64,000 nucleotides of DNA. Source: Acetobacteraceae bacterium. GTDB lineage: Bacteria; Pseudomonadota; Alphaproteobacteria; Acetobacterales; Acetobacteraceae. The position numbers and the translations under genes were made by a program. The notes below the pieces were generated by a model. That model was not told the DNA's origin. It did no database searches and saw only the letters and a program-made list of their open reading frames with translations. This document shows, piece by piece, positions 1 to 64,000 of this stretch. The DNA lies in assembly GCA_024280945.1 (NCBI GenBank), contig JAMXLO010000097.1, positions 1 to 64,000 of the forward strand, in the 5' to 3' direction. Each line of letters starts with the position of its first letter. Position 1 is the first letter of the stretch.

Positions 1-776
1 GACACCCCCGACGCCGCCGACGTGTGCATCATGTAGAGCGTCGCGCCGACCTTCTCCGCCAGTCGTATCACGCGCCGGAACGAAATATCCTCCGACAGCG
101 TGTTGTGGACCTCTGCCATGTTGGCAAAGCCCGTCCGGCCCTCGCGGATCAGCTTGCCGTACATGTGCATTACGATGTCGTTGTCCTCGGAGTGGATCAC
201 GCCGAGACCACCGTTCGCCTTCAGCACCTGGAACACCTCCCAGATGTCGCCGAAATCCACCATGCGGCCTTTGCGCGACGGCGTGATATCGGTGGTGAAG
301 ATCTTCACAGTCGGGAATCCCGCCTGGATCGCCTCCGCCAGTTGCCCCGGCAGCTCCAGCGGCAACTCACCTTCCACCATGATATGCTGCGCATAGTCAC
401 AGGCGCAGTGCCCCTTCCAGTCCTCCTCGCGGCGCGCGATCGCTTCCTGCAGATTGGCGCCCTGGCTCGCGCGGGTGAAGTCGATCATCGTCGTAGTGCC
501 GCCATGCACTGCCGCACGCCCCACCACGTCCGGTGGCTCGGTCAAGCCAGCGCTGCCATCCGGGTTGGGCAGATGCCACTTGCAGTGCACGTGCGGATCG
601 ATGCCGCCCGGTATCACAATTTTTCCGCCCGCATCGATCAGCCGCGCACCATCGGATACCGGCAGACTGCCTTTGGCGGCGACGGCCACAATCTGCTCGC
701 CAGCGATCGCGATGTCGTAGGCACCCACCCCCTGCGGCGTCACCACCGTATCGCCGCGCACCACCAGATCGACCAT
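1..776 (-). CDS. D-hydantoinase/dihydropyrimidinase-type amidohydrolase (partial, C-terminus beyond window)
   Basis: The reverse strand reads from an ATG at 776 without a stop to the window edge, giving about 258 N-terminal residues. It begins MVDLVVRGDTVVTPQG, the usual N-terminal strand of cyclic amidohydrolases. The metal-binding HxH follows in GGIDPHVHCKW, then TTTMIDF, and a lysine in GFPTVKIFTTD at the position of the carboxylated bridging Lys of hydantoinases. Members hydrolyse the ring amide of hydantoins or dihydropyrimidines in the cytoplasm using a binuclear metal centre; the exact substrate cannot be read from sequence. It is divergent from the MetE-like gene at 918, with 141 bp between them that should hold both promoters. 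An allantoinase or another imidase is less likely. Confidence 0.85.
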   Translation of the reverse strand, partial: MVDLVVRGDTVVTPQGVGAYDIAIAGEQIVAVAAKGSLPVSDGARLIDAGGKIVIPGGIDPHVHCKWHLPNPDGSAGLTEPPDVVGRAAVHGGTTTMIDFTRASQGANLQEAIARREEDWKGHCACDYAQHIMVEGELPLELPGQLAEAIQAGFPTVKIFTTDITPSRKGRMVDFGDIWEVFQVLKANGGLGVIHSEDNDIVMHMYGKLIREGRTGFANMAEVHNTLSEDISFRRVIRLAEKVGATLYMMHTSAASGV

Positions 777-917
777 GGCATGTCCTCCCCGCATCATGGT
801 TCCGCGTCTGGCGCTGTCAGGCAAGCACCGGCCGCACACGGGGTTGTCGACCGTGTTGGGCTCGGCCCGCTAAGATCGTTGGCGATATCACATTCGTCGT
901 TGAAGGGGAGGACCGCG

Positions 918-1976
918 ATGAGCGCCACAACAGCCCAGAAGCCGATCGTCCATTTCGTCGGCAGCATTCCGTTGCCGAATGCCGAAACAGTGTTCCGCAC
1001 CCTGTCGGCAGCGACCGGATCACATCTCAAGCGCCTGCCGGACGGCGAGACCGGCATTCGCAAGACCTGGATCCGCTTCCTCCAGCAGGTGCTCGCCGAT
1101 AATCCCGGGATCGAGGTGGCGAGCGATGTGGCACCGTTCAAATTCACCCAGTGGGACGGCAGGGTGTTGCGCGAAATTCCTCGCTTGCGCGTCAAGCCGG
1201 GTGCCCGTCTCGACCCAGCGACCGTGAACACCGGCTATGCCGACATGGCGATCGAGTCATGGCAGCTGTTCGACCGTCTGCAGCAGGAAGGCGTGATCCC
1301 CGCCGGCGTCAAGTTCCAGATCTCGCTGCCCACGCCCATCGCACCGACCTACAACAACATGGTGCCAGCCGATCGGCCGGCGCTGATCCCGATGTTGACG
1401 AAGCACATGCTTGGCGAGGTCGCGGCGATCGCACGCGCCCTGCCTCACGATCGGATCGCGCTGCAATGGGACGTGTGCCAGGAGGTCATCGCCTGGGAGG
1501 GTTATTACGAGCCGGGGCCGGTCGATTTCCGGCGCGAGACGATTGCCGAGCTGGTCGAGATCGGCAACGGCGTCCCGCCCGCGATCGAACTCGGCTTCCA
1601 CCTTTGCTACGGCAGCCCGGCAGACGAGCACGTGATCCAACCGAAGGACGCCGGGATCATGGTCGAAATCGTCAATGCAGTCTCAGCAGGCGTGCAGCGA
1701 CCCATCGAGTTCTTCCACCTGCCGGTGCCTAAGCCCCGCACCGACGACACCTTCTTCGCCCCGCTCGATGCGCTGAAGTTGCGCCCGGAAACCGAGCTCT
1801 ATCTGGGCCTCGTTCACCGTGATGACATGGCGGGCAACGCCGCTCGTCTCACAGCCGCCCGTCGTCATGTTCAGGTCGACGGCGTGGCCACCGAATGTGG
1901 CATGGCGCGCGGTGATCCCGAACGCTTCCCGGGGCTGCTCGCAGCGCACGTGCAGACCGCCGAACTGGAAGTGTAG
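918..1976 (+). CDS. Stand-alone MetE/UROD-like zinc barrel protein
   Basis: This 352-residue protein starts at the ATG at 918, preceded by a GGGGAGG Shine-Dalgarno sequence. The open frame extends upstream, but that part lies antisense to the hydantoinase gene and is not credible. The fold family is the cobalamin-independent methionine synthase C-terminal barrel (UROD/MetE-like). It keeps an HxC pair (His228, Cys230 in GFHLCYG) and a later Cys327 (TECGMARGD), the spacing expected of the thiol-activating zinc site in MetE and coenzyme M methyltransferases. It lacks the MetE N-terminal domain, so it is unlikely to be a normal methionine synthase. A role in thiol or methyl-group chemistry is inference; the substrate is unknown. 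Confidence 0.75.
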   Translation: MSATTAQKPIVHFVGSIPLPNAETVFRTLSAATGSHLKRLPDGETGIRKTWIRFLQQVLADNPGIEVASDVAPFKFTQWDGRVLREIPRLRVKPGARLDPATVNTGYADMAIESWQLFDRLQQEGVIPAGVKFQISLPTPIAPTYNNMVPADRPALIPMLTKHMLGEVAAIARALPHDRIALQWDVCQEVIAWEGYYEPGPVDFRRETIAELVEIGNGVPPAIELGFHLCYGSPADEHVIQPKDAGIMVEIVNAVSAGVQRPIEFFHLPVPKPRTDDTFFAPLDALKLRPETELYLGLVHRDDMAGNAARLTAARRHVQVDGVATECGMARGDPERFPGLLAAHVQTAELEV

Positions 1977-2082
1977 CTACAACGAGCTGACTGAAGCTCT
2001 CTCCGGCCGGATCTCATCGCGCTGGGCACAGGCAGGAACATGCTGCTGCCTGTTCGCTGCCGACCGCGAGCGCAACCAGCGA

Positions 2083-2613
2083 TCAATCCACTGTCCGGGT
2101 ACGCATAAGAATCTCATCCACCACGTGCTCGAGTGGTCGTGTGGCGTCGATGACGATGCCGTTTGTCGGAATGTGTTCTTTCGTCTGATGCAGGCGCACA
2201 GCGAGTTCCCGCTCCTCTGGCCTTCCGCCCCAGTCAGTTGGGTCCAGCGCCACTCGCTCATCGATCCGCCGGTTCATGGTGTCCAGGTCGACATCGAGGA
2301 CAAACACGCCGTCAAACAAATCGATGAATTTTGCAAAGTTCCGCGAATTGCCGCAGAAAAAGCTGACCGCCTCATCCTGGTTGGCGACTAACGCCTTTAC
2401 CTTCTCGACATCCCAGATGTGGTGCTCGGATATCCAGGCAGCCGTCGGTGTACCCGCTTCCGGAGCCGTCGGTAGACCGGTTTCCGGATCGCCGCGATAC
2501 ACCAGTTCCCGGTCACCATGGATGACCTGGTAGCCGCGCCGCTGCAATTCTGTGCAGGCTGCCGTCTTGCCGGCGCCAGAAACGCCCTCGATGAGATAGT
2601 TTCTCTTGCCCAT
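2083..2613 (-). CDS. P-loop AAA/nucleoside-kinase-like protein
   Basis: This is a small P-loop NTPase of about 176 residues when read from the ATG at 2613 (MGKRNYLIEG). A Walker A motif, GVSGAGKT, spans residues 10-17. Further on are HGDRELVYRGDPETG, a kinase-like nucleotide/substrate loop, and the Walker-B-like hydrophobic strand GVFVLDVDL. The frame continues upstream to 2688, but that extension looks unconserved and neither start has a strong Shine-Dalgarno sequence, so the start is uncertain. The size and motif layout resemble small shikimate/adenylate-kinase-like or AAA ATPases of unknown substrate. It is likely cytoplasmic. It may be a single gene, with the GFA gene about 100 bp upstream on the same strand. 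Confidence 0.7.
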   Translation of the reverse strand: MGKRNYLIEGVSGAGKTAACTELQRRGYQVIHGDRELVYRGDPETGLPTAPEAGTPTAAWISEHHIWDVEKVKALVANQDEAVSFFCGNSRNFAKFIDLFDGVFVLDVDLDTMNRRIDERVALDPTDWGGRPEERELAVRLHQTKEHIPTNGIVIDATRPLEHVVDEILMRTRTVD

Positions 2614-2715
2614 AGGACCATCCATTACTTCGCCGGAGGCAAAGGTGGAAACTTGCTCGTTGCCGCTCGCCTCGAAATCCTGGTCCATAGTGCGGAGCAG
2701 GATTCTCCCAACTCA

Positions 2716-3198
2716 TCAGTCAGTGTCACCCGGACCGGTGCTTTCGGGGCGAAGTGCGAGTTTTTCTGCTTCCTGCAGCGATCGCTCATAGACCGCCGAA
2801 CCCTCCGGCAGAATAACCCACGGCTGCGCGCTTCTCGTCCAGACGTGTATGGTCGGCCTCAGCCATGATGTATCGTCCAGTGTCCCGCCAAGGACGGCCC
2901 GGACCATCCCCCTGGAGCGCCAATCCGGCCTTCGATCGCTGAACAGCCGAGTTCCGCATTTCGGACAAGCTGAGAGGCTTTTGCGGCGGCCGCCTTCGGT
3001 GATGCCGTTGGGGACCAGCTGCGTATCCGGACCCGTCAACTGCAATGCCTCAGAGGGGACCACGACGCCGATCGCGAACGCGCTGCCGGTGGACCGCTGG
3101 CAGTCCTTGCAGTGACACGCGTATACACGCAGCGGCTCCTGCGCGATCTCGTAGCGGATGGCCCCGCAGACGCATCCGCCCCTCAACGGCAGTTCCAT
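2716..3198 (-). CDS. GFA (DUF636) family zinc protein
   Basis: The 160-residue product matches the glutathione-dependent formaldehyde-activating (GFA, Mss4-like) fold. The zinc ligands are visible: Cys9 and Cys11 (GGCVCGAIRY), the cluster ACHCKDC (Cys28, Cys30, Cys33), and a later CPKCG pair. The C-terminal tryptophan-rich stretch (HVWTRSAQPW) is also usual for the family. The length fits (typically 130-170 residues). Many members are annotated as S-(hydroxymethyl)glutathione synthases, but most have no tested activity, so only the fold and zinc site are claimed. Its start overlaps the end of a short upstream ORF by 16 bp. Confidence 0.85.
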   Translation of the reverse strand: MELPLRGGCVCGAIRYEIAQEPLRVYACHCKDCQRSTGSAFAIGVVVPSEALQLTGPDTQLVPNGITEGGRRKSLSACPKCGTRLFSDRRPDWRSRGMVRAVLGGTLDDTSWLRPTIHVWTRSAQPWVILPEGSAVYERSLQEAEKLALRPESTGPGDTD

Positions 3199-3374
3199 CG
3201 TTCATCCCCCCGCCGCACCTGGAGGAACGCACCGCGTCTTACGCACAGCGCCTCGATCGACGGTGCATTCAAGCGTGCGAGTGCTTCTGAGTCGGCCGCG
3301 TGTTCTGCCAAGGTCGGCGCTATGGCTTCGACCTCCGCCAGAAGTTCTCGCCGCAGCTGAAAGTTCCGCTCCAA
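3183..3374 (-). pseudogene. Short ORF resembling the N-terminus of an acyl-CoA-dehydrogenase-like flavoprotein
   Basis: This 63-codon frame starts with TTG at 3374 behind a good Shine-Dalgarno sequence (GGGGGAGAA, 4-nt gap). The text EVEAIAPTLAEHAADSEA...LNAPSIEALC looks like the first helices of acyl-CoA dehydrogenase/HpaB-type flavin monooxygenases, which usually exceed 380 residues. The frame ends inside the start of the GFA gene. No continuation was recognised downstream, so I read it as a truncated remnant. A genuine small protein coupled to the GFA gene is the alternative. Confidence 0.35.
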
Positions 3375-3486
3375 TACGTTCTCCCCCAGCAGTCGGTTTA
3401 CCCGAATGCCGTGCAGCAGTCTGCATTGCAGCCTCGTCGCTACGGATAACCCGGGCGCCGCCCGCGCCTTTCAGGTGCCCATGCCA

Positions 3487-3951
3487 TCAGCCGGAACCCT
3501 CCGGCAGCCACGGACCAAGCACCTGCTCCTCCGTGTAGCTGAGCGCAGCCGGATCAAGCCGCGGCTGTTCCTCGTGATAAGCCAGCGAGGCTTGCACCAG
3601 TGCATACGCCTCAAGCAGCTCCTCGCCAACGACGGCCGGCAAGGTGGGCTTCAGGCTGGGGCTGTCGCGCAGCAACGTCCGGAGTTGCGCCCGCTGTTCC
3701 AGAATAGTCTCGCACCAGCCTGCCCGCGGTTCGGTCGCCGGAGAGACCTGCAACTTGAGCAAGTGCGTCAGAATCGTCCTGACCCGGTTCCTGAGTTCGC
3801 GCCGGTCACTGATGCCCAAGGCCTCGATCTCCCCGGCGACGTTGGCCCAATCGATCTGGTCATTGACCCGCTCGCCGGCGGCCATGCGACGCAGCAACGC
3901 GGCCTGGCGCTCCGACCAGATCACCACGTCAGTATCATACAGCTCGCTCAT
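3487..3951 (-). CDS. DUF29 family protein
   Basis: The 154-residue product has the hallmarks of DUF29: the N-terminal YDTDVVIWSERQAALLR motif, the central DWANVAGEIEALG stretch, and a C-terminal helix ending in DPAALSYTEEQVLGPW. DUF29 proteins are short all-helical proteins common in alphaproteobacteria and cyanobacteria, often in several copies, with no established biochemical role. Length is normal and there is no signal peptide or membrane segment. The gene stands alone on the minus strand, about 110 bp downstream of the short ORF at 3183-3374. Confidence 0.85.
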   Translation of the reverse strand: MSELYDTDVVIWSERQAALLRRMAAGERVNDQIDWANVAGEIEALGISDRRELRNRVRTILTHLLKLQVSPATEPRAGWCETILEQRAQLRTLLRDSPSLKPTLPAVVGEELLEAYALVQASLAYHEEQPRLDPAALSYTEEQVLGPWLPEGSG

Positions 3952-4102
3952 TCAGCCCTCCGGCAGTCCACGGTTGCCGCTTGGTCGTACGATGTAAGGT
4001 CGCTGCCTGGCCGACTGCAACTATCCTCACATCGGGCCAATTGTGACCCGCGCTTCGCGGATGGATCTGTGAGCTTCCCTATCGCATTGCCGTTAGTTTT
4101 TC

Positions 4103-4139
4103 TTGACACAGGCCGCCATCTTATGTTCTCATTGCGTTC
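4103..4139 (+). promoter_or_regulatory. LexA-type SOS box with a TTGACA element directly at the start codon
   Basis: A direct repeat GTTC-N7-GTTC lies at 4125-4128 and 4136-4139, matching the alphaproteobacterial LexA recognition sequence. TTGACA at 4103-4108 is a perfect -35 hexamer. With 17-bp spacing the -10 would be the poor hexamer TTCTCA at 4126-4131, inside the repeat, so LexA binding would block polymerase. Transcription would then begin near 4138-4140, at the ATG of the next ORF, implying a leaderless mRNA. The motif is seen directly; regulation by LexA is inference. Confidence 0.55.
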
Positions 4140-4745
4140 ATGTCCGACGCGGCGCCCACCCAAGCCGACCCCCAGCCGAGCCGCTCGGGCCGCCTGCTCG
4201 CCCTCGTGCGAAAGCTCATCGACTACGGCAAGGAACTCGCGGCAACGCTGCACCAGCGCAGCCCCGCCACCGACCTCGCCCCCATCCTGCGCGCCTTTGG
4301 CACCACCGACATCGCGCGCATCCTTGCGCGCATCATGTGCGGCTTGCAGCGCGCCCAGGCCCTCGAGGAACGGATCATCCAAGCCGCCGCCCGCCTGGAC
4401 GCAGACCCCAGGCCACGCGCGCGGCGCGCCGCCGCCCGGCCGGCCAGCGTCGCCCCGGTCCCCGCGCCGGAACAGAGCGCCGCCCGGCATGCCGCCGGGA
4501 TTGACCCGGTGGTCCGCCGCCAGCCCATCGGCGCCGTCATCGCCGACATCTGCCGCGATCTCGGCATCCTGCCGAACCACCCGCTGTGGCGAGAACTGCA
4601 ACACGCGATCAACGCCTACGGCGGCAACTATGCCCGCCTGGTGATCGACATCCTGAAGCGACCGCGCCTGACCCTCACGCAGCACCAGCCTCCCGCCACG
4701 CCGACGCTCCTTCCGGCGCCCGCCGCGGCCACCGGCCCGCCCTGA
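4140..4745 (+). CDS. Hypothetical protein behind a LexA-type box
   Basis: The 201-residue product is basic and alanine/proline-rich. It has an N-terminal helical module (SRSGRLLALVRKLIDYGKEL to about residue 75), a low-complexity Ala/Arg/Pro linker (about 85-120), and a C-terminal helical module (RRQPIGAVIADICRDLGILP...YGGNYARLVIDILKRP, about 125-175). No enzymatic motif, signal peptide or membrane segment is visible. The start ATG directly abuts the GTTC-N7-GTTC repeat and no Shine-Dalgarno sequence precedes it, consistent with leaderless translation. It faces the TPR gene with only 4 bp between the stop codons. From memory, similar proteins occur in several Acetobacteraceae genomes; function is unknown and DNA-damage induction is inferred only from the box. 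Confidence 0.6.
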   Translation: MSDAAPTQADPQPSRSGRLLALVRKLIDYGKELAATLHQRSPATDLAPILRAFGTTDIARILARIMCGLQRAQALEERIIQAAARLDADPRPRARRAAARPASVAPVPAPEQSAARHAAGIDPVVRRQPIGAVIADICRDLGILPNHPLWRELQHAINAYGGNYARLVIDILKRPRLTLTQHQPPATPTLLPAPAAATGPP

Positions 4746-4749
4746 GCCT

Positions 4750-6402
4750 TCAGGCAGCCTCTCGCGCGCAAAAGCAGGACACCGATACGGGCACATCGGC
4801 CCGGGCGGCAGCAATCGCGACGCGTTGCCGGATCAACGCCGCCTCTGCCGTCTCGCCCCGCCGCTCCAGGCAGTCGAGCAAGCCCCGCAGCGCCCACAGG
4901 TTGTCCGGATGGATCTGTGCGCGAGGCAATGCGCCACCAAGGCCCAGATCCTCGCGATAGACCGCTTCGGCCTCCGCCACGCGGCCCTGCTCCAGCAGCA
5001 GCGCACCGAGCGCATGGCGCACCGGCTGCATCCACCCCCAGGGCTCGTCGTACGGCAGATCGTCTTCCAGTGCGATCGCAGCCCGCAAATGCGCGAACGC
5101 AGCATCGTGTTCGCCGCGACGGTAGGCGATCTCGCCTGCCAGCATCGCCTCCGCAACGGCCAGCAACTGCACGCACAGCACGTTATGCAGCTGCCGCGAC
5201 CGAGGCACGTTTCTCGCCGCCGCCCGGAACAATGCCTGTTCAGCCTCCGCCGCCGCAACGTCACCAAGTGCTGCGTGCGCGACCCCTTTCGCGTAATGCA
5301 TCATCGCCACGGTATTGCAGTAAAGCTCGGGGTCTGCCGGCAGCGTCTGCGCGGTGATCTCGTGCCATTTGCCGAAGCGGATCAGCACGTGCTGACGAAT
5401 GGACACGTAGCTCTCAAAGAAGTCCGCCATCGGCGGCGAGGGAATCCGCAGCATCTCCTCCGGCATCGTCGCGATCAGCTCATCGGCGGCGGCGATAGCG
5501 GGCGCGTACTGCCCCAGAAACATCGCCCCATAGGCAGCGAAGTGATAGTTGTGGATACGATAGCCGGAGTAAAAGTTCATCGGCCCCGCGCGGTCGTAGA
5601 ACTTGCGATCGGCGACGATCGCCTTCTGGTTCCAGTGCATGGCGTCGCGGTAGTGGCCGCACTGGATGTCGATATGCGTCGGCATGTGCGTCAGGTGGCC
5701 CATGTCAGGCGACAGCTCGCGCAGCCGGTCGCCGGTGACCAGCGCCGCCTCCGGGTTCGGCGACATCTCCATCAGGTGGACATGCAGGTGCAGCAGTCCG
5801 GGATGGTCCATCGCCCCGGGCAGATCGCGGAACGCAGCCTCCAGCACGTCCCGTGCCTCCAGCGTGCCGGCGCCGGGCGTGGGCTCGCCGGTGCGCGCAT
5901 CCCACATGCGCCAGGGGGTGCGGTTCAAAATCGCCTCGACGAAGATGGCGCAAAGATCGAGGTCGTTGGGATGCGCGCGATAGGCGACACGCATGGCATC
6001 GGTATACGCATCGTTCCACGCGCCCTGGTCCTCGATCGGCCCGCGCTGCGGATAACGTGCCGGCAGCGCTTCGATCAGCGCGCGCTCGGCCGCGGTGACG
6101 CCGCCCACCAGTGCGACAGCCGCGCTGCTCGCGTCATAGGAACGCGCCAGGGCCGCCGCCTTGCCGGCGGGATCCATCAGTTCCCAGGGAAAATTGTAGT
6201 TCGGCCCCGCAGCGTAGCCGACGCCCCAATGTGCCATGGCACAGTTCGGATCGGCCGCCAGCGCCTTCTCGAAGCAGGCGACGGCCTCCTCGTGGTGATA
6301 GCCATAGCACCAGTTCAGGCCACGATCGAACCAGCGCTGCGCATCAGCCGACGTGGTTGTCACACTACGGGCGTAGCGCCCGACATCATACGGATAGTCC
6401 AT
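4750..6402 (-). CDS. TPR-repeat protein
   Basis: About 550 residues from the ATG at 6402, chosen because GGGGGG lies 5 nt upstream; an upstream in-frame extension to 6477 begins inside a GC-rich hairpin and is less likely. The protein starts MDYPYDVGRYARSVTTTSADAQRWFDRG, followed by a TPR-like unit (HHEEAVACFEKALAADPNCAMAHWG, near residues 35-65). More helical repeats lie near 195-290 and 380-520, including GEIAYRRGEHDAAFAHLRAAIA. There is no signal peptide or catalytic motif, so it is probably a cytoplasmic scaffold or binding protein. No partner can be named. The gene lies downstream of the ABC transporter operon on the same strand but is separated from it by a strong hairpin. Confidence 0.8.
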   Translation of the reverse strand: MDYPYDVGRYARSVTTTSADAQRWFDRGLNWCYGYHHEEAVACFEKALAADPNCAMAHWGVGYAAGPNYNFPWELMDPAGKAAALARSYDASSAAVALVGGVTAAERALIEALPARYPQRGPIEDQGAWNDAYTDAMRVAYRAHPNDLDLCAIFVEAILNRTPWRMWDARTGEPTPGAGTLEARDVLEAAFRDLPGAMDHPGLLHLHVHLMEMSPNPEAALVTGDRLRELSPDMGHLTHMPTHIDIQCGHYRDAMHWNQKAIVADRKFYDRAGPMNFYSGYRIHNYHFAAYGAMFLGQYAPAIAAADELIATMPEEMLRIPSPPMADFFESYVSIRQHVLIRFGKWHEITAQTLPADPELYCNTVAMMHYAKGVAHAALGDVAAAEAEQALFRAAARNVPRSRQLHNVLCVQLLAVAEAMLAGEIAYRRGEHDAAFAHLRAAIALEDDLPYDEPWGWMQPVRHALGALLLEQGRVAEAEAVYREDLGLGGALPRAQIHPDNLWALRGLLDCLERRGETAEAALIRQRVAIAAARADVPVSVSCFCAREAA

Positions 6403-6466
6403 GTTTGCCCCCCACTGCTCTCGCTTGCACGACGCGCAGAGGCACGACCGCGCCGCCGCAAACGGA

Positions 6467-6500
6467 AACGGCGCCACTTTCGCACGAAAGCGGCGCCGTT
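6467..6500 (-). terminator. Hairpin terminator candidate after the ABC importer operon
   Basis: Nested inverted repeat. The outer arms AACGGCGCC (6467-6475) and GGCGCCGTT (6492-6500) pair over 9 bp. The inner arms CTTTCG (6477-6482) and CGAAAG (6485-6490) pair over 6 bp. It begins 22 bp past the stop of the ATPase gene. Only a short T-rich run follows on the minus strand, so it may terminate weakly or protect the 3' end. Confidence 0.5.
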
Positions 6501-6521
6501 GTCAGTGAGGCGAGCCGGTCG

Positions 6522-7625
6522 TCAGACGACCCTGCCGGTATCCGGCTCCATCAGGTGCATCTTGCTCATGTCCGCCGTCAACGGGAGCATCTCGCCAGGC
6601 TCGGCATGCGTCGCCGGATCAACGCGAGCGCAGACCGGGTCATGACCGATGAAGAAGTGAACCATCGTCTCCATCCCCATTGGCTCGACCACGTCCACCG
6701 GCAGCTCCACCCGCGTGTACCCGGGACGGCCCATCTCGTGGTACTCGAACAGATGCTCCGGCCGCAGCCCGAAGACCATCTCTTTGCCCTTGTACTTGCC
6801 GTAGCGGTCGGCCCGATCCGGCGGCACCGGCAGGACGATCTGATCGGTGATGCGGATCGCCAGCCCGCCGTTGGTGCCGTCCTGCACGCGCACCGGCAGG
6901 AAGTTCATCGCCGGCGAGCCGATGAACCCTGCCACAAACCGCGTCGTCGGGTTGTGGTAGAGCTCCTGCGGTGAGCCAATTTGCTCGATGACCCCATGGT
7001 TCATCACCACCACGCGGTCGGCCAAGGTCATCGCCTCCACCTGGTCGTGCGTCACGTAGACCGTGGTGGTGCGCACCGTCTGGTGCACCTTCTTGATCTC
7101 GGTGCGCATCTGCACGCGCAGCTTGGCGTCCAGGTTCGACAGCGGCTCGTCGAACAGGAACACCTTCGGGTTGCGCACGATGGCGCGGCCCATTGCGACG
7201 CGCTGCCGCTGACCACCCGACAACGCCCGCGGCTTGCGATCCAGCAGCGTTCCGATGTCCAGAATGCGCGCCGCCTCGTCCACCCGACGCTTGATCTCGT
7301 CCCTCGGAAACTTCCGCAGCTTCAAGCCGAATGCCATGTTGTCGAACACGCTCATGTGCGGATAGAGCGCATAGTTCTGGAACACCATGGCGATGTCCCG
7401 ATCGCGCGGTGGCACGTCGTTCACCACGTCGCCGCCGATCCAGATTTCCCCCTCGGTGATCTCCTCCAGGCCCGCGATCATGCGCAATGTCGTCGACTTG
7501 CCGCAGCCCGAAGGCCCGACCAGAACGACGAACTCCTGGTCGGCGATCTCCAGATCGATCCCTTTCACCGCTTGCACGCCGCCGTCATACATCTTGACTA
7601 CCTTGCGGCAGGACACTTCAGCCAT
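6522..7625 (-). CDS. Carbohydrate-type ABC transporter ATP-binding protein (UgpC/MalK family)
   Basis: This 367-residue ATPase energises the importer encoded directly upstream. All nucleotide-binding elements are present in order: Walker [10 protein letters not shown] (near residue 37), Q-loop QNYALYPHM, signature LSGGQRQR, Walker [13 protein letters not shown], and the H-loop THDQ. A C-terminal TOBE/MalK-type regulatory region follows (FGLRPEHL...). The length is normal for the UgpC/MsmK/MalK group that serves sugar and glycerol-3-phosphate importers. The start ATG at 7625 has GAGGGA about 12 nt upstream. It is last in a minus-strand operon after two permeases and is followed by a hairpin. 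Substrate cannot be deduced from the ATPase. Confidence 0.93.
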
Positions 7626-7660
7626 GGTCTTGCAGTTCCCTCATGTGTTTGCGGTGAGAC

Positions 7661-8560
7661 TTAACCCTTGGTCGCGCCGGCGGTCAGGCCAGCCACGTAG
7701 TAGTCCATCAGGAATGCGTAGATCAGGATCGGCGGCAGCGACGCCAGCAGGCACGCAGCCATGATCTTGCCCCACTGGAACACGTCGCCGCGGATCAGGT
7801 CAGAGATAATGCCGACCGTCAGCACCATCTGATTGGACGTGTAGAGATACGCCAGCGGATACAGGAACTGCCCCCAGCTCACGGTGAAGGCGAAGATCGT
7901 CGCAGCGATGATGCCAGGCATCGCCACCGGGATGAAGATCTTCCACAGCATCTGCAGGTAGCCTGCCCCATCGATCAGCGCGGCCTCGTCCAGCTCCTTC
8001 GGAATCGAGCTGAAATAGCCGATCATGATCCAGGTGCAGAACGGCACCGCCAGCGTCGGATACAGCAATGCCAGGCACCAGACGCTGTTGATCAATCCCA
8101 GGAACCCGACGATCTGAAACAGCGGCAGGAACAGCAGCGATGCCGGGATCAGATACGTCAGGAACACGCCCGTGCTAAGCGCCGAACTGCCCCAAAACCC
8201 CATCCGCGCCAGACTGAACGCCGCAAGCACGGAGATCACCATGCTGATCGCGACAGTGCAGATCGTGATCATCACCGAATTCAGATAGTAGGTCTGAAAG
8301 TTCGGATAGGTGATCAGGTACCAGAAATTCTCCAGCGTCGGATGGTGAACGATCCACGGATTGCCCTGCTGCGCCGAGATCTCAGCCGACGACTTGAGGC
8401 TGGTCATCAGCGTGTAGAACGGCGGCACCAGGAACATGACCACAAAGCAACCCAGCGCGATGTAGCTGCCCCAAAGGGCCCAGGCGCGCTGGCGGTGCAG
8501 GCTGTGGTGCCGGTGCTGCGCGTGCGGCACCGCGCCAGCGACAGCAGTAGAGCTGCTCAT
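7661..8560 (-). CDS. ABC transporter permease, MalG type
   Basis: A 299-residue inner-membrane protein with six predicted membrane segments; the first is near residues 30-52 (LGCFVVMFLVPPFYTLMTSL). The cytoplasmic EAA loop that docks on the ATPase is visible as DEAALIDGAGYLQMLWKIF, about 200 residues in. It is the second permease of a carbohydrate-type (CUT1) importer. Its ATG overlaps the TGA of the upstream permease by 4 bp, indicating translational coupling, and the ATPase gene follows after 35 bp. Confidence 0.93.
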   Translation of the reverse strand: MSSSTAVAGAVPHAQHRHHSLHRQRAWALWGSYIALGCFVVMFLVPPFYTLMTSLKSSAEISAQQGNPWIVHHPTLENFWYLITYPNFQTYYLNSVMITICTVAISMVISVLAAFSLARMGFWGSSALSTGVFLTYLIPASLLFLPLFQIVGFLGLINSVWCLALLYPTLAVPFCTWIMIGYFSSIPKELDEAALIDGAGYLQMLWKIFIPVAMPGIIAATIFAFTVSWGQFLYPLAYLYTSNQMVLTVGIISDLIRGDVFQWGKIMAACLLASLPPILIYAFLMDYYVAGLTAGATKG

Positions 8561-9507
8561 GCCGCGATCTCCTTGCTGCGACGGGTCACGCCACGCAGCA
8601 CGAAGAAGGCTGCGACAGCAAGGATCGGGAACATGAACAGGCTATCGGCAGCGCCGAGTGGGATGTCGCCGGACTGGATGCCGACCTGGAAGGCGTAGGT
8701 GGCAAACACGTGCGTCATGTCCTGCGGCCCGCCCCCGGTCAGGATGCGGACGATGTCGAACTCGGCGAAGGTCACGATCAGGCTGAACAGGATGGTGATG
8801 GCGATGATGTTGCGCATCATCGGCAGGGTGACGAAGAACAGCTTCTGCCACGCTCCCGCGCCATCGATCGCGGCGGCCTCGTAGAGCTGGTCTGGCACCG
8901 ACTTCAGTGCCGCCAGATACATGATCATGAAGAACGGCGTGCCGTACCACACATTCACCACGATGGTGCAGAATCGCGCGATCCAGCCGACACCGAGCCA
9001 TGGAACGGATGAGAACCCAAGTTCGTTCAAGATCCAGTTGAATGCCGAGTAGGATGGATCGAACATCCACCACCAGGTCAGAGTGGACAGGGCCAGCGGG
9101 ATGACCCAGGGCACCAGCAGCAGGCCGCGCCAGATACGCTGGTTCTTGCCCGGGATGTTGTGCATCAGGTGCGCCACCGTGATGCCGATCAACGCTTTGA
9201 AGATGACCGCGGTGATCGCAAACAGGCAGCTCTGGAAGATCACCAGCTGGAAGGTGTTGCGCTTCAGCAGGAACGCAAAATTTCCCAGACCGACAAACTG
9301 GGTCATCTTCTTGTTCAGCATACTCAGCCAGATGGCGTAGAATGCCGGATAGATCACGAAGCACGCCACCAGCAGGATCAGCGGCAGGCAGAGCAGGAAC
9401 GCGATGGTCGACCGACGCTGCGCAAAGCGTTTCATGCTGCTCGCGCGGCGGCGTCCCGCCATGGCTGGCGTCATTACGCCAACGGGTACGCTCGTGCCAT
9501 CTGCCAT
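8557..9507 (-). CDS. ABC transporter permease, MalF type
   Basis: This 316-residue membrane protein begins with an arginine-rich cytoplasmic tail (GRRRASSMKRFAQRRS) before the first helix (TIAFLLCLPLILLVACFVIY). The EAA loop motif is YEAAAIDGAGAWQKLFFV. The start at 9507 is supported by GGGAGG 7 nt upstream. It is the first permease of the importer and overlaps the MalG-type gene by 4 bp. The upstream binding-protein gene is 224 bp away, across two inverted repeats. Confidence 0.93.
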   Translation of the reverse strand: MADGTSVPVGVMTPAMAGRRRASSMKRFAQRRSTIAFLLCLPLILLVACFVIYPAFYAIWLSMLNKKMTQFVGLGNFAFLLKRNTFQLVIFQSCLFAITAVIFKALIGITVAHLMHNIPGKNQRIWRGLLLVPWVIPLALSTLTWWWMFDPSYSAFNWILNELGFSSVPWLGVGWIARFCTIVVNVWYGTPFFMIMYLAALKSVPDQLYEAAAIDGAGAWQKLFFVTLPMMRNIIAITILFSLIVTFAEFDIVRILTGGGPQDMTHVFATYAFQVGIQSGDIPLGAADSLFMFPILAVAAFFVLRGVTRRSKEIAA

Positions 9508-9677
9508 TCCAAACCTCCCTTACCCAACCGGCGGAAACTAAATCCGCTGGCCAGTCTGCGCAGAACCCAAAATGTCTGCACGACGACGCCTGCGCGCCTG
9601 TTCGAGTCGCCCGCGCCCCTGCCAGCTTCCCGGGCAGCCCACCTGGCGCGTGATTTCTTGCTTTGCAGCCACGCTAG

Positions 9678-9728
9678 CGGCTGGCGCCGCAATGTGCAAC
9701 GCCAGCCGAGTCCAGTTTCGCGCGAAAC
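9678..9728 (-). repeat. Two inverted repeats between the binding-protein and permease genes
   Basis: A 9-bp stem (CGGCTGGCG at 9678-9686 with CGCCAGCCG at 9700-9708, 13-nt loop) is followed by a perfect 14-bp palindrome, GTTTCGCGCGAAAC, at 9715-9728. The palindrome lies 3 bp beyond the stop of the first binding-protein gene. In sugar importers such intercistronic structures commonly stabilise the abundant binding-protein mRNA and lower permease expression; that role is inferred here. Confidence 0.5.
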
Positions 9729-9731
9729 CGA

Positions 9732-11078
9732 TCAGCGGGTGAAACCTTCCAGTTCGTCCTTCGCCCAAGCAATAACCTGTTTGATTGATTGCCCTTCCTT
9801 AATCCGCGCCATCATCTGGTTGTGGATCGCGCGGTTATAGACCTGGACCGCGATATCCGGCGTGGCCTCGGACGCAGTGAGGCTGGGCTTTGCCTTGTGC
9901 CACGGCCGAATTGGGTAATTATATACCGTCCCCGGGGGCGGCTCGACGGTCTCCCAGATCTTGAAGTCGAGCATCTTGGCAAACGGCGGCAGGTCGTACC
10001 CGGCCACTGCATTGTCACGCTCTTCGACCTGCTCGCGCTCCATCAGATAGGTGATCAGTTCCTTGCCCGCCGACTGGTTCTGGCTGAACTGGAACACGCC
10101 CCAGAAAAACGTCGCCGTCGGCACGAAGCGTCCCTTGGGACCCGCTGGCGGCGAGAAGGTCCAGCAGTCCTTCGCCACATCCGGCGCGTCGCGCTTCGCC
10201 ACCGCCCAGGCCGAGGGCGGATTGAAGATCAGTGCGCTCTTGCCGGAGATCAGCGCCCGGTTGTTCGACGCATCGTCATAACTCACCGCATCGTCCGGGT
10301 AGAACTTGACCAGCTTCTGGACGTACTCCAGGCACTGCGTCATCTCAGGCGTGTCGAGCGTGATGTTGCCCTTCGCATCGAACATCGTCGCGCCGTAGGC
10401 GTGGAACAGGGCCCCGTGCATATCGATGGCGTCGGTGTTGGTGTTGCTGCCAAGCCCGAAGCCGAAGGTGAGACCATCGTTTTTGGCCAGCTCCGCATAT
10501 TTCATCAGCGCGTCCCAGGTCCAGCCGTCCTGTGCCGCCGTATGCTCCGGCTTCACCGGGTACATCGCTTGCAGATCGAGCCCGTTCTTCTTGAACCAGC
10601 TGATCCGCCCGCACGGCGGTTTGGTCTGCGTGCCCGAACTGGTCGGAACCGCCGTCCATACGTCCTTCTGTCTGGCGAGATATTCGGCCGTGGCATCGAC
10701 CTCGCCATATTTTCCGATCAGGTATTTCACCACGTCATCCACGGGCGCCAGCGACTCGTGAATGTTGTAGACATCCCAGTTGTAGAATGTATACACATCA
10801 TGGCCGGTCTTCGCCTGCGCCTCTGCCACTCCCGTCATCATCAGCTTGTTGCCGTTGCCGGTGATAAAGTCGACGGATGCCTCGACCTTGTTCTTCGCCG
10901 CCCAGGTATTGACCTGCTTCTGCATGACATCGTTTCCGCCCGGGACCCAATGATCCCAGAACGCTATCGCCAACTTGCCTGCCGCCCCGGCGGTACGGAT
11001 GTGCACCAGCGGCAGCGCCGCCGTTGCAGCCCCGAGCTTAAGGGCTCTGCGGCGCGAAACCTTCCCAGACCTTGTCAT
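9732..11078 (-). CDS. Extracellular solute-binding protein, family 1, Tat signal (copy 1)
   Basis: Periplasmic binding protein of about 448 residues when read from the ATG at 11078, which has GGGAG 8 nt upstream. The ATG 15 bp earlier overlaps that Shine-Dalgarno sequence. The N-terminus carries a twin-arginine signal (KVSRRRALKLGAATAALPLV), so it is exported folded. The mature part starts near AAGKLAIAFWDHWVPGGNDV, as in family 1 sugar-binding proteins. It is the copy closest to the permease genes and shares long stretches with the two copies upstream (SYDDASNNRALISGKSALIF, NYPIRPWHK). The ligand is unknown. Confidence 0.9.
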   Translation of the reverse strand: MTRSGKVSRRRALKLGAATAALPLVHIRTAGAAGKLAIAFWDHWVPGGNDVMQKQVNTWAAKNKVEASVDFITGNGNKLMMTGVAEAQAKTGHDVYTFYNWDVYNIHESLAPVDDVVKYLIGKYGEVDATAEYLARQKDVWTAVPTSSGTQTKPPCGRISWFKKNGLDLQAMYPVKPEHTAAQDGWTWDALMKYAELAKNDGLTFGFGLGSNTNTDAIDMHGALFHAYGATMFDAKGNITLDTPEMTQCLEYVQKLVKFYPDDAVSYDDASNNRALISGKSALIFNPPSAWAVAKRDAPDVAKDCWTFSPPAGPKGRFVPTATFFWGVFQFSQNQSAGKELITYLMEREQVEERDNAVAGYDLPPFAKMLDFKIWETVEPPPGTVYNYPIRPWHKAKPSLTASEATPDIAVQVYNRAIHNQMMARIKEGQSIKQVIAWAKDELEGFTR

Positions 11079-11248
11079 TGCCCATTCTCCCATACTGAGC
11101 CCCGGCGCCTGATGGCGCCAAGTTGTGCTGGGTCCGCGTTTTTCGCGTCCAGTCTATTTCTTCGCTGCGTCGACACGTTGTCGTCGTCGCCGTCATTCCT
11201 TCAGCCCGTATTGGCCGGGCGGTCGTGGCCCGACCAATCGATGGCAAT

Positions 11249-12595
11249 TCAGCGCGCAAATCCCTCCAGTTCGTCCTGCGCCCAGCCGATCACCTGCGGG
11301 ATCGTCTGACCTTGTCTGATCCGCGCCATCATCTGGTTGTGGATCGCACGATTATAGATCTGCACCGCGATGTCCGGTGAAGCCTCTGCCGCCGTCAGGC
11401 TTGGCTGTTGCTTGTGCCATGGCCGGATCGGATAGTTGTATACGGTGCCCTTTGGCGGCTCCACTTCTTCCCAGACCTTGAAATTCAGCAAACCGGCGTA
11501 GGGCGGGATGTCGTAGCCCGAGGTGGCGATACAACGCTGCTCCACCTGTTCCAGCTGCATCAGGTACTCGACCAGCTCCTTCGCCGCCGTCTTGTTTGAG
11601 CTGAACTTGTAGACACCCCAGAAATAGCTCAGCGTCGGCAGGAAGCGCCCCTTGGGACCGGAAGGTGCCGGGAAGGTCCAGCAATCCGCCGCCACGGTCG
11701 GCGCATCGCGCTTCGCCACTGCCCAGGCAGATGGCGGGTTGAAGATCAGTGCGCTCTTGCCCGAGATCAGAGCCCGATTGTTCGACGCATCGTCGAAGCT
11801 GACGGCATCGGCGGGATACGCTTTGGTGAGCCGCTGCGCGTATTCCAGCACCTGCCGCACTGCATCCGACTTCAGCTGGATGTTGCCGTCCTTGTCGATC
11901 AGCGTCGCGCCATACGCCTTGAACAAGGCGCCATGCGTATCGGTGGCATCGGTATTGCCACCGCCACCCATGCCAAGGCCGAACGTCATGCCATCTTTCG
12001 CCGCGGCCTCCGCATACTTCGCGAACTCGTCCCAGGTCCAGGCATCCTGCTGTGCGTTGTGTTCCTCCTTCACGGGATACATCGCCTGCACATCCAGGCC
12101 ATGTTGCTTGAACCAGCTGATCCTTGCGCAGGGTGGCTTGGTCTGAGTACCCGATGAGGTCGGCACCGCCACCCAGTGTCCCTTCGCCTTCGCCAGGTAT
12201 TCACACGTGGGGTCGACGGCGCCGTTCTTCGCAACCAGCCGCTGCATCACGTCATCGACCGGCTCCAGCGCGTCGGCGATGTTGAACACATCCCAGTTGA
12301 AGAACGCCAGCGCATCATGTCCCGCCTTGGCCTGTGCCTCGGCGACGCCGGTCAGCTGCAGCTTATTGCCGGTGCTGGTGATGAAGTCGACATGCGCCTC
12401 GACCTGGTTCTTCTGCGCCCAGGCCTCGACCTGCTTCTGCATGACATCGTTGCCGCCCGGTACCCAATGGTCCCAGAAGCCGATCGATACCTTCCCGGCC
12501 GCGCCCGCCGTACGAATATGAACCAGCGGCAGTGCCGCCGCTGCTGCCCCGACGCGCAACGCCTGGCGGCGCGTGACCCGGTACCTGGTAGCCAT
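11249..12595 (-). CDS. Extracellular solute-binding protein, family 1, Tat signal (copy 2)
   Basis: About 448 residues from the ATG at 12595; AAGGAG lies 8 nt upstream, whereas the ATG at 12601 sits too close to it. The Tat signal is RVTRRQALRVGAAAAALP. The mature start AAGKVSIGFWDHWVPGGNDV is nearly the same as in copy 1, as are SFDDASNNRALISGKSALIF and NYPIRPWHKQQPSLTAAEAS. Copies 1 and 2 are clearly more alike than either is to copy 3. The gap to copy 1 is about 170 bp, so it may have its own promoter or share a processed transcript. The ligand is unknown; differences between copies presumably tune specificity. Confidence 0.9.
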   Translation of the reverse strand: MATRYRVTRRQALRVGAAAAALPLVHIRTAGAAGKVSIGFWDHWVPGGNDVMQKQVEAWAQKNQVEAHVDFITSTGNKLQLTGVAEAQAKAGHDALAFFNWDVFNIADALEPVDDVMQRLVAKNGAVDPTCEYLAKAKGHWVAVPTSSGTQTKPPCARISWFKQHGLDVQAMYPVKEEHNAQQDAWTWDEFAKYAEAAAKDGMTFGLGMGGGGNTDATDTHGALFKAYGATLIDKDGNIQLKSDAVRQVLEYAQRLTKAYPADAVSFDDASNNRALISGKSALIFNPPSAWAVAKRDAPTVAADCWTFPAPSGPKGRFLPTLSYFWGVYKFSSNKTAAKELVEYLMQLEQVEQRCIATSGYDIPPYAGLLNFKVWEEVEPPKGTVYNYPIRPWHKQQPSLTAAEASPDIAVQIYNRAIHNQMMARIRQGQTIPQVIGWAQDELEGFAR

Positions 12596-12771
12596 AGCCA
12601 TATCTCCTTCGCCGCACCTGCGGCCAATTTAGGTTCCACGCAAGACAGACCGTTCCCCCGGTTGGCTCCGGATGCACGGACAGCTTTCCCGCCCGCCCAA
12701 AACGGCGCCGGCCCGACATCGCCGAAACGCGTGACATGATTCGGATGTCGGCCCTTTCGACGCCCAGTTCT

Positions 12772-14115
12772 TCAGCGGATGAAACCTTCCAGTTCATCCT
12801 GCGCCCAGTCCTGCACCTGCTTGATCGACTGCCCACTCTGCAGCTTGGCCAGCATGGTCGGCAGCGTGCCGCGATTGGAGATCTGCACCGCGATCTCCGG
12901 CGGCGCTGGCGCACACGCAATCCATGACTGCTGATGATGCGACGGCCGGATGGGGTAGTGGTACACTGTGCCCTTCGGCGGCTCGACCTGATCCCAGATC
13001 TGGAAGTCGGTCATGCTGGCAAACGGCGGCACGTCGTAGCCCATGACCACATTCGCCCGAGCCTCGACCTGCTCACGCTGACAGAGGAACTCGATCAACT
13101 CCTTCGCCGCCGTCTTGTTCGGCGAGAAATTCCAGATCCCCCACGAGAATGCCCCCAGCGGCAGGTAACGCCCCTTCGGCCCCTTCGGCGCTGGGAAGGT
13201 CCAACAATCGGCCGCCACGGTCGGCGCATCGCGCTTCGCCACCGCCCACGCCGACGGCGGGTTCCAAATCAGTGCACTCTGGCCAGAGATCAGCGCACGA
13301 TTGTTCGACGCATCGTCGAAGCTGACCGCATCGGCCGGCAGCACCTTCACCAGCCTTTGCGCATACTGCAGCACCTGTGTCACTTCATCGGACTTGACGG
13401 TTATGTCGCCGTTGGCGTTGACGACCGCGGCTCCGAAGGCGGCAAACATCGAACCGGCGGTGTCCACTGAATCGGCCGTTGTGCCCAATCCGATGGCAAA
13501 CGTCTTGCCGGCCTTCTGACAGGCCTCGGCAGCCTTCAGCATCGCGTCATAGGTCCAGTTCTCGGCATCAGGCGTCGCATCGGCGGATGGCGGGTACATT
13601 TTCAACACGTCGATCCCGGCTACCTCCTTGAGGATCGAGATGCGCCCGCACGGTCCCTTGTTCTGTGTCCCTGAACTCGTCGGTACCCCGATCCAATGTC
13701 CCTTGACCTTAAATAGATACTCACTCGCCGCGCTCGTCGGGCCATACTTGTCGGACAGCCGCTTCATCACATCATCGACTGGCTCCAACAGGTCCGCCTG
13801 CGCGTGCCCCTGCCACCCGGGAATTTGCTGAATATCATGTCCCGTCTTCGCCTGTGCCTCGGCGTTGATGGTCAGCAGGTTCTTCTGCCCGTTCGACGTA
13901 ATGAAATCCGCCTGCACCTCGACCTGGTGAGCCTTGCCGAACGCCTCGCACTGCTGCCGCATCACGTCGTTGCCAGCCGGCACCCAGTGGTCCCAGAACC
14001 CAACCGACACCTTGCCGGCCGCGCGCCCCGTGCGGACATGCACGAGCGGTAGTGTCGCGGTCGCCGCGGCCAGCTTGACTGCCGAACGGCGCGACACATT
14101 TCTCGACTTCAACAT
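12772..14115 (-). CDS. Extracellular solute-binding protein, family 1, Tat signal (copy 3)
   Basis: About 447 residues from the ATG at 14115, just behind an AGGAGG sequence. A much longer frame to 14289 overlaps the lyase stop codon and adds a sequence without signal-peptide character, so it is rejected. The Tat signal is NVSRRSAVKLAAATATLPLV and the mature region begins AAGKVSVGFWDHWVPAGNDV. It diverges from copies 1 and 2 in the middle and at the C-terminus (YHYPIRPSHHQQSWIACAPA). It is the first binding-protein gene in the cluster, directly downstream of the PcaB-type lyase gene. Ligand unknown. Confidence 0.9.
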   Translation of the reverse strand: MLKSRNVSRRSAVKLAAATATLPLVHVRTGRAAGKVSVGFWDHWVPAGNDVMRQQCEAFGKAHQVEVQADFITSNGQKNLLTINAEAQAKTGHDIQQIPGWQGHAQADLLEPVDDVMKRLSDKYGPTSAASEYLFKVKGHWIGVPTSSGTQNKGPCGRISILKEVAGIDVLKMYPPSADATPDAENWTYDAMLKAAEACQKAGKTFAIGLGTTADSVDTAGSMFAAFGAAVVNANGDITVKSDEVTQVLQYAQRLVKVLPADAVSFDDASNNRALISGQSALIWNPPSAWAVAKRDAPTVAADCWTFPAPKGPKGRYLPLGAFSWGIWNFSPNKTAAKELIEFLCQREQVEARANVVMGYDVPPFASMTDFQIWDQVEPPKGTVYHYPIRPSHHQQSWIACAPAPPEIAVQISNRGTLPTMLAKLQSGQSIKQVQDWAQDELEGFIR

Positions 14116-14285
14116 CATCCCTCCTACTTCGCGCCGACTTCCCGCTAAGGCGCAGATTGATCCTGAGGCTTCCATCCACGGCACGGCACGACTGACCGGC
14201 GAGGAGGGATCCCGCCACGCTGCACTGCAAACTAAGGACAACTTCTGCTCTCGGCAAACCCGCCCTTTCAAACGACCGCGCGTCT

Positions 14286-15638
14286 TCAAGGCAAAGTCGT
14301 TGCCGCACGCAACACCCGGTCGATGAAAGCATCGGCACTGCCCAGATAGTGCGCCGGCTCGGTCAGCTGTTCGATCGATTTGCGGTCCAGCCGACCGGAC
14401 ACCGCCGCTTCGCGTTCCAGCGCATCGGCAAGGGAGATGCTTTGGGCCAAAGCGGTATCACATGCGTGCTTCACCACGTGGTGTGCCTCGCCGCGGCCAA
14501 TATGCGGCGCCAGACCCATCATGACGGCTTCAGAAACGATCAGCCCGTGCGTCAGTTCAAGATTCCGGCGCATCCGTTCGGCATCCACCGCCATACCTTC
14601 AGCGATCGCGCCGGCGTGCAGCAGCGCGCCGTGCGACAGCACAAACGCCTGCGGCAGAGCGAGCAATTCCGATTGCCATGGTCCGGTTGCCCGCTCGTGG
14701 TCGGCCGCCATAGCGCCAAACATCACCGGCATCAGCGCATGGACGGTACGCGCCGCTGCAAGGATGTACTCGCTGGCGATCGGATTGCGCTTCTGCGGCA
14801 TGGTCGATGAGGATCCGCGCCCGGTGACATAGGGCTCCGCGACTTCGCCCACCTCCGTTTGCGCCAGCAGGATCACGTCAGTCGCCAGCTTCGCCAGACT
14901 TCCGCAGACCAGTCCAAGCAGCCCCACCGTCTCGGCAAGACCGTCTCGGCAGACATGCCAGGGCGCGGCAGGCACACCGAGGCCAAGTTCCTCCGCCAGC
15001 CCCTCCATGACCGCGATGCCCTGATTGCCAAGTGAGGCAAGCGTCCCAGCGGCACCGGCGAAACTGACGAGTTCCACCCGTGGACGCAGCTGATCCAACC
15101 GATGAACATGCTGGATCAGCGGCTGTGCCCAGATCGCGCATTTCAGCCCAAGCGTTGTCGGCAGCGCCTGCTGCAGGTGAGTCCGGCCGGCCATCACGGT
15201 GTGCCGATGCTTGTTCGCCTGCGCGGTCAGCGTGCGCACCATGTCTTGGAGCCCGATGCGGATCAGCGCCAATCCGTCGCGAACCTGCAGCGCGGTGGCG
15301 CTATCCATGATGTCCTGCGTCGTCGCCCCCCAGTGCGTCCAATGCCCCGCCTCACCCGCGGCGCGCGACAGGCCGGCGACGAGACCCACCACCGGATAGC
15401 CGACATTGCGCGCACTGCTTGCCAGTTCCTCGGTGCTCAGGTTCTCAACCCGCGCAGCGCGAGTGATCCCCGCGGCCGCGTCAGCCGGGATGATTCCAAG
15501 CCGCCCTTGCGCCCGAGCCAGCGCCGCCTCCACGTCGAGCATCCGTTGGAAATACGCGCGCTCGCCGAACACCGCACGCATCGCGTCGCTGCCGTACAGT
15601 GTGCCGAGGATCGGACTGTCGGCGGGATTGATTGGCAT
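14286..15638 (-). CDS. 3-carboxy-cis,cis-muconate cycloisomerase/adenylosuccinate lyase family (PcaB-like)
   Basis: A 450-residue member of the aspartase/fumarase superfamily. The signature loop is GRGSSSTMPQKRNPIAS, containing the catalytic serine, and the helix AGEAGHWTHWGATTQDIMDS holds the conserved TxxD region. The arrangement AGRTHLQQALPTTLG and the C-terminal LDRKSIEQLTEPAHYLGSADAFID favour the carboxymuconate cycloisomerase subfamily over purB. Members perform beta-elimination or cyclo-isomerisation of dicarboxylates. No other protocatechuate-pathway gene is visible here, so the true substrate may be a different dicarboxylate linked to the adjacent importer. The start ATG has a GAGAGGA-like sequence upstream. 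Confidence 0.8.
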   Translation of the reverse strand: MPINPADSPILGTLYGSDAMRAVFGERAYFQRMLDVEAALARAQGRLGIIPADAAAGITRAARVENLSTEELASSARNVGYPVVGLVAGLSRAAGEAGHWTHWGATTQDIMDSATALQVRDGLALIRIGLQDMVRTLTAQANKHRHTVMAGRTHLQQALPTTLGLKCAIWAQPLIQHVHRLDQLRPRVELVSFAGAAGTLASLGNQGIAVMEGLAEELGLGVPAAPWHVCRDGLAETVGLLGLVCGSLAKLATDVILLAQTEVGEVAEPYVTGRGSSSTMPQKRNPIASEYILAAARTVHALMPVMFGAMAADHERATGPWQSELLALPQAFVLSHGALLHAGAIAEGMAVDAERMRRNLELTHGLIVSEAVMMGLAPHIGRGEAHHVVKHACDTALAQSISLADALEREAAVSGRLDRKSIEQLTEPAHYLGSADAFIDRVLRAATTLP

Positions 15639-15719
15639 TGTCTCTGGTTCCTCTCTCCGCGCCCTCGGCGGTCGCTCGGGAGTCTGCTTAAGATAGTACG
15701 CAGGATCGAGTATCGTCCG

Positions 15720-15938
15720 TCAGTTGTAGTTGAAGTAACGGGCCCCTGACTGGGTGGGTCCAATATTGTAGCGATAACTGCCGCCCGTGTTGGGTATACC
15801 CGGCGGAGGAGCAACGGTATCGTCCGCGCCCGGCGCCTCAGCCGGCGCTACGCCAGGCCCGGTGATGCCGAGTGATTGCGGCGTACCGCCGCATCCGGCC
15901 AGCGCAACAACTCCCACCATAAGCACGAGACGCATCAC
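15720..15938 (-). CDS. Small lipoprotein
   Basis: The 72-residue product begins MMRLVLMVGVVALAGCGG, a lipoprotein signal with lipobox LAGC and the lipidated cysteine at residue 16. The mature peptide is Pro/Gly/Ala-rich and ends in aromatic/Asn residues (YRYNIGPTQSGARYFNYN). No function can be assigned. Its ATG overlaps the TGA of the upstream FecR/DUF6600 gene by 4 bp, so the two are very likely co-expressed and the lipoprotein may act with that envelope protein. Confidence 0.65.
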   Translation of the reverse strand: MMRLVLMVGVVALAGCGGTPQSLGITGPGVAPAEAPGADDTVAPPPGIPNTGGSYRYNIGPTQSGARYFNYN

Positions 15939-17983
15939 TGTTCGCCGGGCCGCTTGTGTTGCGCGTTCTGCGCCGGAGGCGGGTGTGACGCGGCAGGTGG
16001 CGAGGGCGCACGTACCTGTGGCGGCGGCGGGGGCGCGGCGTGAACCATGGCAGGCGGGGTATGCACCATTGGTGATGGTGGGTGAAGGTCCGGCGGCGCT
16101 GGATGCGCAACTACTGGTGGCGGAACATGCGAGACGACAGGCGGCCGGGCTGGTTGTTGCACCGCCGCTGACGGCCCGTTGCGGTACAGGTCCTGTATCG
16201 GCGGACGATTCCCAGCTTGCGGCGGCACATGAGTCACGGCCGGCGGGACGCTGGTGAGAGGCACCGTGTGGGAGATGCCACCCGGCGCCGTTTCACCTCC
16301 TGGATTGACCGCGGGCGGCAATACGTGGGGGATGGTCGCCGGTGCGGCCCCGGCGCCGCGCGGAATAACCGGCGGCGCAATCTGCCCTGGCGTCGGCGGA
16401 TTGCGAAGAGCCGGCGGCGCATTGAACGGATGCGTCCGCCCCGCTGGAAGCGTGGCCGGGCCTGGATTGCGCAGTGCCGGAAGCCCCGGGCGCCCTAAGA
16501 CCGCGCCCGGTGTTGCGCCGGTTGTCACCGCGGGCGCAGCACGGATCGCCGGACCTGGTGCGGTCCTTTGCCCATAAGTCGCCGTCTGCGGCAGGTTCAG
16601 TCGCCGCGCCACCGCCGGCGTAACGCCAAACGTATTCGGCGTCGGCCGCAGCATCTGCTGACTGGCAACCGGCCGTATTTGCGCAAACTGCGCTGGATCT
16701 ACTCGCTGTATTGAAGGCGCGACAGGTCGCGACGCCGTCATCACCGACGCCGGCACCATGGTTGCCGCCCCACGATTGACGAAGTTTTCGATCGTAACGT
16801 TCCGATCAAAGCTCCTGATGTTGTTGACGTTCCTGAAATTGACTTGCCTCAGATACCGGTCACTCGCCCGATACCAAGGAAGATACGCCTCACGCGGGCC
16901 TAGCGGGCACCAGCCGATGCGGTGCTCGGACAAGGCAGCACCAATGCCGACGCCGACCCCGATCGCCGCGCCGACACCAAGGAACGTCACCAGCGCCGGC
17001 GCATAAACCGGCCCAGACCCACTGACCGCTCCGCCGGGGACCCAGGCCCAACGCCCACCGATGTTGATCCAACGGCCGTAGTGGAACGGCGCGAACCCCC
17101 ACGGCTCGCTGTCCACCCACGTCCATCCCCAAGGCTCGACATACGCCCAGTTGCCGTCCCGATATGGCGCCCACGCGGGCGCCACCCGAGGGTACCAGAC
17201 AGGGCCATACTCCGGGCTCTGCCCCCAGTTGCCATACTGCGCCAGATCTTCGGCGCCTGGCATGGCAGCGGCCGCTGATGGCGGCGCACCCGATGGTCGC
17301 TCACCGCCGAGAACGGCTGTGAGGAAGGGGTCACGCTGTGCCGGCAAGATCGTGTTCTGGAACACATCGGTGCCGGTGATGCTCGCCGTCTGCTCCGGGC
17401 CCGTATCGAGGCTGACGCCAGGTCCCTCCACATGCGCAGCCCCCTCGATGACGGTGACAAGGGTCGGGTTCTCCGTGTCTCCAGCGACGATGCCATAGCG
17501 CCCGGGCACACCCAGCGTGACCAGTCCGCGTGGCGTCTGCAGGGCATAGTTCTCGCCCTGCCCGGACGGCAGCAGCTGCAGGTAAACCTCGCCCTGCGGC
17601 GTGGTTGCCTGAAACGTGGTGTCGCTGAGTGTTCCGATGTCCAGTTCAGTGGCCGGTGCCATCACGATCCGGCTCGCCGATACCTCGATCACCGCCTGAG
17701 CGTTGGGCTGAGTCCAGAACGCACTCCCCGAGGTGACGGGATAGTTCGGCACCGCCGGGGTCCATTGGTCCTGGTCCTGCGTATGGGACGACACGGTGCC
17801 GCTTAGTCTTGCCAGCCGTCCCACCCGCGCCGGTGGATCGCCGCCCTGCTGGTCGGGCGCCCCGGCTTGCGGCGGCGGCGGAACGGTTTGCGCGAGCGCG
17901 GGCGGTGCCAGTGACTGCGCAAGCCCCAGTGCCCAGACGGCGAGCGCGGCCGTCAGGCGGAATGAGCGTGTGTCTTTGCGCAT
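15935..17983 (-). CDS. FecR-domain/DUF6600 secreted protein with long Pro/Ala-rich tail
   Basis: A 682-residue exported protein. The Sec signal peptide (about residues 1-32) ends LAPPALAQ. A FecR-like beta domain follows (near 50-200: VGRLARLSGTVSSH, LQTPRGLVTLGVPGRYGI, VTVIEGAAHVEG). Next is a Trp/Pro-rich DUF6600-like segment (about 255-330: PVWYPRVAPAWAPYRDGNW, WVDSEPWGFAPFHYGRW). A glycine-rich hydrophobic stretch (VTFLGVGAAIGVGVGIGAAL) comes before a low-complexity Pro/Ala/Val tail of over 200 residues. FecR domains often sense signals or bind envelope polymers; this protein has no sigma-factor partner nearby, so a structural envelope role is more likely. It is translationally coupled to the small lipoprotein. 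Confidence 0.8.
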   Translation of the reverse strand: MRKDTRSFRLTAALAVWALGLAQSLAPPALAQTVPPPPQAGAPDQQGGDPPARVGRLARLSGTVSSHTQDQDQWTPAVPNYPVTSGSAFWTQPNAQAVIEVSASRIVMAPATELDIGTLSDTTFQATTPQGEVYLQLLPSGQGENYALQTPRGLVTLGVPGRYGIVAGDTENPTLVTVIEGAAHVEGPGVSLDTGPEQTASITGTDVFQNTILPAQRDPFLTAVLGGERPSGAPPSAAAAMPGAEDLAQYGNWGQSPEYGPVWYPRVAPAWAPYRDGNWAYVEPWGWTWVDSEPWGFAPFHYGRWINIGGRWAWVPGGAVSGSGPVYAPALVTFLGVGAAIGVGVGIGAALSEHRIGWCPLGPREAYLPWYRASDRYLRQVNFRNVNNIRSFDRNVTIENFVNRGAATMVPASVMTASRPVAPSIQRVDPAQFAQIRPVASQQMLRPTPNTFGVTPAVARRLNLPQTATYGQRTAPGPAIRAAPAVTTGATPGAVLGRPGLPALRNPGPATLPAGRTHPFNAPPALRNPPTPGQIAPPVIPRGAGAAPATIPHVLPPAVNPGGETAPGGISHTVPLTSVPPAVTHVPPQAGNRPPIQDLYRNGPSAAVQQPARPPVVSHVPPPVVAHPAPPDLHPPSPMVHTPPAMVHAAPPPPPQVRAPSPPAASHPPPAQNAQHKRPGEQ

Positions 17984-18156
17984 GGCGGCGTCCTTCGGCC
18001 CGGCCCGGCCTCAACCGTCCCAGCGTCGCCACCCAACGTGGCGAAATCGCGACCACCGATTGCAGCCACACTGGACACCGGATTGCCTTTGCCGAGCCAC
18101 CAAAACGCCGCGAACGACGTCAACATGCCGTCGCATCAGCACTGGAGTGATGATCT

Positions 18157-18363
18157 ATGTTCCGACTGCGCAATTTGCTGGTCGTCGGCACACTGGCGCT
18201 GGCCGGGCTGCTTGGCGGCTGCGTCTATTATCCTGGCTACGGCTATTATGGCGGCGGCTATGGCGGCGGCTATTATGGCAGTCCATATTACGGCGGCGCC
18301 GTCGTCGCCTATGGCGACGGTTGGCACCGCGGCAGATGGCACCACGACCGCTATTGGTGGTAG
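18157..18363 (+). CDS. Small Gly/Tyr-rich lipoprotein
   Basis: A 68-residue product with GGAG 6 nt before its ATG. The signal NLLVVGTLALAGLLGGCVYY has a lipobox with the lipidated cysteine near residue 22. The mature part is a run of Tyr and Gly (repeating YYGGGYGG units) and ends in His/Arg/Trp residues (GRWHHDRYWW). Such low-complexity small lipoproteins are frequent in alphaproteobacterial envelopes; none of the visible motifs indicates activity. It is divergent from the FecR/DUF6600 gene across about 170 bp. Confidence 0.65.
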   Translation: MFRLRNLLVVGTLALAGLLGGCVYYPGYGYYGGGYGGGYYGSPYYGGAVVAYGDGWHRGRWHHDRYWW

Positions 18364-18375
18364 CCGGAGCGCGCG

Positions 18376-19548
18376 CTACAGCCCAGCCTGCTCGAGGCGG
18401 AGGATCGCGCGCGCGCAGGCCTGCGCGCGTGGCACCAGGCTGTCGATGCGCATGAATTCCTCCGGGCTATGCGCTTTGCCGCCGAGCGGACCAACTGCGC
18501 AGATCGTTGCCGCGCCCACACCGGCGGTGAAGCCTGAATCGGCACAGCCGCCGGTGAACTCGCCATCGGGCGCGAAGCCGGTATCTGCCGCGGACCGGAC
18601 ATAGAGTTCGAACAGCCGCTTGGCTGCCTGCGTCTGGACCAGTGGCAGAAACTCGCCGCGCACGGTGAGTTCCGCCTTGGTCCCGGGCACATAGCTCCGC
18701 TCGACGATGGCACTGATCCGCGCCATCGCATCGTCGCGATCCGGTGCGCTGACATAGCGCAGATCGATCTGCGCTTCGGCCCAGGGCGCCACTGTGTTGA
18801 CGCTCTGTCCGCCGCTGACCAACCCGACATTCAACGTGATGCCGCGGTCGAGATCGGTGATCGCGTGCAACGCCTGCACCTTGCGCGCCAGTTCTTCGAT
18901 CGCGCTGACGCCCTCGGTGAAGTTGCCGCCCGAGTGCGCCGCCTTGCCGGTGATGCGGCAAACCATGAACACGCCGCCCTTGCGGCCAGTCACGACATTG
19001 CCGGACACACGCCCGGGCTCCGAGTTGAACACGACGCGCGCACGGCGCGCCTCGGCCTCGATCACCGCACGGCCTTCCGGGCTGCCGATCTCTTCGTCGC
19101 CGGTGAACAGGCCGAGCAGCGGCGCGGGCGATCCTCCGAATTTCGCGAAGGCGGCAAGAACGAAGCAGTTCATCACCAGCCCGGCCTTCATATCGGCGAC
19201 CCCAGGGCCATAGGCGACGCCATCGCGAATGGTGAACGGCCGCCGCTGCACCTCGCCGTCAGGAAAGACGGTGTCGCGATGCCCCATCAGCACGACGTTG
19301 CCGCCGGCATTGCCCTGTGGACCGTCCCAAGGCACCGACGCGCGCAGGCAGTCACCATGTTTCTGCTGACGCACCACCTCGACGGGGATGTCGTGTGCCG
19401 CCAAGAAGCGCTGCACAACCGCACCGACAGCATCGATCCCCGGCTTGTTGTAGCTGCCGCTGTCGATATCCACCATCTCGCGCAGCAATGCGACCATCGC
19501 GTCCTGCTGCGTCGCGAGCCAGGCGGTGATCTGGGATTCGGTGGTCAC
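18376..19548 (-). CDS. M20 family metallopeptidase (glutamate carboxypeptidase-like)
   Basis: About 390 residues from a GTG at 19548, chosen because AAGGAAAGG lies 7 nt upstream and the longer frame would run into the mazF gene. Metal-site motifs appear in the usual M20 order: GHRDTVFPDG (His), GVADMKAG (bridging Asp), TGDEEIGSPEG (catalytic and zinc Glu), FNSEPGR (Glu) and the C-terminal GKAHSPEEF (His). The lid domain begins near RKGGVFMVCRITGKAAHSGG. The closest functional class is carboxypeptidase G2/peptidase T-like enzymes that remove C-terminal residues or split N-acyl amino acids. No signal peptide is seen, so it is probably cytoplasmic. It may belong to the same catabolic theme as the hydantoinase. 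Confidence 0.9.
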   Translation of the reverse strand: MTTESQITAWLATQQDAMVALLREMVDIDSGSYNKPGIDAVGAVVQRFLAAHDIPVEVVRQQKHGDCLRASVPWDGPQGNAGGNVVLMGHRDTVFPDGEVQRRPFTIRDGVAYGPGVADMKAGLVMNCFVLAAFAKFGGSPAPLLGLFTGDEEIGSPEGRAVIEAEARRARVVFNSEPGRVSGNVVTGRKGGVFMVCRITGKAAHSGGNFTEGVSAIEELARKVQALHAITDLDRGITLNVGLVSGGQSVNTVAPWAEAQIDLRYVSAPDRDDAMARISAIVERSYVPGTKAELTVRGEFLPLVQTQAAKRLFELYVRSAADTGFAPDGEFTGGCADSGFTAGVGAATICAVGPLGGKAHSPEEFMRIDSLVPRAQACARAILRLEQAGL

Positions 19549-19562
19549 GTTCGCGCCTTTCC

Positions 19563-19910
19563 TTAAGGTGCCATGTCCAGGATGGCAGCAAGTATCTGCT
19601 TCACATGGTTCAGCACAGGCAAAGGTGCCGCCTCGATAAATGCGGCACCGCGCGCCTGCCAATCGACGCTCTTCACTTGCTCCACCATGACAAAGCCCTT
19701 TGTCGTTGTACCAGCCAATGCCACACGCGAACCATACGGACGTTCGGTTCGGGTGACGGGGCAGGCTATGACAAGACCAGTCGCCTGGTTGAAATTTCTC
19801 TCGGTCAAAATAAGACCCGGCCGATTCTTCGCCTGCTCACGACCTGCCTGTGGCTCGAAGTTGATCCAGGCGAGATCACCGCGGTCAGGCAGATAGGGCG
19901 GCCGCGCCAC
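19563..19910 (-). CDS. mazF: MazF/PemK-type endoribonuclease toxin
   Basis: About 115 residues from a GTG at 19910 that shares one base with the antitoxin stop (TAGTG). It begins VARPPYLPDRGDLAWINF, the usual MazF N-terminus. Other motifs are NRPGLILTERNFN, IACPVTRTERPYGSRV and MVEQVKSVDW. The family cleaves mRNA at short specific sequences when the antitoxin is degraded. A longer frame to 19943 overlaps the antitoxin by 34 bp and is not needed. It forms a standard antitoxin-toxin pair with the preceding gene. Confidence 0.88.
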   Translation of the reverse strand: MARPPYLPDRGDLAWINFEPQAGREQAKNRPGLILTERNFNQATGLVIACPVTRTERPYGSRVALAGTTTKGFVMVEQVKSVDWQARGAAFIEAAPLPVLNHVKQILAAILDMAP

Positions 19911-20152
19911 TACCAGACTTCTTTGCCAACCGGTTTCCCCCAACCGACCTCTCCGGGCCGGTCGTTCGGACCGAAGCCCTTGAGGACGTCCTTCAGCGTA
20001 AGCCGCGGCTTGCGCTCGGGTTCGATGATCAGGCGGCCGTTCTCAACCTTCAGGTCGACCTTCGATCCCTCGCCCAAACCGAGCTGCTCGAGCAACGGCT
20101 TGGGCACGCGCAGGCCCACGCTATTGCCCCAACGATGAAGTGTTACGGTCAT
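19910..20152 (-). CDS. mazE: MazE/AbrB-type antitoxin
   Basis: An 80-residue AbrB-fold (swapped-hairpin) DNA-binding antitoxin: VTLHRWGNSVGLRVPKPLLE, then GLGEGSKVDLKVENGRLIIE. The C-terminal tail (NDRPGEVGWGKPVGKEVW) is the disordered toxin-neutralising part, ending in the common GWGKPVGKEVW motif. The stop overlaps the mazF start by one base, so the two are translated together. MazE proteins normally repress their own promoter, which would lie upstream of 20152. Confidence 0.9.
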   Translation of the reverse strand: MTVTLHRWGNSVGLRVPKPLLEQLGLGEGSKVDLKVENGRLIIEPERKPRLTLKDVLKGFGPNDRPGEVGWGKPVGKEVW

Positions 20153-20215
20153 GGCTCGGACGCCCTTCGCGGTCGGCTATACATTAGGTATCCGACCGCC
20201 TGCAGGCAAGCTCAG

Positions 20216-20782
20216 CTAGCCGTGCAGCAACGACCGATCATGGACTGTGGTGTCCTGTCCCACCACCGGATCGGCGATTGCCGCCTCCAGGCTGGTGGCG
20301 CCTTTCCATTCCTCGGGCGGACGCACCTTACCATCGGTGCCGACCTGATCGATGTTCCAGTAGATCTCCAGGTTATGGCCGTCCGGATCGGTGAACTCGA
20401 TCGCGAGTTGGCAGCCGGCCCGGCGGCGACCCTCGTAATGGATCGGCACGTCATGCTTGCGAAGGTGCTCGCGTGCACGCAACACCTCGTCGAGCGTGGA
20501 GACCTCGAACGCCATGTGATGGAAGGCGCCATGCGCCGGCTGCCCTTCGGGCAGCTTGAACAGCGCGACACCGTGATGGTCGGCGCTGCAGCGCAGGAAC
20601 ACCGTGCCGCCCGGCATCATGTTGCTGTCGTAGGCGTCGGAGACGCTGAACCCCATCACATCGGTATAGAACTTCGCCGAGGCAAACGGGTCTTTTACAT
20701 AGAGCGCGACATGGCCGATCTTGTTGCACTGGAACGGCATTCCCTTCGGCCGGGCCATCTTGCTGACTGCTTGCACGTCCAT
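20216..20782 (-). CDS. VOC family (extradiol-dioxygenase-like) protein
   Basis: About 188 residues from the ATG at 20782 (MDVQAVSKMARPKG); an AGGTG-like sequence precedes it. The vicinal-oxygen-chelate fold is visible in two halves: NKIGHVALYVKDPFASAKFY and HHMAFEVSTLDEVLRAREHL. Likely metal ligands are the His in GHVALYV, the His in FHHMAF and the Glu in DGHNLEIYWN. Function could be a ring-cleaving dioxygenase, glyoxalase or isomerase. Together with the neighbouring flavin monooxygenase it suggests breakdown of an aromatic or organosulfur compound; that link is inference. There are 114 bp between it and the monooxygenase gene upstream. Confidence 0.82.
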   Translation of the reverse strand: MDVQAVSKMARPKGMPFQCNKIGHVALYVKDPFASAKFYTDVMGFSVSDAYDSNMMPGGTVFLRCSADHHGVALFKLPEGQPAHGAFHHMAFEVSTLDEVLRAREHLRKHDVPIHYEGRRRAGCQLAIEFTDPDGHNLEIYWNIDQVGTDGKVRPPEEWKGATSLEAAIADPVVGQDTTVHDRSLLHG

Positions 20783-20896
20783 TCTGGGCACCTGTCTGAC
20801 TGGTAATTGCTCGGACGGATAGGTTATGCGGTTCGCCGCGCCGGCGAAAGCGGGTGATCCAGTACCGCCACCATGCTGCGCCAACGCTCTTACTCC

Positions 20897-22228
20897 CTAC
20901 GCCGCCCCCATAGCTACCCGCCGCGCCGCCGCAACGACCCGCGCCAGCCCCAGATGGTCACGCAGCGTCGTGCCCTCATATTGGCGCCGAAACAGCTCGC
21001 GCCGTTGCAGCTCCGGCACCACCCGATCGACGAAGTCATCGAATGCACCAGGGAACCAGGCCGGCAAGATGTTGTAGCCATCGGCTGCACGCTCGACGAA
21101 CCACTCCTCCAGCGTATCGGTGATGCGCTGCGGTGTGCCGCACACCACCCAATGTCCACGCGCCGCCGCTGTCAGGTTGTACAGGTCGCGCAGCGTCATC
21201 TTCTCGCGCTTCGCCATCTCGTACAGCACGCTGGGAAACGTCTGGCTGTTCAATGCCGCCGGCGGGGGCGGTACCGGGCCGTCCAACGGATGGCCGGACA
21301 CGTCATAGCCGATCCGACTTGCCACCAACGTTGCGGCGTTGGTCGGCGTGATCCAGCTCTGCAGCTTCGCGAGCGTCTCCCGCGCCTCCGCGTCGCTGTC
21401 GCCGATGATCAGCATCACGCCGGGCAATATCGCCAGCGCATCCGGATCACGCCCGTACTTCGCCATGCGCCCTTTCAGGTCGGCATACGCCGCCTTGGCC
21501 GGTGCCAGCTCCTGCACCACCGAGAACACCACGTCCGCCGTTCGCGCGGCGAGTTCCAGCCCCGAGGGCGAGCCGCCAGCCTGAATGATCACCGGATGTC
21601 CTTGCGGACACCGCGCCATGTTGAGCGGCCCACGCACCCTGAAGAACCGGCCCTGATGGTCAAGCGGTCGCACTTTTGTCGCGTCGATGAACCGCCCGCT
21701 CGCCTTTTCGGCGATAATGGCGCCGTCGTCCCAGCAGTCCCACAGACCGCGCACGACATCGACGAACTCGTTGGCACGCTGGTAGCGGAGCTCGTGTTCG
21801 ATGTGTTCGTCCAGGTTGAAATTCAACGCGGCCTTCGGGTTCGAGCTGGTGACCACGTTCCACGCCGCTCGTCCTCCACTGATGTGGTCGATCGAGCCGA
21901 ACATGCGGGCGACGTTGAACGGCTCGGAGAAGCTTGTGGAAACCGTGGCGCCAAGCCCGACATGCGTCGTGCAGGCCGCGAGTGCAGTGATCAGGGTGGT
22001 CGGCTCGAAACGGCACATGAACGAAGGATGATCGGTCGGGTCCATCGCCATCGAATCGGAGATGAACACCAGATCGAACTTTCCGCGCTCGGCGATGCGC
22101 GCGATCTCCTGCATCGCCGGCAGTTCCATATGCGTGGTAAACGCCCCCGGCATGCGCCAACCGGCCATGTGGTTGCCCGTGCCAAGCACGAAGACGCCGA
22201 GATGCATCTGTCGCTTCGCTGCGCCCAT
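20897..22228 (-). CDS. LLM-class flavin monooxygenase (NtaA/SnaA/DszA type)
   Basis: The 443-residue product matches the reduced-flavin-dependent bacterial-luciferase-like monooxygenases. Family markers are MHLGVFVLGTGNHMAGWRMP at the N-terminus, DLVFISDSMAM, FEPTTLITALAACTTHVGLG, and SGGRAAWNVVTSSNP, the segment typical of NtaA/DszA. Members use FMNH2 from a separate reductase to oxidise nitrilotriacetate, sulfones or alkanesulfonates. No flavin reductase gene is adjacent. The start at 22228 has AGGAGGAGG about 11 nt upstream. Confidence 0.9.
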   Translation of the reverse strand: MGAAKRQMHLGVFVLGTGNHMAGWRMPGAFTTHMELPAMQEIARIAERGKFDLVFISDSMAMDPTDHPSFMCRFEPTTLITALAACTTHVGLGATVSTSFSEPFNVARMFGSIDHISGGRAAWNVVTSSNPKAALNFNLDEHIEHELRYQRANEFVDVVRGLWDCWDDGAIIAEKASGRFIDATKVRPLDHQGRFFRVRGPLNMARCPQGHPVIIQAGGSPSGLELAARTADVVFSVVQELAPAKAAYADLKGRMAKYGRDPDALAILPGVMLIIGDSDAEARETLAKLQSWITPTNAATLVASRIGYDVSGHPLDGPVPPPPAALNSQTFPSVLYEMAKREKMTLRDLYNLTAAARGHWVVCGTPQRITDTLEEWFVERAADGYNILPAWFPGAFDDFVDRVVPELQRRELFRRQYEGTTLRDHLGLARVVAAARRVAMGAA

Positions 22229-22532
22229 TGCCGTTTGGCCCTCCTCCTGCTCCGCGGACTATACGCTGAATGCTCCGTCCCGCCATTCGTCTCGCCACCG
22301 CCCTCTGCCTCATTGAGGATGATCGGCGGCATCGTAGTGGCTCCTTGCCCGACGATAAGCGCATGCATCCAGTTGCCCGTGCTGGGCGAAAGACTTCGTT
22401 GCGACGTTGCCACGTCCCTCATAGAACGAGAGCCTGCCAGCGGCGCCTCAGCCGACCTGTTCGTTGCGCACTGTTGCTCTGCACAACTGATTGGATTATT
22501 CGGCGAACGACATCACTGGAAGGATAGCCGGC
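22229..22532. other. Intergenic region, nothing recognised
   Basis: About 300 bp between the divergent monooxygenase and SYLF genes. It must hold both promoters, but no convincing -35/-10 pair, operator palindrome or small gene was found. Open frames here are short and lack Shine-Dalgarno sequences. Confidence 0.5.
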
Positions 22533-23099
22533 ATGCTGTTTACACGACGCAATGTCTTTGGAGCGGCTTCTATCGCAGCGTCGGGGATGTTGCTCGCCGG
22601 TAGAGAGACATTCGCGGCATCAGATGCTGCACAGATCAGTCGTGACGCAGCCGCAGCACTACGGCGGCTCAATACGACTGATCATCGTGCAGTCGCCCTG
22701 GGCCAAAAGGCCGCCGGGATCCTGGTATTCCCGAAGATCGTGAAAGCCGGCTTCATCTTCGGCGGCCAGGGCGGCAAGGGCGTGCTGACGGAGCACGGGC
22801 GGACCCGCGGCTACTACACGATAGCTGCTGCATCATTCGGCCTGCAGGCCGGCGTGCAATGGTTCAGCTACGCCCTGTTCTTTATGGATCCACAGGCGCT
22901 CCAGTTTCTCGACAACAGCGACGGCTGGGCGATCGGTTCCGATCCCAATGTCGCTGTGATTGATCGAGGCGCCGGCGCCAACATCGACAGCACGACTCTG
23001 TCGCATAAGGTGATTGCCATACCTTTCGGGCAGAAGGGCCTGATGGCCGGCCTATCGCTGCAGGGGTCGAAGATTACGACATACAATCCCAACGCTTGA
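22533..23099 (+). CDS. SYLF (Ysc84/DUF500) lipid-binding domain protein, Tat signal
   Basis: About 188 residues from the ATG at 22533 (MLFTRRNVFGAASIAASGML). A twin-arginine-like motif TRRNVF precedes a hydrophobic stretch and a likely cleavage after TFAASDA. The SYLF domain covers the rest: AAGILVFPKIVKAGFIFGGQ, ASFGLQAGVQWFSYALFFMD, LSHKVIAIPFGQKGLMAGLS. In eukaryotes SYLF domains bind phosphoinositides; bacterial members are periplasmic proteins of unclear role. The gene faces the MucR gene, with 12 bp between the two stops. Confidence 0.88.
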   Translation: MLFTRRNVFGAASIAASGMLLAGRETFAASDAAQISRDAAAALRRLNTTDHRAVALGQKAAGILVFPKIVKAGFIFGGQGGKGVLTEHGRTRGYYTIAAASFGLQAGVQWFSYALFFMDPQALQFLDNSDGWAIGSDPNVAVIDRGAGANIDSTTLSHKVIAIPFGQKGLMAGLSLQGSKITTYNPNA

Positions 23100-23111
23100 C
23101 GGCTATCCGCG

Positions 23112-23546
23112 TCAGGACAGGTCTCGGGCCGCTCTCCGCCCAAGTCGCGACTGCTGCGCTCTGGTCCTCCCCAGACCAATCTTCTTGGCCAAGCTTGACC
23201 GCACTCTGGCATAGTTCGGCGCGACGATGGGATAGTTCGCCGGAAGCCCCCACTTCTGTCGATACTGTTCCGGCGTGAGCCGGTGGTCGGTCCCGAGGTG
23301 CCGCTTGAGCATCGAAAACTGCCTGCCGCATTCGAGGCAGATCAGATAGTCGGCCGTGACCGATCTCTTCACCGATACAGCCGGTTCAGGCGGTGGTGCG
23401 GTATCAGATGCACGCCCGACATTGCTTAGGGCGTGGTAGACTGCATCGATCAGCTTAGGCACGTCTCCCGACGCAACGGTATTGTTGGCGACATGCGCCG
23501 AGACGATTTGCGCCGCGAGGACGAGCAGCTCGTCGCGGTGGGACAT
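23112..23546 (-). CDS. MucR/Ros family zinc-finger transcriptional regulator
   Basis: About 144 residues from the ATG at 23546 (MSHRDELLVLAAQIVSAHVA), which has GAGGA 4 nt upstream; a longer frame to 23612 lacks this support. The prokaryotic C2H2 finger is seen as CLECGRQFSMLKRHLGTDH, followed by the conserved LTPEQYRQKWGLPANYPIVA. MucR/Ros proteins are H-NS-like, AT-binding regulators that control exopolysaccharide, motility and cell-cycle genes in alphaproteobacteria. A link to the polysaccharide locus 26 kb away is possible but unproven. Confidence 0.93.
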   Translation of the reverse strand: MSHRDELLVLAAQIVSAHVANNTVASGDVPKLIDAVYHALSNVGRASDTAPPPEPAVSVKRSVTADYLICLECGRQFSMLKRHLGTDHRLTPEQYRQKWGLPANYPIVAPNYARVRSSLAKKIGLGRTRAQQSRLGRRAARDLS

Positions 23547-23727
23547 ATAATCCTCAGAAAGTAGCGTCTGTAACTTGGTAGTATCCGTGTCTCGTCCAAG
23601 AGTGTCCGACAATGATTAATGGAATTTCATTAGGCGATCGGCCCCTTGCCCTGACACCAAACCTGTCGACCTCGCGACCTCGACCGAAATACCCGGCGGT
23701 GATACGGAAACCAGGCGAGGAAATGCC

Positions 23728-24738
23728 ATGCCAACTACTGTGTACTTTGCGACAAATCGGCTGGTGACCAACCCGGCGGACCCCATCAACGGCTATCTGC
23801 CGGTAATGGTGCCTCCATTGAGCCCCGATCAGATGACTTACGGAACAGCGTTTGTCGACGGAATCGACATCGCCACGGGGGCTCAGGGTGTCGTGTCGCA
23901 AATTGCGACCACGAACAAAGGCGCCTTCCCCCCACAGGCGCTCGCCGACCTCTCGTCGGGCCGGGACATGCTTGTCTTCATACACGGCTTCGACAATACG
24001 TTCTCGGATGCTATCACGCGCGCCGCGTTCAACAGGGAATGGCTGGCTGCTTCTGGTCAACCCGCTACAGATACGACTATTGTCGCCTTCAGCTGGCCTT
24101 CGCTTGGAAAGCTGGTTACGCCGCCGATACTCCAGGGTGACTATCGATCCGATCAAACAATGGCCAGGAACTCTGGCATTCACTTGATGTCGTTCCTGGC
24201 CGCTTTAAACCCGATCCTTCGCACGAACGGGCGCCTTTCCACCTTGCTGGCGCACAGCATGGGGAACCTCGCCTTGGAATCTGCCGTGGAAAACTGGTTC
24301 CTGCATCAGAATGCAGCGGACAGGATGTTCAACGTGACGCTTCTGGCGGCCGCTGATTGCCGTTACGACTCGTTCGATCTACCGCCTCCGGGAGGTTTCA
24401 GCCGGCTCCCGGATCTGAGCGAGCGCATCTCGATCTACTATAGCCAGGTCGACGATGTCCTGAAGCTGAGCATGGTTGTGAACTTTGCCAAGCGCCTGGG
24501 GCAGGACGGCCCCCACAACATGGCCGATACGACCGCGTTCCCACCCAGCGTATACACCATGGTCGATTGCAGCGGCTATCGCGATTACGACTTCAATTTC
24601 ATGACTTCGCACCAGTACTACAGGATGTCGCCATCTGTACGCAGCATCATCGCCTCGGACATGAGTCGCAGTGCTCAAGCCTCGACGGCTGTGGCAAGTG
24701 CAGCGCCAGCGCCACGGCGGAGAAAGAGAACCGCTTAG
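23728..24738 (+). CDS. Alpha/beta hydrolase (DUF900-like)
   Basis: A 336-residue protein with GAGGA 7 nt upstream of its ATG. It opens TVYFATNRLVTNP, as is typical of DUF900 hydrolases. The oxyanion strand is DMLVFIHGFDNTF and the nucleophile elbow is LLAHSMGNLALES (GxSxG-like AHSMG). A late Asp/His pair is harder to place. No signal peptide is visible. Members are esterase- or lipase-like with few tested substrates. The basic C-terminal tail (APAPRRRKRTA) is unusual. The YoaK-family gene follows after 13 bp, so the two are probably co-transcribed. Confidence 0.8.
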   Translation: MPTTVYFATNRLVTNPADPINGYLPVMVPPLSPDQMTYGTAFVDGIDIATGAQGVVSQIATTNKGAFPPQALADLSSGRDMLVFIHGFDNTFSDAITRAAFNREWLAASGQPATDTTIVAFSWPSLGKLVTPPILQGDYRSDQTMARNSGIHLMSFLAALNPILRTNGRLSTLLAHSMGNLALESAVENWFLHQNAADRMFNVTLLAAADCRYDSFDLPPPGGFSRLPDLSERISIYYSQVDDVLKLSMVVNFAKRLGQDGPHNMADTTAFPPSVYTMVDCSGYRDYDFNFMTSHQYYRMSPSVRSIIASDMSRSAQASTAVASAAPAPRRRKRTA

Positions 24739-24751
24739 TCCGGCTGAAAAC

Positions 24752-25414
24752 ATGCGCCGGAGCGGCGAGTGGCCTAAGACAAGCTATCAAGTGCGACCGC
24801 TGGCGCTCGCCGTATGCCTGGCGGCGCTGGCCGGCTATGTCGATGCGCTGGGCTTCCTGTTCATGCGCGGTCTCTACGTATCATTCATGAGCGGCAATTC
24901 TACCCGGCTTGCCACCGATCTCGGCCATGCCGACTGGCACGCGGCGGCAACGACCGCAACTTTGATCGGTGCGTTCGTGATCGGCGTCATCCTTGGCCAG
25001 GTGATCGCAGCCCGCAATGTGGCTCTGGACCTCGCCGCGGTCGGCATCCTGCTCGCCGCCGCCGGAGGACTCTATCAGCTGGGCTTTCCCTCGGCTGTGA
25101 CCGTACTCATGGCCTTGGCGATGGGGATGGAGAATTGTGCGCTTGAGCGCGACGGCGACGTGACCCTCAGCCTCACCTACGTCACCGGTACCCTGGTGAA
25201 ACTGGGCCGAGGGCTGGCCGCGGCTCTGCAGGGCCGGGACTGGTTTGGCTGGCTCCCCTATCTGCTGCTGTGGTGCGGCTTCGGTTTCGGCGGCATCACC
25301 GGCGCGATCGTCTTCGGCACCTGGGGCCTCGATGGCGTTTGGTTCGCATCCTGTGCGGCGTTCCTGCTGATCCCGGCCTCGCTCTGGCTGTGCCGTCCAC
25401 CCCCGGTCGCCTGA
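24752..25414 (+). CDS. YoaK family (DUF1275) membrane protein
   Basis: About 220 residues from the ATG at 24752 (MRRSGEWPKTSYQVRP); a longer frame overlaps the hydrolase gene. It is an inner-membrane protein with around six hydrophobic segments. Family motifs are AGYVDALGFLFMRGLYVSFM, SGNSTRLATDLG, and the later AMGMENCALERDGDVTLSLT followed by YVTGTLVKLG. YoaK/DUF1275 proteins are widespread, and their transport substrate or function is not established. A 223-bp gap separates it from the kinase gene downstream. Confidence 0.88.
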   Translation: MRRSGEWPKTSYQVRPLALAVCLAALAGYVDALGFLFMRGLYVSFMSGNSTRLATDLGHADWHAAATTATLIGAFVIGVILGQVIAARNVALDLAAVGILLAAAGGLYQLGFPSAVTVLMALAMGMENCALERDGDVTLSLTYVTGTLVKLGRGLAAALQGRDWFGWLPYLLLWCGFGFGGITGAIVFGTWGLDGVWFASCAAFLLIPASLWLCRPPPVA

Positions 25415-25637
25415 TGCAATGTTCGGGTTGGACACGCTCAGTGGATGCGGTTCGTCGGGCTGCCAACCTTCTTCACCGTAGCTCTGACGCCGACGCCTTC
25501 TGGGTGGCCCGAACTCGCAGCACAGGCCACAATGATTCCCTCAGGCCGAAGAGCGGTGGTATTCTGGTCGGCAACGGCGCAGGCAGGGCTGCAACCTGAC
25601 CTGCGCATCGCCCGATCAGTGGGCGCGGGGGGCCTTG

Positions 25638-28600
25638 ATGAGCGCGTCAGTAGACCAGGAATTGGCAGACCTTCGCCGCGCCAATGCAGAATTGCGGAAC
25701 GAGCGAGATGCCGCGCTGGTGCAGCTGCGAGCGAGCACGGCAACGTTGGCGCGGCGCAACAGCGAATACAGCGAGCGAACCGCTCATCAATCTGCGGTCG
25801 CCGACGTCCTGAAGGCAATGTCTGACTCGCTCGGCGATCCGCAGCCGGTATTCGATCTTATTGTGCAACGGGCGCGGGATCTATGTGACGCTTACGATGC
25901 AACAATCTACGAGTTCGATGGCACGCTGATCCATCATCGTGCGGCGACCGGTGTCAGCGACGATGCCACGGTTCGGAAGCAAGTGGCGGCAACGTACCCG
26001 ATGCCGCCGACTCGCGACAGCCCCGCAGGCCACGCGATCCTGGAGCGTCGGATCATTCGCATCGATGACCTGGAGTCAGAGCCGGGTCTGCACTCGATTT
26101 TTCGGCGCCAAACCGCAAAGTCGGCAGTGATACTGCCACTTTTGCGGGGCGACGTGGCCATGGGCGCACTCTCCATGGGCAGCCGCGAGCGTGGCGGTTT
26201 TTCCGACAGCCAGGTCGCCCTGCTGCGAACCTTCGCCGAGCAGGCGGTGATCGCCATCAGCAGCGCCGGGACTTATCGCGAGTTGCAGACGCGGACTGCC
26301 GCGCTGGCACAGCGGAACACCGAGTATGGTGAGCGGATAGAGCACCAGTCCGCTACCATCGACGTGCTGAAGGCCATGGCGGCGTCGCCTGGTGATGCGC
26401 AGCCGGTGTTCGATCTGATCACTCGGCGCGCAAGGGATCTCTGCAACGCTCCGTCAGTCGTACTCTTTGAATACGATGGCGAGCTTGTCTACCTGCGCTC
26501 AGAATGCGGCACCGTGTCCGGCTCAGGGCGAGACGCGTTCGAGGCCTATAAGCGCCTGTTTCCCATGGTTCCAACGCGCGCATCGATTTCCTGTCGCGCC
26601 ATGCTGGAGCGTCACATCATCCATATACGGGACATGAAAAATGAACCTGGCTTGCTAGGGGTCGTCCGGGATTTACGTCACAGCTCCAACTTGGTCATCC
26701 CACTCATGCGAGGGGATGCTGCAATCGGCGCCGTTTCGCTCTCCAGTTGGGACGTCGGAGGATTCTCCGATAGCCAAGTTGCATTGATGAAGACATTCGC
26801 CGAGCAGGCGGTGATCGCCATCACCAGCGCCGAAACGTATCGCGAGCTTCAGGCACGCACGAGTGATCTTGAGGAGTCGCTCGACTACCAGACCGCGATA
26901 AGCGACGTGTTGCGCGTGATCAGCGGCTCAACTTTCGACCTTGCGCCCGTATTTGGGACTGTTGCGGCGACCGCAGTGCGGCTCTGCCGCGCCCACCAGG
27001 CCGGTATGTACCTGCGTCAAGACGGCGAATATCGCTGGGCCGGCGGCTTTTCTCAACTGCCGGATTACGAAAAGATTGAACGCGAGGTCAGAATCCAGCC
27101 AGGCAGCGGCACGCTGGTCGGTCGCGTGGCACTGGAAGGTCGTGCCGTGCAAATTCTCGACGCCTGGACCGACCCGCTCTACGAGGCAAAAGAAGACGCA
27201 CGGGTGGGGGCCATCCATACGCTGCTGGGCGTGCCGCTGTTGCGCGACGGACAGACCGTCGGGGTCATTGGCATTGGCCGCCAGACGATTGAACCCTTCA
27301 CCGAGCGGCAGATCGAACTCGTCAGCACCTTTGCTGACCAGGCGGTGATCGCCATCGAGAATGCACGGCTGCTCGGCGAATTGCGCGAGGCGCTGGCGCA
27401 GCAGACGGCCACGGCCGAAGTGCTGCAGGTGATCAACACCTCGCCAGGCAACCTGGCACCGGTGTTCGACACGATATTGGAGAAGGCGCACATCGTGTGC
27501 GGAGCAGAGTACGGTGCACTGCTGACCTATGATGGTGAACTCTTCTGGCCGGCGGCGATGCACGGAGATCGTTTGGCCAGTTCCGACAGTTTTCGGCGTG
27601 GTATCCGTCCGGGCTTCGGGTTCAGCAAATTACTGCGCGGTGAACGTCTCCTCCACATACACGATATGGCGGAACTTGCGGCAAAGATGCCCGAAGACCC
27701 CGTTCCCCGAGCGTTGGTCGCGGTTAACGGCGTTCGCACGCAACTTGTTATACCGCTGCGCCGGGACGACAAGCTGCTTGGAGTCATCACGGCAAACCGG
27801 CGAGAGGTTCGTCCCTTCACGGAAAAGGAAATCAGGCTCCTGGAGAACTTCGCTGGCCAGGCCGTCATCGCCATGGAAAATGCGCGCCTGATCACCGAGA
27901 CGCGCGAGGCGCTGGAACAGCAGACTGCAATGGCCGACGTGCTGCAGGTTATCAACGCGTCACCTGGCGATCTCGAGCCTGTGTTCGACGTGATACTCGA
28001 AAAGGCAGTCAGCCTGTGTGAGGCATCTCTCGGCGTCTTGCACCGATACGACGCGGGAGTGATGCTGCCGTTGGCTGCCCGAGGCCCGTCCGACATGACA
28101 GGAGCCGTGCTGCGGACTCCCCTCAAGGTCGATCTGGGCACCGCCGTCGAACGCCTGCTGCATGGCGAGAGTGTGGTCCACATCGCAGATGTCACCGACA
28201 CCGAAACATACCGCGCAGGTGTGCCTTCACGACTGAAGCTTGTCGAGATGACGAGCGCGCGCACCGCACTCTGGGTGGCCCTGCGCAAAGACGCTTCGTT
28301 CATCGGCACGCTGGTCATCTACCGCACCGAAGTTCGCCCCTTCTCTGCCAAGGAAGTCGCTCTGGTAGAAAACTTCGCCGCCCAGGCGGTGATCGCGATG
28401 GAGAATGCGCGACTGCTTGATGAGCTTCGCGCCCGCACCGCAGAACTCGCTAGGCGCAACAGCGAATACGGCGAGCGTATCGAGCATCAGTCCGCGACGA
28501 TCGACGTGCTCAAGGCGATGTCTGCCTCGCCCGGTGATGCACACCCAGTTTTCCGGCTGATCGTAGAGCGGGCACGGACGTTCTGCGACGCCGATGGCGC

Positions 28601-30353
28601 GACTCTTGCCCTGCTCGACAGCGACACACTGCACCTACAGGCGTATACTGGATTTTTCGACTTGGACTACGAGGCACAGTTTCCGCGGCCGGTCAGCAGG
28701 ACAACGATGTTCGGCCGAGCGATCCTTGCGCGTGATGTCGTGCAGACAGCAGACGTGTCAGTCGATCCCAACCACTACATGAGCGGGAGGACCCAGCGCG
28801 CGATCATTGCGGTGCCACTGCTTCGCGCCGGCGCGCCGATCGGCGCTATCGCCATAGGACGAGGCAAGCCGGGGGAATTTTCCGCAACCGAGGTGGAACT
28901 CCTGCGGACATTTGCCGAGCAGGCGGTCATCGCGATCAGCAGCGCAGAGACGTTCGAAGAGCTGCAGCGCCGCACCGGTGAACTGACCCGCTCGGTCGGT
29001 GAACTCCGGGCACTTGAGGAGGTCCTGCGCGCTGTCAACTCCTCGCTCGACCTCGACACCGTGCTCGCCACGATCATCAGCCGCGCCGTACAACTTTCGA
29101 GCGCCGATGAAGGCACGATCTACGAATTCGACGATGCGCAGGGCGTATTCGTGCCAAAATCCGGCTACGGCATGAGCACCGAATGGCTCGCGCAATTGCG
29201 CGACCGGCGGATTCGTATCGGCGAGACCCCGCTCGGCCGCAGCGCGGCGGCTCGGGCGACGCTGCACATCGCGGATCTGGCGGAAGAGCCGGACGACGAG
29301 TCGAAGCACGAGCTCATGGCGCGCGGTGTTCGCGCGATGCTCGCCGTACCGCTGCTGAAAGAAGACAAGGTCATCGGCGGCCTGGTGATCCGTCGCTACA
29401 CCGCAGGCGGGTTCAGCGCCTCGACCGCCACGTTGCTGCAAACTTTCGCCGGCCAGTGCGTGTTGGCGATCGAGAATGCGCGCCTGTTCCGTGACGCGGA
29501 ACGCGAGCGCGCCGCTGCCGAAACCGCGCTGGCAGATCTGCGCCGCGCCCAGGACCGGCTGGTGCAGTCGGAAAAGATGGCCTCGCTCGGCCAGCTCACC
29601 GCCGGGATTGCGCACGAGATCAAGAACCCGCTCAACTTCGTCAACAACTTCGCCGAGCTCTCGGTCGATCTGTTGGACGAGCTGCAGGACGCGGTAACCA
29701 GCAATCTGGCGACTGAGACAGACGAAATCGCTACCTTGCTCAAAAGCAACCTGGCGAGAATCGTCGAGCACGGCAGGCGGGCGGACAGCATCGTGAAGAA
29801 TATGCTGCTGCATTCACGCTCCGGACCCAGCGAACACCGCCTGATCGACCTTAACGGTGTGGTCGAGGAGGCACTGAACCTTGCATACCACGGCGCACGA
29901 GCGGAGACGCCCGGATTCAACATCACCATGAGAAACCAGCTCGACCCGGCTGCCGGCATGGTCGAGATGTTTCCGCAGGATTTTACCCGTGTGATGCTGA
30001 ACCTGATAGCAAACGGGTTTTACGCTGCGCGGCAGCGCGCGGCGCAGAACGGAGATGGCGCCCTCGAGCCTACGCTGACATTGATTACACATGATCTAGG
30101 TGATCAGGTGGAAATCCGCGTGCGTGATAACGGCACCGGCATCCCAGGTGACGTGCGCGACAAGATCTTCGAGCCTTTCTTTACCACCAAGCCTGCCGGC
30201 GAGGGCACTGGGCTCGGCTTGTCGCTAAGCTACGACATCGTGGTCAAACAACATGGGGGGCAATTCATCGTGGACAGCCGTCCAAACGAATTCACCGAGT
30301 TTCGCATTGTGCTTCCCCGCCGTTTGGCGACGAACGGAGGAGACAGCGCATGA
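25638..30353 (+). CDS. Histidine kinase with seven tandem GAF domains
   Basis: About 1571 residues from the ATG at 25638, with a G-rich sequence just upstream. After a short coiled coil, seven GAF units start near residues 53, 236, 415, 586, 760, 949 and 1125. Six are introduced by a repeated phrase of the type [12 protein letters not shown] or [12 protein letters not shown], and each ends in an FAEQAVIAI-like strand. The kinase core follows: H-box [20 protein letters not shown] with phospho-acceptor His1326, N-box [14 protein letters not shown]1 [12 protein letters not shown]-box FEPFFTTKP and G2 GTGLGLSLS. There are no membrane segments, so it is a cytoplasmic sensor. The GAF ligands are unknown. 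It overlaps the receiver gene by 4 bp, which makes that protein its likely partner. Confidence 0.93.
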
Positions 30354-30748
30354 TCGTCAGGGTGCTGGTGGTAGATGACGAACCCGATGTGGAAGCACTG
30401 TTTCGGCAGCAGTTCCGCCGAGAGGTGCGGCAAGGCGTGTATCTCCTCGACTTCGCGCTGTCCGGCGAGGAGGCGCTGAACAAGCTTGATGGCTGCATCG
30501 GACAGCAGATCATCCTGTTGGTATCCGACATCAATATGCCCGGGATGAACGGGCTGGATCTGATCCCTAAGGTTAAGGCGCGTCGCCCTGACCTCCCGGT
30601 ATTCATGATCTCGGCCTATGGCGATCCCGACAGGGTCCGGACGGCAATGGAGCGGGGCGCCAGCAAATTCCTCACCAAGCCGGTAGACTTCCCGCAACTG
30701 AAGCGGGACGTGTCACGTGTCGTTGCCGATGCCACGGCCAGCGGATGA
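30350..30748 (+). CDS. CheY-like single-domain response regulator
   Basis: A 132-residue receiver with all phosphotransfer residues: the acidic pair in [14 protein letters not shown], the phospho-acceptor Asp in [13 protein letters not shown], Thr/Ser in FMISAYGD and Lys in [12 protein letters not shown]. There is no output domain, so it acts by protein interaction or as a phosphate shuttle. It overlaps the kinase stop and the next gene's start by 4 bp each (ATGA), a fully coupled three-gene operon. Confidence 0.93.
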
Positions 30749-31995
30749 CGGCTCGAATTCTCGTTGTCGACGACGAACCTGATCTGGAACTGCTGATCCT
30801 TCAGCGGTTCCGGCGGCAGATTCGTGACGATGAGTTCAGTTTCACCTTCGCCGATGACGGCGTGAACGCGCTCGCCAAGCTCGATGCCGATCCAGACATC
30901 GATATGTTGTTGTGCGACATCAACATGCCGCGGATGGATGGACTTACCCTACTCGGCCGGCTGCAGGAACGCGAAGGCCATCCAGCGACGGTGATCGTCT
31001 CGGCTTATGGCGACATGGCGAACATTCGCACCGCGATGAATCGCGGCGCTTTCGACTTTGTCACCAAGCCGATCGATTTTGCCGATCTGGAAGCCACCAT
31101 CGCGAAGACCCTGCGCAACCTGGAGATCACGCGCGGATATCAGCGGCGCCAGCAGGAGGCGGAACGCGCGCGGGCGCAGCTCTCACGGCACTTTTCACCA
31201 AGGCTCGCCGACCTGCTCGCTGCCGAAGCCGAGCACATGAAGCTCGATGCGCAATGGCGGGACATCACGTCGATGTTTACGGACATCGCCAGCTTTACCT
31301 CGCTGGCCGAAGTACTGCCGCCCGACACCATGGGACCGCTCGTCAACGAATATCTGACGGGCATGACGGAAATCGTGTTTGAAAATGGCGGTACGCTGAT
31401 GAACATCGTCGGCGATGCGCTCATCATGATGTTCGGTGCGCCCGCCGACCAGCCAGACCATGCCGAGCGCGCTGTAGCCTGCGCGCTGTCGCTCGATGCC
31501 TACGCCGGCGCCTTCCGAGCACGGTGGGGCGACAAGGGAGTGCCGATCGGCGTGACCCGCATCGGAATCAACTCGGGACCGGCACTGGTCGGCAATTTCG
31601 GCGGAGGTGGGTTCTTCAACTACGCAGCCTATGGCGACACTCTCAGCATCGCCGCGCGCCTGGAGACGGCAAACAAGCAACTTGGCACGCGCATTTGCGT
31701 CAGCGACAGTGTGGTGCAGCGGATCCCGGGCTTCCGCGGTCGTCCCGTCGGTCACGTGACGCTGCGTGGCCGCAGTGAAGCATTGACGGCACATGAGCCG
31801 CTGACAGAGGAGCGGCATGCCGATCCGCTGACATGCGAATATCGGGCCGCCTACGCCAAGATCGAAGCATGCGACCCGGCCGCGCTGTCCTCCTTCGCCG
31901 CCCTGCTTGGACGCGACAGCAACGATGGCCTGGTAAGCTTCCATTTGAAGCGGCTGCTTGCCGGTGCTACCGGCATTGCGGTGGCACTCGACTGA
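30745..31995 (+). CDS. Response regulator with class III nucleotidyl cyclase output domain
   Basis: A 416-residue protein. The N-terminal receiver (about 1-122) has [11 protein letters not shown], phospho-acceptor in [12 protein letters not shown] and [13 protein letters not shown] coiled-coil-like linker (about 125-165) leads to a class III cyclase domain (about 170-350). The two metal-binding aspartates are present, Asp180 ([10 protein letters not shown]) and Asp224 ([14 protein letters not shown]), and so is the transition-state Arg305. At the usual Asn position the sequence has Ser301 ([11 protein letters not shown]), and the purine-contact position is Ala294. It may therefore have altered or no cyclase activity. 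It is the third gene of the kinase operon. Confidence 0.9.
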
Positions 31996-32007
31996 GATGG
32001 CGTCCTA

Positions 32008-33801
32008 TCAGTGGTCGAAATGCAGGCGCATAATGGTCTGATCGTCGCGTTCGCTGGCACGTATCCGATCCGCATAGCTCCTGATCAGAAAACCGGCGAG
32101 CTGCCGATGCCCCTCCTCCAGTTCTACGATCTCCTCATGGCTCGGCTGCTGCTCCGGGAACTCCAGGGCCTTGCCTTTGTAGCTGATCACCACGTCGATC
32201 ACGAACTCATCGAAGCCAATTTCCAACCTGATTGCTCCGCCCGAGTCGCACAGGCCGACGACCGAATCTATGGTCTGCTGCACCGCGAATTCGATCCGGC
32301 TGATCACGTCACGCCGCGCGCCCCAGATGCCGGCGTTGCGCTCGATGAAGTTGGTGATCTCCTGACTATCCGGGCTGGCGGGATCTACGGTGATCTCCAC
32401 CTTTCGGCGAATACCGATGCGGAATACGGAATTGAGTAGCAGTGCAACCAGCGTCGCCAAAACCAGCGGTGACGTCACCAGCGGCTGCGCCCAGTTCGGC
32501 GCGTTCGCGAATGCCGCCGGGTTTACCGTGACGGCGTAGAACGACAGAATTCCCATACCGACAACAAGTGTGCGGCGGCTGTCGAGGACGCGGCTGGAAA
32601 TGATCTGCACGCCGCTGATCATGATGAATACCGCCGTGAAGATCATTGCCGCCGCCATCACGGGCCGCGGCATGATCGCAAGCGCGCCGATCAGCATCGG
32701 CTGTACTGCCACGGCAGCAAGTATCAGCGCGACGGCAAAACCAATCACGCGGGTCGCAACGCCGGTCGCGGCGACCAGGCCAACGTTGGCGCTGGAGACC
32801 GTGAGCCCATAAGTACCGAACAGGCCCGCCACGATCGCAGCGATGCCGTCGCCAAGGATGCCGCGCCCGATCGACGACATGTCGGGCCGAACCCATTCGG
32901 CGTCGGTCAGTCGCTGGTACGTCGTCAGGACCGCCGTCGAGTTCATCGCCGCGGCCAGGCCGGTGATTGCAAAGGGCACAATCAGCGACCAGTCGAATTT
33001 CCAGCTGATACCCGACAGGCGGGGAACGGCGAACAGCGGGCGATCAAGCAGGCCAGCGAAGTCGTCCGACGTGAGCAGGCCGACGAAACCGGCGACGAGA
33101 TATCCGACGACCATTCCGATCAGGATGCAGAACAGCCGCAAGCGTCCCTTGTTCCAGATATTGAGGCCGGTCATGACCGCGAGCGCGCATCCGCCGACGA
33201 TTTCGTCGGGCCCGGCAAGTGCGCCGGAGGGGCTGTCCTGCAGCAGGGTGCGCACCGCGGCCAGGGCGATGATGTTGCCGACCAGAAAGATCACCAGGCC
33301 GGCGGACTCGGGCGGAATGAACGGCCGCAAACGCGACCATGCGCGTGACAGAATGATCTCGATAAGGCCGGCGAAGATGGTCATGCCCCATACCAGAGGC
33401 AGACCGCCAAGCTTCACCGCTTGCAACGACGGTGCGAGATAGACGCCTGTGAAGATTGCCGGCGCCAACATGCGACTGCCGATTGGGCCGGCGGGCAGGG
33501 CCTGCAGCAGTACCGCCACGGCCAACACCAGGAATCCCAACTGCAGGACATTGCTCAGTTGATCGGCAGGCAGCATGGCCTGGCGCGCGATGATTAGCGG
33601 ATAGACCATGAAGATCGCGCAAACGCCGACGTGCTGAGCCGCACTCACCCAGGTGACGACGGCCGGCGGCCGCTCCTCCAGGCCATAGCTCAGTGCCGCC
33701 GGCTTCTTTATCCCGCTACGACCTGCCGCAGGTGCAACCAAGCGCCCGATACGGGCACGCCAGCTATCAAAATAGCCAATCGGCGCCAGCCTACCGGGCA
33801 T
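32008..33801 (-). CDS. NCS2-type xanthine/uracil permease fused to an ATPase-like C-terminal domain
   Basis: A 597-residue protein. Residues about 45-465 form a nucleobase-ascorbate (NCS2/SLC23) transporter: many membrane helices, LAPAIFTGVYLAPSLQAVK, FIPPESAGLVIFLVGNII, GLAAAMNSTAVLTTYQRLTD and GTYGLTVSSANVGLVAATGV. The last 120 residues (about 475-597) are soluble and resemble an anti-sigma-type HATPase: DVISRIEFAVQQTIDSVVGL at the N-box position, EIGFDEFVIDVVISYKGKAL, and a late GHRQLAGFLIRSYADRI. The N-box Asn and G1 Asp of active ATPases are not seen, so it may only bind ligand. It lies tail-to-tail with the kinase-cyclase operon, 12 bp apart. Confidence 0.85.
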   Translation of the reverse strand: MPGRLAPIGYFDSWRARIGRLVAPAAGRSGIKKPAALSYGLEERPPAVVTWVSAAQHVGVCAIFMVYPLIIARQAMLPADQLSNVLQLGFLVLAVAVLLQALPAGPIGSRMLAPAIFTGVYLAPSLQAVKLGGLPLVWGMTIFAGLIEIILSRAWSRLRPFIPPESAGLVIFLVGNIIALAAVRTLLQDSPSGALAGPDEIVGGCALAVMTGLNIWNKGRLRLFCILIGMVVGYLVAGFVGLLTSDDFAGLLDRPLFAVPRLSGISWKFDWSLIVPFAITGLAAAMNSTAVLTTYQRLTDAEWVRPDMSSIGRGILGDGIAAIVAGLFGTYGLTVSSANVGLVAATGVATRVIGFAVALILAAVAVQPMLIGALAIMPRPVMAAAMIFTAVFIMISGVQIISSRVLDSRRTLVVGMGILSFYAVTVNPAAFANAPNWAQPLVTSPLVLATLVALLLNSVFRIGIRRKVEITVDPASPDSQEITNFIERNAGIWGARRDVISRIEFAVQQTIDSVVGLCDSGGAIRLEIGFDEFVIDVVISYKGKALEFPEQQPSHEEIVELEEGHRQLAGFLIRSYADRIRASERDDQTIMRLHFDH

Positions 33802-33884
33802 CGAGACGCGCCCCCACGGTTGCGAAACTGCTTATTGCGAATAGTCGCGCGCGGCCTCGATCGGCTGCAAGTAAACCTGCAGTG

Positions 33885-34832
33885 TCAGCCGATGGGCGAG
33901 CGTCCCGCCCTCGCAAAAGCCGCCGCAAATCGGCGCAATCCGGCCCACTGCTGGGCGAAATAGGAGCCGCTGGCCAGCGCTTCCTCGCCAGTCGGATCGC
34001 CCGTTGCCACGTAGTCGCGACCGAAATCAGCCGTGCCGAACAGCATATCCCACCAGGGCAGCACGGCCCCGTAGTTGCAGCTTCGCTGGCCGGCGGCCAG
34101 CAGCCCGTGATGCGCCCGGTGAAAGCGCGGCGAGATCAGCAACCGCTCGCCTGCTGTACCGAACCAGACTCGCGCGTTGGCGTGCGACAGGCTCTCAAGG
34201 AACCGCAACAACAAGACCAGCAGCGGGAACTGCAACGGTGGCACGCCGATCGCCAGTGCAATAGCACCAAACCACAGCGCCGCTATCAGATCATCCAGCA
34301 CGTGATTGCGGTCATCCGACCAGAACGTCATCTGCCGTTGCGCGTGGTGCAGTGAGTGCAATGCCCACCACCAACGGAACATGTGCGACAGCCGATGCCG
34401 CCAATAGTCGGCACAATCCAGAATGATGGCATAGATGATGAAGGTCAGCACCGGCTGGTCGAGCAGGAACGGCAGCAGCCGCTCCAGTGTCGGCGGCACA
34501 AACCCGTGGTCGGCAAGGAACCCGTTCAGCGCCACCTGTGCGTGGTAGAACAGCACGAAGGTGAACAGCGGCAGCACGCCGACGCGCGAAATCACCGTGT
34601 ACAGCACGTCCACTGTTACAGCGCGCGTATCCGGCCAGCGTTCGACCGGCCGCCAGCGCTCCAGCGGCATGCAGACAGCGAAGGTTATCGCCACCTGCAC
34701 CGCGCCGTACACCGCAAACAACGCCCAGCCGTAAGATACGTCCTCCCATTGCATCAAGCCGAGAAGATACAGCAGCGGCAGCAGCAGATGCTCCTGCAGC
34801 CAGCCGGCGGCAAGGTCGAACGCATCGCCCAT
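33885..34832 (-). CDS. Sterol desaturase/fatty-acid hydroxylase family protein
   Basis: About 315 residues from the ATG at 34832, which shares one base with the upstream TGA (TGATG); the longer frame lies inside the YVTN gene. It is an integral membrane di-iron enzyme with the expected histidine boxes: HRLSH (in DYWRHRLSHMF), HSLHH and HRAHH. Four or so hydrophobic segments surround these. Members hydroxylate or desaturate lipids or carotenoids; the substrate cannot be inferred. It is coupled to the YVTN gene and precedes the NCS2 permease gene by 83 bp. Confidence 0.87.
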   Translation of the reverse strand: MGDAFDLAAGWLQEHLLLPLLYLLGLMQWEDVSYGWALFAVYGAVQVAITFAVCMPLERWRPVERWPDTRAVTVDVLYTVISRVGVLPLFTFVLFYHAQVALNGFLADHGFVPPTLERLLPFLLDQPVLTFIIYAIILDCADYWRHRLSHMFRWWWALHSLHHAQRQMTFWSDDRNHVLDDLIAALWFGAIALAIGVPPLQFPLLVLLLRFLESLSHANARVWFGTAGERLLISPRFHRAHHGLLAAGQRSCNYGAVLPWWDMLFGTADFGRDYVATGDPTGEEALASGSYFAQQWAGLRRFAAAFARAGRSPIG

Positions 34833-35800
34833 CAGCGCGCGGCGACGCTCGCTGCCGCGATGCCCTTCGGGCTGAGAAACAGCCCGTGTGGCGAACGGCC
34901 AACGTCGACGGTTTCGTATTCGCCCGTCTTCGGATCCAGCACCGCCACCTTTTCGGCGAAGCGCCGGGTGATCCACAGCTTGCCGTCAGGCGCAAACGCG
35001 ATGTCGTCGGGACCGCCGGCAATCGCATAGCTGCGGATCGGTGCCAGCGTCGACGCATCGAGCGACGTGGTGGTTCCGCCAACGCGGTTGTTTACCCAGA
35101 TAACCTTGTGGTCGGGGGACACGAACAGATTGTGCGCGCCTTTACCGGTGTGGATACGTTCGGTGACATGCCCGTCGGCTGGATCGACCACCGCGACATA
35201 ATCGGTGCCCATGTCGGCAACCAATACCTTGCCATTGTGCCACAGCACGCCGGCTGGCGTCTTGCCGACCTTCGCCGTCCACGCCACGGTCAGTCGGTTC
35301 AGGTCGATCGCCACCATGCTGTCGCTGCCTTGCAGGCTGACGAACACGCGCGAGGAATCCGGCGCATAATCCAAGTGGCTCGGCATCGAGGCTATCGGGA
35401 ACCGCTTCAGCAACTGCATCGACGCTGCGTTGTAGACATCGACCTGGTTGCGCGCGAGGCCATTCACGACCAGGAACTTGCCGTTCGGGCTGAAACCCAG
35501 CTGGTAGGGATCCGGAACTGGCATACGTTTCTGCAAAGCCGCCGTCAGGGGATCGAAGAACAGCATTTCGTTGCCTACCGTATCACCAACCAGCAGGCTC
35601 TTGCCGTCCGGACTGAGCGCGCAATGGTGCGGCTCGCGCAGCAGCGGAATACGCCCCATCTCCTTCAACGACGACATATCGACGAGGCTGATCGAGGCCC
35701 CCCCCGAGTTGATGATAAAGGCGAGCCCGGACGCAGCGGCCGGCAGTGCGCTGAGCAGCAGCAACCACAACGCGAGGCCAACGGCACGAGGGATTTGCAT
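34832..35800 (-). CDS. Secreted YVTN/beta-propeller repeat protein
   Basis: A 322-residue exported protein with a Sec signal (LALWLLLLSALPAAASG, cleavage near residue 24). Repeated blades read ALSPDGKSLLVGDT, GFSPNGKFLVVNG, DYAPDSSRVFVSLQ, AFAPDGKLWITRR and FLSPKGI, as in cytochrome-cd1-like/YVTN propellers. No haem-binding CxxCH is present, so it is not a nitrite reductase. A binding or scaffolding role in the periplasm is likely. It lies 31 bp downstream of the O-antigen-ligase-like gene and is coupled to the desaturase gene. Confidence 0.85.
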   Translation of the reverse strand: MQIPRAVGLALWLLLLSALPAAASGLAFIINSGGASISLVDMSSLKEMGRIPLLREPHHCALSPDGKSLLVGDTVGNEMLFFDPLTAALQKRMPVPDPYQLGFSPNGKFLVVNGLARNQVDVYNAASMQLLKRFPIASMPSHLDYAPDSSRVFVSLQGSDSMVAIDLNRLTVAWTAKVGKTPAGVLWHNGKVLVADMGTDYVAVVDPADGHVTERIHTGKGAHNLFVSPDHKVIWVNNRVGGTTTSLDASTLAPIRSYAIAGGPDDIAFAPDGKLWITRRFAEKVAVLDPKTGEYETVDVGRSPHGLFLSPKGIAAASVAAR

Positions 35801-35831
35801 GCGGCATGGCTCCGGAGATCCAGGCGCGTGC

Positions 35832-37202
35832 CTACGCCACCTCCCCCGTATTCATCAAGCGCGGCGCATTGGCGAACACTCCGATCGCGAAGGTGAAGAA
35901 CACACAGGCGGTCGTCGCGATCAGCACGTTGTCGGTATATGCATGCCCCGCGAAGGCGAGGAACGCCAGCCGCAGGATCGTCTTGTCGGTCCGGCGCAAA
36001 CCCCGGGTATGCCACACAACCCACAGCACGAACGACACGATCAGCAGCGCACAGCCGATCTGCCCGCCTTCGACGGATATCCGTAGATATTCGTTGTGCG
36101 CAGCCCGGGTCTGCATCAGCAGTGCGAGCCTGCTATCCGGCCCAATGATCGCATTGCCGGCGCCTACGCCCCAACCGAACCAAGGCGACCGCGACACCAC
36201 TTCCTGGAACGGCGGCCACAGCAGATCGCGGCCGCTCAGGTTCGTCGGCTCGCTGCTCAGCAGGTTGAACAGCCGCAGTGTCGGCAGATCCTGCGCCAGC
36301 ACGAGCGCCAGCGGCACCAGGCAGGCGACCAGCAGTACCGGCAGCAGGCGGTACGGCATGGCAAACACACTGGAACGCACAAATCCCAGCGTCAGCACGG
36401 TCACCGCCATCGCATAGACCAGTGGCGCCCGCGCGCCGGTCAGTACCAGGATCAGGAAGTTGGCCGCAAGCAGCAGCATCCAACGGCGTCTGCCATCTCG
36501 ATAAAGCTCAATGAGACAGGCATAGATCGCGGCAAGGCAGATGCCCGCGAGAAAGGCGGGATGTCCAAGCGCGGCGAGACGCTCGCCGCCACTCTCCTGA
36601 AACAGCGGACGCAAGCCGGCCGCATCGAGCACTATGCCGGCGACGACGGACAGCAAAGGGATCAAGGTCGTCGTGCGGACGATCGCCCTGCCCCAGCCGG
36701 GTGACAGCCGGCTGAAGGCGAAGGCGAATGGTGCAATCGAACCCAGCAGGGAGCGCAGGCTGGCCGTGGCGGTCAGATCAGGGTGCAGTCCGTGTGCCAG
36801 GCCCATAAGGAAAATGGCAAGGAACGCCAAGGTGGGATTGAACAGATCTGGCGAAGCCCCGTAGCGCACCACGCAAAGCAGCGCGAGCAGCAGTTCGGCG
36901 AACTTCACTACGGCGATGGTCGTCTGGTACGCGTCCGGGCTGATCAGATCGCCCAGCGTCATTTCCAAGGTGGTGCCGGCGATGATCAGCCAGATCATGC
37001 ACAGGGCGACCGCGTGCCGAAGCGCAAACATGCCAAACGCCGCGATCGCGATGAGAGCCAGCGGCAACCAAAACCACTGCGGCATCAGCACTGCGCTGAC
37101 GGCGGACAGGGCGAAGGCTCCACCGACCGGCAGAAGGATCGCCAGGCGGCCATCAGTCTCGATCGGCAACCGGGCTGTGAGCGACTTCGCCACGCGACCC
37201 AT
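35832..37202 (-). CDS. O-antigen ligase/polymerase-like membrane protein
   Basis: A 456-residue polytopic membrane protein with about 10-12 hydrophobic segments. A large periplasmic loop in the C-terminal half (SEPTNLSGRDLLWPPFQEVV...SPWFGWGVGAGNAIIG...AAHNEYLRISVEGG) matches the Wzy_C/WaaL pattern, including the conserved HNEYL. Such proteins join or polymerise lipid-linked glycans. The gene lies 12 kb from the polysaccharide locus and may lead a minus-strand operon with the YVTN and desaturase genes. Whether it is a ligase or polymerase cannot be decided. Confidence 0.8.
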   Translation of the reverse strand: MGRVAKSLTARLPIETDGRLAILLPVGGAFALSAVSAVLMPQWFWLPLALIAIAAFGMFALRHAVALCMIWLIIAGTTLEMTLGDLISPDAYQTTIAVVKFAELLLALLCVVRYGASPDLFNPTLAFLAIFLMGLAHGLHPDLTATASLRSLLGSIAPFAFAFSRLSPGWGRAIVRTTTLIPLLSVVAGIVLDAAGLRPLFQESGGERLAALGHPAFLAGICLAAIYACLIELYRDGRRRWMLLLAANFLILVLTGARAPLVYAMAVTVLTLGFVRSSVFAMPYRLLPVLLVACLVPLALVLAQDLPTLRLFNLLSSEPTNLSGRDLLWPPFQEVVSRSPWFGWGVGAGNAIIGPDSRLALLMQTRAAHNEYLRISVEGGQIGCALLIVSFVLWVVWHTRGLRRTDKTILRLAFLAFAGHAYTDNVLIATTACVFFTFAIGVFANAPRLMNTGEVA

Positions 37203-37302
37203 CGCAGCACGAAAACCCTACCAAACTGCTGATTGCGTGCAGCGATTGCGGTGCACGGAACGACGCAGCAATCTCGCCCCGAGAGCAGACGGGGGACAGA
37301 CA

Positions 37303-38223
37303 GTGGGCGAACAACGGGTGATCACATCGGGGCTCTGCTTCCCAGAAGGGCCGATCGCGATGCGAGACGGATCAATCGTGCTGGTGGAGATCGAGCGCCA
37401 GACCCTGAGCCGGGTGCTCCCCGATGGTCGCGTCGAGGTCATTGCGCGCACCGGCGGCGGGCCGAACGGCGCCGCGGTGGGCCCGGATGGCGCCTTCTAC
37501 ATCTGCAACAATGGCGGCTTCGCCTGGCGCCTGGAGGAGAACCTGTTCCGGCCGGCCATGGTCTCGTCCGACTACGTCAGCGGCAGCATTCAGCGCGTCG
37601 ATCCGCGCACCGGCGCCGTCAGCGTGCTCTACGACTGCTGCGGCGCGAACAGGCTGAACGGGCCGAATGACCTCGTGTTCGACACGAACGGTGGCTTCTA
37701 CTTCACCGATCTCGGCAAGACGCGCGCGCGCGACCGAGACAACGGCGTGATCTATTATGCGCTCGCCGACGGCTCGAGGATCATCGAGGTCGCCCATCCG
37801 GCGCTGACGCCGAACGGCATCGGCCTCTCACCGGACGGGCGCGTGCTTTATGTCGCGGAGACCGAGCCCGCCCGGCTTTGGGCGTTCGACATCACCGAGC
37901 CTGGCGCGGTGCAGAAGCAGGGTTGGCCATCGCCGCATGGCGGCCGACTGGTTGCGGGCCTTCCCGGCTTTCAGCGTTTCGACAGCCTGGCCGTCGATGC
38001 GTCGGGCAACATCGTCGTGGCGACGCTGATCAGCGGCTGCATCAGCGTGATTGCCCCTGATGGACGGCTGATGCGCCAGATACCGATGGGCGACCCGGTC
38101 ACCACCAATGTCTGCTTCGGCGGCCTGGACCTCCGCACCGCGTATGTGACGCTGTCGGGGACAGGCAGGCTTGTGGCCGTTGACTGGCCCGACCCTGGAC
38201 TGCGCCTGGCGCATGAAGCCTGA
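37303..38223 (+). CDS. SMP-30/gluconolactonase-like lactonase
   Basis: About 306 residues from a GTG at 37303, with GGGGGA 6 nt upstream; the open frame extends further up but into the divergent promoter region. It is a six-bladed propeller of the SMP-30/gluconolactonase family. Metal-binding positions are visible: Glu in GLCFPEGPIAM, Asn in NGPNDLVFDTNGGFYFTD, Asn in TPNGIGLSPDGRVLYV and Asp in FDSLAVDASGN. Members hydrolyse sugar or other lactones. The neighbours suggest no pathway. Confidence 0.87.
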   Translation: MGEQRVITSGLCFPEGPIAMRDGSIVLVEIERQTLSRVLPDGRVEVIARTGGGPNGAAVGPDGAFYICNNGGFAWRLEENLFRPAMVSSDYVSGSIQRVDPRTGAVSVLYDCCGANRLNGPNDLVFDTNGGFYFTDLGKTRARDRDNGVIYYALADGSRIIEVAHPALTPNGIGLSPDGRVLYVAETEPARLWAFDITEPGAVQKQGWPSPHGGRLVAGLPGFQRFDSLAVDASGNIVVATLISGCISVIAPDGRLMRQIPMGDPVTTNVCFGGLDLRTAYVTLSGTGRLVAVDWPDPGLRLAHEA

Positions 38224-38227
38224 GTGG

Positions 38228-39472
38228 CTACGGTACCCGAACCAGTCGGTGGTGCTTGCGGCCCGCGGAGAGCTTGAGCGCATCGTCGTGCAGGTCGGCG
38301 ACCGTCACGGTCTGGCCTTCGTCCTTCACCGGGACGTCGTTGATGCGCGCGCCTCCGCCGCGAATCAGCCGTCGCGCCTCGCCGTTGCTGCCGGCAAGAC
38401 CGGCGAGCGCGAACAGCCGGAACGCCGGAATGCCAGTGGCAAATTCGCTGCGCGGCACCTCGATGCTGGGCAGGGTGTCGGCTGCCTCACCCTCCTCGAA
38501 CGCCAGTCGGGCGGTCTCGGCGGCCTCCGTCGCTGCCACCGCACCATGTGCCAGTCGGGTGGCCTCGGTCGCCAACACCTTCTTCGCCTCGTTGATCTCG
38601 GCGTCGCGCAACACCTCCAGCCGGGCGATCTCTGACAGCGGAAGGTCGGTGAACAGCCGCAGAAAGCGGCCGACGTCCTCGTCTTCGGTGTTGCGCCAAA
38701 ACTGCCAGTAGTCGTACGGCGACAGGCGGTCACGCGTCAGCCATACCGCACCCTGGGCCGACTTGCCCATCTTGGCGCCCGAGGCGGTGGCGATCAGCGG
38801 CGTGGTCAGGCCGAACAGCGCTTTGTTGTCGGTCCGCCGCGCAAGCTCGATGCCGGAGACGATGTTGCCCCACTGATCCGAGCCGCCGATCTGCAGGGTC
38901 ACGCCGAACCGGCGGTTCAGCTCGCGGAAGTCGTAGCTCTGCAGAATCATGTAGTTGAATTCGAGAAACGTCAGCGAATGCTCGCGCTCCAGCCGCAGCC
39001 GCACGGAATCGAAGGTCAGCATGCGGTTGATGGTGAAATGCGTGCCGACGTCCCGCAGCAGCGGGATGTAACCCAGGGCGCCCAGCCAGTCGTTGTTGTT
39101 GGCGGTGGACGCGTCAGTTGGGCCATCGCCGAAATGCAGAAACGGATCGAAGCAGCGGCGGATGCCGGCCATATTACCGGCGATCTGTTCATCGCTCAGC
39201 AACTGGCGCGACTCGTCCTTGCCGGAAGGATCGCCGATCCGCGTCGTGCCGCCGCCCATCAAAACCAACGGCCGATGGCCATGCCGCTGCAACAGGCGCA
39301 GGATCATGATCTGCACCAGACTGCCGACGTGCAGGCTGTCAGCCGTGCAATCGAACCCGATATAGGCGGTTACGGTGCCGGACCGTAGCGCCGCGTCCAA
39401 CCCATCGCTATCGGTGCACTGAAAGACAAAGCCGCGCTCCGTGGCTTCGCGCAGGAATTCGCTTTGGGCCAT
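38228..39472 (-). CDS. tyrS: Tyrosyl-tRNA synthetase
   Basis: A 414-residue class I synthetase that charges tRNA-Tyr in the cytoplasm. The HIGH-like signature is in [15 protein letters not shown] and the KMSKS-like loop is [13 protein letters not shown]. The tyrosine-binding region includes [18 protein letters not shown] and [13 protein letters not shown]-terminal S4 RNA-binding domain (about 350-410) contains [19 protein letters not shown]. Length is normal. It is convergent with the SMP-30 gene, 4 bp apart, and divergent from anmK across 38 bp, so the two promoters overlap. Confidence 0.97.
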
Positions 39473-39510
39473 GACGCGCGTGGGCTAGCACAGACGCCAT
39501 CCCAGGGAAA

Positions 39511-40608
39511 TTGTCGTGGAAGATGCTGCGCACAATCGGACTGATGAGCGGGACTTCGCTGGACGGTGTGGATGCTGCCTGGCTGGAGACCGACGGCGAG
39601 CGCATCGCAGCGTTCGGACCAAGCCTTACCCTGCCCTATGACGAGCGACTGCGCACTGACCTGCGCCGGGTCCTCGACCTCGCGCCGACAATGGATCCGT
39701 CCGACCGGCGCCTGAAAAGCGCCGAAGCCCGGCTGACGGAACATCATGTGCGGGCGGTAGCGGCGCTTGGGCGCGGGGCGGACCTGATCGGCTTCCACGG
39801 CCAGACCATCCTGCACCAGCCCGATCAGCGCCGAACCTGGCAGATAGGCGACGCGGCCGAGCTCGCATGGCGAACCGGGGTGCCCGTCGCCTTCGATTTC
39901 CGTTCGGCCGACGTGGCAGCCGGGGGCCAGGGGGCACCGCTGGCGCCGATCTACCACAAGACACTGGCGGCAAACCTGCCCAAGCCCCTGGCCGTGCTGA
40001 ACATCGGCGGGGTTGCCAACGTGACCTGGATCGGACGGGACGGTGAGTTGATCGCGTTCGATACCGGGCCCGGCAACGGGCCGCTCGACGACTGGATCAG
40101 GGATTGCACCGGCCAGGCGTTCGACCGCGACGGTGAGCTCGCGCGCTCTGGCCGTGCCGATCCGACGGTACTGAACCGGTTGCTGGCCGATCCTTATCTA
40201 TCGCGACCACCGCCGAAGTCCCTGGACCGGCTGGACTTCGCCTCCAGCCTGGCCGTCAGCGGCCTCACGCAACTGTCCCCAGCGGACGGCGCCGCAACGC
40301 TGGTGGCGTTCACCGCCGCGGCGGTCGAGGCCGCACCTCTGCCAATGCAGCCTGTGCGTTGGCTTGTCGCAGGTGGCGGTCGACACAACCCAACTCTCAT
40401 GGCGGCGCTACGCTCCCGATTGACGGCCCCAGTCGATCCCGTCGAGGCGTTGGGTTGGGATGGCGATGCCCTCGAGGCTCAATGCTTTGGCCTGCTCGCC
40501 GTGCGCACGCAAGCGGGCATGCCGCTCAGTTTTCCCGGTACGACCGGCGTCCCAGAAGCCACCAGAGGAGGCAGGATTGCCGTCCCGCCAGCCGTTGATC
40601 GTCGCTAG
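39511..40608 (+). CDS. anmK: Anhydro-N-acetylmuramic acid kinase
   Basis: About 365 residues if the TTG at 39511 is used, or 361 from the ATG at 39523 (MLRTIGLMSGTSLDGVDAAW); neither has a clear advantage. The ATP-binding GLMSGTSLDGVD and substrate motifs ADLIGFHGQTILHQP, NIGGVANVTW and FDTGPGNGPLDDW are all present. AnmK phosphorylates 1,6-anhydroMurNAc in murein recycling. The tyrS-anmK divergent arrangement recurs in proteobacteria. Its stop overlaps the stop of the convergent hydrolase gene. Confidence 0.95.
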   Translation: MSWKMLRTIGLMSGTSLDGVDAAWLETDGERIAAFGPSLTLPYDERLRTDLRRVLDLAPTMDPSDRRLKSAEARLTEHHVRAVAALGRGADLIGFHGQTILHQPDQRRTWQIGDAAELAWRTGVPVAFDFRSADVAAGGQGAPLAPIYHKTLAANLPKPLAVLNIGGVANVTWIGRDGELIAFDTGPGNGPLDDWIRDCTGQAFDRDGELARSGRADPTVLNRLLADPYLSRPPPKSLDRLDFASSLAVSGLTQLSPADGAATLVAFTAAAVEAAPLPMQPVRWLVAGGGRHNPTLMAALRSRLTAPVDPVEALGWDGDALEAQCFGLLAVRTQAGMPLSFPGTTGVPEATRGGRIAVPPAVDRR

Positions 40609-41270
40609 TCTGCCGCCAATGCCATGGCGCGGCGCGCGATCGTCTGGCCGCAATAGTCCTCGATCGCCTCCGCGACCCGTTCGGCGTGCTCTGCGAAGAT
40701 GTGGTCCGCACCATCGATCACGCGGTAGTCGACACTGACACCCTTCTGGGTGTTCAGCTTGTCGACCAATTTGTGCACCGCACCCTCCGGGACGAGCTCG
40801 TCTGCATCGCCGTGCAGCATCAGCCCCCCGCACGGACATGGCGCCAGGAAGCCGAAATCGTAATGGTTCGCCGGCGGTGCGACGCTGACCCAGCCGGAGA
40901 TCTCCGGCCGGCGCATCAACAGCTGCATGCCGATGAAGGCGCCGAACGAGTAGCCTGCAATCCACAGGCCTCCATGATTGGGATTGACCGCCTGCATCCA
41001 GTCCAACGCGGCCGCGGCGTCGCCTATTTCACCAATGCCGCCGTCATAGCGACCCTGGCTGCGACCAACCCCGCGAAAATTGAATCGCATCACCGAACAA
41101 CCCAACCGCTGGAACGACTGATACATCGAGTAGGTCACTCGATTGTTCATCGTCCCGCCGTGCAATGGATGCGGATGCAGGATCAGCGCCACCGGCGCTC
41201 CTGTATCCTTGGAATGGTGGTAACGACCCTCCAACCGGCCGTCTGGGCCGGCAAACATCACCTCTGGCAT
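40605..41270 (-). CDS. Alpha/beta hydrolase (COG2945 type)
   Basis: About 221 residues from the ATG at 41270 (MPEVMFAGPDGRLEGRYH), the usual N-terminus of this family, with GGGAC upstream; a 25-residue extension is less likely. Motifs: VALILHPHPLHGGTMNN, FNFRGVGRSQG, nucleophile elbow IAGYSFGAFIG (GxSxG-like GYSFG), Asp in LHGDADELVP and His in DGADHIFAEH. Members are small esterase-like proteins of unsettled substrate. The stop codons of this gene and anmK overlap tail-to-tail. Confidence 0.85.
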   Translation of the reverse strand: MPEVMFAGPDGRLEGRYHHSKDTGAPVALILHPHPLHGGTMNNRVTYSMYQSFQRLGCSVMRFNFRGVGRSQGRYDGGIGEIGDAAAALDWMQAVNPNHGGLWIAGYSFGAFIGMQLLMRRPEISGWVSVAPPANHYDFGFLAPCPCGGLMLHGDADELVPEGAVHKLVDKLNTQKGVSVDYRVIDGADHIFAEHAERVAEAIEDYCGQTIARRAMALAAD

Positions 41271-41614
41271 GGCGTCCCGAAACCGCTTTCCTATCCAATC
41301 GGGCAGCGCCCAGGCCAAGACCCTCACGATCCTACCCAGCGCCACTCAATATACCGTCAGCCCTCTCCCCCGCGCCCGATCGGTCTCTATTCTAATTAGG
41401 AACGCATGCACCCGCATTACAGTTTCGCGTGAATTCTTGACCTCTGGGGTCGGAATATTTATGCCTTCGCGAAGCGGCATCGCTGCCGCAGGGTCACTGC
41501 TTCCTCCTTATCTGATCGGCCCCCCGACCGGCCGCCCCCCAGGATTGGGCTCCCAGGTCCCAGGGTTCGGTTAGTATAGGGTAGAGGACCCGGACATCAT
41601 AACGGAAATGTCGC
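41271..41614. other. Intergenic region upstream of the cysE operon
   Basis: About 340 bp divergent spacer. It includes a locally AT-rich stretch around 41385-41400 (TATTCTAATTAGGAA) and another at 41425-41465, then C-rich sequence. TTGACC at 41437 has no well-spaced -10 partner. The cysE-iscR operon promoter should lie here, but no recognisable IscR-type operator was found. Confidence 0.4.
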
Positions 41615-42310
41615 ATGGCTTTCATGTTCTTGCGTGAGACGATCCGGACATATCGGGAACGCGACCCGGCCGCGCGGTCCAATTTGGAGGTTTTGCTCTG
41701 TTACCCGGGCGTGCATGCGGTCATGTGGCACCGGCTTTCCCACTGGCTGTGGCAGCGGGGCCTTCGCTTGCTGGGCCGATTTTCCTCACATATTGCCCGT
41801 TGGCTGACCGGCATCGAGATCCACCCTGCCGCTAAATTAGGCCGACGCTTTGTTATCGATCACGGTATGGGCGTGGTTATCGGCGAGACCGCGGAAGTCG
41901 GCGACGACTGCTATTTCTATCATCAGGTGACGTTGGGGGTGGCCCGCGCGAGCGGCGGTGGCAAGCGGCACCCGACTGTCGGGAATAACGTGATCATCGG
42001 GGCCGGCGCCAAGGTGCTGGGACCTATTCGGGTCGGCGACAATGCCCGTGTCGGCTCGAATGCCGTGGTGCTTGACAACGTGCCTGACGATATCACGGTC
42101 GTAGGCATCCCGGCACGACCAGTGGATCGCACGAGCACGCGTGACCACAAGATGCCCGGGTTCGATCCCTATGGGATTCCATGCGACGACAGCCTTGATC
42201 CGCTGCTCCGAGACCTCGACCAGATGCACTGCGAGCTTGCCGAGTTGGAAGCGCGGATAGCGCGGGTGGCAGAGGAACAAATGCGCCAACGGCAGGCCGC
42301 GGCGGAGTAG
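41615..42310 (+). CDS. cysE: Serine O-acetyltransferase
   Basis: A 231-residue enzyme forming O-acetylserine from serine and acetyl-CoA, the first step of cysteine synthesis. The left-handed beta-helix hexapeptide repeats are clear: [40 protein letters not shown], and [20 protein letters not shown]. The catalytic His/Asp are in FVIDHGMG. The N-terminal helical domain is shorter than in E. coli CysE, as in the smaller EpsC-like form. It heads a tight plus-strand block with iscR 4 bp downstream, which ties cysteine supply to sulfur mobilisation. Confidence 0.95.
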
Positions 42311-42314
42311 GTTC

Positions 42315-42800
42315 TTGCAGCTGTCCACACGGGGCCGCTACGCCGTGATGGCGATGGTGGACCTAGCCACCCGACAGACTCTGGGCTGTGAATGCGGCCC
42401 GGTCTGCCTGGCCGAGATCGCCGCCAGGCAGAAGCTGAGCCAGCCCTATCTTGAGCAACTGTTCGGCAAGCTGCGACGGGCTGGACTGGTCGGTTCGGCA
42501 CGCGGTCCGGGCGGCGGCTATCGCCTGGCGCGCGCGTCCGATGCGATCGCCATCGCCGACATCATCGCCGCAGTCGACGAACCAATACACGCCACCCGAT
42601 GTGAGATCGGCAGCCCGGGGTGCATCGAGGGTGTCGATGATAAGGGACCCACCCGCTGCCAGACACATGATCTGTGGGATGAACTCGGCCGTCAGATCTA
42701 TCTGTTCCTCCAGGCGGTCACACTGGCGGACGTGGTGGCCGGGCGAGTCCTCGGGCGCGCAGTCGCGGTCGCAGCGGAACCACGCCAGGCGGCGGATTAG
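42315..42800 (+). CDS. iscR: Rrf2 family regulator, IscR-like
   Basis: A 161-residue regulator starting with TTG at 42315 (MQLSTRGRYAVMAMVDLA). The winged-helix DNA-binding part includes CLAEIAARQKLSQPYLEQLF and LVGSARGPGGGYRLAR. The [2Fe-2S] ligands are three cysteines in the loop CEIGSPGC...GPTRCQTHDLW, with the following His as the probable fourth ligand, as in IscR. It therefore likely senses cluster status and regulates this operon. cysE is 4 bp upstream and the first desulfurase begins 3 bp after its stop. Confidence 0.9.
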   Translation: MQLSTRGRYAVMAMVDLATRQTLGCECGPVCLAEIAARQKLSQPYLEQLFGKLRRAGLVGSARGPGGGYRLARASDAIAIADIIAAVDEPIHATRCEIGSPGCIEGVDDKGPTRCQTHDLWDELGRQIYLFLQAVTLADVVAGRVLGRAVAVAAEPRQAAD

Positions 42801-42803
42801 CGC

Positions 42804-43895
42804 ATGGTCTACCTGGATGCCAACGCCACCGAGCCGCTGCGGTCGGAAGCGCGAGAAGCAATGCTGGCGGCAATGGCAACGACGGGGAATCCATCGTCGG
42901 TGCATGCCGCCGGTCGTGCTGCGCGCAAGCTGTTGGAAGATGCACGGGAGGCGCTTGCGGCCAAGTTCGGCGGTCGGCCGAGCGACCTCGTGTTCACCTC
43001 GGGCGGCACGGAGGCGGATGCGCTGGCGGTGCACGCCCTCGGAGCCGGCCGCAGAGTGATCGTCGGTGCCACCGAGCACGACGCGGTCCGTGCTGCAGCG
43101 CCGAACGCGCTCATGTTGCCGGTTGACCGGGACGGGGTAGCGGACCTCGCAACCCTGCAACGCTGGTTGTCCGCAGGTCCCCCGGCGTTGGTCTGTCTGA
43201 TGCTGGCCAACAACGAGACCGGCACGATCCAGCCGATCGCCCGTGCCGCCGCGCTGTGCAGGGGTTTTGGCGCATGCCTGCATGTCGACGCTGTCCAGGC
43301 GGCTGGCCGGATGGAGGTTAAACTTACCTCCCTCGGAGCGCACAGTCTCGCCATTTCGTCCCATAAGCTGGGCGGCCCCCCTGGCGCTGGCGCGCTGCTG
43401 CTCGATCCTGGGATCTCCGCGTTCACGCCATTGATCGCTGGCGGCGGACAGGAACGTGGACGTCGGGGTGGCACCCCTCCCCTGCCCGCGATCGCAGGTT
43501 TTGCCGCCGCAGCCGTCGCGTCGTCACATGACCTTTCCCCCCTGCGCGACACAGTGGAGGCTGCGGCGATAGCCGTGGGTGCGGTTGTCTGCGGCGCCGG
43601 CGCCCCGCGTCTTGGGAATACCACCTGCCTGGCGCTGCCCGGCGTTCGTGCCGATGCCCAGGTGATCGCGCTCGACCTCGAGGGCATTGCAGTCAGCGCG
43701 GGTGCCGCATGCAGCTCCGGCAAGGTCACCACCAGCCACGTCCTGACCGCGATGGGCCTGGGACCGCTGGCCGGCCAGGCAATCCGCGTCTCGCTGGCAT
43801 GGAACGCGATGGAAACCGACGTGGCCGCCTTCGCAGCTGCATACGCACGCATGGCGGACCGGCTGCGCAAGGCGCTGGCACCGCGCGCCGCCTGA
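42804..43895 (+). CDS. Cysteine desulfurase (NifS/IscS family), copy 1
   Basis: A 363-residue PLP enzyme that releases sulfur from cysteine as a persulfide. It begins MVYLDANATEPLRSEAREAM. The PLP-stacking His is in VGATEHDAVR, the Schiff-base Lys in SSHKLGGPPGAGALLL, and the persulfide Cys in SAGAACSSGKVTTSHVL. It is clearly distinct from the next gene and more diverged from canonical IscS (ANATEP in place of DNQATT). The active-site loop is of the longer group I type. The order iscR-desulfurase-desulfurase suggests the two serve different acceptors. Confidence 0.92.
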   Translation: MVYLDANATEPLRSEAREAMLAAMATTGNPSSVHAAGRAARKLLEDAREALAAKFGGRPSDLVFTSGGTEADALAVHALGAGRRVIVGATEHDAVRAAAPNALMLPVDRDGVADLATLQRWLSAGPPALVCLMLANNETGTIQPIARAAALCRGFGACLHVDAVQAAGRMEVKLTSLGAHSLAISSHKLGGPPGAGALLLDPGISAFTPLIAGGGQERGRRGGTPPLPAIAGFAAAAVASSHDLSPLRDTVEAAAIAVGAVVCGAGAPRLGNTTCLALPGVRADAQVIALDLEGIAVSAGAACSSGKVTTSHVLTAMGLGPLAGQAIRVSLAWNAMETDVAAFAAAYARMADRLRKALAPRAA

Positions 43896-43911
43896 ACCCA
43901 CATTGGCTGCT

Positions 43912-45108
43912 ATGACTGACGCCCCATCGCGCCCGAATCGTCCGGTGTATCTCGACAACCAGGCGACCACCCGTTGCGACCCCCGCGTGGTCGAGGCAAT
44001 GTTGCCCTGGTTCAGCGAGCATTACGGCAACCCACACAGCGTTGAGCACGTGATGGGGGTCGAGGCGGAAGCCGCGGTCGAGGATGCCCGCGCGCAGGTG
44101 GCTGCGCTGGTCGGCGCGAACCCGAACGAGATCGTGTTCACCTCCGGCGCGACAGAGAGCAACAACGTTGCAATCAAGGGAGCCGCCCGCTTCGCCGGCC
44201 ACGCCGAGCGCCGCCGCATCGTAACCGTCGCTACCGAGCACAAGTGCGTTCTGGAGTCGGTGGCCGATCTTGCAGCCGACGGCTTCGAGCCGGTGTTCCT
44301 GCCGGTGCAGCCGGAAGGGCTGATCGACCCCGAGGTGCTGCGTGAGGCACTGCAGGTGCCGACGTTGCTCGTCAGTATCATGACGGTGAACAATGAGACG
44401 GGCGTGATCCAGGACATCCCTGCCCTCGCTGCCATAGCCAAGCAGGCGGGTGCCCTTTTCCACACCGATATCGCCCAGGCAGCCGGCAAGATTCCGGTGG
44501 ATTTGTCTGGCTGGAAGGTGGATCTCGCTTCGATCAGTGGCCACAAGATATACGGGCCGAAGGGGATCGGCGCGCTGTACGTGCGACGCCGGCCACGGGT
44601 TCGGCTGGCCCCGCTGTTCTCGGGCGGCGGACAGGAGCGAGGGATCCGGTCGGGCACGCTGCCGGCTCCGCTCATCGTCGGTCTTGGCGAGGCTTGCCGG
44701 CTGGCACAGGCCGAGATGGACGAGGAGAGCAAGCGGTTGGCGACGCTGCGGGATCGGCTGCTGCGGGGACTGGCGGACGCCATACCGGGCCTGCGGGTAA
44801 ACGGCAGCATGGCGGCACGTATCCCCGGCAATCTCAACGTGACATTCCCGGGCGCGACCGCGGCAGAACTGATGGAGCGCGTTCCTGATCTGTGCGTTTC
44901 CACCGGATCCGCCTGCTCCTCGGCCGCGATCGAGCCCTCCTACGTGTTGCGGGCTCTTGGGCTGACCGACGACGCGGCGTCGTGCACCTTGCGGATCGGG
45001 GCGGGACGCTTTACCTCGCCGGCCGATGTCGATTACGCGGTGGCGGCGCTGGCTGCGGCCCATGCCGGAGCGCCGGCTCCAGGCATCGAACAGCTTGCCA
45101 AGGCCTGA
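43912..45108 (+). CDS. iscS: Cysteine desulfurase (IscS-like), copy 2
   Basis: About 398 residues from the ATG at 43912; a TTG 9 bp earlier is possible and neither has a good Shine-Dalgarno sequence. Motifs: [37 protein letters not shown] His in [12 protein letters not shown], Schiff-base Lys in [16 protein letters not shown], and persulfide Cys in [20 protein letters not shown]. This is close to canonical IscS, so it is the likely sulfur donor for both Fe-S assembly and the mnmA-type tRNA thiolation encoded downstream. It follows copy 1 after a short gap. Confidence 0.93.
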
Positions 45109-45127
45109 ACGGAACCGAATTGCCCAG

Positions 45128-45460
45128 ATGCCAAAAATGACCTTCATTGAGCGCGACGGCACGCGCCGCGAAGTGGACGCGCCAACGGGACTGTCGGTGC
45201 TTGAGATCGCGCATCAGCATGGTGTGGACATCGAGGGCGCCTGCGAAGGCTCGCTCGCCTGCTCCACCTGCCACGTCATCGTTGATCCTGCCTGGTTCAA
45301 GAAGCTGGCCGAACCGACCGAGGACGAGGAGGATATGCTCGACCTTGCGTTCGGACTGACCGAAACGTCGCGGCTTGGCTGCCAGATTGTCATAACCGAG
45401 GCGCTCGACGGACTGGTGGTGAAGTTGCCCGCGGGCACGCGCAACCTACTGAACGGATAA
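45128..45460 (+). CDS. fdx: ISC-type [2Fe-2S] ferredoxin
   Basis: About 110 residues from the ATG at 45128. Cluster ligands are Cys39, Cys45, Cys48 ([15 protein letters not shown]) and Cys85 (SRLGCQIV), the C-x5-C-x2-C...C spacing of adrenodoxin/Isc ferredoxins. The acidic [14 protein letters not shown] segment is also typical. It supplies electrons in Fe-S cluster assembly. It sits between iscS and mnmA; iscU, iscA and hscBA are absent from this block. Confidence 0.93.
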
Positions 45461-45464
45461 GCGC

Positions 45465-46532
45465 GTGCGAATCCTCGTCGCGATGTAGGGCGGCGTGGAC
45501 AGCAGCACTGTCGCAGGCCTGCTGCACGAAGCGGGTCACGAGGTCATCGGCGTCACGCTGCAACTCTACGATCATGGCGTTGCAATCGGGCGGAAGGGCG
45601 CATGTTGCGCCGGTCAGGATATCCATGACGCGCGACGCATCGCCGACCACTTGGGCATCCCGCATTATGTCATCGACGCAGAGCAGCGCTTTGCCGAGGC
45701 GGTGATCCGCGACTTCGCCAACGGTTACGCGGCCGGCGAGACGCCGGTGCCGTGCGTGCGCTGCAACCAGACGGTGAAGTTTGCCGACCTGGGGGCGCTG
45801 GCGCAGGGGCTGGGCTGCGAGCGCCTGGCGACTGGACATTACGTGCAGCGGATTGACGGCCCGGATGGACCCGAACTGCATCGGTCGGCCGATCCGACGC
45901 GCGACCAGAGCTGGTTCCTGTTCGCCACGACCCGAATGCAACTCGCGCAGTCGTTGTTCCCGTTGGGCGGGATGGCGAGCAAGCAGGCGGTGCGTGCGGA
46001 AGCCGAAAGATTAGGGCTGCCGGTGGCATTGAAGCCGGACAGTCAGGACATCTGCTTCGTCCCTGCAGGAAATTATGCTGACACAGTCGTTCGACTGCGG
46101 CCGGACAGTGGAACGGCGGGCGACATCGTCTCCCGCGATGGGCGGCTGCTTGCCCGGCATGATGGCATCGCTCGCTACACGGTCGGACAGACCAAGCGTC
46201 TCGGCAGCGCGTCGTTCGACGGCGGACAGCGGCAGACTGTGGTTGCGCTGGACCCGCGGCACCGGCGCATCGTTGTCGGACCGCGCGACACCGGGACCCG
46301 GACGGTGCACCTGCGCGAGGTGAACTGGCTGCTGCAGCCCGTCGAGCCGATGGCCTGCGAGGTCAAGCTGCGTGCCCGTGAAGCTCCGCAACCTGCGACC
46401 GTCGTTGCCCACGCTGGTTCGACGGCGACGGTGACATTGGCGACACCTGCACTGCCAGCACCGGGACAGGCCTGCGTGTTCTATCGCGGCTCCCGCGTGC
46501 TGGGGGGCGGCATCGTCCGACGTGACGATTGA
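45465..46532 (+). pseudogene. mnmA: tRNA 2-thiouridylase gene interrupted by an amber codon in the PP-loop
   Basis: The frame starts with GTG at 45465 and reads VRILVAM, then TAG at 45486-45488, then GGVDSSTVAGLLHEAGHEVI and on to a TGA at 46530. In MnmA the codon here is the serine of the ATP-binding SGGVDSS loop, so a single change from TCG to TAG is enough to explain it. The rest is intact: GRKGACCAGQDIHDARR, catalytic Cys in PCVRCNQTVKF, GLATGHYV-like text, and the second Cys in DSQDICFVPAG. MnmA thiolates U34 of Glu, Gln and Lys tRNAs using sulfur from IscS, encoded just upstream. Restarting at the GTG at 45495 would lose the start of the PP-loop. A sequencing error, a suppressed amber or a recent null allele are all possible. 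Confidence 0.85.
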
Positions 46533-46588
46533 CGTAATAGTGAAGCAGAGGCTATCTGCCGCCCCCTTCTCATAAGGGGCTCGCCGCC
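46529..46588 (+). promoter_or_regulatory. Promoter candidate and Shine-Dalgarno-sequestering hairpin before degP
   Basis: TTGACG (46529-46534) and CTATCT (46552-46557) are separated by 17 bp and form a plausible sigma-70-type promoter overlapping the mnmA stop. Transcription would begin near 46564. There the arms CCCCTT (46563-46568) and AAGGGG (46574-46579) form a hairpin with a 5-nt loop. AAGGGG is the only Shine-Dalgarno candidate, 9 nt before the ATG, so it would be paired when the hairpin forms. Confidence 0.45.
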
Positions 46589-47986
46589 ATGTACCGCAAT
46601 CTGATTGCCGCAGCGCTTGCGCTGGTAATCTTCCTGCCGTCTGCGCGCGCGGGCGATTTCGGCGGCAATCAGTCAGAACTGATCCGAAGTCTGCTGCCGA
46701 CCGTGGTCAACATCACGGTCCGCAAGGAGGTAACGGATACCGGGTCGTCGGTTAATGCCGGCGCGACGACCCGGCAGAGTGACGACAGCAAGACGTTCGT
46801 GGGCTCGGGGTTCGTGATCGACCCGGCCGGTTCAATCGTCACCAATTATCATGTCCTGGAGAACGCATTCGAGATCTCGGTAACATTGTACGACGGGTCG
46901 GTTCTCCCGGGGACGATGTTGTATGCGTCCAGACTGGCGGATCTGGCAGTGCTGCATGTGCAGCCGCCCTATCCGCTGACGCCGGTGCAGTGGGGCGACA
47001 GCACCAAGTTGCAGATCGGCGAGCCGGTATTTGCTATCGGCAACCCGCTTGGGATCGGCACGTCGGTGTCAGCCGGCATTATCAGTGGCCTCAACCGCAA
47101 CGTGCAGGACTCCCCGTACGACGATTACATACAGACGGACGCGGCGATCAACCACGGCAATTCCGGCGGCCCCTTGTTCGACATGAAGGGCCGCGTGATC
47201 GGTGTGGACACCGCGCTGGTATCACCCACCGAGGCGTCGGCCGGGCTCGGTCTCGCCATCCCGTCCGACACCGCGCAGTTCGTGGTGGGGCAGTTGAAAG
47301 CCTACGGCTGGGTGCGCCCGGGGTGGATTGGCGTCAAGGTTCAGCAGGTCACCGCCGCTATGGCCGACGCAATGGGCATGCGGCAGCCGGCAGGGTCGGT
47401 GGTGTCCTGGGTGCTGCCGGATGGACCGGCGCGGCGGGCTGGGATTCAGATCGGAGACGTGATCCTGCGCTTTGGCGACAAGGCTCCGAACGACGAGCGG
47501 GCCCTGCTGCGGGATATCGTACGAACTCCTGTCGGCGACACGATCCAGGTGACGCTGGAGCGCGATGGCGCACAGCTCACCCTGCCGGTGACCGTCGCCG
47601 CCTGGCCACGCAAGAAGTGGGAGACGCGCGACGCTCCATTGCCGACCGAGCGGCCGAACACCGGGGTCCGGCCCGATCTCGGCCTGTCGCTCGCTGCCAT
47701 TGCGGCGGGCGATCGGGCCAAGTACGGACTGGAGGACGACATCGGTGGGGTGCTGGTATCCGGGGTGGTTCCAGGCTCGGACGCTGCGCGTCGTGGGATG
47801 ACGGAGGGCGATGTCATCCTGCGGGTGCAAGGAAAGCCGGTAGCCGCGGCGGCCGACGTGCAGTCTTCGATCGCCGCAGAGCGCGAGGCGAAGCACCGTT
47901 ACATTATGATGCTGGTGCTGCAGAAGGGACGCGCGATGCCGGGGCCATCGTGGGTCGCGCTTCAGTTGCCGGAAGCGGCGGGATAG
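46589..47986 (+). CDS. DegP/HtrA-type periplasmic serine protease with PDZ domains
   Basis: A 465-residue exported protease. A Sec signal (LIAAALALVIFLPSARAG) ends near residue 22. The trypsin-like domain (about 30-245) carries the triad: His in IVTNYHVLENA, Asp in SRLADLAVLHV, and Ser in AAINHGNSGGPLFDMKG. Two PDZ-like domains follow (about 250-340, with GSVVSWVLPDGPARRAGIQI, and about 365-450, with GVLVSGVVPGSDAARRGM). These proteases degrade or refold damaged envelope proteins. It may have its own promoter and a hairpin over its ribosome-binding site. Confidence 0.92.
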   Translation: MYRNLIAAALALVIFLPSARAGDFGGNQSELIRSLLPTVVNITVRKEVTDTGSSVNAGATTRQSDDSKTFVGSGFVIDPAGSIVTNYHVLENAFEISVTLYDGSVLPGTMLYASRLADLAVLHVQPPYPLTPVQWGDSTKLQIGEPVFAIGNPLGIGTSVSAGIISGLNRNVQDSPYDDYIQTDAAINHGNSGGPLFDMKGRVIGVDTALVSPTEASAGLGLAIPSDTAQFVVGQLKAYGWVRPGWIGVKVQQVTAAMADAMGMRQPAGSVVSWVLPDGPARRAGIQIGDVILRFGDKAPNDERALLRDIVRTPVGDTIQVTLERDGAQLTLPVTVAAWPRKKWETRDAPLPTERPNTGVRPDLGLSLAAIAAGDRAKYGLEDDIGGVLVSGVVPGSDAARRGMTEGDVILRVQGKPVAAAADVQSSIAAEREAKHRYIMMLVLQKGRAMPGPSWVALQLPEAAG

Positions 47987-48039
47987 GCCACACCGTTGAC
48001 GCGGCATGGGGCGGGCATTATCTCCCGGCCGCACTGGAT

Positions 48040-48114
48040 GGCGGCGTAGCTCAGCGGTAGAGCAGGGGAATCATAATCCCTTGGTCGGTGGTTCAAATCC
48101 GCCCGCCGCTACCA
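48040..48114 (+). tRNA. tRNA-Met (CAT), elongator type
   Basis: A 75-nt cloverleaf with encoded CCA (48112-48114). The acceptor arm GGCGGCG pairs with CGCCGCT, the D-arm region is AGCTCAGCGGTAGAGC, the anticodon loop ATCATAA is closed by GGGA/TCCC, and the T-loop is GGTTCAAATCC. CAT can belong to Met or, when modified, Ile. The overall sequence closely resembles alphaproteobacterial elongator tRNA-Met, so that is preferred. It is 53 bp past the protease gene. Confidence 0.92.
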
Positions 48115-48178
48115 TTATTTTCAGATACTTGCGTTACCTCGGAGCGATCAGCCCACACCAGCGGAGCAGCCGTGGCCT

Positions 48179-48575
48179 CTACGGTGCCTCGGCCAGTAAG
48201 AGTGGCAATGCGGCGGAGCAATGGGAAGGGACAAATGGCTTGCAAACGAACCCTGAAGCGCCAGCCCGTCTCGCGGCTTGCAGTGCCCTGTCAGTATGGT
48301 GATTAGTAAGAAACAGGATGGGCACATCGCGCCAGGCTGCCATCCGGCGCAGCGCCCGGCAGGTGTGCAGCCCATCGCCGTTCGGCATTGCGAGATCTAG
48401 GATTGCCACGGCAACATCCAGATGTGCAGCTGGATCCAAGGCCTCCCTGCCGTCCGCGGCGGCGATCACCATATCCCCCCGCCTCATTCAGGAGTGAGCG
48501 CAGTACGTCCCGCAAACCCGGGTCATCGTCTGCTATGAGCGCCACACGACAGGGTTTCTGGAGCGCACGGTTCTC
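48179..48575 (-). pseudogene. Frameshifted CheY-like response regulator remnant
   Basis: Two overlapping frames on the minus strand make up one receiver. The N-terminal part reads RVALIADDDPGLRDVLRSLL and then NEAG in one frame. The rest is in another frame: VIAAADGREALD, VAVAILDLAMPNGDGLHTCR (phospho-acceptor Asp), DVPILFLTNHHTD and GASGFVCKPF (Lys). The break coincides with a run of six C on the plus strand at 48475-48480, consistent with a homopolymer indel. With one base corrected it would give a complete receiver of about 125 residues, so decay is recent or a sequencing artefact. Confidence 0.7.
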
Positions 48576-48649
48576 CACCCCAGCCTCCAAGTGTGGGCTG
48601 AAACGATAGCGACATGGCTTGCTGCCGCGTTGATTGAGCGAGATCACCC

Positions 48650-49187
48650 AGCCACAAGCGGTAGGGAGAAGATAACGTTGCACCTCGGTTCGGCGCGGCT
48701 ATTGCAGACTTGTCGGCCGAAGCGCCGTCGCGAGACCTATACCGTTGCCAGAATGCTCCGGCGCCTGGTGCAGCCGTTGGAACGGCTGGAACAAATGATG
48801 CGCGTACCGTTGTCCCGGACATGACAGATGACCTCATTGCCTTTCGTTTCGGTGTAGAACTCCACTATTGCTTCCGACATGTTGGCGGTGAATTTCCGGG
48901 CATTCGCGAACGGGTTATCGAGGACCGCTCGCAATACTCCTGGGTCCGCCAACCCGACGATCCCCGGCGCGGTTGAAAGTGACCATTGCGCTCCGAGTTG
49001 GCCTCTCCCAAACGACACCGGGCAGCTGGCGGCGATCGCACTGAGCTCCACCGTCGATACAGTCACTGGGCGTTCCCGAACATGGACGAAGTTCCAGCCA
49101 GCAACTTTTAGGCGCAGAACCGGGTCCACCTCGGATCATGCGCGACAGCCTCTGCATGTCGTCTGGAAGGCATGTCGCGTTTGATTT
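48650..49187 (-). pseudogene. Decayed sensor histidine kinase remnant
   Basis: At least three frames must be joined. Upstream (about 49120-49160) is MQRLSRMIRG, like the end of a HisKA helix. The main frame reads VSTVELSAIAASC, VLRAVLDNPFANARKFTA (N-box) and EVICHVRDNGTRI (G1 box). After a shift near 48800 another frame gives LFQPFQRLHQAPEHSGNGIG (F- and G2-box) and LATAL. The catalytic order is that of phytochrome-type kinases whose typical partner is a single-domain receiver, as found next to it. Multiple shifts show it is not functional. It ends where the flippase gene ends (49188). Confidence 0.7.
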
Positions 49188-50648
49188 TCAGGCCCTTGCT
49201 CCAGCCGGTCTCCGCAGTGCCCAGAAGACATCCTGGTACAGCCGCAGTTGTCCCATCAGTACGAGTAGTATCCAGCCGTAAATGACGCCCATGGCCATCC
49301 CACCTACCACCAGTCGGAGCACCGGGGACACCTCCGGCACGAAATGCTGGCAGAACACGAATGAGCAGCCGGCGGCAATCGCTCCAGCGGTCAGGGGGCG
49401 AACAATAACCCGTGCCAGATCTCCAACCGAGATCGGCATACCATGCAGGCACCACGCGACATGCGGCAGCAGCCACAGCAGCATCGCGGCCGAATAGCAA
49501 AACGCAACCCCGGTCGGCCCGTACGGCAGCCCGAGGAGGTACGAGCACATGACCAATGGCGCAAGCACCAGGCCGACTTGCAGACTTCGCTTCTGGCGGC
49601 CCATTGAGAGCAGGACCCAGCCCAGCGGATTGATGATTCCGAACACCAGGATGGTGGGCGTCATCAGTCGGAAGACAGATACACTTCCTGTCCAATGCGT
49701 CCCGAGCATCACCGCAACAATATCATCCGCAAATAGGGCGGCGAAAAGAGTGGCAGGCATCGTCGCTGCCATCACCACTGAGAGGCCCTTGAGGAAAAAG
49801 CTGCGAAAGTTGGCTGGATTATCCTGCAGGCGCGAGAGTACCGAGAAGAATACACCTCCGACCGCGGAATTGATGCTGCTGATGGGCAGATTGGTCAGCT
49901 GAACAGCGCGTGTGTAGAGGCCCAAGGCATCGGCGCCCCAGAAGCGTCCGAGAAGAACCTTTTCCAGGTTATAACCTACATAGACGACGAGGCCGTTGAA
50001 TGTGATGGTTCCGCCAAAGGTCAGCATCGATCGGATTTCAACACCACGGCGCGGTCGGTGAGGCACCCATCGGGTCGCAAACCAATAGCACAGGGTGCTA
50101 ACCACGGGCAGGCTGAGGGTTGCGATCACCAGTGACCAGTAGCCAAAGCCGACGACGGCAAAGGCGATCCCAAGGATAGTGCTGCACAGCTGGGAGAGCG
50201 TGTCGATCGTGCTCAGTGTCACGTAGCGCAATTCACGCTGCAGCAGCGCTGAGTGCTGCACGCCGGCGGCGTTGACCAGGAAACCTGGCGCCATCGCGAC
50301 TACCACCCAGTACAGTTCGGGGTCTCGGTAGAAGCTCGCAACCGAGGAGGCGCTTGCGGCGCAAGCAGCCGCCAGAACCAGTCCCACACCTATATTGACC
50401 CAAAACAGCTGTGAAATCTGCTCCTCGGAGATCTCACGTTGCTGGACAGTTGCTGAGGAGAGCCCCGCCGAAGTGAACAGATCGAACACACCGGTGACTG
50501 CAGTCACCATCGCCACCAAGCCAAAGTCGTTAGGCGTAAGCAGGCGCGCGAGGACCGCCAAGTATATCAACTTGAGGATCAAGCTCGCGCCCTGCCCCAA
50601 CATCTTGGCAATCCCGCCCCAAACTGCCTTCCCCCGCAGGTCGAGCAT
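49188..50648 (-). CDS. Oligosaccharide/polysaccharide flippase (Wzx, MVF superfamily)
   Basis: A 486-residue inner-membrane protein with about 12-14 hydrophobic segments. The N-terminal AVWGGIAKMLGQGASLILKL and VLARLLTPNDFGLVAMVTAV are typical of lipopolysaccharide flippases of the RfbX/WzxC group, as is FGGTITFNGLVVYVGYNLEK in the middle. It would translocate lipid-linked repeat units. Its ATG begins 1 bp after the upstream gene's TAA, so it is coupled to the duplicated-domain protein gene. Confidence 0.87.
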   Translation of the reverse strand: MLDLRGKAVWGGIAKMLGQGASLILKLIYLAVLARLLTPNDFGLVAMVTAVTGVFDLFTSAGLSSATVQQREISEEQISQLFWVNIGVGLVLAAACAASASSVASFYRDPELYWVVVAMAPGFLVNAAGVQHSALLQRELRYVTLSTIDTLSQLCSTILGIAFAVVGFGYWSLVIATLSLPVVSTLCYWFATRWVPHRPRRGVEIRSMLTFGGTITFNGLVVYVGYNLEKVLLGRFWGADALGLYTRAVQLTNLPISSINSAVGGVFFSVLSRLQDNPANFRSFFLKGLSVVMAATMPATLFAALFADDIVAVMLGTHWTGSVSVFRLMTPTILVFGIINPLGWVLLSMGRQKRSLQVGLVLAPLVMCSYLLGLPYGPTGVAFCYSAAMLLWLLPHVAWCLHGMPISVGDLARVIVRPLTAGAIAAGCSFVFCQHFVPEVSPVLRLVVGGMAMGVIYGWILLVLMGQLRLYQDVFWALRRPAGARA

Positions 50649-50649
50649 G

Positions 50650-51807
50650 TTACGTCCGGAGGGGGCTGGTCTCGGAATATGCCAACTGTTTCGCGGCGGC
50701 AGCCCGCGGACACATGCCCGAAGCAGCAGTCATGGCGGCGGGCTCTGCGTCCGCGTCACGCGGCGGATTTTCGCTGACACGCTCCAGCCAAACTTCGCGC
50801 CACCAGGAATATATGCTTCTCGGGCACAGCATTCTTCGGTCACTATAGTGCGACCGACACCACACGCCTTCGAGGATCACGGCTGGGGTTCGCAGCGTGG
50901 TCATCAGGCCGGTCTGTTCGTTGATGAATCGCGAAATGCGCGATCTGACGCGGAGTGTCTGGCCACAGAAGGGCACCATCTCCGCGTCGAAATACAACCC
51001 CCTGTTCCTGTTGGCCTTGTCGATCGTCTTCAGGATGGCTTCGTAGGACTTCACCCTGACCAGCTCACCTGGCTGCAGATCGAGCTTGCTTAGTGGAGTT
51101 GGCTGATTGAGAGGTATTATGCCGCCGCGACGTGGGAAAGGAACACGACCCCTCAATCGCGCAAGTTGATCGTAAAGCCACCGGAACGGCTCCCGCACAG
51201 CATCGCGCCCGGGACGACTCAAATAGTAGTAGCAGACATAGATTAGGCCACTGACCAAGCGACCTAGCCCAACGTTGCGGGAACTGTAGTCCTCGACGTA
51301 CTGCCGCGCATCCCACCATGGCAAAAAGCGGGTGAACTTCGGCAGGTCCGTCGCCTGACAAGAATACCGTGGGCCTCCTGACGAAGGCTGGTCTTTGGCC
51401 AGGGTCCCTGCAAGCACCTTGGCCTCTGAACACCGCGCTGACTTTCGCGCGCCGACCACTGGATCGGATGTCCGATCGCTCAGGGTCGCAGCATTGCCTG
51501 GCCCCTTGACCGGCTTCAGCCATGCTTCCTTCCAGAAGATGAGACAGGCAGCCTGACAACCACCGTAGGCCTGCCCATTGCAACGCAGGCCTTCGAGATG
51601 GATGCCGCCGGCGAGCGAACGCCCACCGGTGCCATTTACCGTATCGCAGGTCTTATGCGCGCGCTTGTAGACGCGGAATCTTTTGCCACAATATTCGAAC
51701 ATCTGTGGCATGAACGGCAGTTTCTCAAATCTGCCGTCTTCATCCAGTGACTGGAGGATCTCCTCCTTGCTACGAACCTCAACCCAATCGCCAGCAGAAA
51801 ATGACAT
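50650..51807 (-). CDS. Protein with internally duplicated Cys/Trp domain in polysaccharide locus
   Basis: A 385-residue protein of unknown function, with GAGGA 5 nt before its ATG. Two related modules are visible. The first (about 1-100) contains EYCGKRFRVYKRAHKTCD, HLEGLRCNGQAYGGCQAAC and IFWKEAWLKPV. The second (about 245-350) contains PFCGQTLRVRSRISRFINEQ, ILEGVWCRSHYSDRRMLCPR and SIYSWWREVWLERV. Both open with a W/R-V-K/S-x-E-x-IL phrase (EVRSKEEILQSLD; RVKSYEAILKTID). The central linker (about 110-230) includes an aromatic stretch (LIYVCYYYLS). The paired cysteines could bind metal. It is coupled to the flippase gene, so a role in glycan assembly is likely. Confidence 0.7.
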   Translation of the reverse strand: MSFSAGDWVEVRSKEEILQSLDEDGRFEKLPFMPQMFEYCGKRFRVYKRAHKTCDTVNGTGGRSLAGGIHLEGLRCNGQAYGGCQAACLIFWKEAWLKPVKGPGNAATLSDRTSDPVVGARKSARCSEAKVLAGTLAKDQPSSGGPRYSCQATDLPKFTRFLPWWDARQYVEDYSSRNVGLGRLVSGLIYVCYYYLSRPGRDAVREPFRWLYDQLARLRGRVPFPRRGGIIPLNQPTPLSKLDLQPGELVRVKSYEAILKTIDKANRNRGLYFDAEMVPFCGQTLRVRSRISRFINEQTGLMTTLRTPAVILEGVWCRSHYSDRRMLCPRSIYSWWREVWLERVSENPPRDADAEPAAMTAASGMCPRAAAAKQLAYSETSPLRT

Positions 51808-51984
51808 CTAGTTCCTCGTCAGAGACAAAGTCCGTTGCATCCCTCCCTTTAATATTCGGTGAAAACCCTAGCCATACCCACTTCAGATAGTCCTGGCTGC
51901 ATGCCACTACTTATAAGCGAGCGCGGCTCGATGGAGATCCAAGCGGTCCACGAGCGTTGTTGCCCCCCTCAGGCCCGGGGCATT

Positions 51985-53328
51985 TTAAATCGCCAGGTGC
52001 AGCGCCAGGGCGACCACATTTTGGCTGAATGCAGCACTGGTAACCGAGGCCGGATTGATCGTTGTGGTCCCACTCGATCCAATCTGCTTGGTGAAAACAT
52101 AGCTGGCCGACAGTCGCATGTTGCGATTTATCAGCCATGCGGCGCCGATGTCAGCGGTGAAATTGCTCTGTGCGCCGCTCTGCAGAAACTGCGCATACTG
52201 CACGCCAAGGGAAGCATGCAGAATTACGTCTCGCCGGAGTTCATGGTCTACCGCGGCACGAGCGGTTGTCAGAACATAGCCGTTGGTCCCGGCCGACTGG
52301 GGGTCCTCAATGAGCCGCGACAGTGATCCCGTGACCGTCGTCAGCTCAGTAGGCTGCCAGATCAGCTGGCCTTCTGCGATTGGTGCCGTGCGGGTGGGAA
52401 AGGTTGGGCTCTGAAATTCACGGACCTCGACTCCAATGAGCAGGCGATATCGCCACACGCTCTTGGATTGATAATCGATCCCACCGAGAAGCAAGAAACT
52501 GTTTGAATTATTGCTGGGTTGTCCCCTTTGGGGATTTGTGTACTGGGACGTGATAGCACGGGCCACTACAACAATACCGCCTTCGTCATTGAGGGAATAG
52601 CGATTGGCGACACCACCGGCGAGCACATTGCGGTTGAGAAAATTGAGGTTCTGGGTCAGGCCATTCGCCACAGTCGCTGTCCCGTACCGGTACGAGCTGA
52701 CGCTGATATCCGGCGTGACGTTCAGCCGACCGAATGTGAAGGTGTAATTCAGGTCAGCGGTATCGGTCTGGCCCGCGACGGGAGTGGTCGATTGAACCAG
52801 TCCAAGCGTGGTGCCCAACTGATGATAGGAGTTGTGGTAGAACGCTGCACGGAGTTGATTTTCGTCAATCGTGTAACCGCCGGCGATCCCAACATTCCAG
52901 TCGGTATAATTCTCGTTAGGGAACGAGAATAGTTGGTTATGCGATACGCCAAGCGTCGCGCCGAGGCTGTTGCGCGTCCAATCTGAAAAGGCGGAGACGT
53001 TCGCAGCGGTGGTCGAGCCCCAGGTGGCCGAGTTGGGAGTGCCATTAAAGTTCGTGTTATAGAATGCCGACTGGTTGAGGCTCGGGGAGATAAGGAACCC
53101 CCCCGCTCTGATACCTGGTGCCTCGTAGCCTGGGTGGGCCCTGGTCAGGACGGTGACACCAAGCTGCTGGTCGTAACCATATACGCCTGGTGGGAAGTAA
53201 ATATCGATATTCTGCGCCCAGGAGCCAATTGGCCAGCCGCCAACGATGGCGGCTGCGACGGCCATCAGCGCATGTGGCCGATGACGCAGGACCCTGTTCT
53301 GCGGCGCCACGTGCTGCCTTGGCACCAT
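51985..53328 (-). CDS. Outer-membrane beta-barrel protein
   Basis: About 447 residues from the ATG at 53328; a TTG 6 bp earlier is also possible. A Sec signal ends in AAIVGGWPIGSWAQN. The remainder has alternating polar/hydrophobic strands rich in Asn, Thr, Gly and Tyr (QLRAAFYHNSYHQLGTTLGL, LNVTPDISVSSYRYGT, MRLSASYVFTKQIG) and ends in a hydrophobic strand (VVALALHLAI), the pattern of a large outer-membrane barrel. Similar barrels accompany exopolysaccharide export genes. No receptor plug or TonB box is seen. It precedes the duplicated-domain gene on the same strand, 177 bp away. Confidence 0.75.
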   Translation of the reverse strand: MVPRQHVAPQNRVLRHRPHALMAVAAAIVGGWPIGSWAQNIDIYFPPGVYGYDQQLGVTVLTRAHPGYEAPGIRAGGFLISPSLNQSAFYNTNFNGTPNSATWGSTTAANVSAFSDWTRNSLGATLGVSHNQLFSFPNENYTDWNVGIAGGYTIDENQLRAAFYHNSYHQLGTTLGLVQSTTPVAGQTDTADLNYTFTFGRLNVTPDISVSSYRYGTATVANGLTQNLNFLNRNVLAGGVANRYSLNDEGGIVVVARAITSQYTNPQRGQPSNNSNSFLLLGGIDYQSKSVWRYRLLIGVEVREFQSPTFPTRTAPIAEGQLIWQPTELTTVTGSLSRLIEDPQSAGTNGYVLTTARAAVDHELRRDVILHASLGVQYAQFLQSGAQSNFTADIGAAWLINRNMRLSASYVFTKQIGSSGTTTINPASVTSAAFSQNVVALALHLAI

Positions 53329-53464
53329 TGTCAAGCGTTCAATGCAGCAGACAACCGAAGAGAGACGTTACCCCGCATACTCCCAACCAACAGTTAGGTC
53401 TTTCAGGGATTATATTAGCTGAAGTTAATCTAGCGTCGCAAGGCACTCTTGATGCTTGCCTAAA

Positions 53465-54118
53465 CTAGCCGAGGCAGACCTTTCGCGCGACGAACGCTTC
53501 CGCATATCGCTCGCTGGCACGGCACTCCATCCCTCGCAGACGTGCCAGGCCGCGAAAGACCTCGCCGTCGAACCAGTCCTTGGAGCGCTGGCTGGCGAAA
53601 TGGGAGGACAGAATTTCGAGCTTTTTTTCCAGGACCCGGGCCGTCAGTGGGACATAAAAGTTGGGACGCCCAATGTCCCCGTCCCATTTTGGTATCTCAT
53701 ATTCGAATATGAGATGATTGCGGAATGTGTTCCAGGTCAGACGGGAAATCTCACGGTGGTCCTGGTGCGCATCGTCGCGCCGGTGCGTAAATATTACGTC
53801 GGGCTGCACCCGTGGCTTCAGCCGCTCCATCCAAAGCTTGAGCTCGGCCCCTTCAGCCGGGAAGAAGCCGTCGCGAAATTCTGCGAGCTGTACATCCGCG
53901 GACGCGGCGCCATCGAGAAAAGCGGCGGCCGACGCCTCGGCCTCAACGGCACGAGGCCCCGCAGCACTCAGCACGCACCAATGCACGTCCACGTGGATGC
54001 CGGCAGCAATCCAACCGAGCAGTGTCCCGCCTGCTCCGATCTCTATGTCGTCGGAATGGGCCCCAAGGCATAGGACCGATAGATGCTGGTCAGGCTTAGG
54101 AAAGCCTAAGCTTTGCAT
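53465..54118 (-). CDS. PIG-L family deacetylase
   Basis: About 217 residues from the ATG at 54118, which lies inside the last codons of the cytidylyltransferase gene (13-bp overlap). Zinc motifs of the LmbE/PIG-L fold are CLGAHSDDIEIGAGGTLL (His, Asp-Asp) and the later FTHRRDDAHQDHREISRLTW. These enzymes remove N-acetyl groups from GlcNAc-containing substrates or related amides. In this cluster it probably deacetylates an amino-sugar intermediate; the substrate is inferred only from context. Confidence 0.88.
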   Translation of the reverse strand: MQSLGFPKPDQHLSVLCLGAHSDDIEIGAGGTLLGWIAAGIHVDVHWCVLSAAGPRAVEAEASAAAFLDGAASADVQLAEFRDGFFPAEGAELKLWMERLKPRVQPDVIFTHRRDDAHQDHREISRLTWNTFRNHLIFEYEIPKWDGDIGRPNFYVPLTARVLEKKLEILSSHFASQRSKDWFDGEVFRGLARLRGMECRASERYAEAFVARKVCLG

Positions 54119-54912
54119 ACGGCCAGCTCTGGCGTGCGGGTATTCCTCTGCCGCCAAGGTGCGTAACCGCGCTCCACCATCTCCTCGAGCACCTGCCGAT
54201 CCCGTAGCGTATCCATCGCGCGCCAGAATCCTGTATACTTGTAGGCCAGAAGCTGATCGTCCGCGATCAGCCGCTGAAACGGTTCGATGACCAGTTCCTC
54301 GCCTTCGCGCATATACTCGAATATGGTCGGACGCATGATGAAGAAGCCACCGTTGATCCAGATGTTGGAATCATCGGAACCGAGCAAGGCACGGACACGG
54401 CCGTCATCCGCTATATCAGCCAGGTGGAATGTCACCGGCGGATGCACCGCAAGGAAGCAAGCGGTTTTGCCGCTCGCCATGAAGGTTCTGATCATATCGT
54501 CCAGATCGACGTCGCATAAACCGTCGCTATAGTTCGCCAGGAAGCACTCTTCGTCCTTGACGTGGTCGCGCACTGCCCAGAGCCGCTGTCCGATGTTCCG
54601 CCACACCCCCGTGTCGATCAGGGCCACGCGCCAGTCCTCTTGCGGCTTGCCCAGAAGTTCCACCTTCGAACCGTTGCCGGAAACCAGGCAGTCTGTATAG
54701 ACAGAAGGCCGATAGTCCAAGAAAAACCGTTTAATAACGTCGGCCTTGTAGCCCATGCAAAGCACGAAATCCCGATGTCCATACTGGCTGTAGTACTGCA
54801 TCACGTGCCAGAGGATCGGTTCATGTCCTACTGGGATCATCGGCTTCGGCACCGGCTCCGGGTATTCCCGGATCCGCGTGCCAAGACCGCCACAGAAGAG
54901 CACCACTTTCAT
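54106..54912 (-). CDS. Glucose-1-phosphate cytidylyltransferase-like nucleotidyltransferase
   Basis: About 268 residues from the ATG at 54912 (MKVVLFCGGLGTRIREYPEP), with GGGAG 9 nt upstream and an overlap with the preceding TAA (TAATG). The nucleotide-binding loop is CGGLGTRIREYPEPVPKPMI. Other RfbF-like features are GHEPILWHVMQYYSQYGHRD, LIDTG, FLANYSDGLCDVD and ADDQLLAYKYTGFWRAMDTL. It would make CDP-glucose from glucose-1-phosphate and CTP. The next enzyme of that pathway (CDP-glucose 4,6-dehydratase) is not in the window. Confidence 0.87.
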   Translation of the reverse strand: MKVVLFCGGLGTRIREYPEPVPKPMIPVGHEPILWHVMQYYSQYGHRDFVLCMGYKADVIKRFFLDYRPSVYTDCLVSGNGSKVELLGKPQEDWRVALIDTGVWRNIGQRLWAVRDHVKDEECFLANYSDGLCDVDLDDMIRTFMASGKTACFLAVHPPVTFHLADIADDGRVRALLGSDDSNIWINGGFFIMRPTIFEYMREGEELVIEPFQRLIADDQLLAYKYTGFWRAMDTLRDRQVLEEMVERGYAPWRQRNTRTPELAVCKA

Positions 54913-56201
54913 TACGCGCACTCCCTTGGATCGACAACGTGCGCAGCAGGTATAGGAATGATGAATTTGGCGCCCCAGGCCGCCACATGGCGCATCTGCG
55001 CTATGATTTCATCCTTCAGATTCCAGGGCAGGATGAGGATATAATCCGGCTTCGCCTCGTCAATCATTTCCGGCGGATAGATCGGGATGTGCATGCCAGG
55101 CGTGAACCGCCCATGCTTATAGGGATTACGATCGACGGTGAAATCGAGAAAGTCGGTGCCGATCCCGCAGTAATTGAGCAGGGTGTTGCCTTTTCCCGGC
55201 GCACCGTAGCCGCAGATCGTCTTACCCGACTCCTTTGCCTCTATCAGGAATGAAAGCAGCCGTCTCTTTGTGCGGCGTACCTGTTCAGAGAATGCCGCGT
55301 ATCCTCTCAGTTCGTGGAAGCCAAGCTGCCGCTCCACTTCCAACAAGGCAGGAACGCGCACGCTGACGTCATGGCATGACGCCATATGGGCCAGGTAGAC
55401 ACGCAAAGAACCGCCGTGGGTGCGCAGCTCGTCCACATCGACGAGTCGGAGGGAGTGCCGCGCCGCAAGCCGCTCGATTGTCGCAAGTGAGAAATAGGAA
55501 AAATGCTCGTGGTAGATGGTATCGAACTGGTTCTCGCGTATAAGATGCAGGACATGGGGAAATTCAAGAGTGATCAGCCCCTCCGGCTTCAGCAGGCGCT
55601 GCATCCCGGCAACGAAGTCATTCACATCGGGTACCTGGGCCAACACGTTGTTGCCGATGATCAGATCTGCTCGCGTGCCTTCCGCCACAAGCCGTCCTGC
55701 CAAGTCGAGACCGAAGAATTCGACCAGTGTAGGGATATTCTTCCCAATTGCGACCTCTGCCACGTTGGCCGCAGGCTCTATACCGAGCACCGGCACCCCA
55801 TAGCGCGCGAAGTGCTGCAGAAGATAGCCATCATTGCTTGCGAGTTCGACTGCCAGGCTATCACCGTTCAGCCGAAGCCGTTCGGTGATCCGCCGGCAAT
55901 ATTCCGCAGCGTGATTGACCCAGCTTGTCGAATAAGAAGAGAAATAGGCGTACTGGTTGAATATGTGTTGCGGACTTACATACTCCCTTAGCTGGACCAG
56001 CAAGCATTCCGAGCACAGGTAGATGTGCAGCGGATAGTAATGCTCTGCCTGATCGAGTTCATCAGATGTCAGAAAGCTTTCGCACAGCGGCGACATGCCA
56101 AGATCGAGTACTGAATGCTTCAGAGGGGCCCCGCAAATCCGACATGGCGACGTATGACGCAACGTCGTTCGGCACGCGAATGTGTTTACCGCGATGTCCA
56201 T
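54912..56201 (-). CDS. SAM-dependent methyltransferase of the sugar C-methyltransferase type
   Basis: A 429-residue protein with three parts. An N-terminal zinc-binding segment holds paired cysteines (SPCRICGAPLKHSVLDLG...YLCSECLLVQL, about 19-70). A central class I methyltransferase domain follows (VELASNDGYLLQHFARYGVP, IGNNVLAQVPDVNDF). The C-terminal part is of the NDP-keto-sugar C-methyltransferase type (TICGYGAPGKGNTLLNYCGI, PDYILILPWNLKDEI). This layout matches TylC3/NovU-like enzymes that methylate keto-sugars. Its stop overlaps the cytidylyltransferase start. It heads the minus-strand group with the PIG-L gene. Confidence 0.87.
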   Translation of the reverse strand: MDIAVNTFACRTTLRHTSPCRICGAPLKHSVLDLGMSPLCESFLTSDELDQAEHYYPLHIYLCSECLLVQLREYVSPQHIFNQYAYFSSYSTSWVNHAAEYCRRITERLRLNGDSLAVELASNDGYLLQHFARYGVPVLGIEPAANVAEVAIGKNIPTLVEFFGLDLAGRLVAEGTRADLIIGNNVLAQVPDVNDFVAGMQRLLKPEGLITLEFPHVLHLIRENQFDTIYHEHFSYFSLATIERLAARHSLRLVDVDELRTHGGSLRVYLAHMASCHDVSVRVPALLEVERQLGFHELRGYAAFSEQVRRTKRRLLSFLIEAKESGKTICGYGAPGKGNTLLNYCGIGTDFLDFTVDRNPYKHGRFTPGMHIPIYPPEMIDEAKPDYILILPWNLKDEIIAQMRHVAAWGAKFIIPIPAAHVVDPRECA

Positions 56202-56220
56202 GCTAACCGTTCAGTTGGAG

Positions 56221-56277
56221 AAGGTAATTTGATGCGCGGTCAAATAGACCGATTGAGACCGCGAGTAACCTTACCTT
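56221..56277. other. Nested inverted repeats with alternative pairing
   Basis: The outer arms AAGGTAA (56221-56227) and TTACCTT (56271-56277) enclose CGCGGTC (56235-56241) and GACCGCG (56257-56263). An internal GACCG (56247-56251) can pair instead with CGGTC (56237-56241). It lies 20 bp upstream of the methyltransferase start (minus strand) and about 100 bp before the plus-strand gene at 56381, so it could act in either leader or as an operator. Confidence 0.4.
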
Positions 56278-56380
56278 TTGGTACTACCGGCACAATCGGG
56301 CACACGCACGGCGTACTATGGCGCCCTGAACGGACAGGCTGGGGCCTTACTCCGGACGAGGCCACATCTGAAAGATATGG

Positions 56381-57046
56381 TTGTGGCCGTCAAGTCAGCT
56401 AAGTGAGCAGCAATTCACAACCAAAGGTACAATTGATGATAGCCAACCTGCACCCGTTAACTGGCCCAAGGTTGAGAGCCATCGAGGGGTCGCATTGTTA
56501 CCTTCTTACTTCACTGCGATCTGTAAGGAATTTGGTGGGCCTGAACGTCTCACGGCACTCGTCCCTCTTATCCGAGAACGGCCGGCCGGGCCCAGCATCG
56601 ATGCCCGGATTGCCCTGGAGTTGGGTTGGCTGCAACCCTATGCCGCGTGGCGGGATGGAGCCAAGCTGGTCACTGGGGTCATCACCACAGACTACAGTGA
56701 AAAATATACACTCTACGCACCCTGGTTCAGACATGCGCCTCGAAACTGGTGGGACGACGGCGCAGTCATATCAAACCGCGTTCCCAACATTCCCAAGTAT
56801 ACCTCGGAGCCAAGCGCGGCCCTGCTAGCCATCCCTGGTATGCAGACACAGATTTCTTCTGTCGAGATCATCAGGCGCTCGGGCCTATGGTCGGTACGCG
56901 TCATCGGCGATGTCGGCAGAGACCCCCTGGGGAGCTGTGACCCTGGCGCGGAGTCGATAGCGAAAGCCATTGTGCTTGCCGGTCTCGACTGCCGCTTGCG
57001 CGCCTTTCAGAGGTCTCACCCGGTGCCGGACCAACCTCAGAAGTGA
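56381..57046 (+). CDS. Hypothetical protein, possibly phage-ABA-sandwich-like
   Basis: An open frame of 221 codons; the true start is uncertain and no strong Shine-Dalgarno sequence is seen. The recognisable part begins near FGGPERLTALVPLIRERPAG and continues DARIALELGWLQPYAAWRDG, then ...PSAALLAIPG. This order (short repeat of LI/E, an aliphatic-Trp patch, a later A-x-ALLA helix) is reminiscent of phage ABA-sandwich domains, but the match is weak. Codon use is less GC-biased than neighbouring genes. It overlaps the OPX gene tail-to-tail by 10 bp. Function unknown. Confidence 0.45.
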   Translation: MWPSSQLSEQQFTTKGTIDDSQPAPVNWPKVESHRGVALLPSYFTAICKEFGGPERLTALVPLIRERPAGPSIDARIALELGWLQPYAAWRDGAKLVTGVITTDYSEKYTLYAPWFRHAPRNWWDDGAVISNRVPNIPKYTSEPSAALLAIPGMQTQISSVEIIRRSGLWSVRVIGDVGRDPLGSCDPGAESIAKAIVLAGLDCRLRAFQRSHPVPDQPQK

Positions 57047-57648
57047 CGTTCGTAGATGTCAATCACATCGCCCGGCTGCACCAGCATGTTCCTGGGCACA
57101 CGGCCTTCGACGCCATGACCATCGGCGGTTCTGAGGATCGAGGCGTAATCAGTGACAGCGCGATAGGTGAAGCCACCAGCGACAGCGACGGCCGTCAGGA
57201 CTGTCATGCCTGGCTGGTAGGGGTACTGCCCCGGCTTGCTCACCTCCCCGAGAATGAACACTGGACGATAGCTCACCACGTCCACTGAAACGTCCGGATG
57301 CTCGACGAGCTGCTTTTCTTTCAGACGTGAGGCGATGGCCTGCTGCAGCTGCGTGGTGGTAAGGTCGTTGGCTGGTATCTCCCCGAGCAGCGGGACGACG
57401 ATGTTGCCCCGGTCGTTGATACGAAACTGGCCGGTGAGCTGCTCCTGGCCGAAGGTGATGACGCGGACCTCCTCATTGACACCTAGTCGGTATGGTCCGG
57501 GCGGCGTGTCCGGCAGTGCGGCCAGGTCTGACCCTGGGGAGCACGATGTAACGCCCAAGAGCAACGCGGCCCCTGCAAATTTGCGGCAACGCAAGGCCAA
57601 CGCCGATGACGACAGGCGCAATGCGTTGCGACACTTATGCTGAGTCAT
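57037..57648 (-). CDS. Polysaccharide export lipoprotein (OPX/Wza-like)
   Basis: A 203-residue protein. The signal FAGAALLLGVTSCSPGSDL has a lipobox with a lipidated cysteine. The export domain follows: PGPYRLGVNEEVRVITFGQE, INDRGNIVVPLLGEIPANDL, HPDVSVDVVSYRPVFILGEV (start of the SLBB-like part) and TVLTAVAVAGGFTYRA. OPX proteins form or gate the outer-membrane exit for capsule or exopolysaccharide. It is shorter than Wza (about 380) and lacks the C-terminal helix, so it needs a separate pore, perhaps the barrel at 51985. It overlaps the upstream transglycosylase gene by 4 bp. Confidence 0.93.
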   Translation of the reverse strand: MTQHKCRNALRLSSSALALRCRKFAGAALLLGVTSCSPGSDLAALPDTPPGPYRLGVNEEVRVITFGQEQLTGQFRINDRGNIVVPLLGEIPANDLTTTQLQQAIASRLKEKQLVEHPDVSVDVVSYRPVFILGEVSKPGQYPYQPGMTVLTAVAVAGGFTYRAVTDYASILRTADGHGVEGRVPRNMLVQPGDVIDIYERHF

Positions 57649-58505
57649 TGTAATGTCCTCCTTGACCAGGCAAGCATGGAGCTAGCATTCCGCCCTGCTC
57701 GTCGGCTGAAAGGTAAAATATTCGGAAATTCGTCGTTACTCTTTCGTTTGGAGCTGTCCTCCTTGGCGAGGGTCGCAGCCCAGGCCATCCGCAGCATGCC
57801 AAGCTTGGAGTCTCCGGGCGTTCCACGAGCATATCCGTAGAATCGGCGGACGCGCTGTTGATAAGCAGCCGACCGCACTGGTTCCTGAGAATTGTAGAAC
57901 CCGATCGCTCGTTCCCACTCTCCGGTCGTTGCATAGAGTTGCAGCAGGAACCGTGCCGCGTAGTCGACATTCATCCTTGGATCAAAAGCCTGGTCGAGGC
58001 TGCTGAACGCGTGCGGATGAAACAGCAAATTAACCTGCAGACATCCGGTATCGATCGATTTGATGCCTTTCGCCAATGCATCAGTGACCCAATGGATTGC
58101 TTCGAGCTTGCTGTCGAACAAATAGCCCTTGCCTTCCGCCTGAACCGACCATGGCCAGGGTTCGATCTGTCCTGTGACGGGATCAGGCCGTCCCGTTTCG
58201 ACTCGGCCCATGGCCAGCAGCAGCCCGCGCGGCAGGTTATATCGCGTCTCGGCCATTTGGATTGCGTCACGGCACAAGAGGCTGGCATCGAGACGCGCTG
58301 TTCTGGCGATGGAAGATGCGGGTGGCGTTGCGAGGCCGATCGAAAGGCTCCCGAGCCACGCCAAAAAGATGAAGGGCACCGTCCGAAACTGCTTGACCAG
58401 CCACACCCTCAGCCGGATATCGCCAGCGGCGCAACGACTTTGCCCGAATTGCCAATTGCGCCAGCTGTGACCGGCTCGATAACCGCGGCTTCGGATCAAA
58501 GACAC
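57645..58505 (-). CDS. Lytic transglycosylase-like protein (SLT domain)
   Basis: About 286 residues; the apparent start is a GTG at 58505, and an internal start nearer the hydrophobic segment (TVPFIFLAWLGSLSIGLAT) is possible. The SLT-type lysozyme fold is seen in YNLPRGLLLAMGRVETGRPD, with the probable catalytic Glu in VETGRPDP, then KGIKSIDTGCLQVNLLFHPH, and DYAARFLLQLYATTGEWERA followed by IGFYNSQ. Such enzymes open peptidoglycan so that export complexes can assemble. Co-translation with the OPX gene (4-bp overlap) fits that role. Confidence 0.82.
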   Translation of the reverse strand: MSLIRSRGYRAGHSWRNWQFGQSRCAAGDIRLRVWLVKQFRTVPFIFLAWLGSLSIGLATPPASSIARTARLDASLLCRDAIQMAETRYNLPRGLLLAMGRVETGRPDPVTGQIEPWPWSVQAEGKGYLFDSKLEAIHWVTDALAKGIKSIDTGCLQVNLLFHPHAFSSLDQAFDPRMNVDYAARFLLQLYATTGEWERAIGFYNSQEPVRSAAYQQRVRRFYGYARGTPGDSKLGMLRMAWAATLAKEDSSKRKSNDEFPNILPFSRRAGRNASSMLAWSRRTLQ

Positions 58506-58537
58506 TGTAGGCTCGAATGACGCAGAGGAAACACGTC

Positions 58538-59413
58538 ATGCGGTTGAGGATTGTCGTAGGCATCCCCACAGTGGGCAGGGCGCCCATTCTCTGCCGAACA
58601 CTGGCCCAACTGCGGAAGCAGGATCGTCCGGCGGATCGGGTGATCGTCTGCGGCACCAAGCCGGCCGATCTCGAGGGCACCCAGGAGGTGATGCCTGGAA
58701 CGACGGTCCTGCTGGCGGATGCCGGGCTGCCGATACAGCGCAACGCGATCATCGCCAATTCCGCGGATGCTGACGTCCTGGTATTCTTCGATGACGACTT
58801 CCTGCCGGCCAATGGCTACCTCGCCGCCGTCGAGGAACATATGGCCGCCTGTCACCGAACGGTCGTGGCAACCGGAAGCCTGCTGGCGGATGGAATTAAT
58901 GGCGTCGGCCTTTCGACCGATGAAGCTCTTGAAATGATGGCGCACGACGGTCCTGCCACATTCGACGTGCGGCCGACATTCGCGGGTTACGGCTGCAACA
59001 TGGCGGTGAGGCTCGCGCCGCTCTTGCAGCACAACTTCCGCTTCGACGAGCGTCTGCCCTTGTACGGTTGGCAGGAAGATGTCGATCTTTCCCGCCAAAT
59101 GGCGACCTGCGGTGACGTCGTACAGCTGGGTAACGCTCGCGGGGTTCACCTTGGCACCAAACTTGGCCGCAGCTCGGGCCTCAAACTGGGCTACTCGCAG
59201 GTCGCAAATCCGCTCTATCTGTTCTGCAAGCGCAGGGGCTATCCGTTCCGCCGCGCCATCAGTCACATCGCCTGCAACATGGCGATGAACGTCGTCCGCT
59301 CTGTACGGCCCGAGCCTTATGTCGACCGTCGTGGCCGCCTGCGGGGCAACATCCTCGCTCTGCGTGATCTGATCGTCGGTCGTATGGTCCCCGAACGGAT
59401 CCTTGATCTGTGA
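58538..59413 (+). CDS. Glycosyltransferase family 2
   Basis: About 291 residues from the ATG at 58538 (MRLRIVVGIPTVGRAPILCR), with GAGGA 8 nt upstream; an ATG 21 bp earlier is also in frame. The GT-A fold is shown by the N-terminal strand VVGIPTVGR, the nucleotide/metal DxD-like motif VLVFFDDDFLPA, and the acceptor-region PLYGWQEDVDLSRQM (the ED motif of inverting GT2 enzymes). It transfers a sugar from an NDP donor during glycan assembly. It is divergent from the transglycosylase gene, 32 bp apart. Confidence 0.88.
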   Translation: MRLRIVVGIPTVGRAPILCRTLAQLRKQDRPADRVIVCGTKPADLEGTQEVMPGTTVLLADAGLPIQRNAIIANSADADVLVFFDDDFLPANGYLAAVEEHMAACHRTVVATGSLLADGINGVGLSTDEALEMMAHDGPATFDVRPTFAGYGCNMAVRLAPLLQHNFRFDERLPLYGWQEDVDLSRQMATCGDVVQLGNARGVHLGTKLGRSSGLKLGYSQVANPLYLFCKRRGYPFRRAISHIACNMAMNVVRSVRPEPYVDRRGRLRGNILALRDLIVGRMVPERILDL

Positions 59414-59486
59414 TCCGGCCATGATAGGGCGAACAGACGAAAAAACACTTTCGCAGAGCGCGTCAACAATCGGACGCGCCATGGGT

Positions 59487-60296
59487 TTACTCGGTCAGCC
59501 CAGCGTTGTCGGCCGATTCATGAAGCTGCTGCGACTTGTACACGGCCTGAGTCCGGTTGGTGGCACCCATCTTCCGCATGATATTACGGATGTGGACCTT
59601 CACCGTGCTTTCAGTCATGCCCAGTTCGTAAGCGATGATCTTGTTGGCCTTGCCTTGGCGAAGATGCGACAGCACGGTCATTTGTCGCGGCGTCAGGTGC
59701 CTGGTTGCTGAAGCTTCCGAAGCGGGTGGCGAGGACGTCGTACGTTGAGTGAGGAGGAGATCGAGTGGCGCGAAGGTGCCGCCATCTTTCACGAATCTTA
59801 TCGCGGCAACCGCGGCAGACATTTCTGTGATGGATGTAGGGATAAACCCCTGGGCACCGCTGTTCAGGGCATTTCTGATGTTTCTCGGCTGTAATGCTGT
59901 CCTGGCGTCCGAGAGGACCATGATCGGCGTATCGACGAATGACTGCCGCAGCTCTTTGACGTGCTGCAGCACCAGCATCTCCGATGAGCTCTCGCTGTGC
60001 GAGTAATACAGGATGAGATGGAGACCGGCAGTGCCTGCTCCGATGCACTCGGCCACGCTGCCGAATGGCACGATCGAGAGTTCCGGATGCAGGGTTCGAA
60101 GCGCCTGCGTCAAGCAGTCCCGACTGAACCGAAGGCAATCGATCAAGCCAACAGAAATGACCCCATGGTTCTTCGAACCCGGCGACTGCGGCGACCGTTC
60201 TGCTAACCCGCCGGATGCCGTCCCGCGCTCGGACTGAGGATTGCTGCCGTCGGATGGATGGACGTTCTGATCCGCCAAGGCGTCACACTTACTCAT
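59487..60296 (-). CDS. LuxR-type regulator with a degenerate receiver domain
   Basis: A 269-residue protein. Residues about 45-165 have the outline of a receiver, but the acid pocket is reduced (VGLIDCLRFSRDCL). The phospho-acceptor strand reads LHLILYYSHSES without Asp, and the usual Lys is missing (GFIPTSIT). The C-terminal LuxR/GerE helix-turn-helix (about 200-260) is intact: RHLTPRQMTVLSHLRQGKAN, KIIAYELGMTESTVKVHIRN and MRKMGATNRTQAV. It is likely regulated by something other than phosphorylation. The position within the polysaccharide locus suggests it controls these genes. Confidence 0.87.
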   Translation of the reverse strand: MSKCDALADQNVHPSDGSNPQSERGTASGGLAERSPQSPGSKNHGVISVGLIDCLRFSRDCLTQALRTLHPELSIVPFGSVAECIGAGTAGLHLILYYSHSESSSEMLVLQHVKELRQSFVDTPIMVLSDARTALQPRNIRNALNSGAQGFIPTSITEMSAAVAAIRFVKDGGTFAPLDLLLTQRTTSSPPASEASATRHLTPRQMTVLSHLRQGKANKIIAYELGMTESTVKVHIRNIMRKMGATNRTQAVYKSQQLHESADNAGLTE

Positions 60297-60932
60297 AGGG
60301 GCCTACGCCTTTTGGTTTAGCAATAGCCGGAGAGAATATTGATAAAAGCGAACATATCGTCTCAGTTATTAGGAGACGCAAAAATGATGCCTTTCTCCAA
60401 TTTATGTGTCAATCAGCCAAAAGGCCAAAACGATCGGTCAATTTGCCAATGGGTTACGGGCTTTTGCTAAAGATACGGGCGCGCATCAATATTATTGGAG
60501 GGACATGGATCGGGTGATGGCACATCTCAAGGTTGCAGTGATTGCGGCTCGAAAGGGCGGCGAGAGACGGTGATGCCACAATCCAAAGCCCTTGCAGCGC
60601 ATCCGCGTGGGAATCGAAATTGGGCGATGGGACGGGAGCGTTCGTGATCCTGGCCTGGCCACGCTGGCCAAGCGTGGTTCGAATACTTACTGGGGCATCC
60701 ATATCTCGATCGTCGTCGCGGCCGCGAGGCCAATCACCGCCAAGACGACCGCTGCGAGTAACTTGATGAATCGCCTTTTCACACCGCAGCGTTATCCAGG
60801 ACGATGCGGTTGCGCAATGGAGTGCCTCTGCTCAACCAGTGCGCTACTCCCTTTCATCCGGGCCGCATGTTATGGAGCGATAGGTGATGCGAAGCCCGAC
60901 ATTCTTGCCATCGCTTCGACCATTGGGGGAGA
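60297..60932. other. Long intergenic region, no confident gene
   Basis: About 640 bp. The part at 60300-60500 is visibly AT-richer than its surroundings and contains an inverted repeat, CGTCTC (60358-60363) with GAGACG (60373-60378), upstream of the LuxR-type gene. A 7-bp stem lies at 60659-60677 (CCACGCT/AGCGTGG). Short ORFs exist, for example an ATG at 60505 behind GGAGGG giving about 22 residues, but none is convincing. It probably holds the regulator promoter and transfer-scarred sequence. Confidence 0.4.
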
Positions 60933-61676
60933 ATGCAGGAGATCGAATTCCATCGTGCGCTCCATCGGCCCGGCGTCATCGTCGATGTCGGTGCGCACGA
61001 CGGCAGCCTGACGTTGCCCTTGGCGGAGCTACCCCACTCGCGGGTGGCAGCGTTTGAGCCGCTGCCGTCAGCATTTGCCCGCCTGCGACGAGCCGTGTCT
61101 GCAGCGTACGGTGGCGTAGTCCCCTCGCATGTCACGCTGAGGCGCGAGGCATTGGCAGATCGCAGAGGCATGACGACGCTCTCTGTGCCGCGGATCAACG
61201 GGGTTCTGCAGGAGGAGTGGGCGGCTATCTGCAAGGACTACGCGGCTCTGCGCGCGGATGATCCTCGTATTGAGGCAATCGAGGTCTGGTCCGTGCCGCT
61301 GCTGCGATTGGATGATGCCGGTCTCTGTGACGTCTCCGCTATCAAGATCGATGTCGAAGGTGCAGAACTCGAGGTGCTGCGCGGTGCATGGGAGACATTG
61401 CGGAAATATCGGCCGTGTCTATCGATCGAAATCGAGGAACGGCACCGGCGGGGAAGCACCAAGGCGGTGCCAGAATTTCTGCGCGCGCTTGGTTTCGAAG
61501 GATGGTTCGAGTTCTTCGGTGACTGGCGACACATCGAAGAGCTGGATGTCGCAACTATGCAACATGCCTCTCCATCACCCGCAGATTTCACGGTATCGCA
61601 CCCATACGTGTTTACCTTCTATTTTGTGCCGAGCGAACGGCGCGAAGAATTAGGCCGCCTGGCACGACTTCCTTGA
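60933..61676 (+). CDS. FkbM family methyltransferase
   Basis: A 247-residue SAM-dependent methyltransferase. Motif I is GVIVDVGAHDGSLTLPLAEL, then HSRVAAFEPLPSAFARLRRA and the FkbM-specific AIKIDVEGAELEVLRGAWET, followed by LSIEIEERHR. FkbM enzymes O-methylate sugars or polyketides; here modification of the exported glycan is plausible. GGGGGAGA lies directly before the ATG at unusually close spacing. The exporter gene follows 97 bp downstream. Confidence 0.88.
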   Translation: MQEIEFHRALHRPGVIVDVGAHDGSLTLPLAELPHSRVAAFEPLPSAFARLRRAVSAAYGGVVPSHVTLRREALADRRGMTTLSVPRINGVLQEEWAAICKDYAALRADDPRIEAIEVWSVPLLRLDDAGLCDVSAIKIDVEGAELEVLRGAWETLRKYRPCLSIEIEERHRRGSTKAVPEFLRALGFEGWFEFFGDWRHIEELDVATMQHASPSPADFTVSHPYVFTFYFVPSERREELGRLARLP

Positions 61677-61772
61677 TCAGCCAGCGTGCTCGCAAAGCTG
61701 TTTCTGCGTTTGACGGTGTTTGCCCCAGTCCGCATGCTCCAGGTTTGCGTTGCGGACGACAAGGCCGCCAAG

Positions 61773-63302
61773 ATGTCGGGAGTGACGGCCCACTACGATG
61801 CGCGCCATCGCGCGATGATCACAGCGTGCGCGATCGGCGCCACGGTGTTGCAGCTGCTCGACCAGACCATAGCCAACGTGGCGCTGCCATATATGCAAGG
61901 CAGCTTCTCCGCGAGCTTCGATGAAATCACCTGGGTCCTGACCTCGTACATCACTGCGTCGGCAATCATGACTGCGCCGGTGGGCTGGCTGGCGGCTCGC
62001 TACGGCCGCAAGATCCTCTATGTCGGTTGCATCCTGGGATTTACCGTTGCCTCCATGCTCTGTGGTGCCGCCCAGTCGCTCGGCCAAATCGTCGTGTTCC
62101 GCGTGCTTCAAGGGGTGTTCGGGGCGGCCCTCGTGCCATTATCTCAGGCGACGCTACTGGACATCTACCCCGTTGAGCGGCGTGGATTCGCCATGGCGAT
62201 CTGGGGGGTCGGCGTAATGCTCGGGCCGATCATGGGCCCGACGGTCGGCGGCTGGCTGACGGAGACCTACAGCTGGCGTTGGGTGTTCTATATAAATTTG
62301 CCGTTCGGCCTGCTTGCCGCCGCTGGCCTGATGATCTTCTTGCCTGGCGGTGGCCAGCAAGGACGGCTGCGCTTCGACTGGCTTGGCTTCAGCGTCCTGA
62401 CGATTGCGATCGGTAGCTTGCAGCTGATGCTGGACCGCGGCCAGGAGAAGGACTGGTTCACCTCCAGCGAAATCATTACCGAGGCCGTGTTCGCCAGCCT
62501 GGGATTTTATCTGTTCCTGGTTCACGTATCGTCCGTGCGCCAACCGCTGATCCGCCCTGCGCTGTTCAAAGACGTCAATTTCGCGTCCGGCGTCCTGCTG
62601 ATGTTCATGGTGGGCATCTTCATGGTGTCCAGTCTTGCGTTGATGACGCCATGGCTTCAGGTCCTAAGCCACTATCCAGTGGAGACCGCGGGATTGATCA
62701 TGGCGCCACGCGGGTTCGGCAGCCTCGTGACGACCATGCTGACTGGACGGCTGGCCGCCCGGCTGGATGCAAGGCTATTGGTGGGTATTGGCCTGCTGAT
62801 GCTCACCTACTCTTATTGGCTGATGACCGGCTGGACGCCCGACGTTTCACCTCGCGAGATCATCATCGCCATTGTGATCCAAGGCGCAGCGATGGGGCTT
62901 CTGTTCACCCCAATCCAAGTGCTGGCGTTTGTCACACTGGAGCCGGCGATGCGGACGGAGGGTGCCGCACTGTTCAGCCTGCTGCGCAACCTGGGTGCGG
63001 CGATAGGCGTCTCAATCGCGACATCGATGCTGGCTCGCAGTACGCAGGCAATGCATGAGATGATTGGCGCTTCGATCACTCCATTCAATCGGGCCCTGCA
63101 GGCGACTGGACCGGTACAACAGTGGCTGCATCCGTCGACCACGCACGGCGCGGCATTGCTGGATCGAGTGGTGAACGAGCAAGCGCAGATCATTGCCTAT
63201 GCAGACGTCTACGTATTGCTGATTATCGCCACATTGCCAGCATGGCTGCTGCTTCTGATGATGCGCCTACCGTCAAAAATGATCAACAAGGCGACCGGAT
63301 GA
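61773..63302 (+). CDS. DHA2 family major-facilitator exporter (EmrB/QacA-type)
   Basis: About 509 residues from the ATG at 61773 (MSGVTAHYDARHRAMITACA); the frame is open to 61686 and upstream starts are possible. It is a 14-helix transporter. DHA2 motifs: LLDQTIANVALPYMQGSFSA (motif D1), GWLAARYGRKILYVGCILGF (motif A), RVLQGVFGAALVPLSQATLL (motif B) and GVMLGPIMGPTVGGWLTETY (motif C). It would export a small molecule by proton antiport. No membrane-fusion partner (EmrA) is adjacent. Confidence 0.92.
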   Translation: MSGVTAHYDARHRAMITACAIGATVLQLLDQTIANVALPYMQGSFSASFDEITWVLTSYITASAIMTAPVGWLAARYGRKILYVGCILGFTVASMLCGAAQSLGQIVVFRVLQGVFGAALVPLSQATLLDIYPVERRGFAMAIWGVGVMLGPIMGPTVGGWLTETYSWRWVFYINLPFGLLAAAGLMIFLPGGGQQGRLRFDWLGFSVLTIAIGSLQLMLDRGQEKDWFTSSEIITEAVFASLGFYLFLVHVSSVRQPLIRPALFKDVNFASGVLLMFMVGIFMVSSLALMTPWLQVLSHYPVETAGLIMAPRGFGSLVTTMLTGRLAARLDARLLVGIGLLMLTYSYWLMTGWTPDVSPREIIIAIVIQGAAMGLLFTPIQVLAFVTLEPAMRTEGAALFSLLRNLGAAIGVSIATSMLARSTQAMHEMIGASITPFNRALQATGPVQQWLHPSTTHGAALLDRVVNEQAQIIAYADVYVLLIIATLPAWLLLLMMRLPSKMINKATG

Positions 63303-63409
63303 TCCACGGCTCCGCTGGTCGAAAGCCATACACATCGGAGTAGGTCTCTGGTGCCGATCGATGGTGTTGTCAGCTCGGAAGCGGAGAAGTCGGCGACTGA
63401 CCTGGCAGG

Positions 63410-63868
63410 TTACGGGCGAAGATACGTCCATCCCTGCTCCTGCAACTCGGTAATCCTGGCAACACCCGTTGGGACTTCCCGAACCTCACCGAGGAAGTCG
63501 ATCGGCTTGTTCTCAGCTTTAGATTGATTCATCCGCGTGTTACCGCAACCGCTGAACACAACGCCCTTCTTGCTCAATTCGGCGATCCTGTCGCGGACTG
63601 GCGAGGTGTCGCTACGCATCATTTGCAGGCCGGGACCGAAGGCAACGAATTCGATCTGGTTTTTCTCGCCTTTCTTATCCCAGTACTCTCTCATATTCGC
63701 GGCGTTGTTCAGCGCGAGGTTCATTGTCTTGGGGTCATCCTGGTCGACCTGGATGACCACGCGATGCTGCTTGACCCACGTAGATTGCTGGGAGTGGGGT
63801 TGCTGCGCAAACGCAATCTGTGACGCTGCCACGATTGGCAGAGCAAGGACGATCTGACGTCGCCGCAT
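63410..63868 (-). CDS. Periplasmic DsrE-family protein
   Basis: A 152-residue protein with AGAGG 6 nt before its ATG. A signal peptide (RRQIVLALPIVAASQIAFAQ) indicates export. The mature part has the DsrE/F-like layout: HRVVIQVDQDDPKTMNLALN, NAANMREYW, QIEFVAFGPGLQMM, and the cysteine-containing GVVFSGCGNTRMNQS. DsrE proteins take part in sulfur relay, but periplasmic versions are poorly understood. It begins 10 bp after the stop of the partial gene on the same strand, so they are probably one operon. Confidence 0.82.
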   Translation of the reverse strand: MRRRQIVLALPIVAASQIAFAQQPHSQQSTWVKQHRVVIQVDQDDPKTMNLALNNAANMREYWDKKGEKNQIEFVAFGPGLQMMRSDTSPVRDRIAELSKKGVVFSGCGNTRMNQSKAENKPIDFLGEVREVPTGVARITELQEQGWTYLRP

Positions 63869-63877
63869 TTTATCCTC

Positions 63878-64000
63878 TCACTGATGGTTATTCTTCCGCC
63901 AGCGCAAGAAGTCCTGCCAAAGCTTGGCCTGTGCCGGCGACATCGTCGTAGTTGCATTCGCAGGAGTAGCATCAGCCTGTGCAATAGCGGTGGTCTTGTC
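63878..64000 (-). CDS. C-terminal end of an unidentified gene
   Basis: The last 40 codons of a minus-strand gene enter the window and stop with TGA at 63878-63880. The visible tail is polar (DKTTAIAQADATPANATTTM then SPAQAKLWQDFLRWRKNNHQ). This is too little to name a family. The start lies beyond 64000. It is 10 bp upstream of the DsrE-family gene, which suggests co-transcription. Confidence 0.55.
   Translation of the reverse strand, partial: DKTTAIAQADATPANATTTMSPAQAKLWQDFLRWRKNNHQ

Follow-up and report, generated by a model that had tools for sequence, protein, structure and literature searches.

The locus analyzed here raises the question of whether an amber codon near the start of an otherwise conserved mnmA gene marks a real loss of tRNA thiolation, a stop that is translated past, or an incorrect base in the assembly. 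The window, the whole stretch of 64,000 nucleotides that was analyzed, contains the gene for tRNA 2-thiouridine(34) synthase at 45465..46532 (+), as identified from its reading frame and the NCBIfam profiles; it is the sole copy found and is broken at codon 8. From the GTG at 45465 the frame reads VRILVAM, then TAG (45486..45488, +), then GGVDSST, and onward to a TGA ending at 46532. Because the reading frame is unchanged across the TAG, the lesion is a substitution and not an insertion or deletion. The portion after the stop scores 350.9 bits against NCBIfam NF001138 (cut-off 284) and 257.9 bits against TIGR00420 (cut-off 236.95), and the NCBIfam homology after the stop covers residues 1-343 of 347. 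The first-pass annotation had placed the GTG start, the TAG, and an otherwise complete MnmA at these coordinates, and each of these is confirmed. Since the in-frame stop sits inside a gene defined by homology, its occurrence by chance is not a concern. The SGGxDS PP-loop of MnmA is not intact in the assembly: its first serine is TAG, and GGVDSS is unbroken.

The residue at codon 8 was read in 136 mnmA loci of relatives, which comprise 110 loci (one collection being the best 80 of 592 candidates), the locus of the same-genus genome G001, and 25 loci from a family scan; these are not independent species, as the collections may overlap in organisms. Within the best 80 of 592, the named relatives with the closest MnmA are MAGs of Acetobacteraceae or Rhodospirillales, which makes Acetobacteraceae the probable source of the window. 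In an alignment on which no motif was imposed, serine is found at position 8 in 134 of the 136 loci, and both of the following glycines are kept in the same 134; the other two loci (L027 and L065) end short of the site. The TAG therefore falls on the first serine of SGGVDSS, as had been proposed from the frame alone. A stop seen in locus L049 during this motif-free reading is the natural end of that gene. When the motif was used for reading, position 8 could be read in 108 of the first 111 loci (not in L027, L065, or L091), and serine was present in 108/108, encoded by TCG (55), TCC (31), TCT (16), TCA (4), AGC (1), and AGT (1). The alignment of these 108 relatives was chosen by a motif demanding SGG, so the invariance of SGG in it arises by construction; the motif-free reading of 136 loci repeats the check.

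Some match to mnmA was obtained for 149 of the 150 genomes in the family scan and exceeded the cut-off in 140, among which the internal stop is confined to the mnmA of the window. The class scan gave a match in 380 of 389 genomes, over the cut-off in 374, and no internal stop appears among the matches listed, which do not include the window's own row. Assembly gaps may explain some of the 15 class members with no match over the cut-off. In family f59, all five genomes that the class scan contains (G095, G185, G313, G366, and G415; 0.9-1.0 Mb) have no mnmA over the cut-off; four of them give no match at all and one gives only a match at 9.2e-4. Genome G067 (6.2 Mb, listed as 100% complete) yields only a match at 2.9e-4, and its congeners G165 and G235 have a full match. 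One further genome carries a 417-bit MnmA (locus L193, G507:C116) beside one of 264.7 bits, the next-highest row of the family being 309.6; the 417-bit protein is probably foreign or contaminating.

The genes upstream of mnmA, all on the + strand, belong to sulfur metabolism. They encode serine O-acetyltransferase (cysE, 41615..42310; TIGR01172, 245.3 bits, over the cut-off of 210.65), an IscR-like Rrf2 regulator (iscR, 42315..42800; TIGR00738, 121.2 bits, over the cut-off of 73.3, and TIGR02010 IscR, 164.5 bits, below 207.55), a divergent NifS/IscS-like cysteine desulfurase paralogue (iscS1, 42804..43895; TIGR03402, 262.8 bits, below the cut-off of 530.75), an IscS-type cysteine desulfurase (iscS2, 43903..45108; NF010611, 490.8 bits, below the cut-off of 548), and an ISC-type 2Fe-2S ferredoxin (fdx, 45128..45460; TIGR02007, 91 bits, below the cut-off of 132.1). 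The gene had been described as lying in the middle of a sulfur-relay operon. The run of sulfur genes is present, but mnmA forms the 3′ end of this cysE-iscR-iscS-iscS-fdx-mnmA series because the next gene, which begins at 46589, encodes an HtrA/Do-like protease (TIGR02037, 366.5 bits, below the cut-off of 416.2). The order from cysE to mnmA is identical in G001, where fdx is 94% identical. Across 21 loci (G001 and L033-L052), fdx lies upstream of mnmA in 19, in some with a gap of about 1 kb, and two separate desulfurases lie upstream in 13. In the window, the two desulfurase paralogues, one of them divergent and NifS-like, are adjacent and occupy 42804-45108 between iscR and fdx.

The catalytic cysteines downstream of the stop had been reported as intact, and this holds, with the addition that the site contains three. 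In an alignment to E. coli MnmA (2der), the counterparts of Cys102 and Cys199 are cysteines; the E. coli residue numbers are those of a review (PMC11784392). Cysteine is found at these two positions in 108 and 107, respectively, of the 108 aligned relatives. Cysteine also takes the place of E. coli Asp99, both here and in 108/108 aligned relatives, and the three conserved cysteines of the window MnmA are at codons 97, 100, and 197. An MnmA with three cysteines bears on the debate over [4Fe-4S] MnmA covered in the same review (PMC11784392).

The assembly of this genome is a draft of 156 contigs and 6,420,847 bases, with a completeness of 99.02 and a contamination of 1.73; many of its contigs reach lengths of tens to hundreds of kilobases. 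A profile search with TIGR00420 found one mnmA in the 6.42 Mb. The sole other match has 24.7 bits and spans 33 profile positions inside a frame of 622 residues, and it was not taken as a second mnmA. Most relatives also give a similar second match, as a rule in a frame of about 515-620 residues, presumably from a PP-loop synthetase such as GuaA. The possibility that a second complete mnmA makes this copy dispensable, which had been raised at the outset, thus finds no support in the assembly. The 44 tRNA hits, with anticodons assigned by ARAGORN, do not include tRNA-Ile(GAT) or tRNA-Ala(TGC). These two tRNAs are normally located in rRNA operons, and their absence is typical of assemblies in which those operons remain unassembled. 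Their absence suggests that rRNA operons are missing from this assembly, and the tRNA set is probably incomplete. A 16S search of the same genome returned none, a result that carries no weight because the search also missed 16S in 5 of 14 control genomes.

With a single copy and a downstream frame that is conserved as in a gene still in use, the stop could be real and be read through by amber suppression, recoding, or regulated leakiness, with some full-length MnmA being made. This is improbable on the evidence from the decoding apparatus. The suppressor tRNA that had been suggested was not detected: no CUA anticodon occurs among the 44 hits of the covariance model, a set from which Ile(GAT) and Ala(TGC) are also missing, and a sequence pattern for such a tRNA gave 16 matches versus 40 when reversed as a control. 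This pattern requires A after the anticodon and would miss a tRNA with G there; the three of its matches that fall within tRNAs come from ordinary tRNAs for Arg and Ser, in which the pattern is offset by one. Loss of release factor 1 was rejected since an intact RF1 gene is present (491.6 bits). Pyrrolysine decoding was likewise dismissed, since the only PylS match scores 31.3 bits, where the cut-off is 178.15; of 14 control genomes, 13 give PylS matches, one of them over the cut-off. TAG is moreover in ordinary use as a terminator, ending 94 of the 368 ORFs called in a 464-kb sample (TGA 225, TAA 49) as well as cysE, iscR, and htrA in the window. An in-frame UAG is not kept in relatives, every covering locus having serine at the site, and near-cognate decoding would be expected to insert serine there only seldom. 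Nothing in these results supports a novel decoding mechanism for the mnmA TAG. A narrower version, in which the UAG in the ATP motif is tolerated with low or regulated near-cognate readthrough and s2U34 is tuned by termination efficiency, is extremely improbable; if true, it would place a tRNA-modification enzyme under the control of stop-codon leakiness.

Other genes of the assembly were inspected for similar stops. No in-frame stop was found in the 150 ABC_tran domains scored (231 candidates, from part of the genome). A list of 42 adjacent ORF pairs in the same frame was compiled, and the scan that produced it would miss a stop lying as near the start as the one in mnmA. Five pairs were examined with Pfam, of which four are two separate genes and one is a UGA selenoprotein, so that none of the five is a gene split by a nonsense codon. 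One pair (L176:12354) was dismissed without Pfam since mnmE lies there on the opposite strand, and the remaining 36 were assessed visually, with start position and junction score as the only criteria. The selenoprotein case is at locus L169 (10620-11147, − strand; C141:40001-60000 of the same genome), where an in-frame TGA splits a protein of the UGSC family (PF24696) and coincides precisely with the U of U-G-S-C. A tRNA-SeC is present in the genome, and the split protein is likely a selenoprotein. This case demonstrates that the ORF-pair scan is able to detect a recoded stop in the middle of a gene, and the recoding seen here is of UGA. The selenouridine enzyme MnmH, which needs s2U, gave no match in the genome; the control search was over the cut-off in just 1 of 14 genomes, so that this negative carries little weight.

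A functional product could in principle also be obtained by restart at the GTG at 45495..45497 (+), the first possible start past the stop. Six bases separate the two codons, a spacing that appears close enough for termination-reinitiation, and an N-terminally shortened MnmA might work in part. Such a protein would start beyond the first strand and the SGG of the PP-loop, and the two glycines are present in 134/134 covering loci. Also weighing against it, sulfur transfer to MnmA has been observed only when ATP is present, according to a review (PMC5372745). Restart is accordingly very improbable.

The remainder of the gene was compared with that of relatives for signs of decay. At 83 near-invariant columns (agreement of at least 97% among the others), the window differs from the 108 relatives at two, the stop and one I-to-V change. 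Across the 109 sequences, 81 have no deviation at these columns, 15 have one, 7 have two, and 6 have three or more. Changes private to the window and to G001 were counted with five outgroups (three for cysE and four for iscR). The window/G001 counts are 22/17 for mnmA and 22/13 for the intact neighbor iscS2; those for the other genes are 17/16 (iscS1), 1/3 (fdx), 6/5 (cysE), and 2/5 (iscR). There is no clearer rate excess in mnmA than in intact iscS2. The relaxed constraint and further lesions expected of a nonsense pseudogene were not seen in mnmA, although a very recent lesion would not show them either. The pattern fits either a lesion too young to have left traces or the absence of a lesion. 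The stop had earlier been proposed to be recent, suppressed, or a base-call error. The first and last of these stand, given the single copy, the few changes at conserved sites, and the lack of a clear excess over iscS2; suppression has no support from any of the tests run.

The likeliest single reading, with a probability of roughly 0.5, is that the draft assembly has a one-base consensus error at the stop. The cells would then make normal MnmA, and the TAG would exist only in the consensus; a cysteine desulfurase would supply persulfide sulfur, and MnmA would adenylate U34 of the Glu, Gln, and Lys tRNAs and then thiolate it. This reading is favored by the uniqueness of the stop among the 140 over-cut-off family genomes, by the serine kept in 134/134 covering loci, by the lack of decay at the near-invariant columns and in the private changes relative to iscS2, and by the draft state of an assembly in which tRNA-Ile(GAT) and tRNA-Ala(TGC) were not found. 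Against it, the assembly otherwise looks clean: the 150 scored ABC domains are free of stops, none of the five Pfam-tested pairs is nonsense-split (the only split family is a UGA selenoprotein), many contigs are long, and completeness is 99%. An error as the cause is inferred from prior rates together with the strong constraint on the gene, and the preference over a real null allele is slight.

A tentative but serious alternative is that the nonsense mutation is genuine and very recent, and restricted to the strain or population that was sampled. The mnmA gene would then be null, U34 of tRNA-Glu, tRNA-Gln, and tRNA-Lys would be unthiolated, and the organism would survive at a cost in fitness; modification at C5 by MnmE/MnmG may continue, and a 466-residue open frame for MnmE is present (best match 240.3 bits, cut-off 252.6). 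This is the sequence at face value, with only one copy found. If the stop is real, s2U34 is lost because no other mnmA was found and we know of no bypass of MnmA for this modification, and the earlier statement to that effect is sound on this condition. Such a loss is conceivably tolerable, if costly. Both U34 and C34 tRNAs are present for the three amino acids (C34: Glu CTC, Gln CTG, and Lys CTT), so that the G-ending codons have their own readers. The A-ending codons make up 36.6% of Glu, 20.5% of Gln, and 21.0% of Lys codons in the called ORFs and jointly only 3.05% of all codons, shares that are rough since these ORFs run from stop to stop. The 15 class members without an over-cut-off match point in the same direction, to the extent that they are not assembly gaps. 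Loss of MnmA need not be lethal, since MnmA is not essential for the viability of E. coli according to the review cited above (PMC11784392). The gene is, on the other hand, strongly conserved, and it appears among the core or ancestral essential genes listed from transposon screens of Enterobacteriaceae (PMC11481867). Also against a null allele are the absence of further decay in mnmA, the lack of such a state in all 139 other family genomes with an over-cut-off match, and the retention of GAA at 36.6% of Glu codons. Among the titles listed by a literature search, none concerns a natural mnmA pseudogene.

A real stop would mean that a bacterium with a cysE-isc-type run of sulfur genes lacks s2U34, making it a natural test of the dispensability of this widespread modification. 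If the stop is an error, as is slightly favored here, the locus is only a warning that automatic annotation could call mnmA lost.

Among known systems, the locus resembles MnmA/TrmU (NF001138, TIGR00420) in its homology almost to the end past the stop, its retained cysteines, and its position after fdx as in G001; it differs in having TAG at codon 8 in this assembly, where every covering relative has serine. A pseudogene made by a single substitution (a nonsense allele) would likewise have a lone in-frame stop in a gene otherwise conserved, the stop here being known from the consensus only. Recoded stops, such as the UGA of selenoproteins and the UAG of pyrrolysine proteins, share with the locus a conserved frame interrupted by an in-frame stop, but the mnmA stop is UAG, no CUA tRNA was found, the PylS match is below the cut-off, and relatives do not have the stop. 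The Bacillus subtilis YrvO-MnmA pair, as presented in the review (PMC5372745), resembles the window in having a desulfurase gene near and upstream of mnmA, whereas the window has two desulfurase paralogues and places fdx in between.
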